Shown: one piece after another, positions 1 through 33,897 of the stretch
Layout: each line of letters starts with the position of its first letter
How positions within the stretch are numbered: the first letter of the stretch is position 1
Origin: Bacteroidia bacterium
GTDB lineage: Bacteria; Bacteroidota; Bacteroidia; JAIBAJ01
DNA length: 33,897 nt
Direction of reading: 5' to 3'
Assembly: GCA_019695265.1 (NCBI GenBank)
Contig: JAIBAJ010000026.1
Span: forward strand, 1 to 33,897
Notes under the pieces: generated by a model
What the model was told of the DNA's origin: nothing
The model's input: only the letters and a program-made list of their open reading frames with translations
Databases searched by the model: none
Translations under genes and position numbers: made by a program

Positions 1-56
1 CCCTTGAAAAAGGTGAACGCAGCGAATTAGCCAATTTAGCCAATGAACTTCTTTAA
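1..56 (+). CDS. 3' end of a truncated unknown gene
   Basis: An open frame enters from the left edge (first full codon at 3) and stops at TAA 54-56. The last residues read LEKGERSELANLANELL, a charged amphipathic helix that looks like a genuine protein C-terminus. The other two forward frames stop almost at once or give less protein-like sequence. Too little is present to name a family. Only the last 17 codons are visible. Confidence 0.4.
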   Translation, partial: LEKGERSELANLANELL

Positions 57-190
57 AAATCCATTCCATTTTGGCAAGAGCTCCTTATCTTTGTTTTAAT
101 AGAACCTCAACAAATCCTCCAACATCATCAATAACAAATTCAATTTATAGTTTAAATCTCACTGATTTTGAACTGAAATTACGCTGTTCC

Positions 191-230
191 TAAAACAAAA
201 AAAGCGCAACCCAATTATAATGGTTGCGCC
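191..230 (-). terminator. Rho-independent terminator after the 166-aa gene
   Basis: A perfect 8-bp GC-rich stem (GCGCAACC at 204-211, GGTTGCGC at 222-229) encloses a 10-nt AT loop. Read on the - strand it is followed by seven T's and then a further T-rich stretch. It lies about 27 bp past the stop codon of the - strand gene at 257-757. Confidence 0.85.
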
Positions 231-256
231 TAAAAGCTTAGAGAAAGAAAAGCAAT

Positions 257-757
257 CTAGAACATAGATAACACCTTCTTGGTTTCTTGAACGTCTCCCT
301 CGTCCAAGCCCTCAAACAGACGACTGAGATCATTGTAAACAATGTTCACCCCCGGTTGCTCCAAGTTTTCCCTTACCATAATATAAAACCGCAAAAAGTA
401 ATAATATACATCATTCTTGTACAGGACGTCCAAATCGTCCACAAACTCCATCAGTTGGCGCATAGAGACGGAAATCTCCTTCAAATCTTTGAGATGAGCA
501 TATTGTTGTAATGCCTCTTCCGGGTTTTTGTGCCTGGGTATAATTTGGCTGCATTGATATATATATTTATTAAATGTTCTGTCAATATAGGGCATACAGG
601 TATTACTCACTGCAGCCGCCTGATCTCGCTCATTCTCTGAAATAAAAGTGGTAGGTACCGTTTTCTTTAATTCTCTTCTGATGGTAGCAATAGCTTCTAA
701 TATGGCCACTTTACTCGAAGGTGATATTGTAGAAATTTCAACTTTGTTTGCAGACAT
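257..757 (-). CDS. Hypothetical protein, 166 aa, helical
   Basis: I do not recognise a family. The 166-aa product starts at ATG 757, has no signal peptide or membrane segment, and is rich in charged and aromatic residues with predicted helices throughout; a Tyr/Phe-rich segment (DVYYYFLRFY) lies near residues 116-125. It is probably a soluble cytoplasmic protein. It lies 75 bp downstream of the LuxR-type HTH gene on the same strand, so the two may be co-transcribed and end at the hairpin at 191-230. The coding frame is well formed and terminated, which supports a real gene, but no function can be assigned. Confidence 0.7.
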   Translation of the reverse strand: MSANKVEISTISPSSKVAILEAIATIRRELKKTVPTTFISENERDQAAAVSNTCMPYIDRTFNKYIYQCSQIIPRHKNPEEALQQYAHLKDLKEISVSMRQLMEFVDDLDVLYKNDVYYYFLRFYIMVRENLEQPGVNIVYNDLSRLFEGLDEGDVQETKKVLSMF

Positions 758-832
758 AAAAAATGATTTTACGAAATGATTTACTTCGCAAACATCAAGA
801 ATTAATTAACTCAACACAATAGGCTTTTTACC

Positions 833-1066
833 CTATATAGGAATCGTAGGCAATAAGATGACACCTCGTCTTAAACACTCCTTATAAGCCGCTAATAAAG
901 TATGCTTTCTTGTCTTTTTCAATACGCTTTCCCTATGCCTTTTACAAGTATTAGGAGAAATTCCAAGCATATCAGCAGTTTGCTCAATACTAAAATCCTC
1001 CGACAAATACTCCAACACCGCCAACTCGGTTTGGGTCAATTGAATAATATGAATCGAGGCATCCAT
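833..1066 (-). CDS. Stand-alone LuxR/GerE-type HTH protein
   Basis: This small protein (77 aa from ATG 1066) is essentially a single LuxR-type DNA-binding domain. It opens with the usual LTQTELAVLEYLSEDFS-like first helix, then a helix-turn-helix (SIEQTADMLGISPNTCKRHR) and a final dimerisation-type helix. There is no receiver or ligand-binding domain, so it resembles GerE-like proteins that act without an attached sensor. A TTG at 1078 in frame would add four residues, but the ATG fits better. Asn-Thr-Cys-Lys replaces the common xTVKxH core of the recognition helix, so DNA specificity may differ from typical NarL relatives. It is followed at 75 bp by an unknown 166-aa gene. It probably regulates transcription; the target is unknown. 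Confidence 0.75.
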   Translation of the reverse strand: MDASIHIIQLTQTELAVLEYLSEDFSIEQTADMLGISPNTCKRHRESVLKKTRKHTLLAAYKECLRRGVILLPTIPI

Positions 1067-1178
1067 AAACTTTGGCAATTTTAAGAATTATTTTAGAATT
1101 AAGCTAAAAAATTAATAAAGCAAGAAAAAATACTTACACTATTAAGTATGAGTACAAAAACAAATTACATCCCTTTCC

Positions 1179-1282
1179 TAACTACCCAATAATCCTTCTT
1201 CAACCTCTCCAATTTGAATCCTTTGCTCTCCTACCTCTTCGCCATTTCCCAATTTTAACTACCCAAAAATCCTTCATCACCC
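1179..1282 (+). repeat. Imperfect 27-bp direct repeat upstream of htpG
   Basis: Two copies, 1179-1205 and 1256-1282, both begin TAACTACCCAA and differ at three of 27 positions by eye. They start 77 bp apart in the AT-rich, gene-free leader region between the LuxR-type gene and htpG. The stretch 1067-1365 contains no convincing gene. Confidence 0.6.
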
Positions 1283-1292
1283 TTCAAACGGC

Positions 1293-1304
1293 GTCATTTT
1301 GTCA
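1293..1304 (+). promoter_or_regulatory. Possible heat-shock control element (GTCA-TTTT-GTCA)
   Basis: The 12-mer GTCATTTTGTCA, a direct repeat of GTCA spaced by four T's, lies 61 bp before the htpG ATG. It stands out from the surrounding sequence and is in the right place for a promoter element of a chaperone gene. No good TAnnTTTG box follows at the usual spacing, so the real promoter is unclear. Assignment as a heat-shock element is inference. Confidence 0.35.
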
Positions 1305-1365
1305 GCATCACAACCTGTGGCATATTCATTGAACTCCCCCGGAAAACTCATAAAAGCATAATAAC

Positions 1366-3174
1366 ATGAACGGAAAAATAAGTGTAAGTACCGAAAACAT
1401 TTTCCCCATCATTAAAAAGTTTCTCTATTCTGATCATGAAATTTTCCTTAGAGAACTCATAGCCAACGCTACAGACGCCACGCAAAAATTGAAAGCTTTG
1501 AACAGCTTAGGCGAATTCAAAGGCGAACTTGGCGACCTCACCATCGAAGTGATTTTAGATGCAGACAAAAAGACATTAACCATCCGGGATAAAGGGATTG
1601 GTATGACTGCCGATGAAATTAAAAAGTACATTAACCAGATTGCATTCTCCGGCGCTGAAGAGTTTGTTCAGAAATACAAAGACAAAACCGATGCCGGCAT
1701 TATTGGCCACTTCGGTCTTGGATTTTATTCAGCTTTTATGGTTGCAAAAAAAGTTGAAATCTTTACCAAATCCTACCAAGATGCTCCTGCCAGCCTCTGG
1801 GAATGTGACGGATCACCCGAATATACCATTCAGGAAACTGAAAAAGAAGCTCGTGGAACCGATATCATTTTGCATCTGGCCGATGACTCCCTAGAGTTTG
1901 CCGAGGATAGCCGAATCCAATCCATCCTTACTAAATACTGTAAATTTTTACCTGTTGAAATCAAATTTAAGGAGGAAATCATCAATAATACTAAACCGGC
2001 TTGGACTAAAAAACCAACTGACCTTAGTCCGGAAGATTATACCAACTTCTACCGCGAACTTTACCCCTTCGCCGAAGAACCACTCTTCCATATTCACCTC
2101 AATGTGGATTTCCCTTTCAATTTGACCGGAATTCTCTACTTCCCAAAAATCCGTTCCAACATTGAAATGCAGCGCAATAAAATTCAATTGTACTGCAACC
2201 AGGTCTTTGTTACCGATTCGGTGGAAGGAATTGTACCAGACTTCCTTACCCTTTTACATGGAGTGTTAGATTCACCGGATATCCCCCTAAACGTTAGCCG
2301 TTCCTACTTGCAAAGCGACGGAAACGTGAAAAAAATCTCCAGTCATATCACCAAAAAAGTAGCAGACAAACTGGAAGAAATGTTCAAATCAAACCGTGAA
2401 GATTTTGAGAAAAAATGGGATGATATCCGTATCTTTATTCAATATGGTATTCTTACTGATGAAAAATTCTTTGAACGTGCACAAAAATTTGTGTTACTAA
2501 AAAACACGGATGGACAATACTTTACTCTAGAAGAATACAAAGAAAAAGTTACTGCAACCCAAACCGATAAAAACGAAAAAACAGTTTACCTCTATGCCGG
2601 AAATGTAGCCGAACAACATTCTTTTATTGAAGCAGCAAAAGGCCGTGGATACGATATTCTGGAAATGAATAGCCCCTTGGAAGGACATTTTATCCAACAC
2701 CTCGAAATGAAATTGGAAAAAATATCTTTTGTTCGTATCGATAGCGACACCTTGGACAATCTGATCCAGAAAGAAGATAAAGCTCCAAGCAAATTGAACG
2801 AAGAAGAGCAAAAAACAGTATCTTCTGTATTTGAAACAACCGTTGATAAAGCTACTTTCTCCATTAAAGTGGAACCATTGAGCGAAACTGAATTACCTGT
2901 TATTATTACCCGTCCTGAGTTTTTCCGCCGTATGAAAGAAATGCAAGCTGTTGGAGGCGGAGGTATGGGAATGATGGGCAATTTCCCAGAAATGATGAAC
3001 CTAGTCGTTAACGGAAATCACCCATTGGTGGGTAAAATACTGTCGGAAAACGATGATTCAAAACGCCAAAACACCGCTAAACAATTGGTTGATCTGGCCC
3101 TGCTTTCGCAAGGAATGCTTAAAGGCGAAGAATTAACCAAATTTATAAAACGCAGTGTGGAATTTGTGAATTAA
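1366..3174 (+). CDS. htpG: Hsp90-family molecular chaperone HtpG
   Basis: This is the cytosolic ATP-dependent Hsp90 chaperone. At 602 aa it is close to the usual bacterial length (about 620). The N-terminal GHKL ATPase domain shows EIFLRELIANATDA (catalytic Glu30 and the Asn35 metal/ATP ligand), DKGIGM at 75-80 (ATP-contacting Asp75) and the lid/glycine motif GHFGLGFYS at 114-122. The middle domain and C-terminal dimerisation domain follow, with a Gly/Met-rich stretch (GGGGMGMMGNF) near residue 530 and no eukaryotic MEEVD tail. The ATG at 1366 gives the standard N-terminus. It is monocistronic, ended by a strong hairpin at 3195-3226, and may be stress-regulated through the GTCA repeat upstream. 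Confidence 0.97.
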   Translation: MNGKISVSTENIFPIIKKFLYSDHEIFLRELIANATDATQKLKALNSLGEFKGELGDLTIEVILDADKKTLTIRDKGIGMTADEIKKYINQIAFSGAEEFVQKYKDKTDAGIIGHFGLGFYSAFMVAKKVEIFTKSYQDAPASLWECDGSPEYTIQETEKEARGTDIILHLADDSLEFAEDSRIQSILTKYCKFLPVEIKFKEEIINNTKPAWTKKPTDLSPEDYTNFYRELYPFAEEPLFHIHLNVDFPFNLTGILYFPKIRSNIEMQRNKIQLYCNQVFVTDSVEGIVPDFLTLLHGVLDSPDIPLNVSRSYLQSDGNVKKISSHITKKVADKLEEMFKSNREDFEKKWDDIRIFIQYGILTDEKFFERAQKFVLLKNTDGQYFTLEEYKEKVTATQTDKNEKTVYLYAGNVAEQHSFIEAAKGRGYDILEMNSPLEGHFIQHLEMKLEKISFVRIDSDTLDNLIQKEDKAPSKLNEEEQKTVSSVFETTVDKATFSIKVEPLSETELPVIITRPEFFRRMKEMQAVGGGGMGMMGNFPEMMNLVVNGNHPLVGKILSENDDSKRQNTAKQLVDLALLSQGMLKGEELTKFIKRSVEFVN

Positions 3175-3194
3175 TCCAATTCCGATTCTCCGAT

Positions 3195-3226
3195 AAAGGC
3201 CAAGCGTAAGTTTGGCCTTTTTTTTT
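3195..3226 (+). terminator. Rho-independent terminator of htpG
   Basis: A nine-pair stem (AAAGGCCAA at 3195-3203 with TTGGCCTTT at 3212-3220) with an 8-nt loop runs straight into nine T's. It lies 20 bp after the htpG stop codon. Confidence 0.9.
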
Positions 3227-3625
3227 GGAAAACAATCGTTAGCTGCCCGAATTATCTGTATCCCCGTTATCGCCTATAGTTTGCCACACCTAATTAAAGC
3301 AAATTTCAATGCATTGTGCCGTGGCAAAGCTATTTGGCTCTACCGGGTTTAGCTTAATGACAATTAGCTTTCAACCAATCTTCATCCAATTCGGTTCCAC
3401 TCAAATATCGTGGTAAACCCAACAACCAAAATTGACCTAAGAAAGAAGTAAACAATCAGCACAAAAAAGGAAAGTGTAAAAATTCGGCTAAACTGAATGG
3501 CTGTGTTAGTTCAGTTTTCATTCAACCACCAGTAAATAAACCTATTTTCATTTGCCCGGAAAATGCAATCATAATTTGCTTTGATCCAAATGGGATCTTT
3601 AAAATCCAAGCCGGTAATTTTCTAC
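3227..3625. other. Gene-free convergent intergenic region with small dyads
   Basis: This 400-bp stretch between the convergent htpG and TPR genes holds no credible gene. It contains several inverted repeats: TTTGCCAC 3280-3287 with GTGGCAAA 3321-3328 (33-nt loop that itself contains the palindrome CAATGCATTG), AAACTGAA 3490-3497 with TTCAGTTT 3510-3517, and GATCC 3583-3587 with GGATC 3593-3597. None has a clear T-tract on the - strand, so the terminator of the TPR gene is not identified. Confidence 0.5.
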
Positions 3626-5446
3626 CTAATTTACTTTATCCCCTCGCAATTCTCTAAATCGCTTTCTGGCCTCCACAGTATATAAACTGCCTGGATATCT
3701 CAGCAAAAATTCCTGGTATAATTCCTTAGCCTTACCCGGATTATTTAACCTAAACTGATAAATTTCTGCCGATTTGAATAATGCATCATCCCCTAAAACC
3801 TCATCAGCAAAGGTGTTGTAAATTTTTTCAAAATATTCCAAGGCTTTTTCACTCTGGTTCCGTTTTATGGCAATTTGAGCTTTGATAAACAGTATATCAT
3901 CTTCAAGCATAGAACCTGGAAACAAAACCGGAATAGAATCTAAGTGAACTAATGCTAAACTGTCTTTGTTTTGAAACTTCAACAAATCAGCAGTCGCAAA
4001 AAGACGCAAGGCTCCTCCGGTTGAATCTTCAATAATATTATCGCCAATTAACAAGGCTAAATATAATGCATCGTTGGCAATAAGCTGGGTAGTTGCCGAT
4101 TTAAGTACATTCAATTGGGCTTGTGCCCAGGCAAATTCACCATTGTAATAGCTTAAGCGGGCATTTCGCAGTTTGGCTTCCTGACCAATAGGATCATTCT
4201 TAAACATCTTTTCTGCTTGTGAATACAATAAGCTGGCATCCCAAACTTCTCCAATAAAAACCAAAACATCTCCCAGTTCCATTTTTGTTTCTGCAACCTC
4301 TCTGGATGAAAGATTTGGAAATGATAAACAAGACTCCAATAATAGTATAGCCGAATCTGGCTTTTCCAGGTAAAAGGCCTCCAATTTAGCCCATCCTCTG
4401 ACCATTTTAGATGTTTGAGCATGCCTTCCAAGTTCATCCAAGGTAGAACGATACAACATTTCCAATTCTACCAAATCCTTGGTGGTGTAATTTCCGTTTT
4501 CGGTAATTTTCTTATTCATTACTTCAACCAAATCCATCTTTGCAGAAATGTAATAGATATTTTCAATGCCTTTTGAAGTCACATATTGTAAACATTTTAT
4601 GGCAGTTTCCCAGGCCTGATTTGCCTTACACAAAGCTGCTAAATTCATAATCCTTTGTCCTTCCTCTTTTAAACGTTTATCCAATGCCTTGCTTTGAATA
4701 AATGCTGCCTCGAAATCCTTTGCCTGAATATATTGCCAGATCAATAAATCGGAATAAACATCCCGCTCCGGATTTTCCTGTATTTTCTTGATAAGCAATT
4801 GCCTTAAGTATTCATTTTTCTTACCATTAGCATCATCAGAAAGCATGGTTTGCAAGGCATTCTGTACATTTTGCAGCAGACCTTCATTTTCATTAACAGC
4901 ATCAAGATATTCATTAAAAACTCCAGGCACATCCTTTTTCATAGCATACACATCTGCTAATTCAAAATGAAATGCCACCATTCCTCCAAATAACTTTCGG
5001 CCTTTGTCATACGTTCTTACTGCAAAATCCAATTCATTGTGATCAATAAATGCCTGTGCCGCATTCCGAATTTCTTCCTCATTGGGTCGCAAATACTTCA
5101 ACACTTTTTCATACTGATCCTTGGATTTCTCCTTTTCATTTTGTAGAAAATAAACATAACCCAAATCAATTAATACTGGGAAGTTATATGGATCAGGCTT
5201 CAAATGCTTTTTTATCAACTTTTCTGCTTCAGAATATTGTTGAAGTTCCAATAAACAATTGAGGTAATCGAAATAGTAGAAACCTCCATTTTTGGAATTG
5301 TATAGCTTCTCATAAATATCCAAAGCCTTATCGAACTCCTTGTTTTGGAAATACTGTTTTGCCAGCTTTTCATCAGTTCCCGACTGTGCCCAAAGCGTTT
5401 GGACTGCCAGAAACAGAAAGCAAGAAAGCAACAACAGGTTTTTCAA
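3626..5446 (-). CDS. Secreted tetratricopeptide-repeat protein
   Basis: The product is a long TPR-type helical solenoid carried to the periplasm by a Sec signal peptide (KNLLLLSCFLFLAVQTLWAQ). I chose the TTG at 5446 (606 aa), which puts the signal peptide at the very start; a TTG at 5518 would add 24 polar residues in front of it and crowd the divergent promoter. Repeats with the A/G-x-Y and AxxxFexi pattern run from about residue 25, and the last two (near SAEIYQFRLNNPGKAKELYQ and EFLLRYPGSLYTVEARKRF) resemble the C-terminal TPRs of CpoB/YbgF-like proteins. There is no lipobox, so it is probably a soluble periplasmic scaffold. It is divergent from a response regulator across 90 bp. The partner is unknown. 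Confidence 0.85.
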   Translation of the reverse strand: MKNLLLLSCFLFLAVQTLWAQSGTDEKLAKQYFQNKEFDKALDIYEKLYNSKNGGFYYFDYLNCLLELQQYSEAEKLIKKHLKPDPYNFPVLIDLGYVYFLQNEKEKSKDQYEKVLKYLRPNEEEIRNAAQAFIDHNELDFAVRTYDKGRKLFGGMVAFHFELADVYAMKKDVPGVFNEYLDAVNENEGLLQNVQNALQTMLSDDANGKKNEYLRQLLIKKIQENPERDVYSDLLIWQYIQAKDFEAAFIQSKALDKRLKEEGQRIMNLAALCKANQAWETAIKCLQYVTSKGIENIYYISAKMDLVEVMNKKITENGNYTTKDLVELEMLYRSTLDELGRHAQTSKMVRGWAKLEAFYLEKPDSAILLLESCLSFPNLSSREVAETKMELGDVLVFIGEVWDASLLYSQAEKMFKNDPIGQEAKLRNARLSYYNGEFAWAQAQLNVLKSATTQLIANDALYLALLIGDNIIEDSTGGALRLFATADLLKFQNKDSLALVHLDSIPVLFPGSMLEDDILFIKAQIAIKRNQSEKALEYFEKIYNTFADEVLGDDALFKSAEIYQFRLNNPGKAKELYQEFLLRYPGSLYTVEARKRFRELRGDKVN

Positions 5447-5481
5447 AATGCTAGGTTTTGCTACAAAGTTCGGAAAAGAAA

Positions 5482-5494
5482 CGTCAGTTTGACG
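5482..5494. promoter_or_regulatory. CGTCA-GTT-TGACG dyad in the divergent spacer
   Basis: A perfect 5-bp inverted repeat with a 3-bp spacer lies between the TPR and response-regulator genes, just upstream of the larger palindrome at 5501-5514. It may be an operator half of the same control region. The assignment is inferred from symmetry and position only. Confidence 0.35.
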
Positions 5495-5500
5495 AAAATC

Positions 5501-5514
5501 TTCTTTGCAAAGAA
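5501..5514. promoter_or_regulatory. Perfect 14-bp palindrome, candidate operator
   Basis: TTCTTTGCAAAGAA is its own reverse complement. It covers the TTTG (-33 element) of the putative response-regulator promoter, the position expected for a dimeric regulator that blocks or modulates RNA polymerase. The adjacent gene encodes a LuxR-type regulator that binds DNA as a dimer, so autoregulation is plausible but unproved. Confidence 0.45.
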
Positions 5515-5533
5515 ACAAATCAAGCTATTTTTG
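5504..5533 (+). promoter_or_regulatory. Bacteroidota-type promoter of the response regulator
   Basis: TTTG at 5504-5507, an 18-bp spacer and TATTTTTG at 5526-5533 match the Bacteroidota sigma consensus (TTTG, N17-20, TAnnTTTG) at every defined base. The predicted transcription start is only a few bases further on, at about 5537-5539. That coincides with the likely start codon, so the mRNA may be leaderless or nearly so. Confidence 0.55.
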
Positions 5534-5536
5534 TCC

Positions 5537-6190
5537 GTGTCTTTGGGAAAAATTAGGATATTTTTAGTAGATGACCATCAGATTATGATTGATGGCCTTA
5601 AGGCATTGTTAAGATTTGAAAAGGAAATTGAAATAATTGGCGAGAGCACCAGGCCATTGGAAGCGGTTCAAACCATTCAACAACTTAAACCCGATTTAGT
5701 TATTACTGATATCAGTATGCCATTATTGGATGGAATTGGTTTAACCAAGACCGTAAAATCCAACCATCCTGATGTAAAGGTTTTAGCCTTGAGCATGAGC
5801 GGAGAGCGGGTAACTATTTCCGAAATGCTGGATGCCGGCGTTTCCGGATATATTCTAAAAAATACCGGGAAAGATGAACTTGTAGGAGCCATTCACAAAA
5901 TTATACAAGGAGGAATGTTTTTCAGTGATCAGGTTTCGGCTGAACTGATGAAAGCCATTCAGGAAAGGCAGCATTTAAAACAAGACGAAGAAAAAGCAGG
6001 TTTGACCCAACGTGAATTGGAAATTATTCGGTTAATAGCAAAAGAATACTCTAATTTGCAGATTGCAGATGCTTTATTTATCAGCGAACGCACGGTTGAA
6101 AGTCACCGCAAAAACATTTTCAGAAAAACCGAAACCAAAACCATAGTCGGTTTAATAAAATATGCCATAGAGCATAAATTGGTAGATTAA
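5537..6190 (+). CDS. NarL/LuxR-family two-component response regulator
   Basis: The protein is a phosphorylatable transcription regulator of about 217 aa. The N-terminal receiver has the acidic pair in FLVDDHQ (Asp12-Asp13), the phospho-acceptor Asp58 in LVITDISMP, and the conserved Lys in GYILKN. The C-terminal LuxR-type HTH reads LTQRELEIIRLIAKEYSNLQIADALFISERTVESHRKNIF. No ATG precedes the receiver; GTG 5537 (or TTG 5531/5543) gives a normal-length N-terminus, while the open frame further upstream encodes nothing receiver-like and runs into the divergent gene. No histidine kinase is adjacent, so its sensor is elsewhere. The palindrome at 5501-5514 may be its own binding site. Confidence 0.9.
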   Translation: MSLGKIRIFLVDDHQIMIDGLKALLRFEKEIEIIGESTRPLEAVQTIQQLKPDLVITDISMPLLDGIGLTKTVKSNHPDVKVLALSMSGERVTISEMLDAGVSGYILKNTGKDELVGAIHKIIQGGMFFSDQVSAELMKAIQERQHLKQDEEKAGLTQRELEIIRLIAKEYSNLQIADALFISERTVESHRKNIFRKTETKTIVGLIKYAIEHKLVD

Positions 6191-6269
6191 ACCTAAAATC
6201 CTGACTTGAATTCCAATGCCAATTTTTGGATAACTTCAGGAAATTACCACAATTGATTCGGAGGAATAA

Positions 6270-6432
6270 AGTCAGGGGTTCCGTCCGGGTAGGGATAGAA
6301 GTGGAAAGCCCACAGACGACCGCGGCGATAGCCAAGGGCGGCGAGGACTTGTAACGGATAGCCCGACCATGAGCCAGTAAAATGTTGGAATATCAACCAA
6401 AAGTTTAGGCGAATGGGACCCGCCCAAAAAAA
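6270..6432 (-). repeat. Structured GC-rich intergenic repeat, copy 1
   Basis: This GC-rich block differs sharply from the AT-rich surroundings. Read on the - strand it begins just after the mqnE stop with a T-tract and a GGCG/CGCC mini-hairpin and continues through GGGCTATCC, GTCCTCGCC, TTGGCTATC and TGTGGGCT to ACCCGG. The same order of motifs occurs on the + strand at 29717-29872. The most alignable core is 6287-6368. Both copies lie between convergent genes, oriented with the gene in front. It has no coding potential; a dispersed REP/MITE-like or structured 3'-end element is inferred. Confidence 0.6.
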
Positions 6433-6434
6433 AA

Positions 6435-7595
6435 CTAACTTACCGATTCAAGATTTTCAACCGAATAATCCTTTACTACATTATACACGGTGTCTCGTTC
6501 AATAGGACGACGGCCGGCATCCTTAATAAGTTTAACCAACTGCTCGGTAGTTAAAACCGGGGTTTGTTCTTCACTTCCGGCCATGGAGTAAATTTTGGTA
6601 GTATCATCAATGGTGCCATCGATATCATCCACGCCAAAATTTAAGGACATCTGAGCTGTGGTTCGACCAATCATAGGCCAATAGGCTTTTACATGACCGA
6701 AATTATCCATAAAAATACGAGAAACTGCATAATTCCTAAGGTCTTCTATACGAGAAACCTCGGGCAAATGACTCATTTGATTACCTTGATTTCGGAACTT
6801 AAGAGGTATAAATGTATTAAAGCCCCCTGTTTTATCCTGTAATCTCCTTAACCTTTCCATGTGATCGATGCGATGAGCGAAGGTTTCAATATGGCCGTAC
6901 AACATGGTGGCATTACTTGGCATTCCAAGTTTATGAGCGGTTTCATGAATGGCCAACCATTCTGTTGAACTGCATTTATCCTCACAAATCTCAGCTCTTA
7001 CAATTTCATCAAAAATTTCAGCACCACCGCCTGGCAAACTGTCCTGACCATGAGCTTTAAGAATGCTAAGACCTTCTTCGTAACTAAGTTTAGCTTTGCG
7101 GCACATATAATCCAACTCCACTGCTGTAAAGGCTTTCACATGCAAATCAGGTCGAATTTCTTTGACTTTTTTAATCAAAGAAGCAAAATAATGAAGACCC
7201 ATTTTAGGATGAACTCCACCAACGATATGCACTTCGGTGATAGGTTCATTTTTATACGCTCTAATTTTATCTAAAATCTGTTGTTCACTTAATTCCCAAC
7301 CTTCTTCCTTATGCTTTAGAAGGCGGCTGTAGGAGCAAAACTTACAATCAAAAACGCAAATATTGGTCGGTTCAATGTGGATATTCCGATTAAAGAAGAC
7401 CTTATCTCCATTTTTATGTTCCCGTACAAAATTTGCGAGCGCACCTAAGAAGCCCAGACTTCCCTTTTGATACAAAAGAATTCCCTCTTCCGGGGTAATT
7501 CGCTCAAATTCAACTACTTTCTTACCAATATTCCTAAGATCTACATTTGATTCTGCATCTAAAAGAGCAGAAGGGAAGGAAGAATTTTCAGCCAT
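6435..7595 (-). CDS. mqnE: Aminofutalosine synthase MqnE (radical SAM)
   Basis: MqnE joins the adenosyl radical from S-adenosylmethionine to the chorismate-derived enolpyruvyl benzoate to give aminofutalosine, the second step of the futalosine route to menaquinone. The 386-aa product has the radical-SAM cysteines C80, C84 and C87 in HIEPTNICVFDCKFCSYSR, a glycine-rich SAM motif (HIVGGVHPKMG), SLPGGGAEIF, and the C-terminal GRTTAQMSLNFGVDD and AGRRPIERDTVYN segments typical of MqnE/CofH-like enzymes. These fit MqnE better than MqnC. It begins 3 nt after the stop of the M43 protease gene and ends at the intergenic repeat. Its place at the end of an operon of secreted proteins is odd, since no other mqn gene is present. 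Confidence 0.93.
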   Translation of the reverse strand: MAENSSFPSALLDAESNVDLRNIGKKVVEFERITPEEGILLYQKGSLGFLGALANFVREHKNGDKVFFNRNIHIEPTNICVFDCKFCSYSRLLKHKEEGWELSEQQILDKIRAYKNEPITEVHIVGGVHPKMGLHYFASLIKKVKEIRPDLHVKAFTAVELDYMCRKAKLSYEEGLSILKAHGQDSLPGGGAEIFDEIVRAEICEDKCSSTEWLAIHETAHKLGMPSNATMLYGHIETFAHRIDHMERLRRLQDKTGGFNTFIPLKFRNQGNQMSHLPEVSRIEDLRNYAVSRIFMDNFGHVKAYWPMIGRTTAQMSLNFGVDDIDGTIDDTTKIYSMAGSEEQTPVLTTEQLVKLIKDAGRRPIERDTVYNVVKDYSVENLESVS

Positions 7596-7598
7596 ATA

Positions 7599-8855
7599 CT
7601 ATTCAATCGCTATTCGTTTCTGAAAGCTTCCCAGGTGGGAAGAGCCTTTTATAAAGTAAATTCCGGGCTGTAAAACATCCCATTTGATTTCGACAACTGA
7701 ACCTGGATTTGGAAAAGATTTTCTTAAAAAAACCTCCCCAAGTGGGTTGATTAGTTCTAAATCAAAGGTGGTATTTTGCAATTCAGAATTTAGTGACAAA
7801 AATACATTGGAATGGGTTGGATTAGGAAAAAGTTGAATCTTTTTAGAAAGATTGGCATCTGGAACCGCAACGAAGCAACCATCGGAAGAAACCAATTGGG
7901 TTCGGCTGGTATTAAGGGTTGCCCACATTCGTTCCTTTTGTCCCAAGGTGAAGAAATACATACAATTATCGTAAGTATAATCCATAAAATTCATAAACAT
8001 ATCACCGTAGGGTGTGTTACTACACATGGAGGTAACATGGTTTGGAAAAAGAGGACAATTGTAATTAGGGCCCGGACTTAAGGGGGTATCGTCAACGAGG
8101 TCGTCATTTAAACAAGATGCATTGGACCCTTCGGGACCCCATGGATGATAAAGGTTAAGGTAATGGCCTATTTCATGGGTTGTAGTACGGCCAAGATTAT
8201 AATTACCACCTAAACTTCCATTTTTTCCAAAATGTTTATAATCAATTACAACCCCATCCACATCAGGATTGGCGCCGGGTTGGTAGGTATATCCCAAAAT
8301 ACCTGAGGCCAGGTCACAAATCCAAATATTGAGATACTTGTTACTAGGCCAAGGATCTGCTCCACCATTTGCCGCACTTTTCATTTGGTCATCGTTGGAA
8401 AATTCTGTTTTATTTGTAAATGTTCGTGTAATACCAACAGTCCAATTTCCCTGAGGATCGGTACTGGCTAAACAAAAACTAATTTCTGAATTTGCGGCAA
8501 ATGACTGAAATGGTGTGGGGATGAGGGTTCTATCTGCATTAGAAAATGAATAGTCTTCATTTAATACTGCTAATTGAGAATAAATTAATTCATCGGAAAT
8601 ATTTTCCTCATCTGTATTATAGACTACATGAATTACAACCGGAATCTGAATTTGAGATTGTAATGATTTACTTTGGTTAGATGTTAGAAATTGTTGCAGG
8701 ATTTCTTCGTTTTCGATCAGTGTTGAAGCATAATCCGGATTTAAATTGGTGTACCTTTCAATAGATTCGGTGGTATAGCATCGTGGAGTTTGTGAAAACA
8801 ATACCGAAAAGGAAAGCAAGAACAGGCCCACTAAACTAAGTACCTCCTTTTTCAT
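7599..8855 (-). CDS. Secreted M43 (pappalysin-like) zinc metalloprotease, T9SS type A
   Basis: This 418-aa extracellular metalloprotease has a Sec signal peptide (about residues 1-21, ending VLFSQ). The catalytic zinc motif HEIGHYLNLYH (H227, E228, H231, H237) follows an IPVVIHVVY strand near 71-79 and precedes the Met-turn NFMDYTYDNC (about 289-298). Cysteines around the active site probably form disulfides. The last 80 residues are a T9SS type A sorting domain: LFPNPTHSNVF, NPLGE, LQPGIYFIKG and a short basic end. The start is ATG 8855, 4 nt after the stop of the large T9SS type B gene, and the gene ends 3 nt before mqnE, so the three are very likely one transcript. Substrate unknown. Confidence 0.93.
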   Translation of the reverse strand: MKKEVLSLVGLFLLSFSVLFSQTPRCYTTESIERYTNLNPDYASTLIENEEILQQFLTSNQSKSLQSQIQIPVVIHVVYNTDEENISDELIYSQLAVLNEDYSFSNADRTLIPTPFQSFAANSEISFCLASTDPQGNWTVGITRTFTNKTEFSNDDQMKSAANGGADPWPSNKYLNIWICDLASGILGYTYQPGANPDVDGVVIDYKHFGKNGSLGGNYNLGRTTTHEIGHYLNLYHPWGPEGSNASCLNDDLVDDTPLSPGPNYNCPLFPNHVTSMCSNTPYGDMFMNFMDYTYDNCMYFFTLGQKERMWATLNTSRTQLVSSDGCFVAVPDANLSKKIQLFPNPTHSNVFLSLNSELQNTTFDLELINPLGEVFLRKSFPNPGSVVEIKWDVLQPGIYFIKGSSHLGSFQKRIAIE

Positions 8856-8859
8856 AAGG

Positions 8860-11800
8860 CTAACGAATTAGGGTAATGGTACCTTTCTTTTCCAGGTGTT
8901 CACCTAGAGCAGTTAAGTACTTAAACGAATAAACATAAACACCTTGTTTGGCCATTTGTCCATAAATTTTGCCGTCCCAACCTTCGTTTAAGTCCTTGGT
9001 TCGAAAAACCTTTTGCCCCCACCGGTCCCAGATGGTGAATTCGTATTCATCTCTTGAAACGAATAAAGTAACAGGTTTAAAGACCCTATTTTCGGGCATC
9101 CAGGCATCGGTGGCAAATGCATTTGGAACAAAGAAATTAGCCCCTTGTTCGGCGCAATCAATGTTGGACTTACTATTAGCCAAAATTCCCAAAAAATTTC
9201 CCGGACCTTCGTATCCGACTACAAAATAACAGAAGGTGCCATTACCAATAGTGAAAGTATCTACACTATCAACATAAGTATAAAAAGAGTCGGCCGTTGA
9301 AGGAATAATTGCAATAATATCATAGGAAAACGAGTTCAACCCACCTATTTGTCTAAAAACTGCATATCGATCTACTTGACCATCCCAATTATAGTAGGCG
9401 TTCCAATTCAGCACATTGGTGCGATTAGGGTATCCGGTTGCGGTAAGGTGGATGGTAGTTCCGATATTGGTAGTATCGGTTGGAGTGAGACAAGTATCAA
9501 AAGTAATAATACGATAGGTATAGCTACTTAAATTAGTACTAGCTGATTCGTCGGTATATTCAACCAAATCTACACCGGTAGGAGAGATATCATCCAACTT
9601 GGAGTAATTTGTAACAGGGGTTTTTCTTTCAATTTCAAAGTGATCAATTATAGCGGTATGATCGATTCGTGCATTAATATATGCTTCGGTATTAGATTCA
9701 ACGGTAGCTGTAGTGATGTAGCCAAAATCAGGAGCTTTGGGTAAAGTTGCATCAAAGCATAGGGAATTTGAACTCGAGGTAATACGATTATTAACATCAT
9801 TTTTTACTGCAGTTATGTAATAGCAATAAACATGATTTTTAACTATAAAAGAATCAATATAATTTGGAAGATCCGAAGTTGTAACCAAGGTGTCATAAGG
9901 TTCATAAGGCCCATTATTATCCTTGCGATTGATGATATAATAATCAACACCGGTAGTCCAACTAACATATGGATTCCAAGCCAAGGAAATTTTACGGTCG
10001 CAGATATTGATTGACCCTGACATAAGCATGGTACAATGACTGAAACTCAAGGCACTAACATTACCGCAACTATCGAAGGCTGCCACCCTATAGCATTCAG
10101 AAATAGTATCCGCATTGGAAGTAGTATCGTTGAACCAATAAGTAGAATTATAACCATTCAAAGTTTCAACGGCAGTCCAAATTCCATTTCTAAAATAATA
10201 GGTAATATAACCTATTGCATCTGCCGAAGCACTGGGTTTCCATCCCATAACTGCATTTCCAGAAAGTAAATCAACACTTACTGAGTCTACTTCTGGTGTT
10301 TCAGGAAGAAAATTATCAGCGAATTGTTGACCATCCACACTGGAAATATTGATACAGCCTAATGCATCGGCAATTTCTACCCGATAGTTCACTACCTCAT
10401 TGCAGACGGTGACAGGATCATTAAAAGAATTGGTATTTGAAGTTCCAATCATATTCCAGGTACCCAAAGGTTGTTCTCTGAAAATGGAATAGGTTGGGCC
10501 TGTGGTTGGGAGCAATGGGTCAGATGGAGGATTCCAACTAAGACCAGCAAAGCCGTTGGCGCCATTTGAAACTGTTAAAAGCATTGAGGCCAAAGTATCG
10601 AGCGGAGGTGCATCGAGGCAACCAAAAATAGAGGTAACAAAATAAAAATTTTGATCTACTGCCGCATTTGCAGTAGTATGGATATAGGAAAGCGTATTAA
10701 TATTATTTATAGTAGCTATTTGAGTATAGGGGCCATTCAGAGAATTGGAATGGTAAATGGCATATGAATTCCAAGATCCGGTTGTATTAACACCTTGTTC
10801 CCAATTCAACGTAGTAGAACCATCTGAATTAACAGAAACACATCGAAGTTCAGGAGAATGTTCACTGGAATTAGGAGCCAGGATGGTAACACTAATATTA
10901 TAGGTAGTGAAAGCAGGAATTGGGCAAAAATTATCTTGAAAAACAATACTAAAGGTATAAGTATTATCAGCCGTATTGCAACCCAATTGACCGGTCAAAT
11001 GGTTGCAATCGGTTTGCCAGTTAAATGTGGTACCGGTACTTCCAATGGTAGTTGCGGGTGGCGCTGGTGTTAGGGTTGCACAAGGCGGATTCGAACATCC
11101 TCCAGCCGAATTGGTATAGCCGGCACCAAATTGGCTTCCAACAGCAGAAAAGGATACACTTTGAGGATTACCATTGCTTAGGACTCCATTATCACTTGCT
11201 ACTAAAGGTATATTCACCAAATCTCCTGCATTGACACTGACAGCATAATTGGTTGTTGTTCCACCGGAAGGATCTGTTGTTATTAACGGGTTAAGGTTAT
11301 TGGCACACCCACCTGTAACGAAAACATTTAATTCTCGGTAAACTTCAGAAATCAACACTCCGCATCGATAGGATTTTGTAATAGTTGCCAATAAGTAAAC
11401 CCCTTGAGTATACGATTTAAAAGTGATATCACCTGTTTGAGGATTTATTGTTGCCGGAATATTTAAAGGGTCGAAAGATTGATCCGGGGTTGGATTTTGA
11501 TAGGAATATCCAGGATTGTAAGCAACCAATTGAGGATCAACCGGAGGATTGTAAACAGTCAACTCACTAACTTGCATGGGAGGAGCAAATTCATAGGTTA
11601 AAACATCACCATCTGAATCATAAGCAATACCATTGAAATTGACAGTTGAACCAGCACAAACAATTCTTGGAGGAGGAGCCAGAAATGCCGGAGAAGAATC
11701 GTAGCAGGGATTAGTGGTCGTATTATTCAAATTAAACATGGTCGTATGTAAAACCATGGTATTGTTCATGATAGCTTGAATATTAGTAATATTGCCACTT

Positions 11801-12234
11801 CTAAAATTCTGAAGGGTAGCAAAGGTCCAACCATCAGGAGGAATAGTTCCTTCCAAAGTGACAGGAACCGATTGAAAAACATATTCCTTCATAGCACCAT
11901 TCAAAGGTGAGGCCGAACTACAAGATATAACAGGCCCGGAAGCATCGCAGTTTGGGGAAATGTCTTGCTCCGAAATCAGGTTCAAAGCTATTGAAACCCA
12001 ATCAACCCCATTTAAAGTTGGAGGATCGGAACTTAGAACAGTAATTGGAATAACTTGAATTGGAGAACTTGAAGTACAGTCATAATAAATCTTAACCGTA
12101 AATATAAATTGCCCACCACCAACACATTGGTAAGTTAATTCGCCGCCGAGAATATGATTTGCATAGGTTTTGTAGGTACCTACCAAAAGGAACAGCGCGA
12201 GAACAAGGGTTTTGATATATTTTTGAAATGGCAA
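8860..12234 (-). CDS. Large secreted protein with FN3-like repeats and gliding-motility-type (T9SS type B) C-terminus
   Basis: The 1124-aa product is a cell-surface or secreted adhesin-like protein. A signal peptide (about 1-25, ending YKTYA) leads to NHILGGELTYQC, a common start of such Bacteroidota proteins. Residues 26-450 form a Cys-rich beta domain with PKD-like features. About six fibronectin-III-like modules follow from roughly 455 to 1025 (TTLNWEQG, GLSWNPP, VMGWKPS, LAWNPY, VLNWNAY mark their B strands). The gliding-motility-associated CHU_C/T9SS type B sorting domain is at about 1034-1124 (FVPNAFATD, FTIWDRWGQKVF, WDGK, GVYVYSFKY). No ATG precedes the signal peptide, so TTG 12234 is the likely start. 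It heads an operon with the M43 protease and mqnE. Confidence 0.92.
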   Translation of the reverse strand: MPFQKYIKTLVLALFLLVGTYKTYANHILGGELTYQCVGGGQFIFTVKIYYDCTSSSPIQVIPITVLSSDPPTLNGVDWVSIALNLISEQDISPNCDASGPVISCSSASPLNGAMKEYVFQSVPVTLEGTIPPDGWTFATLQNFRSGNITNIQAIMNNTMVLHTTMFNLNNTTTNPCYDSSPAFLAPPPRIVCAGSTVNFNGIAYDSDGDVLTYEFAPPMQVSELTVYNPPVDPQLVAYNPGYSYQNPTPDQSFDPLNIPATINPQTGDITFKSYTQGVYLLATITKSYRCGVLISEVYRELNVFVTGGCANNLNPLITTDPSGGTTTNYAVSVNAGDLVNIPLVASDNGVLSNGNPQSVSFSAVGSQFGAGYTNSAGGCSNPPCATLTPAPPATTIGSTGTTFNWQTDCNHLTGQLGCNTADNTYTFSIVFQDNFCPIPAFTTYNISVTILAPNSSEHSPELRCVSVNSDGSTTLNWEQGVNTTGSWNSYAIYHSNSLNGPYTQIATINNINTLSYIHTTANAAVDQNFYFVTSIFGCLDAPPLDTLASMLLTVSNGANGFAGLSWNPPSDPLLPTTGPTYSIFREQPLGTWNMIGTSNTNSFNDPVTVCNEVVNYRVEIADALGCINISSVDGQQFADNFLPETPEVDSVSVDLLSGNAVMGWKPSASADAIGYITYYFRNGIWTAVETLNGYNSTYWFNDTTSNADTISECYRVAAFDSCGNVSALSFSHCTMLMSGSINICDRKISLAWNPYVSWTTGVDYYIINRKDNNGPYEPYDTLVTTSDLPNYIDSFIVKNHVYCYYITAVKNDVNNRITSSSNSLCFDATLPKAPDFGYITTATVESNTEAYINARIDHTAIIDHFEIERKTPVTNYSKLDDISPTGVDLVEYTDESASTNLSSYTYRIITFDTCLTPTDTTNIGTTIHLTATGYPNRTNVLNWNAYYNWDGQVDRYAVFRQIGGLNSFSYDIIAIIPSTADSFYTYVDSVDTFTIGNGTFCYFVVGYEGPGNFLGILANSKSNIDCAEQGANFFVPNAFATDAWMPENRVFKPVTLFVSRDEYEFTIWDRWGQKVFRTKDLNEGWDGKIYGQMAKQGVYVYSFKYLTALGEHLEKKGTITLIR

Positions 12235-12262
12235 AACCTACTTCAATTGATTTGTAAACTTA

Positions 12263-12270
12263 CAAAGTTA
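12263..12270 (-). promoter_or_regulatory. Possible -7 box (TAACTTTG) for the FN3/T9SS type B operon
   Basis: On the - strand TAACTTTG matches TAnnTTTG exactly, and its start of transcription would lie about 23 bp before TTG 12234. The -33 element at the right spacing is poor, so this is a partial match. A promoter here would separate this operon from the TPR/barrel/urea-channel operon upstream. Confidence 0.4.
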
Positions 12271-12334
12271 CAACGAAAATTCATCCATATTGTTTTGAAA
12301 TTATTCAGTAACAAGGATATAGTTTTTTTGACCA

Positions 12335-12943
12335 CTACTTTACCATTCCCAAACCTTCCAAAGCAAGTTTATCACCCGGGCTGATTAACAATGCACGACT
12401 GAAAAGAGACTTGGCATCGGAATTTTTGTTCAACATCAGACTAACCCAAGCACTCATCATAACTGCGTCATAATCAAATGGATAAAGATTCAAGAACTTA
12501 TCCAAATACGTTTTTGATTTTTCAAATTGCCCTCTGTTGTAATAAATCAAACCAAGTCGGTAATTGGCAGTTGTTTGATTTGGGTCAGCCTTTAGAATTA
12601 GTTCATATTGTTTTACAACCTCGTCCCATTTTCCTAATACACTTAACGGATAAACAATTCCAAACTTAGGTTCTATTGCATTAGGCATTAAGTCGATGGC
12701 CTTTTGATAATAAGAAAGAGAGGAAGTTTGATTACTATCCAAATAACTCAACCACCCTAATCGAAGATTAAGTTCATAACTTTTTTCATTATAAACAGAT
12801 TTTAATGAAGTTATGGCCGACTTATAATTGTATTTACTTTCAAGCGTATAGCTTTGTTGGAAAGCATCTTGAATCTTCTTGTTGTCTTGGCCCATTGCAA
12901 GGCTAGAAATTGCCATTGCAGAAAGTAAAATGATTCGTTTCAT
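12335..12943 (-). CDS. Small periplasmic TPR protein
   Basis: This 202-aa protein has a clear signal peptide (MKRIILLSAMAISSLAMGQ, cleavage near residue 18-19) and is otherwise filled by about five TPR units, for example YYQKAIDLMPNAIEPKFG, YELILKADPNQTTANYRLGLIYY and LLISPGDKLALEGLG. The mature protein should be a soluble periplasmic scaffold. It starts 19 nt after the stop of the TPR/outer-membrane-barrel gene and is the third gene of the urea-channel/M23 operon, so it probably works with those envelope proteins. It has no lipobox or membrane anchor. Function beyond protein-protein contact is unknown. Confidence 0.85.
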   Translation of the reverse strand: MKRIILLSAMAISSLAMGQDNKKIQDAFQQSYTLESKYNYKSAITSLKSVYNEKSYELNLRLGWLSYLDSNQTSSLSYYQKAIDLMPNAIEPKFGIVYPLSVLGKWDEVVKQYELILKADPNQTTANYRLGLIYYNRGQFEKSKTYLDKFLNLYPFDYDAVMMSAWVSLMLNKNSDAKSLFSRALLISPGDKLALEGLGMVK

Positions 12944-12962
12944 CGGTTAAATTATTAAATAG

Positions 12963-14363
12963 TTAGAAGTAAATTTTTAATCCAGTATTAATTAGAAAAT
13001 GGGTGTAAGTGTATGGAAATCCCTTTTCAATAGGGACTTCAGTACTATTGGTTCTAATTTCTTTAAATGTAAGCCCCTCCCTACCAAGCAATCCAAATCG
13101 AAGTGGAATTTCAAATTTATTTTTAAGAATAAAGCTAAAATGGATACCTGCCTTCCAATTTATTTGGTCCGGATTATTATTTAGGATCCAACCAGATGCG
13201 TCAGATGTACCATACATTCTACCAAAAAGACAATTGCCTTCAAGCCATAGCCATTTAGAAAACCTTGCGCCAAGCTTAAAACCACCAAAAAAATTTGTAC
13301 CACTTTGGCTAATAGTACTTGCTTGACCAGAAATATAAAATCGGTTATTACTAATTGGAAATAACGTTAATATAGTATTGGATTGATGATACAAACTATC
13401 AGAGACACGATTAAAAGAATAGGAACTTTCCCAGGAAAAATTGCTCCATCTCTTCCTTACCAATCCAACCAAAGACAAATCCATTCCACTAATATTCAAC
13501 TCCTTAATTCGAAAAGATAAAGTACTTCCCAATATTTTATCAATTTGAACGGTGTTTCCTGAATAAAAAATAATATTTCCGGAAGCAAATACAGACCACC
13601 CTTTACCGAATTGATAATTTAATCCAGCATAGATACTTTGCTGGTTGGTTTTTAACTTCCAGGATTGATTGGATACTTGATTATTTCCAGAGCCGGGAGT
13701 GCCTAAATGTCTTGAAAAAATAATGGTATTTCCAACATTCATAAACTGATAGCCCAAAGTAAAATTCATTCTACTTCCAATCCACATATTTGCAGAACCA
13801 CTGGCAAAAAACAAATTTCCTTGCTGCTTTTGCTTCAAATATACCTGTGTTGGATCGGTAAGACTTGCTTCTGGGGCTTTTCCAAATAACCCGCCACCTT
13901 CTAGTCCAATCCAGTTTAATCGAGAACCCTTAAAACCAGAATAGAATTTTTGCCAGGGTGTCAAATGAGAACTTAATACTCTGGCTTCACTTTCACGGCC
14001 TGCATTCATAAGCGACACATATCGATACCAATAAGTCAAGGTATCTACAGGAAAAAACGCATTGGCCTTTTTATATTCTCTTTCGGAAGAATTATATTTT
14101 TCTTGGTTATCATAAGCAATTCCTTTTCTAAGCCTTAGATAATAAAAATCAATTCCTTTCTTTTCAGCCTCCTTAGCCAATTGAATAATTTTTTGCCAAT
14201 CTTTTTCCATAAATGCCTCATAGCTTTTCATATCGTATTCAGCATCATAATAGCCTTGGGACCAAGATTGATATGGGGATAAAACCAATAAAATTAAAAA
14301 CAGGGATACCAGGGCACAAGTTTTGGCCATTAATAAAGGTATTATTAATTCTGGTTTCCTCAT
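12963..14363 (-). CDS. TPR-containing outer-membrane beta-barrel protein
   Basis: The 466-aa product combines a signal peptide (ending SYQSWSQ-like at about residue 36; ATG at residue 12 is an alternative start), a short TPR/helical segment at about 40-125 (ALAKEAEKKG-like and SSEREYKKANAFFP), and a barrel of about 14 amphipathic strands from about 150 to the C-terminus. The last residues, NTGLKIYF, end in Phe, as expected for Bam-inserted outer-membrane proteins. Its ATG shares one base with the TAA of the urea-transporter/M23 gene (TAATG), which implies translational coupling and a joint role. The layout recalls YaiO-like TPR-barrels, but I cannot confirm that family. It may form the outer-membrane partner of the channel/peptidase. 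Confidence 0.82.
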   Translation of the reverse strand: MRKPELIIPLLMAKTCALVSLFLILLVLSPYQSWSQGYYDAEYDMKSYEAFMEKDWQKIIQLAKEAEKKGIDFYYLRLRKGIAYDNQEKYNSSEREYKKANAFFPVDTLTYWYRYVSLMNAGRESEARVLSSHLTPWQKFYSGFKGSRLNWIGLEGGGLFGKAPEASLTDPTQVYLKQKQQGNLFFASGSANMWIGSRMNFTLGYQFMNVGNTIIFSRHLGTPGSGNNQVSNQSWKLKTNQQSIYAGLNYQFGKGWSVFASGNIIFYSGNTVQIDKILGSTLSFRIKELNISGMDLSLVGLVRKRWSNFSWESSYSFNRVSDSLYHQSNTILTLFPISNNRFYISGQASTISQSGTNFFGGFKLGARFSKWLWLEGNCLFGRMYGTSDASGWILNNNPDQINWKAGIHFSFILKNKFEIPLRFGLLGREGLTFKEIRTNSTEVPIEKGFPYTYTHFLINTGLKIYF

Positions 14364-16495
14364 TATTCAATTCGTTTCCATTGCTTTAACTTTCCTTGCT
14401 TCATTGCACCCATAACGCTTAATCCACCATCTTCAATTTCAATTTCTAAATGACGTTTACTCAAACAATAACCCAACAAACTAATTTCCATCTCTGATTG
14501 CAAAACTATTCTTTTTGACTCGAGATGATGAATAATAGTAGGGTATTTCATCAAATACTTTGCTTTTGCAATTGTTAAAAAGGGTGCAGTAAAATCTTGG
14601 ATTATTCTAGCAACCGGATTTGAAACATATTGGAGTGAATACCTGTCTTCAAGGTTTAAACCAGGGTAACTTCCAAGTAGTACTTTATAGGCTGCAAGGT
14701 AAAAAACATATAAAAGAGAATCTTTACTTCCTTTAAAATCTGTAAAATAAAACATGGTTCCATCATTTACAAAATAGGCATACCCCTTTGTGGTGTGACA
14801 AAAAATATAGCTTCTATTCCATGCATCAGTAAATACTTCCCACTCGGTGATTTTACCCGAGGAATTTTGAAATTTCAATTTCATTCCGGGTAAAAAAGTA
14901 AAGGCTGCAACCAAACCACTATTGAGCTCAACATTGGAAACCAATTCCCCTTCCTGTGGAACAGTAAATTCATTTAAGTAGTAGCGCCCTCCCCTCTTAC
15001 TCATAAAATAGGCCAGGGGATAAACCAGTGTTTTGCTTCCTATTTTACCTGAATTTTGAAATTGAAAATGGAGATGAGGCTCCGGAGAACGGCCAGAACT
15101 ACCGCAATTTCCTACAATCTCTCCTTCCTTTACATATTGTCCAACCACCTGTTTAATACTATCTTGTTTTAGGTGACTTAACTGACTATACAACCCATTT
15201 CCATGATTTATTACAACTGAGTTCCCCCAATTTTGTCTAATATCCATACCCGCTATCTTGTTTTCCTCCACATGGTTTACCACTTCTTCAATCCAACCGG
15301 CAGCAGGTGCTAATAAAGGTTTATTAAAACAATAAAAGTCATTCAAATCTGATCCCGATTTTTGGTAAGATTTCATTTCTGCATCCAAGACAACAAAGTC
15401 CAAAGCCGAACTCCAATCTCCTTTATGAGTAAAACTGCCATGGTAACCTTGACTAACCATCCATTCTCCAAGGAAAGGTAATTTAAAATGAACTTTATCC
15501 AGATTTTTTAGGCGACGGGTAAAAAAAGAGGTACGGTAAACTGCTGCTTCAGGAGAATAGTGTTGGATTTCAATTGGAATTATCCAATTTGTCCTACCCC
15601 AATTTCTTAATATAGTAAGAAACAAATGACTAGAAGCAGTAAATGCAAGGGTATAAACCGGCAGAATAAATAAGGATCCTATGCCACCTAAAAAAACATG
15701 TACCAATAAGGTAAACGGGATTAATACTATAGCACCAATTAAGGTTCCTATGGAAGGCACAGCATAAAAACAACCTACAGATAGAGAAAGGAAAATAAAA
15801 TTGCTTCCGCACTGATAATTAAGCCAAGCTTCCGGTCCAAGTGCAGATTGAAACATAATGTAAGCTGCCATTAAAACAACAGAGGTAAATACAAAGGCAA
15901 TTCTTGACCAAAATAACATACCCAAGACAATAATTAAACCTGCCAAAGGGCTTTTGTTAAAAAACACTCCACTGAACGTATTTAGAATAAGTTTCACTGT
16001 ATCGGGCAATGCCGAATGAAGTTGTTCATCGAACGACTCATAATGAATTAATTGATTATTAAAAACAAACAAACTATGATTTACAGGTTCAAGCAAATGC
16101 GATTGCCTGATAAATACGGTCATAATCCAAACAGTTAATACAAATGGAATACTTAAAGAAGGCAGATTCCATTTCTCCAAAATTGAATTACATAACATGG
16201 TAGAAAACAAACTAGCAGCAGAACCTAGCAACAAAATCAAAAGAAAAAAAACACCATTATTCCAATCAAAGGCCAGAGCCATTCCGGTTAAAAGAGCATT
16301 ATATCCATACAATCCTTCGGAGAAAGATTGTAGCCGAAACCTAAACAAAAAGGCAATAAAATTTGCACTTAGTACGGAAACCAAACCAGCCAATCCAAGC
16401 CGAAAGTTAAAGAATGAGGCAAACAATAATGCCAATCCGAAGTATTTATTCAGGGAAAAGAACAACTGAGAATAACTGTTTAATACAGCATCCAT
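14363..16495 (-). CDS. Urea-transporter-like channel fused to an M23 (LytM) peptidase
   Basis: From ATG 16495 the protein has 710 aa. Residues about 8-300 form a multi-pass membrane domain with the internal two-fold repeat of urea transporters: GLYGYNALLTGMA at 61-73, a first signature LPSLSIPF (111-118) and a second LPVYTLAF (278-285). Residues about 345-500 are an M23/LytM metallopeptidase with His357 and Asp366 (THKGDWSSALDF), His441 (SQLSHL) and PHLHF (His474, His476), so the zinc and catalytic residues are present. About 200 further residues of unknown fold follow. A TTG at 16531 could add 12 residues. The gene is coupled to the TPR-barrel gene downstream. No urease is nearby. If the peptidase acts on peptidoglycan its domain must face the periplasm. 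Confidence 0.88.
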   Translation of the reverse strand: MDAVLNSYSQLFFSLNKYFGLALLFASFFNFRLGLAGLVSVLSANFIAFLFRFRLQSFSEGLYGYNALLTGMALAFDWNNGVFFLLILLLGSAASLFSTMLCNSILEKWNLPSLSIPFVLTVWIMTVFIRQSHLLEPVNHSLFVFNNQLIHYESFDEQLHSALPDTVKLILNTFSGVFFNKSPLAGLIIVLGMLFWSRIAFVFTSVVLMAAYIMFQSALGPEAWLNYQCGSNFIFLSLSVGCFYAVPSIGTLIGAIVLIPFTLLVHVFLGGIGSLFILPVYTLAFTASSHLFLTILRNWGRTNWIIPIEIQHYSPEAAVYRTSFFTRRLKNLDKVHFKLPFLGEWMVSQGYHGSFTHKGDWSSALDFVVLDAEMKSYQKSGSDLNDFYCFNKPLLAPAAGWIEEVVNHVEENKIAGMDIRQNWGNSVVINHGNGLYSQLSHLKQDSIKQVVGQYVKEGEIVGNCGSSGRSPEPHLHFQFQNSGKIGSKTLVYPLAYFMSKRGGRYYLNEFTVPQEGELVSNVELNSGLVAAFTFLPGMKLKFQNSSGKITEWEVFTDAWNRSYIFCHTTKGYAYFVNDGTMFYFTDFKGSKDSLLYVFYLAAYKVLLGSYPGLNLEDRYSLQYVSNPVARIIQDFTAPFLTIAKAKYLMKYPTIIHHLESKRIVLQSEMEISLLGYCLSKRHLEIEIEDGGLSVMGAMKQGKLKQWKRIE

Positions 16496-16538
16496 CCATT
16501 GTTTAATTGTTGGTGAATTTCCTAGTTCCAAATCAAGG

Positions 16539-16546
16539 CAAAATTA
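16539..16546 (-). promoter_or_regulatory. Possible -7 box (TAATTTTG) for the urea-channel/M23 operon
   Basis: TAATTTTG on the - strand matches TAnnTTTG. A TTTG lies 22 bp upstream of it, a little further than usual. Transcription would begin near 16534, which leaves a normal leader for ATG 16495 but almost none for TTG 16531, and so favours the ATG. Confidence 0.4.
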
Positions 16547-16687
16547 ATTGGGAATCAATAAGATGTAACAAAACATGCTCATTTCCATTTACTCCCTTAC
16601 CAATTGCTTGGATACTCAAACAAAAAAAAGGTTTAACAGGGATTAAATGATTTCCTACTTTTGATCCATATAAAAATTAGTATTGAT

Positions 16688-17050
16688 ATGGCTGAACACA
16701 ATGATTTCGGCAAAATGGGCGAATCTATGGCCGTCGCCTACCTTCGAAGCCAAGGACTTGAAATATTAGAAGTAAATTGGCAACATAAAAAATTTGAATT
16801 AGATATTGTGGCAAAAGAAGGTGACTTTTTGGTTATTATTGAGGTAAAAACCAGGAAAACAAACTTTTTTGGTGAACCTGAAGAATTTGTCAAACGTTCT
16901 AAGCAAAGGCAATTGATAGAAGGAGCCAATGCATACCTAGAAAGTAAAAAAAGATCGGAAGAGATTCGATTCGATATCGTTTCGGTACTGTATAATGCCA
17001 ATCAATCGAAAATCAATCACATTCGAAACGCATATACCACAATTGGATAA
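16688..17050 (+). CDS. YraN/UPF0102-family nuclease-like protein
   Basis: This 120-aa protein belongs to the widespread YraN family, whose fold is that of restriction-endonuclease-like (PD-(D/E)xK) enzymes; its cellular role is unsettled. It shows GKMGESMAVAYLRSQGLEIL with the family N-terminal Glu, ELDIVAKEGDFLVIIEVKTRK with the catalytic-type Asp, Glu and Lys, and the C-terminal RFDIVSVL strand. ATG 16688 gives the expected N-terminus (MAEHNDFGKMGE); an in-frame TTG nine codons upstream gives an extension not seen in the family. It is divergent from the urea-channel operon and convergent with the peroxiredoxin gene, sharing a two-way terminator. Confidence 0.92.
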   Translation: MAEHNDFGKMGESMAVAYLRSQGLEILEVNWQHKKFELDIVAKEGDFLVIIEVKTRKTNFFGEPEEFVKRSKQRQLIEGANAYLESKKRSEEIRFDIVSVLYNANQSKINHIRNAYTTIG

Positions 17051-17082
17051 AAAAAAGGCTGTTTCAAAACGAAACAGCCTTT
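17049..17082. terminator. Bidirectional terminator between yraN-like and peroxiredoxin genes
   Basis: A perfect 12-bp stem (AAAGGCTGTTTC at 17054-17065, GAAACAGCCTTT at 17071-17082) has a 5-nt loop. Eight A's precede it, so it ends in a T-tract on the - strand. It serves the peroxiredoxin gene best and can also stop transcription from the YraN side. Confidence 0.88.
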
Positions 17083-17098
17083 CAATCTTAATTCAGGA

Positions 17099-17728
17099 TT
17101 AGTGACTTGCTAGGTAGCTGGCAACACCTTGATGTGTTCCTTGCATTCCTTCTTTACCTTTTGTCCAGTTGGCAGGACAAACTTCTCCTTTTTCTTCGTT
17201 GAATTGTAAAGCATCCAAAACACGGATTGCCTCATCAACATTACGGCCTAAAGGCAAATCATTAATCAACTGGTGGCGAATCATACCATTTTTATCAATT
17301 AAGTACAACCCTCTAAAAGCAATCATTGGACCATTAGCGGCCAAGTGTCCATTTTCATCATACTCATATTCTCCGAAAAGAACATCGTAATTAGTTGAAA
17401 TGGTTTTTGTGGTGTCGGCAACAATTGGGTAAGTAATTCCTTGAATTCCACCTTGTTTTTTTGGAACCTGTAACCAACCCCAGTGACTTTGCTCTGTGTC
17501 GGTACTACAAGCGACTACAGCACAGTTACGTGATTCAAACTCAGCTAATTTCTCTTGAAATGCATGAAGTTCAGTTGGACAAACAAAGGTGAAATCTTTT
17601 GGATAAAAGAAAAACACTACATATTTTTTTCCAATGTATTGATCCAAGGAGAAATCATCAACGATTTCTTCGCCCATTACAACTGCTTTCGCTTTGAATG
17701 ATGGGGCTTTTTTTCCTACTAATGGCAT
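17099..17728 (-). CDS. 2-Cys peroxiredoxin (AhpC/Prx1 type)
   Basis: The cytosolic enzyme reduces hydrogen peroxide and organic peroxides with thiols. In the 209-aa product the peroxidatic Cys50 lies in FYPKDFTFVCPTE and the resolving Cys184 in GEVCPANW, the layout of typical 2-Cys peroxiredoxins. Other family features are the substrate-site Thr47 and Arg139 and the GRNVDEAIRVLDALQ helix. A small insertion (FGEYEYDENGHLAANG) precedes the conserved FRGLYLID strand. It is monocistronic: a TTG-N18-TACCTTTG promoter is 35 bp upstream and a strong two-way hairpin follows. Induction by oxidative stress is plausible, but no operator was identified. Confidence 0.95.
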   Translation of the reverse strand: MPLVGKKAPSFKAKAVVMGEEIVDDFSLDQYIGKKYVVFFFYPKDFTFVCPTELHAFQEKLAEFESRNCAVVACSTDTEQSHWGWLQVPKKQGGIQGITYPIVADTTKTISTNYDVLFGEYEYDENGHLAANGPMIAFRGLYLIDKNGMIRHQLINDLPLGRNVDEAIRVLDALQFNEEKGEVCPANWTKGKEGMQGTHQGVASYLASH

Positions 17729-17763
17729 GGTATATTAAATTTTAAGTTTTAAATAATTAGGTG

Positions 17764-17792
17764 CAAAGGTAAAAAAGACAGGCTAAGTACAA
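17764..17792 (-). promoter_or_regulatory. Promoter of the peroxiredoxin gene
   Basis: On the - strand TTG (17792-17790), an 18-bp spacer and TACCTTTG (17771-17764) match the Bacteroidota consensus. The predicted start of transcription is about 30 bp before the ATG. The TTG lies inside the hairpin of the upstream gene's terminator and the T-tract forms the promoter spacer, so the two signals overlap. Confidence 0.65.
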
Positions 17793-17818
17793 GGATTTCT
17801 TTCCTTGAACTTAGCCTG
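17772..17818 (-). terminator. Terminator of the Ig-repeat T9SS gene
   Basis: A 17-bp stem with one mismatch (17779-17795 with 17802-17818) and a 6-nt loop is followed on the - strand by a six-T run. It lies about 28 bp past the stop of the T9SS gene ending at 17846. Confidence 0.82.
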
Positions 17819-17845
17819 AAATTCTAAAATTTTGTTATTCGAATC

Positions 17846-20626
17846 TTAGTTCTTAATTAATTTCTGAACGAAACTTTCCCCATTTGCATTTAACTTAACG
17901 AAATAGATACCTGCAGCTAATTCAGTTAAATCATAGGATTTTTTCATTTCATCCTTGTTTTTGAAAGAATCGGTTTTAAGAACCTGGTTTCCTAACATAT
18001 CAGTAAACTCAATGGTGTAATCTGTTGGTGCATTGAATTTTACTTCAATTATCACTTGATTCTCGGTAGGATTCGGGAAAATATCAATATTCTGCAATCC
18101 CATTTCTTCAAATCCAATATAGGTAAATTCCAAGGTGTTGGATTTCAAAATACATCCATTGGCATCCGTAACAATCACATAGTAAACACCGGAGGAGGTT
18201 GCTTGGTAATCTTGACCAGTTGCACCCAAAATGATATTACCATTATAATACCATTGGTAGCTAATTGCTGGGGTAGAACTCAAAGTATTACCGGAAAAAC
18301 TTGCAACCGGTGGTGTGCCATTAAATACATTCACTACTATGGCATTGGAACCTGTTGCAGGGGAACAGCCATTTTGATCTGTTACAACACAAGCATAGGC
18401 TCCCGCCGAATCAACAAAAAGGTTTTGAGTAGTACTTCCATCATTCCAAGTATAACTTTGATATCCGGAAGGCGCTGATAAGACAACTGAATTCCCTTCA
18501 CAAAAGTTAGTTGGACCGTTTGCCGTAATTGTAATTGGATTTGGCAGGTTATGCACCACAACGTGAACCGAATCAGAGGTATTTATACAACCATTGTTAT
18601 CCGTTACAGATACATAATAGTAACCTGACTGGGTAAAGGTTGCAGTTTCAGAAGTTCCACCGGAAGGGCTCCAAGCATAACTTACGAAACCACTCTGAGT
18701 GGATGCAGTTACGTTATCACCGGAGCAAATCTCAACTAAACCAGTAGGAGTAACACTAGGATTCGGCAATGCGAAAACATTTACTGAAATAGTATTGGAG
18801 GTTCCTGTACAACCACTTCCATCAGTAACGGTAACACTGTAGCTACCTGCATTAATAACATTAATAAAATTAGATGTTGAATTGTAATTGTTCCAAGAAT
18901 AAGTAAGGTATGGTTGAGTTGTTGCTAAAATTACATTTCCTCCGGCACAAAATGACAAAGGTCCATCTTCAACAATGGTTGGAACAGGGGGTACACCTTG
19001 ATTTAGAACAAAACTGGTTGTAGCTTGGCAACCATTTGCATAAGTAACTGTTAAATCATAAGTTCCAGGAGATGTTACACTAATAGACGGGGTGGTAGCG
19101 GAGTTACTCCAAGAATAAGTTTGAGCAGGAGATGCCGTTAAAGTTAAAGTTGCACCTGTGCATATTGTATTAGTACCTCCAGAACTTGTTACGGTTGGTA
19201 CTGGAGAGCTTAATACATTAATAGAAGTAGCAACAGGTAATGATCTGCAACCATTGGCATCTGAGCCAGTTACTGTGAAAGAACCAGTATTTGAAACGGT
19301 AATGGTAGGAGCATTTTGGCCATTGGACCAGGTATAACTCAAGGCCCCACTAGCTGTTAAGTCAACTGTTTGTCCGGAGCAAAAACTAGTAGGACCGCTA
19401 GGTGTAACTGTAACTACAGGTAAAGCATTGATGGTTGTTGAAGCAGTGGCAGTGGTACTGCATTGAGTGATTGGATCAGTGTAGGTGTAAGAAATAATGT
19501 AATTTCCGGGTGCAATACTGGAAGGATTAAAGATGTTACCACTTACACCTTGACCGGAAAATATTCCGCCTGCAGGAGAACCAGTTAGAGGAACGCTAGG
19601 ATCTGCTGCACAATAGGCAGGATTTAAGCCTGAGATTGTTACAACAGGGGCAGGTTTTGACAAAGCAAATGCTGATGTAGAAAAGTTGCTCCAGTTAGAG
19701 GTGGTTTGGGTTGTAAAGCTACCACTGGTTCCATTAGTTACAGTTCCCATATCTTCCCATTGCGGAAGATTTTGCCAATGTGCATTATTGCTGTAATTAC
19801 CATCGTTTGCAGGAATATAAAAGAAAGTAATATTGGCAGGATTGGAACCATTAGACCGTTCAATGAGATGGTAGAACAAAGGATTAATATCACAAACAGT
19901 AATATCGCGTGTGGATCTGTTATAACCTTCCGTAGTAGCATCAACATTGGCCATTCTTACATCGAAAGATTGAGTTCCGGCAACAGTTGGTGTTATCTCA
20001 AGAGGTCTGTAACGAGGAGTACCTAATGCAGAACCCACCGGAAACAAATAAGGACTGTTGGTATTCATGGTACGGCTTAAACGACCAATACCGGTGCTAC
20101 TTACGAAACCTGTGGTGAACAAAATTGCATTGGTGGCCGGATTAGTAACAAAATGTTTACTACCATTGGTAGCCAATTCCTGAGAACCTAAGTCCAAGGT
20201 ATTGGTGGTGGTTGCGTCCAATGTTTGTGATTTAACGCCGGTACCGAGTAATTTCAAATTATAAAAACTGGTTGGTACGGTTCCGGTTATTTGCTGGGCA
20301 GCACCATTTAATTCTACCTTACTTTGGTCGGCGGTAAAAGTTCCGTTGTTAATCCAGTTTCCTCCTATAAAATAATTTCCGGCAGCACCACCTCCCGTTA
20401 AGGTACCTCCATTAGTTATATTCTGGTCTATATAAAAATCTCCGGCATTATCAATTAATCCGGAAGCATTGTCTACTGATGCATTCTTAACAACAACCAA
20501 ACATCCCGGTTTGATATAAGCATTAGCTCCATTGTTAGTTACCAATTGAGAAAACACAGAATTTGTTGAAAGGAAAGAACCTAATCCAACCGCTGTGAAA
20601 AGTATTCTAGTAAAATTCATTTTCAT
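17846..20626 (-). CDS. Secreted T9SS type A protein with Ig/PKD-like repeats
   Basis: The product (926 aa from ATG 20626; a TTG at 20677 is an unlikely earlier start) has a signal peptide ending NSVFSQ. A beta-rich N-terminal region with many Asn/Gly/Thr residues (about 30-330, including SGTGxLSRTM-like and PRYRPLEI segments) is followed by five Ig/PKD-like modules of about 80-90 residues. Each opens with a variant of GPTSFCSG and ends in a DxNGC motif; a sixth, shorter one contains YQWYYNG. The last 75 residues are a T9SS type A sorting domain (IDIFPNPTENQVIIEV, DMLGNQVL, LAAGIYFVKL). It is likely a cell-surface adhesin or filamentous protein. The paired Cys of each repeat suggest disulfide-stabilised domains. 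It is transcribed alone. Confidence 0.92.
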   Translation of the reverse strand: MKMNFTRILFTAVGLGSFLSTNSVFSQLVTNNGANAYIKPGCLVVVKNASVDNASGLIDNAGDFYIDQNITNGGTLTGGGAAGNYFIGGNWINNGTFTADQSKVELNGAAQQITGTVPTSFYNLKLLGTGVKSQTLDATTTNTLDLGSQELATNGSKHFVTNPATNAILFTTGFVSSTGIGRLSRTMNTNSPYLFPVGSALGTPRYRPLEITPTVAGTQSFDVRMANVDATTEGYNRSTRDITVCDINPLFYHLIERSNGSNPANITFFYIPANDGNYSNNAHWQNLPQWEDMGTVTNGTSGSFTTQTTSNWSNFSTSAFALSKPAPVVTISGLNPAYCAADPSVPLTGSPAGGIFSGQGVSGNIFNPSSIAPGNYIISYTYTDPITQCSTTATASTTINALPVVTVTPSGPTSFCSGQTVDLTASGALSYTWSNGQNAPTITVSNTGSFTVTGSDANGCRSLPVATSINVLSSPVPTVTSSGGTNTICTGATLTLTASPAQTYSWSNSATTPSISVTSPGTYDLTVTYANGCQATTSFVLNQGVPPVPTIVEDGPLSFCAGGNVILATTQPYLTYSWNNYNSTSNFINVINAGSYSVTVTDGSGCTGTSNTISVNVFALPNPSVTPTGLVEICSGDNVTASTQSGFVSYAWSPSGGTSETATFTQSGYYYVSVTDNNGCINTSDSVHVVVHNLPNPITITANGPTNFCEGNSVVLSAPSGYQSYTWNDGSTTQNLFVDSAGAYACVVTDQNGCSPATGSNAIVVNVFNGTPPVASFSGNTLSSTPAISYQWYYNGNIILGATGQDYQATSSGVYYVIVTDANGCILKSNTLEFTYIGFEEMGLQNIDIFPNPTENQVIIEVKFNAPTDYTIEFTDMLGNQVLKTDSFKNKDEMKKSYDLTELAAGIYFVKLNANGESFVQKLIKN

Positions 20627-20722
20627 CAAATGAGACTTGATTTGAAGATTTGGGTTTGAGAAAATTTCAAGCGTCAATAATACGAAATTTTAATTTCTAA
20701 CAGCCGATTGGTGATAAGTAAA

Positions 20723-20750
20723 ATAAAAAAAGGGCCAAAAGGCCCCTTTT
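20723..20750 (-). terminator. Terminator of the 518-aa helical protein gene
   Basis: GGGCC (20732-20736), an AAAA loop and GGCCC (20741-20745), extended by A/T pairs on both sides, form a compact hairpin. On the - strand it ends in a run of seven T's. It lies about 20 bp past the stop codon at 20768. Confidence 0.88.
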
Positions 20751-20767
20751 ATTTGAAAATCAATCAT

Positions 20768-22324
20768 CTAAGCGACCACAGAAGGTCTGCGTCTAACCCC
20801 AAAATCATCGGCTAATTGTTCAATCAATTCCTTATTGGGTCTGTAGATCGGCTCATTGGGTATACTATCGTACAAATCCCATAGTTTTTTAGGATATTGT
20901 TTCCTACGGTTTTGAATCCATTGTGCCGTGTAGTAATATGAATAAATCACCCAATCGTTATCCTGATTAATGATTTTGTTATTGTTGAGTTTAATATACC
21001 TAATGAAGGTAGAAGCACACTTGTCATAATCACCCAACGAGAAGTAACCAATCATCAAACATGAAATAAAGCTATCCAAACTTTCGGAAAATGATAATTG
21101 CTGATAGGTAATTAAAGTTTCTTCCACTAACATCACTGCTGTTTTTCGCATTTCATTGGAACCCAATAAAAGCAAGGCAGCATAGTTCAAACGCAAATGA
21201 ATCATATCATTCAAATGCTCCTTACCCCAGTTGGTATTATCCAATAAATACTTAGATCTTTCCTGCCAAGATGCTATATCCTTTTTGTCTTCCGGCTCAA
21301 TAATCCGTTCAAAACCGGGTCGGTGGAGCATAGTATGATACTTTGACAAGTAATAAGTTCCTTTAATATTTGTGGCATACAGTTCAGGCAAATTGGCAAA
21401 GTATTTCCAGAATTTATAATAATGTGAGTAACTCAACAAGCGCTCCAATTCTTTTTTACCTTCCTTTTCACCATAATTATAATCAGGGAAATTCAATTTA
21501 AACAGGCTCAATCGAGTTCTAATTTCAGTTAAGAATGGCATGGTTACATACCCATACTTATTCAAATCACTTTCAAAATCCAACAGGTATTGTTGAGTTT
21601 CCGGAGAAAAGAACTCCGAAGGAGTAAAGTAATATTTGATAAATAAAATACAATACCTTGCATAGGAAGAAATGGCAAAGGAAGGATGATTAATGAAGTT
21701 ATTGAAATAGGCTAGATGCTCATCCAACTTTTCTAACATATTGGTTCGGCGAGCGGTAATATTAAAATGAGTCTTAAAATAGACTTGCACCTCATTATAC
21801 ACCTTATTAGTTTCCAAAACCTCTACCAAACGACTATGCAACCTCAAACTTTCACCAAAGTTGTAATGTAAATAATTCTGTTGAGATAGAAAGGCTAAAA
21901 CAGCAGTTTGAGTCCTGAAATCCTCTATCTTTTCTGCAATATCAAGTAGATTTTCAGCCAAAATATTTGCCTTTTCTAAGCGACCTGTATTAACCAAAAC
22001 CTCCATTAACTCAATATTATGAGACAAAAACGAAGGATAATTTTTAGCTACCCAACCAGCCATTCGGAAGGTATAGGAAGCTAACTGATTAAAATTCAAC
22101 TTACTACGACTATCATCCTTTCCATAAACCAACCTACACAGCATATCTCCACCTTGAAACGAATCCGGATCTCTGTCGATAGATTTCACCAACTTCAAAG
22201 GCAATAGCGCATTAGTCTCCTGTAAAAAACCCTTAAACTCTGCTAAATGAAAATCACTTAGCAATTTCACAAATTTTTCTATGGTTAATGGTTGAATCTT
22301 CTCATTTTTAATTTTCCTAGGCAT
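20768..22324 (-). CDS. Hypothetical helical-repeat protein, 518 aa
   Basis: I recognise no named family. The protein starts at ATG 22324 and has no signal peptide or membrane segment, so it is probably cytoplasmic. From about residue 95 it is a run of paired amphipathic helices with TPR/SNAP-like spacing (LVNTGRLEKANILAENLLDIA, FGESLRLHSRLVEVL, SFISCLMIGYFSLGDYDKCA), rich in Tyr, Phe and Leu. The first 60 residues (PLTIEKFVKLLSDFHLAEFK) look like a separate small helical domain. It has its own terminator and a weak promoter (TTG-N19-GATCTTTG) and is not obviously linked to its neighbours. A protein-binding solenoid is the most that can be said. Confidence 0.78.
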   Translation of the reverse strand: MPRKIKNEKIQPLTIEKFVKLLSDFHLAEFKGFLQETNALLPLKLVKSIDRDPDSFQGGDMLCRLVYGKDDSRSKLNFNQLASYTFRMAGWVAKNYPSFLSHNIELMEVLVNTGRLEKANILAENLLDIAEKIEDFRTQTAVLAFLSQQNYLHYNFGESLRLHSRLVEVLETNKVYNEVQVYFKTHFNITARRTNMLEKLDEHLAYFNNFINHPSFAISSYARYCILFIKYYFTPSEFFSPETQQYLLDFESDLNKYGYVTMPFLTEIRTRLSLFKLNFPDYNYGEKEGKKELERLLSYSHYYKFWKYFANLPELYATNIKGTYYLSKYHTMLHRPGFERIIEPEDKKDIASWQERSKYLLDNTNWGKEHLNDMIHLRLNYAALLLLGSNEMRKTAVMLVEETLITYQQLSFSESLDSFISCLMIGYFSLGDYDKCASTFIRYIKLNNNKIINQDNDWVIYSYYYTAQWIQNRRKQYPKKLWDLYDSIPNEPIYRPNKELIEQLADDFGVRRRPSVVA

Positions 22325-23151
22325 GGGGGTTGATTTTGAAAATAAGATAACAAAGATCGAAAATTACTCGAACTAAACAAGCAATTTGAATAAAAAATAA
22401 TATTAATAACCCTGGATTACCAAAACTCATCTGATATAATTCAGTATCCGTAAAAAAAACACTCAAAAAATAAATAAAAATACAACCATAATTCTGATTA
22501 ACAAGCATTTAATCAATTCATAGAAATTTTTAATTAATAAAAAAACTCACACAACCAAGAACAAAATTAGTCTTTGAAGCCCAAATAAAGATTCATTACT
22601 AGACAAAACTATCCTGTCAAACCCCAAAATATTTCTTGATCCTGACAAAATTGGAAGTATAAACAGATTTAAAAATCGACTTTTTTTTCAAAGAAAAATT
22701 ATAAACATCGGATTTCCTGCATCATTTTAATTCGATAGCCACTCAGAATTAAACTTCAAAGAATATCTATTTTATTTTGGACCCATCTAATGGATACCTA
22801 ACTTAATAATCCATAAATTCTTCGAGTAAATCACTCCTAAATAGATTTGTAGCTAACAGAGCTTTAAGAAGATGATTGGAGCTTTCCCCAAAATCTGCAA
22901 TAGAATTCTATTCAGGCTTGCGATTAGTTCAAATACAAGGATTTCAGAACGATTTTTACTTCAAAGTAGTTCACTTTTATTTCACCCAAAAATCAACCTG
23001 AAACCCCTGTCCTTATTATATTTGAAAGCCACATAACACTTCTATTGCAGATTTTATGTGTCATCTTTTCAAGCCAAAGGTTGCGATTGCATAAAATCCA
23101 TTATTTTACAACCTTAGCCAATACAGGCAAATGCTTCTGCCTAAATCCATT
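22325..23151. other. Gene-free AT-rich stretch
   Basis: In 827 bp I find no convincing gene, RNA or mobile element. Near 22351-22380 lies a weak promoter for the 518-aa gene (CAAAGATC at 22351-22358 is GATCTTTG on the - strand, one base from consensus, with TTG 19 bp further). An inverted repeat GATTTTATG/CATAAAATC (23050-23058, 23090-23098) and a small AGGCA/TGCCT hairpin (23125-23142) lie just past the methyltransferase gene, but neither has a T-tract. Two short open frames here look like chance. Confidence 0.5.
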
Positions 23152-23688
23152 TCAAACTTTAAGAAGGAAAGTTTTAGCAAAATCCCAACTTAGAATTCCC
23201 ACACTAACTGCAATGTTTAGCGAATGTTTGGTCCCCAATTGCGGAATTTCAATAACTGTATCTGAAGCATCTACAACGAGTTGATCAACACCCTCGACTT
23301 CATTTCCAAAAACCAAGGCATAGGATTTATTAGGATCCCATTCAACTGTTTCAAGAGACCTACTTTTTTCGGCTTGCTCTACAGAACAAACAATAAAACC
23401 TTGTTCCCTGAGACTTTGGACAGCCTCCATGGTAGAACTTGTATAGAACCATTCAACGGTTTCGGTGGCCCCCAAGGCTGTTTTCTGTATTTCACGATGA
23501 GGCGGGGTAGCCGTAAAGCCGCAAAGGTATATGGCCTGAAAGCGAAACGCATCAGCAGTGCGAAAAACAGAACCAATATTATTTAAACTACGAACATTGT
23601 CTAATACCAACACCATTGGAAGCTTTGGTGCGATTTTAAACTCCTCGGCCTTTAAGCGCCCCAGCTCGGCATTCTCCAACTTCCTCAT
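23152..23688 (-). CDS. TrmH/SpoU-family RNA 2'-O-methyltransferase
   Basis: This SAM-dependent enzyme should methylate a ribose 2'-OH in tRNA or rRNA. The 178-aa protein has the three SPOUT motifs: LDNVRSLNNIGSVFRTADAF at 29-48 (catalytic Asn and Arg), LVFGNEVEGV at 125-134, and IPQLGTKHSLNIAVSVGI at 148-165, which form the trefoil-knot SAM site. The short N-terminal part lacks the extra L30e-like substrate domain of the RlmB type, as in TrmL/TrmH-like short forms. The exact target cannot be told. The ATG at 23688 follows the LysE-type gene stop by 3 nt, so it is the last gene of a tight operon. Confidence 0.93.
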   Translation of the reverse strand: MRKLENAELGRLKAEEFKIAPKLPMVLVLDNVRSLNNIGSVFRTADAFRFQAIYLCGFTATPPHREIQKTALGATETVEWFYTSSTMEAVQSLREQGFIVCSVEQAEKSRSLETVEWDPNKSYALVFGNEVEGVDQLVVDASDTVIEIPQLGTKHSLNIAVSVGILSWDFAKTFLLKV

Positions 23689-23691
23689 GTT

Positions 23692-24306
23692 TTAACCTTT
23701 TAGAGATTTACCTATCAACAAACCAGACAAAATAAGCAATAATACCCCGGAAAATAAACGAATCCACTTATAACTTTTAGGATTGACTAGCTGCCTGGCT
23801 CGTTTTGCATAGTATGCTTTAACCATGTCTAGAATGGTTGCAGTTCCTATACAACTTGTAAAATAAATAAAAATAGATTGTGGTTGAGAATTATAGGATT
23901 TCATGGCAAGCCCAACGGTAGTAAACCAAAACACGATGACCGAAGGATTAGAGGAATTAAGCAAAAAAGACTTAATCGCTAAGCCAACAGCATTTTTGGC
24001 ATTGAGCGGTTCAGGTTCATTTTCGAGGGGATTTTTTTTAGAAGTTAGTATGGAAACGGCAAATCCCAAAACGAGGATACCACCAACGATACCCATCCAA
24101 TATTGAAAGGTTGGATCGAGCATAAAATTACCCAAACCATACCAGGCAAGCAGAATATAAGAAACATCGGATGCTAGAATTCCAATTTCTAAAATCATAG
24201 CAGCCCTAAAGCCAAACCTCATGCTTGTATTAATAAGCAAAAAAAAGACAGGGCCTATCAAAATACTAATGATTAAACCCAGAAGAATACCATCAACTGC
24301 AACCAA
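23692..24306 (-). CDS. LysE/RhtB-family amino-acid exporter
   Basis: The 204-aa integral membrane protein should export amino acids or related small molecules. It has about six hydrophobic helices, the family motif with Gly-Pro in SILIGPVFFLLINTSMRFGF near residues 14-33, and the SSNPSVIVFW segment in the fourth helix. No ATG is available near the beginning; TTG 24306 lies 3 nt after the GH3 stop codon and gives the normal N-terminus. The tight coupling with the upstream GH3-type amide synthetase suggests that it exports a product of that enzyme, which is inference. The following TrmH gene is also 3 nt away. Confidence 0.88.
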   Translation of the reverse strand: MVAVDGILLGLIISILIGPVFFLLINTSMRFGFRAAMILEIGILASDVSYILLAWYGLGNFMLDPTFQYWMGIVGGILVLGFAVSILTSKKNPLENEPEPLNAKNAVGLAIKSFLLNSSNPSVIVFWFTTVGLAMKSYNSQPQSIFIYFTSCIGTATILDMVKAYYAKRARQLVNPKSYKWIRLFSGVLLLILSGLLIGKSLKG

Positions 24307-24309
24307 AAT

Positions 24310-25857
24310 TTAACTACTTAATTTATTACGCTCGTTCTGCACAAAGTTAATCCAATCTTCAAACAATTCGGGTTTCATGACCCTTGGGAATTTATTTTGA
24401 CCACCTTCTTTTCCCATTTTCTTCATCCATAGATCAAAAAAATCGCGAGGAACAATGTCAACCTTAATCTCCTTCAATGCGGATTGCCTTTCCACAGCAT
24501 AATCATCATTCAGTTCTGAAAGAGCATTATCAAGTAAAGCGGCTACTTTTTTAGAATCAATATCAAGGTTGGTTCCAATAAACCAATGGTGCATAAATCC
24601 TGTTTCAGCTTTTTTCCCACATACCGTAAATTCATTCATTTGAATTCCGGTTTCTTCAGTAAGTTTTTGAATGGCTCTATTCATATTATCTACACTCAGA
24701 TGCTCTCCGCAAAGACTCAAAAAATGCTTAGTACGTCCGGTAATTTGAATTTCGCATCTCTCCAAGTCCGTAAAACGGATGGTATCTCCAATCAAATAGC
24801 GCCAGGTTCCTGCACAGGTACTCATAACCAAGGCATACTCTTTTCCTAATTCCACCTTATTAATACTCAAGGATTTGGCATCTTCTTTAAATTTACCATC
24901 AGAATCAAAATTAGATTCATCGAATGGAATAAATTCAAAATAGATTCCATTGTTCAGGAGCAATTGCATTCCTTTGGCATCCTTTCGATTCTGGAAAGCG
25001 ATAAACCCTTCCGAAGCCAGGTAGGTTTCCAAAAAAATAATTGGTTTACCCAGCAATTGATTAAAACTTGACCGATAGGGCTCAAAAGATACCCCTCCGT
25101 GGACAAACACTTGAAGGTTAGGCCAAACTTCATGAATATGCTTAACCTTGTGGTAGGCAATTACCTTTTCCAAAACAATTTGCAACCAAGCAGGCACTCC
25201 AACAATAATTCCAATATCCCAATCTGCACTGCTTCGCATAATTTCATCCAGTTTCACACTCCAATCTTTTTCAGAAGCTATTTCTCTTCCGGGCTTATAA
25301 AATGGTTGAAACCAAAAGGGAATATTTCCTGCACTAATTCCACTCAAATCTCCTTCATAGTAGCTGCCTTTGTGATTCAAATCTATGCTCCCGCCAATCA
25401 TAAGAATATCCTTTTCAAATAAAGATTCAGGCAAATTGTATTCTGCCAGGGAAATGAGTTGTTTTAATCCTACCCTGGTAATGGATTTTATGGTATCCCG
25501 AGTAATTGGAATTCGTTTGCTGGCGCTATCGCTGGTTCCTGAACTTAAGGCAAAATACTTTATTTGACCGGGCCAAGTGACATCCCTTTCCCCTTTTAAG
25601 GAACGATGCCACCATTGCTCCTGAATTTTATTGTAATCGAAAAGAGGCACACTGGATCTAAACTGAGAAATTGGATCTGTTGAGTTTAATATAGACCTAA
25701 ATCCAAAGGCTTTACCAAAACTAGTTTGCTTTGCTTTGGTAAGTAATTTAACCAACGTACGCTGTTGAAGAATAAATGGATCTCGGGGAATACCTATTTT
25801 GCCAACTCGGCTACCAAATGTAATGGCTCGTTTTAATGTTCTTCCAATAATTGCCAT
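24310..25857 (-). CDS. GH3-family acyl-acid amido synthetase
   Basis: GH3 proteins, best known from plant auxin conjugation, are adenylating enzymes that join a carboxylic acid to an amino acid. The 515-aa product has the three ATP/AMP motifs of the family: LSSGTSDSASK (104-114), ETYLASEG (277-284) and YLIGDTIRF (354-362). ITGRTKHFLSLCGEHLS follows and marks the hinge to the mobile C-terminal domain. Bacterial substrates are mostly unknown. It starts at ATG 25857, 14 bp or so after a predicted transcription start, and heads an operon with a LysE-type exporter and a TrmH methyltransferase. Confidence 0.92.
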   Translation of the reverse strand: MAIIGRTLKRAITFGSRVGKIGIPRDPFILQQRTLVKLLTKAKQTSFGKAFGFRSILNSTDPISQFRSSVPLFDYNKIQEQWWHRSLKGERDVTWPGQIKYFALSSGTSDSASKRIPITRDTIKSITRVGLKQLISLAEYNLPESLFEKDILMIGGSIDLNHKGSYYEGDLSGISAGNIPFWFQPFYKPGREIASEKDWSVKLDEIMRSSADWDIGIIVGVPAWLQIVLEKVIAYHKVKHIHEVWPNLQVFVHGGVSFEPYRSSFNQLLGKPIIFLETYLASEGFIAFQNRKDAKGMQLLLNNGIYFEFIPFDESNFDSDGKFKEDAKSLSINKVELGKEYALVMSTCAGTWRYLIGDTIRFTDLERCEIQITGRTKHFLSLCGEHLSVDNMNRAIQKLTEETGIQMNEFTVCGKKAETGFMHHWFIGTNLDIDSKKVAALLDNALSELNDDYAVERQSALKEIKVDIVPRDFFDLWMKKMGKEGGQNKFPRVMKPELFEDWINFVQNERNKLSS

Positions 25858-25875
25858 ACCTTAAATTAAGAAGAT

Positions 25876-25904
25876 CAAAGGTAAACTTTTCCTATTGGTA
25901 TCAA
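25876..25904 (-). promoter_or_regulatory. Promoter of the GH3-LysE-TrmH operon
   Basis: On the - strand TTG (25904-25902), an 18-bp spacer and TACCTTTG (25883-25876) match the Bacteroidota consensus. It sits in the 73-bp gap after the CotH gene, so the operon can be transcribed independently of it. The same -7 box and spacer length occur before the peroxiredoxin gene. Confidence 0.65.
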
Positions 25905-25930
25905 CCTAGGAAAGAAGTTAACAAAATTGT

Positions 25931-27439
25931 CTATTCCAAAACAAATGGAATGGATGGTGAATTATCAAAGTGCAAAAAGTAAAAACCTTGAAGACATTTA
26001 GGATTTTCAATTAACCACTTACCATCGGAATATTTGAAATTAAATTCTGAACTTAAATCTCTTCCCAACACATCTAACACCGTGGGTTGGTCCTTTGATC
26101 CAATTAAGGTTGAGGAATTGGAAAAAGGATTAGGCATCAAGTTCCGGGAATTATATGGAATCTGTTCAACTCCGGTTGGACAGCCTAATTGGGTGTTTAG
26201 GTATTGAACACGTTCGGAAATAAATGATTTTAATCCGGGCGTTTGATTAACCGTATTGTTGATATTATCTTCGAACTGAGAATTGGAATACATTTTATTG
26301 GGATCTGAATAGTAATCTGCCCTTATGCGATTAGCCAAGGAATCAATTTGAGGCTCCAGGTTTCCGCTGTTAAAATCGGATTGAATATAGGAACAGATTT
26401 GGTCTTTCAACCGTTGACGATAGTCACTATCTGCAAGAAGTTTATTATTTAGCGGTCGATTTGTGGCTGGCGTTGGAATATAATCATATGCCAAACTAGA
26501 CATGGTTGTATTTTGTAGTCCCCCGGGATTAAAATTACCAAAGGATTCGTTCACATCCCACATAATCCATTGGAAGAACTGAAGGGAGTCATCATGATAA
26601 ATGTAATAATTATGTCCTGAACCGGTGTAACTGTCGAGATTGACAAACAAAACATTGGCAGCCCAATAGCGAATGTATTGTTCTACATTCAGGGTAGCTT
26701 CCAAAGAATCTTTCCAAACCGATGCAGCTTCATTATTGAGATTGTCAATCAAACGAACTAAATCAGACCAATCCTGTGATTCATTTGTTTTCTTTTCATA
26801 CTTATCATAATACTGCGATTCTTGAGCCCCATACCATCTCAAATCACCTGTTGGATCGCCTTTATACAGATTTCCACCTTTATTATTGAATCTTGTTTTG
26901 CAAAAAATTTTTCCAACTTGTTCAACACAAGTATAGAAACCCCAGAACTCGTTATTTAAATAAACCTTTGCATAGGTACATCGAGGGGCATTAATACCAT
27001 TTCTTTTGCAAAAATCAAGGCACATTTTTTCCCTTAACATAGTCGGATCTTTGAATCCATTATTGAGGTTCAAAGTCGTAATATCATGAAAGTCAGCCGT
27101 ATCTACATATTCATCAAAACTAACTTTTATAGATTTCTTTACCCCGGGATAGGTCGTAAATGAGGAATTACCTTTCAATTGAACACCAATTGGAGAGGGG
27201 AATGCTACACCGTCTATTTCTACGTTTGCTTGCATCATCAGATCGGTGTAATAATTGGCAATTAAACTGTCCCAAAAGGATGGTTGAGTAAAGGTAAATT
27301 TAAAGACATGAATATCAGGCGAGTTAAAAATTGCATCGCCATTGTTATTAAATTGAGCCTTCAAACTAGTGGCAGATAAAAATACAACGCTAAAAATTGC
27401 GAAGACAAATTGGAAAAGGAATTGCTTTGTTAAATTCAT
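25931..27439 (-). CDS. Secreted CotH-kinase-like protein with T9SS-type C-terminus
   Basis: CotH proteins are atypical protein kinases first known from Bacillus spore coats. This 502-aa version is exported: a signal peptide (about 1-28, ending TSLKAQ) precedes the kinase-like domain. Family landmarks are IGVQLKGNSS (84-93), the MLREKMCLDFCKRNGI region (134-149), FWGFYTCVEQV (165-175), HNYYIYHDD (276-284) and the metal-site motif WDVNESFG (294-301). The C-terminus (LMPNPFSNSS, VLDVLGRDL, LQGFYFLHF) looks like a short T9SS type A sorting domain. It is divergent from the HhH-barrel gene and 73 bp ahead of the GH3 operon. Substrate unknown; no spore role is expected in this phylum. Confidence 0.9.
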   Translation of the reverse strand: MNLTKQFLFQFVFAIFSVVFLSATSLKAQFNNNGDAIFNSPDIHVFKFTFTQPSFWDSLIANYYTDLMMQANVEIDGVAFPSPIGVQLKGNSSFTTYPGVKKSIKVSFDEYVDTADFHDITTLNLNNGFKDPTMLREKMCLDFCKRNGINAPRCTYAKVYLNNEFWGFYTCVEQVGKIFCKTRFNNKGGNLYKGDPTGDLRWYGAQESQYYDKYEKKTNESQDWSDLVRLIDNLNNEAASVWKDSLEATLNVEQYIRYWAANVLFVNLDSYTGSGHNYYIYHDDSLQFFQWIMWDVNESFGNFNPGGLQNTTMSSLAYDYIPTPATNRPLNNKLLADSDYRQRLKDQICSYIQSDFNSGNLEPQIDSLANRIRADYYSDPNKMYSNSQFEDNINNTVNQTPGLKSFISERVQYLNTQLGCPTGVEQIPYNSRNLMPNPFSNSSTLIGSKDQPTVLDVLGRDLSSEFNFKYSDGKWLIENPKCLQGFYFLHFDNSPSIPFVLE

Positions 27440-27514
27440 GTTAAATTTAGACGAAAGTAAGCAGAACTGGTTTAATGCGACTAAATTTCGGTTGAAAGTT
27501 TTCTAAAATTTCCC

Positions 27515-27545
27515 TTTCAATTGCTTTTGAATTTGGATATGTTTG
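27515..27545 (+). promoter_or_regulatory. Promoter of the HhH-barrel gene
   Basis: TTTC (27515-27518), a 19-bp spacer and TATGTTTG (27538-27545) match the consensus with one mismatch in the -33 element. The predicted transcription start, about 27549-27550, is nearly at the ATG (27552), so the leader would be only 2-3 nt. Confidence 0.5.
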
Positions 27546-27551
27546 TGGGCT

Positions 27552-29654
27552 ATGTTCAAATACAGTATTCTTTTATTGGTTATTGCCCTAGTGTCGGTAG
27601 CACCGATGACTGTATGGTCGCAAAACGACATTGAAGAACTAAAAAAGGAAAACCTGATTGAAAAAAAAATAGAAAATATCGCTGAAGGTACAGATGACGA
27701 AACAGACTTTACTAACCTGATTGACGACTTAGTTGAAATTGCTAAGAACCCTATTAATTTAAATTCTGCCAGTAGAGAAGACCTGGAACAATTGAATCTA
27801 TTGGACGAAGTCCAAATCAACAACTTATTGGCTCACATTGCAAAAAATGGAAAGCTCATGAACTTGTATGAACTTCAATCTATTGATGGTTGGGATTTAA
27901 ATACCATCATCAATCTGAGACCTTACATTGAAGTTAAGGACAATACAGACGTAGCAAGGTTAAGTTTTAAAAACATTTTCAAAAACGGAAAAAGTCAATT
28001 CTTTACTCGGTATCAACAAATACTTGAAAAATCAGAAGGCTACCAACCTGCATCTGATAGCTTGCTCCAGGCCAGTCCTAATAGCAGGTACGCCGGCAGC
28101 CCATACCGATTATATACCCGATATGTTTTTAAATACTCTACCAACCTGCAATTTGGAATTACAGCTGAAAAAGACGCAGGTGAACAGTTTTTTAAAGGCA
28201 ATCAAGCCCAAGGTTTTGACTTTTATTCCGGCCATTTTATTTTAAAAAATGCCACTTCCTGGTTAAAAACCTTGGCAATAGGCGATTATCAAGCTCAATT
28301 CGGACAAGGTTTAACTGCATGGACCGGTTTAGCATTTGGAAAAACGGCTGACCCTTACAGTATAAAACGCAATGCAATTGGTATTAGACCCTATACTTCA
28401 GTTGATGAAAATCGCTTTTTGAGAGGAGGGGCAGCAACTTTTAGATTGTGGAAATTTGAATTAACTGGTTTTTATTCCTACAAAAAAATTGATGGAAATT
28501 TAACCGCAGCAGATTCCACCAACGATGCCGATGTTCAGGTTACTAGTTTTGACCAAAGTGGATACCACCGAACGGTTTCTGAAATGGACAATAGAAAAAC
28601 CATTCAGGAAAGAATGGCAGGAGGTCATCTTTCTTTCAAGTATAAAACTTTGAACCTAGGTTTTACTGGAGTAAATTATAAGTACTCACGCGAGATTCAA
28701 GCTAATGACGACCTTTATAACCAGTTTGAACTAGCTAAACAAAGCAATTCAAACTATGGAATTGATTATTCCTACACTTTTCGAAATTTAAATCTTTTTG
28801 GAGAAACTTCCATGAGTCAAAATGGGGGTTTAGGTTCAATCAATGGCCTTTTTTGGATGCTGGATCCCAAGCTTACTTTAATTGCAGTTAGACGAGATTT
28901 TCAACCAAAATTTCAAAGCAGGTATTCCAATGCCATTACAGAAAACACATTGGCAGCAAACGAAAGTGGAACCTATGTAGGTTTTAGAGCCTATTTGGGA
29001 AAAGGTTGGGGTCTGCAAGGTTATGCCGATTATTTTACCTTCCCATGGTTAAAATACCAAATAGATGCTCCTAGCCGAGGTTGGGATTATTTACTTCAAG
29101 TTAATTATACTCCCAGCAAATCCTTTGACGCCTATTTCAGAATTAGACAAAGACAAAAACAACGCAACCAAACCGAAGTTGAAGAAGGAATTCCGGGGTT
29201 GGTTAACCTGGATCAAACTAATTTCAGATTCAATATTTCCTACAGAGTTTCACCTTCCATAAAATTAAGAAATCGAATAGAATATGTTCTTCTAAAAAAC
29301 ACAAGCGGCCAATGGGAAAAAGGTTTTATGATGTACCAGGACGTCAGTTATTCTGCCGTTGGAAGCCCAATTACCATCTCAGCCAGGTACGCCTTATTCG
29401 ATACCGACAGCTACAATAGCCGGATTTATGCCTATGAAAACGATGTACTTTATGCCTTTTCCATTCCTGGATTGTATTACCGAGGCAGCAGGTATTATGT
29501 TACCCTGAAGTACCATGTTTGGAGAGGAATTGATTTGTGGCTAAGGTTTTCTCAAACAGTATACTCCAATCAAACGGAACAAGGAAGCGGCATCAGTTAT
29601 ATCTCCGGTTCAACTCGTTCCGAAATTAAAGCTCAAGTTCGTTTCAGCTTTTAA
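27552..29654 (+). CDS. Outer-membrane barrel with N-terminal helix-hairpin-helix (ComEA-like) domain
   Basis: The 700-aa product (ATG 27552; an in-frame TTG three codons earlier is less likely) has a signal peptide to about residue 23 (APMTVWSQ), a charged helical linker, and a helix-hairpin-helix pair at about 66-128. The first hairpin reads INLNSASREDLEQLNLLDE and the second NLYELQSIDGWDLNTIINLRPYI. From about 135 to the end it is a large barrel of alternating amphipathic strands rich in Tyr, Ser and Arg, ending KAQVRFSF with terminal Phe. HhH domains of this type bind DNA in ComEA, so DNA contact at the outer membrane is possible, but protein binding is equally open. It is a single gene, followed by the intergenic repeat. 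Confidence 0.85.
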   Translation: MFKYSILLLVIALVSVAPMTVWSQNDIEELKKENLIEKKIENIAEGTDDETDFTNLIDDLVEIAKNPINLNSASREDLEQLNLLDEVQINNLLAHIAKNGKLMNLYELQSIDGWDLNTIINLRPYIEVKDNTDVARLSFKNIFKNGKSQFFTRYQQILEKSEGYQPASDSLLQASPNSRYAGSPYRLYTRYVFKYSTNLQFGITAEKDAGEQFFKGNQAQGFDFYSGHFILKNATSWLKTLAIGDYQAQFGQGLTAWTGLAFGKTADPYSIKRNAIGIRPYTSVDENRFLRGGAATFRLWKFELTGFYSYKKIDGNLTAADSTNDADVQVTSFDQSGYHRTVSEMDNRKTIQERMAGGHLSFKYKTLNLGFTGVNYKYSREIQANDDLYNQFELAKQSNSNYGIDYSYTFRNLNLFGETSMSQNGGLGSINGLFWMLDPKLTLIAVRRDFQPKFQSRYSNAITENTLAANESGTYVGFRAYLGKGWGLQGYADYFTFPWLKYQIDAPSRGWDYLLQVNYTPSKSFDAYFRIRQRQKQRNQTEVEEGIPGLVNLDQTNFRFNISYRVSPSIKLRNRIEYVLLKNTSGQWEKGFMMYQDVSYSAVGSPITISARYALFDTDSYNSRIYAYENDVLYAFSIPGLYYRGSRYYVTLKYHVWRGIDLWLRFSQTVYSNQTEQGSGISYISGSTRSEIKAQVRFSF

Positions 29655-29716
29655 TTTCTTATACCGATTACAATAAGGCCAACTAGCTGGAAACAACCTA
29701 TTTTTTAATTCTTTGT

Positions 29717-29872
29717 ATGCGGGCCCCCTCCGCCCATCCAGCTTTTTTTTTAAAGCCAAATCAACCTGCACGGGCGTTCGGGTCACGCTATCGGCTGTAG
29801 TCCTCGGCCCCCTAGGCTAAAGCCGTAGTGGGCCTGTGGGCTACTTGCCTCTATCGTTGCCCGAGGCGCAAT
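29717..29872 (+). repeat. Structured GC-rich intergenic repeat, copy 2
   Basis: On the + strand this block starts 62 bp after the stop of the HhH-barrel gene with GCGGGCCCCCTCCGC, a short GCGG/CCGC hairpin. After a T-rich tract it continues with GCTATCGGC, GTCCTCGGCC, CTAGGCTAAAGCC and TGTGGGCTAC to GCCCGAGG. The nested hairpin GGCCC...GGCTAAAGCC...GGGCC is at 29806-29834. The order and spacing of the motifs match the - strand of 6270-6432. The rest of 29655-29971 has no gene. It lies between convergent genes, as copy 1 does. Confidence 0.62.
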
Positions 29873-29971
29873 TTATAAGTTAAGTGTCAAATCTATTCTG
29901 TCAAGGTATCTATGAGGTTCCTGCAAGTTGGAAGATCCCTAGCCTTAGGAAATAGCTAAAATTTCAACAAA

Positions 29972-31723
29972 TTATAAACCCTCCAAGGATTTCTCATCCC
30001 CTTTTTTTGCAACAATGTAGTTCCCGATAATCAAATAATCCATATCGGCTCGATCAAAACTCCAAACAGCATCGTATGGGTTACATACAATAGGTTCTCC
30101 CTTAATATTGAAAGAAGTGTTAATTAAAACCGAATAGCCGGTCTCTTCCTTAAATGCCTCTAACAAATCACGCATCTGAGGGTTTTCAGTTTTATTAACC
30201 GTTTGAATTCGAACCGTATTATCCACATGAGTTATTGCCGGAAGCTTCTGCCTGTACTCCTCCAAAACATCATACACCACCAACATATACGGATTGGGGA
30301 AGCTACTATCAAAATATTTACCACAATCTTCTTCCAGAACTATGGCTGCAAAAGGTCTAAATCCTTCTCTAAATTTCACTCTGGCATTCAGAATATTCTT
30401 CATATCCAGATTCAATGGACTTGCAATAATACTTCTATTACCCAACGCCCTCGGGCCAAATTCCAATCGCCCTTGAAACCAGCCTATAATCTTATTCTCC
30501 GCCAACTTTTTCGCAGCAAATTTGGCGTAGTTAGTTTTGGTTTTAACATATGGCAAATCAAATTGTCTAATTGCTTTTTCATACGCATCATCCTGATAAC
30601 CGGGACCTAAAAAGGCCGTATCCATAATGTATTCCCGTTTCCGGTTTAAAACGGCATGGTTCAATAATAAGGCACTCCCCATAGAGGTTCCACTATCACC
30701 GGCAGCAGGTTGTATAAAAACATTCTTAAACAACCCTTCCTTTGCAATTAATCCATTGGTTACACTGTTCAATCCTACCCCTCCGGCAATGCATAAATTC
30801 TCTGATTTGGTTGTCTTTTTTAAATACCTAACGGCATGAAGTAAAACATCTTCTACAATTCGTTGTGCCGCTGCAGCCACTTCCAATTCCTTTTCCGTCC
30901 AATCTTTACCCTGGGATTTTGATGGCCCAAACAAGGCAGTAAACTTCTCACTAACCCCACTCTTCCTGGTATAATGGTATGAAAAATAACTCATATCCAT
31001 TTTAAATCCTCCGTCGTCTGTTAGTTGAAACAGCTTTCGCATTTGGGCATATGTTTCCGTATTTGGATTTCCATAGGATGCTAACCCCATCAATTTTCCC
31101 GGACCTTCAATTAATTTAAAACCTAAGTGTCTGGAAATTGCTTGATAAAAAGCCCCTAAAGAATAAGGGGTTTCAATGCTCGAGAGTTTTTGTATGGCAT
31201 TACCTTTTCCATGCGCCAACAAAGAGGTAGTCCACTCCCCTGCCCCATCGGTTGTTAATATAGCAGCATCTTCGTAAGGGGTTGGATAAAAGGCGCTGGC
31301 TGCATGACAAAGATGGTGTTCCATTAAATGAAACTGGAACTTATTATTTCCCGGAAAAATCTGTTGGAGGGTTTGAGGAATTTTTCTCATTTGCCCTAAA
31401 TAATTCAACATCCCCAAATTTTCTTCCACCGAAAAACTCCTTTGTTCCATTAATAAAGATGGCACCTTATCCCAAAACTTCAATAAAAAGACAGGAATCT
31501 TGGAATAGGAAATGGAAGGCTTCCAAAAAAAGGTTACATGATCAACATCGGATAAAGAAAGTCCTGCATGATCTAAACAAGCCCGAATGCTAGCTTCAGG
31601 GAGACCACCGAAATGTTTTTTCCTATTAATCCTTTCTTCCTCTACTGCAAATACAAGTTTATTGTCAATAATCAAACTGGCAGCAGAATCATGCCCATAA
31701 CAATTAAAGCCTAAAATTACCAT
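29972..31723 (-). CDS. NodU/TobZ-family carbamoyltransferase
   Basis: The family moves the carbamoyl group of carbamoyl phosphate, through a carbamoyl-adenylate made from ATP, to hydroxyls of sugars or antibiotics. The 583-aa product has the N-terminal Kae1-like domain (ILGFNCYGHDSAASL, EEERINRKKHFGG, EHHLCHAASAFYPTP with the metal-binding His residues at 136-140, TTDGAGEW), IEGPGKLMGLASYG, IAGGVGLNSVTNG and GDSGTSMGSA. The C-terminal YrdC-like part reads FQGRLEFGPRALGNRSI, FRPFAAIV and LINTSFNIKGEPIV. It is full length and starts at ATG 31723. It is divergent from an MBOAT acyltransferase gene, which suggests that both decorate the same glycan or lipid; this is inference. Confidence 0.94.
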   Translation of the reverse strand: MVILGFNCYGHDSAASLIIDNKLVFAVEEERINRKKHFGGLPEASIRACLDHAGLSLSDVDHVTFFWKPSISYSKIPVFLLKFWDKVPSLLMEQRSFSVEENLGMLNYLGQMRKIPQTLQQIFPGNNKFQFHLMEHHLCHAASAFYPTPYEDAAILTTDGAGEWTTSLLAHGKGNAIQKLSSIETPYSLGAFYQAISRHLGFKLIEGPGKLMGLASYGNPNTETYAQMRKLFQLTDDGGFKMDMSYFSYHYTRKSGVSEKFTALFGPSKSQGKDWTEKELEVAAAAQRIVEDVLLHAVRYLKKTTKSENLCIAGGVGLNSVTNGLIAKEGLFKNVFIQPAAGDSGTSMGSALLLNHAVLNRKREYIMDTAFLGPGYQDDAYEKAIRQFDLPYVKTKTNYAKFAAKKLAENKIIGWFQGRLEFGPRALGNRSIIASPLNLDMKNILNARVKFREGFRPFAAIVLEEDCGKYFDSSFPNPYMLVVYDVLEEYRQKLPAITHVDNTVRIQTVNKTENPQMRDLLEAFKEETGYSVLINTSFNIKGEPIVCNPYDAVWSFDRADMDYLIIGNYIVAKKGDEKSLEGL

Positions 31724-31840
31724 TCATCAATACACTAGTGGGTTTACAATCCACAAAGAAACAAAAGAAGACCCTTAAATTGAAATTTAATCGCTTTGAT
31801 TTTTTTTTGAAATGTAAAATTCAGCAACTTAGCAGCCTTC

Positions 31841-33265
31841 ATGGTTTTCAGCAGCATCGTTTTCATTTTGTATTTCCTGCCGGTTTTTCTGTTGGCATAT
31901 AAAATAGCTGACAGGAAGTATAAAAACCTGACCCTTCTTTTCTTTAGCATAGTCTTCTACAGTTGGGGGGCTCCAAAATTTATTTTTGTCATTCTTGGAA
32001 CCACCTTTCTTGATTTCCACTTGGTAAAATGGATGAATCGAAGCGAGAATCCCTTGCATCGAAAAATTATGTTATCTCTTTCCGTTGCAGTTAATCTAGG
32101 TTTGCTTTTCTATTTTAAATATTCCAACTTCTTCATCGACAATGTCAATCAGGCCTTAGGATTATTTGGTTTTAATGGTATTGTTTGGACCAAACTAATT
32201 CTTCCCATTGGAATTTCTTTTTACACCTTTGAAACAATTACCTATGTGGTGGATGTCTATCGCAAAATCCACAAACCTCTCCAAAATTTCTGGGATTATC
32301 TGGTTTACATTTTACTCTTCCCAAAACTTATCGCCGGGCCAATTGTTAGGTATCACGACCTGGCCGATCAAATCAAAGACCGACAATTATCCGAAACTTC
32401 CGACAACTTTTTAATTGGGTTTTACAGGTTTGCCATTGGTTTAAGCAAAAAAGTCCTTATCGCAAATCATATGGGACAGCATGCCGATATTCTGTTTACC
32501 TGGAACTATGCCGACTTGGATACCTGGAGGGCTTGGTCAACCATTTTGGCCTATACTTTCCAAATCTATTTCGACTTTTCAGGATACTCCGATATGGCTA
32601 TAGGAATATCACAAATGATTGGGTTTAAGATTCCTGAAAACTTTAACAATCCTTACACCGCCATCAGCATCACCGATTTTTGGAGAAGGTGGCATATTTC
32701 GCTTGGAAATTGGATGAGAGAATACCTATACATCCCATTGGGTGGAAATAGAGTAAATTCAAAATTTCGTCTTTACCTAAACTTATGGTTAGTTTTCCTC
32801 GCATCCGGTCTATGGCATGGCGCTTCCTGGAGTTTCGTTCTGTGGGGTGCATACCATGGTTTATTCTTGGTTCTGGAACGAATGTTTCTTGGAACATTTT
32901 ACAACAAACTTGGAACCTGGATTCCTCGGATTATTACCTTTTTCTTGGTTTGTATCGGTTGGGTTTTCTTTCGTATTGACCATATCGGTCTTGCCTGGGA
33001 ATTTACCAAACGATTATTAGCATTCGATTTCCATGATTTCCCCGTCTTCGATGCCGAAACTAATTTTTATTTCATCCTAGGTTTCATTTTTTCCTTTTGG
33101 TCGGCCTTTCCAATTTTACATTCCATTCAAAACGAAATCTATTTCAAACCTTACGGAATCGGAAAACATCTCCTGGTTTTCATCCTATGCTTTGGCTTAA
33201 TCTTAGTTAGTATTGCCAATATCACCGGATTTAATTTTAACCCATTTATTTATTTTAGATTCTAA
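31841..33265 (+). CDS. MBOAT-family O-acyltransferase (AlgI/DltB-like)
   Basis: This 474-aa inner-membrane protein should pass acetyl (or another acyl) groups across the membrane for O-acylation of an exported polysaccharide, as AlgI does for alginate. It has about 10-12 membrane segments and the MBOAT core: LPIGISFYTFETITYVVDVYR (121-141), FPKLIAGPIVRY, FQIYFDFSGYSDMAIGIS (240-257), DFWRRWHISLGNWMREYLYIPLGG (279-302) and the catalytic His326 in SGLWHGASW. The ATG at 31841 gives the usual N-terminus (MVFSSIVFILYFLP). The next gene, an AlgJ/AlgX-like protein, starts 2 nt after its stop, so the two are coupled. A carbamoyltransferase is divergent across 117 bp. Confidence 0.94.
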   Translation: MVFSSIVFILYFLPVFLLAYKIADRKYKNLTLLFFSIVFYSWGAPKFIFVILGTTFLDFHLVKWMNRSENPLHRKIMLSLSVAVNLGLLFYFKYSNFFIDNVNQALGLFGFNGIVWTKLILPIGISFYTFETITYVVDVYRKIHKPLQNFWDYLVYILLFPKLIAGPIVRYHDLADQIKDRQLSETSDNFLIGFYRFAIGLSKKVLIANHMGQHADILFTWNYADLDTWRAWSTILAYTFQIYFDFSGYSDMAIGISQMIGFKIPENFNNPYTAISITDFWRRWHISLGNWMREYLYIPLGGNRVNSKFRLYLNLWLVFLASGLWHGASWSFVLWGAYHGLFLVLERMFLGTFYNKLGTWIPRIITFFLVCIGWVFFRIDHIGLAWEFTKRLLAFDFHDFPVFDAETNFYFILGFIFSFWSAFPILHSIQNEIYFKPYGIGKHLLVFILCFGLILVSIANITGFNFNPFIYFRF

Positions 33266-33267
33266 CA

Positions 33268-33897
33268 TTGAAAAATTGGGAAAAACATATTAAAACCGGA
33301 TTAGCCTATCTGCTTCTGATGCTTTTGTTTTGGCCAATTATTCAAAAAAGCAATCATTGGGTTAAACTTGAACCCCTCAAAGGTGCCATCGTCGAACCCG
33401 AAAATACCCAATTTTCATGGGGAGATTGGATGAATGGAAATTACCAAGAAAAAAAGGAAAAATACCTCAACGAAAAATTTGGATTTCGCTCCTTCTTTAT
33501 CCGTTTGAACAACCAAATCGGCTACGACCTTTTCCATAAAGCTAGAGCAAATGGGGTAACCATTGGAAAAGAAAACTGCTTGTTCGAGCAAAATTACATC
33601 AAAGCCTATTATGGTGAAGATTTCCTGGGCCAAGACTCCATCCGGGAATTGTTGCTCCAGGTTAAATTTCTTCAAGATACCTTAGCCAAGCAAAACAAAA
33701 CCTTGCTCCTCATACATGCCGCCGGCAAAGGCTCCTTCTTCCCCGAACTCTTTCCCGAATCAGAACTACGTACCAATAAAATTGGAACTACCAACCATAA
33801 AACCATGGTAAAAATCGGGGCCGAACTCGGTATTAATCAATTGGACTTTAACACCTACTTCGTTCAACAAAAAAACAAATCAAAATACCCATTGTAT
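33268..33897 (+). CDS. AlgJ/AlgX-like SGNH-type acetyltransferase, 5' part
   Basis: The frame is open from TTG 33268, 2 nt after the MBOAT stop, to the right edge (210 codons). No ATG is available near the beginning. The product has one N-terminal membrane segment (GLAYLLLMLLFWPII), then a periplasmic domain with YLNEKFGFRSFFIRLNNQI, the GKENCLFEQNYIKAYYGED motif (the G-x-x-x-WLF-type region of AlgJ/AlgX) and LLLIHAAGKGSFFPELFP. These are hallmarks of the SGNH-like partner that transfers acetyl from the MBOAT protein to polysaccharide. The Asp and His just before the catalytic serine would lie near here; the rest of the active site is beyond the window. Confidence 0.82.
   Translation, partial: MKNWEKHIKTGLAYLLLMLLFWPIIQKSNHWVKLEPLKGAIVEPENTQFSWGDWMNGNYQEKKEKYLNEKFGFRSFFIRLNNQIGYDLFHKARANGVTIGKENCLFEQNYIKAYYGEDFLGQDSIRELLLQVKFLQDTLAKQNKTLLLIHAAGKGSFFPELFPESELRTNKIGTTNHKTMVKIGAELGINQLDFNTYFVQQKNKSKYPLY

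Follow-up and report, generated by a model that had tools for sequence, protein, structure and literature searches.

Proteins of the urea transporter (UT) family are built of two inverted halves with an even number of membrane crossings, which leaves both termini on the same side of the membrane, cytoplasmic in the known members. Characterised M23 peptidases are, to our knowledge, extracytoplasmic. Work by Iyer et al. from 2009 on amidoligases is also reportedly relevant to the kind of locus considered here. Decarboxylases of the FigC clade act on amino acids that are attached to citrate, to microcin or to an 87-aa carrier (PMC7857480).

The window analyzed here, a stretch of 33,897 nucleotides from a Bacteroidia bacterium, carries on its minus strand three genes (ORF calls) in which a UT fold is fused to an M23 peptidase and followed by two envelope proteins. 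They raise the question of whether an M23 peptidase linked to a channel can function in the cytoplasm. Neither the UT-M23 fusion nor the six-gene operon to which it belongs is described in any open paper that we found. The features are the following.

14363..16531, minus strand: UT-M23 fusion gene, 722 aa, TTG start (ORF, Pfam, AlphaFold2)
15611..16495, minus strand: UT-fold membrane domain, residues 13-307 (Pfam UT, Foldseek, residue census)
15017..15484, minus strand: M23/LytM metallopeptidase domain, residues about 350-505 (Pfam, invariant residues, match to DipM LytM 7qrl)
14363..15016, minus strand: beta-rich C-terminal region of UT-M23, residues 506-722, without Pfam match
14361..14365, minus strand: TAATG stop/start overlap between UT-M23 and the outer-membrane barrel gene (sequence)
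12963..14363, minus strand: TPR-necked outer-membrane barrel (OMP), 466 aa (ORF, Pfam, AlphaFold2, Foldseek)
12335..12943, minus strand: secreted TPR protein, 202 aa, with an N-terminal signal sequence (ORF, Pfam)

A preliminary description of this DNA had reported three envelope genes packed by the TAATG overlap and a 19-nt gap, the latter between the OMP and TPR genes, and sequence and ORFs agree. The gene set within the span that it gave (12335-16546) also stands, while the upper end does not, since 16546 lies 15 nt upstream of the TTG start at 16531. Downstream on the same strand are a T9SS type B protein (8860-12234) and a T9SS type A M43 peptidase (7599-8855); this pair, 100 nt from the TPR gene, is probably a separate unit.

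To place these genes, the neighbourhoods of carriers were read in a phylum survey of 395 genomes, together with a further 80 named loci taken from GTDB genomes, almost all of them of Bacteroidota and one of an Ignavibacteria bacterium, where the gene layout was the same. The fusion was found in 34 of the 395 genomes at some 30-39% identity, and overall it recurs at about 30-40% in many Bacteroidota families. The usual order, on one strand and with overlaps or short gaps, is a PqqD-like gene (80-84 aa), an ATP-grasp gene (about 350 aa), a PLP decarboxylase (about 450 aa), UT-M23, OMP and TPR. Of 112 homologous loci with flanking sequence, 94 have a FigC/LysA-type PLP decarboxylase upstream of the fusion and on its strand (within 50 nt in 70), the ATP-grasp gene is upstream in 85/101 loci, and downstream of the fusion there is a TPR gene in 91 of 93 loci and an OMP gene in 89. 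The gene order, whose conservation the preliminary description had proposed to check, is thus kept far beyond close relatives, and its view that these three envelope proteins, one of the inner membrane, one a barrel of the outer membrane and one an exported TPR protein, are co-transcribed is supported by the conserved operon. Recurrence at such identities across so many families also means that the arrangement is not due to chance. The three enzyme genes that normally start the operon are missing from the window.

As a whole, the six-gene system is present in about 9% of the sampled Bacteroidota genomes, with perfect co-occurrence of ligase and channel, and probably produces a small molecule or modification not described so far. 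A search for anti-phage defence gave no PADLOC match for seven proteins. In about ten genomes (for example at L155, 466-2305) the PqqD-like gene is directly preceded by genes for a histidine kinase of LytS type and a LytTR response regulator, which suggests that the operon is under signal control there. Two of the loci (L060 and L065, at both ends of contig G124:C1) are the same operon, probably seen twice through a circular assembly overlap; of its two UT-M23 copies, the one where the contig begins is interrupted.

The coupling of the membrane genes to the enzymes is well supported. When the 395 genomes were searched with the ATP-grasp profile at a cut-off of E <= 1e-70, ATP-grasp and UT-M23 occurred in an identical set of genomes (34/34). 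The hypergeometric probability of such a coincidence is about 1e-49, a naive figure whose significance is inflated by shared ancestry. The distribution is patchy within families, and pairwise identities correlate (r 0.77-0.86), which counts toward functional coupling. UT-M23 is almost certainly coupled in function to the ligase and decarboxylase. In the window organism itself only the adjacency is lost and the enzymes are kept elsewhere: contig C188 carries PqqD and ATP-grasp, contig C169 carries the decarboxylase, and the ATP-grasp and decarboxylase genes both run into contig ends. These enzymes are 70-80% identical to those of relatives, and its UT-M23 about 40%. In a setting absent from the other loci, the genes after the decarboxylase on C169 (L069, G000:C169, 555-3865) encode a 285-aa protein that matches no family, although by eye it resembles HemE, and an 824-aa NRPS-like protein for amino-acid adenylation.

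One sub-clade has replaced the enzymes. In 11 loci a small glyoxalase-like gene and an OKR-fold (Orn/Lys/Arg) decarboxylase are divergent from UT-M23, and in 8 of them a PRK06524-type ATP-grasp lies directly beyond. The usual ATP-grasp has no match in any of the 11 genomes, which are drafts of unreported completeness, and no PqqD gene is found beside UT-M23 in this sub-clade. By this swap, two unrelated ligase and decarboxylase pairs partner the same membrane genes. A known parallel is rhizoferrin, for which there are two routes, one starting from free putrescine and one in which citryl-ornithine is decarboxylated (PMC7857480). Within the 395-genome survey the PRK06524-type ATP-grasp appears in six genomes, none of them a UT-M23 carrier. 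In five loci from genomes without the fusion (L181-L185), the PRK06524-type ATP-grasp belongs to a conserved cassette with genes for aminotransferase III, CN-hydrolase, glyoxalase, OKR decarboxylase, AAT-family acyltransferase and aldehyde dehydrogenase, the sort of set that handling a ligated amine would call for.

The claim that the fusion contains a complete LytM-type peptidase with its catalytic residues was borne out. Pfam M23 matches residues 403-495 (57 bits), and H369, D378, H453, H486 and H488, which correspond to the M23 zinc ligands and catalytic His, do not vary among 32 homologues, with the first His-Asp pair spaced by 9 residues versus the usual 4. In the AlphaFold2 model the domain matches LytM and DipM (7qrl) structurally (Foldseek). 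A shorter UT-M23 homologue (L063, 1810-3408, 532 aa) is without the beta-rich C-terminal region, which by this comparison may be dispensable.

As for topology, 111 of 112 homologues concentrate Lys and Arg in the loops that the usual UT orientation places on the cytoplasmic side, net charge agrees with that orientation in all 112, and standalone UTs have the same charge pattern as fused ones, so that a flipped UT topology can be discarded. No additional membrane helix follows the UT domain in the model, where the sole helix (residues 327-345) is polar and rich in Arg and Lys. The even number of UT crossings, the ordinary charge pattern and the lack of an extra helix together predict a cytoplasmic M23 domain, and on these charge statistics we consider this location likely, although M23 enzymes are normally exported and signal-like N-termini are present on three of the nearest standalone M23 relatives, both of which count against it. 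A locus with UT and M23 in separate ORFs (L059) was considered as a natural fission and rejected; the break (9009-9020) coincides with seven consecutive T, and the part that encodes M23 is without signal peptide, pointing to a frameshift or sequencing error, so the split is uninformative on topology.

The channel part is a whole UT fold with two inverted repeats. Pfam UT is complete (model positions 1-290/292, residues 13-307, 136 bits), the AlphaFold2 model is confident (pLDDT 88.9), and Foldseek aligns the domain to dvUT 3k3f with an E value of 4.7e-14 and TMt 0.84 (0.84-0.87 to dvUT). The urea site is altered. At the positions that we take, from dvUT, to be those coordinating urea, the window protein retains Q22 and has Gly188 in place of the second Glu/Gln. 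The first-repeat Gln is kept in just 69 of 112 UT-M23 homologues, and the second-repeat position, never Gln or Glu in the 112 fusions, holds A, S, G, L or some other residue that is not acidic, so that the polar Gln/Glu pair of a functional urea transporter is missing from them; four standalone UTs used as a control keep Gln/Glu at the second site. A genome-wide search found no urease alpha in the window organism, and urease is encoded by 1 of the 34 carriers versus 12 of the 395 genomes overall. In the standalone-UT control, 3/4 genomes encode urease, about 6 kb off in two. On the lost residues and the rarity of urease, urea assimilation was rejected; the preliminary description had already held simple urea assimilation to be unsupported by the context, given the absence of a urease gene, and the case now extends to the whole genome, to the carriers and to the site itself. 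By its residues, the fused channel is not an ordinary urea channel, and a "urea transporter" annotation in Bacteroidota need not imply urea.

The partner OMP has a hydrophobic N-terminal signal, TPR helices at 38-142 and 14 strands at 149-465, and its AlphaFold2 model (pLDDT 89.6) shows the TPR neck and the 14 strands. Foldseek matches in the PDB are outer-membrane barrels, the best being FadL at low TM, with no close PDB type. One lineage group has the TPR gene ahead of the OMP gene (UT-M23, TPR, OMP), and its barrel looks different. Hydrophobic N-terminal signals are mostly present in TPR and OMP and mostly absent from the three enzymes. A PgaA model scored only 23 bits, against the small TPR protein, and no glycosyltransferase or synthase of the kind that accompanies BcsC/PgaA-type exporters was found among the recurrent operon neighbours.

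As for the enzymes, the small protein belongs to the PqqD family (PF05402, 42.9 bits, in L036 and most homologues), as in the PqqD/RRE proteins of RiPP clusters, and is not an ACP with a phosphopantetheine serine; a LysW-like carrier role was rejected, its C-terminus not being conserved. No conserved precursor small ORF was found within 1.2 kb of the operon ends or in the gaps, the search yielding only overlooked PqqD genes and chance pairs. The ATP-grasp protein matches carbamoyl-phosphate-synthase-like families and not a graspetide model. The decarboxylase is nearest in the PDB to the N-citrylornithine decarboxylase 7kh2 (189 bits), ahead of DAPDC (154 bits) and BtrK (89 bits), in a ranking by bit score. 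All 91 sequences examined have Cys-Met, as 7kh2 does, at the motif of LysA/DAPDC, where Cys-Glu is usual; on this replacement DAP decarboxylation was rejected.

What was computed, then, is an operon, a co-occurrence, a set of intact M23 ligands, an altered UT site and a charge pattern. The reading that we tentatively favour is that UT-M23, OMP and TPR are the membrane and export half of an operon that makes and exports an amide-linked amine. The ATP-grasp ligase would amide-link an amino acid to an acceptor, which might be a peptide bound by the PqqD-like protein, and the FigC/BtrK-like PLP decarboxylase would strip the alpha-carboxyl of the attached amino acid to give an amide-linked amine. 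On the cytoplasmic side of the inner membrane, to which it is tethered, the M23 domain would cut the conjugate, releasing or trimming the product; the repurposed UT channel would let this small molecule through into the periplasm, from where the TPR protein and TPR-OMP would carry it across the outer membrane. We infer the substrate, the order of steps, the direction of transport and the cytoplasmic placement of M23, and the full release-and-export mechanism is possible but less secure than the general reading. The UT domain could import instead of export, or could be a mere anchor. Two negative results weigh against this scheme: the search for a short precursor gene came up empty, and the replacement sub-clade has no PqqD gene next to UT-M23. 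That the UT fold is a product-release gate, its pore fed by the fused cytoplasmic M23 as it cuts a conjugate supplied by either ligase/decarboxylase pair, is an unlikely refinement. If true, it would mean that a family of wall hydrolases is put to use in the cytoplasm and that a peptidase is coupled to a channel.

Other readings fare worse. Diderm Firmicutes have cadaverine-bearing peptidoglycan, and the operon might make a diamine conjugate of a peptidoglycan peptide, with UT-M23, OMP and TPR installing it or tailoring the wall. M23 enzymes typically act on peptidoglycan, the TPR and OMP partners are exported, and a decarboxylase and an amide ligase are present; however, the M23 domain is predicted to be cytoplasmic, no wall-anchoring gene is among the recurrent neighbours and the role of UT is left unexplained, which makes this unlikely. 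Slightly less probable is nitrogen or amine catabolism, in which the operon would import and degrade an amide or peptide while UT takes up a small amide or lets urea or products resembling ammonia through. The OKR-decarboxylase/ATP-grasp cassette found elsewhere does resemble amine use by its aminotransferase, CN-hydrolase, acyltransferase-like and aldehyde dehydrogenase genes, but such genes are not recurrent beside UT-M23, urease is in only 1/34 carriers and the urea residues are lost.

The model of the preliminary description is taken here as a periplasmic M23 domain coupled to a urea-type channel, with solute flow tied to peptidoglycan cutting or sensing, in a system without biosynthesis. 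The intact M23 ligands and the signal-like N-termini of the three nearest standalone relatives would suit it, but the description itself had held that a cytoplasmic M23 domain would refute it, and that is the side predicted (charge pattern in 111/112). With the urea site altered and the obligate ligase and decarboxylase partners pointing to biosynthesis, the link between flow and wall cutting is unsupported and the model improbable. Least probable is a RiPP pathway in which PqqD-like and ATP-grasp proteins modify a ribosomal peptide encoded elsewhere and M23 removes its leader, as the PqqD match and the union of ATP-grasp and peptidase in one operon might hint, since no conserved small ORF lies in or near the operon (a distant gene is possible) and the ATP-grasp is carbamoyl-phosphate-synthase-like rather than of a graspetide model.

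Compared with known systems, the fusion shares with the UT family (SLC14/dvUT 3k3f, PF03253) the whole fold, the repeats, the first-slot aromatics and the charge pattern, and differs by the attached M23 domain, the second-half Glu/Gln lost in 112/112 and the lack of a urease link. With the M23/LytM peptidases DipM, Pgp3 and lysostaphin it has in common the fold and all zinc and catalytic histidines, while its His-x8-Asp spacing, its place at the predicted cytoplasmic end of a channel and its beta-rich C-terminus set it apart. The TPR-OMP exporters BcsC and PgaA also have TPR before an outer-membrane barrel and an inner-membrane partner, although here there is no glycosyltransferase, the barrel has 14 strands and the TPR neck is short. 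The closest resemblance in the enzymes is to the N-citrylornithine decarboxylase FigC/FslC and to BtrI-BtrK of butirosin, with a small protein of ~80 aa, a decarboxylase putatively of the tethered-substrate clade and an ATP-dependent ligase in common. In the operon described here, however, the small protein is PqqD-like and a putative carrier at most, and in place of citrate ligase or aminoglycoside genes there are dedicated membrane and envelope genes.
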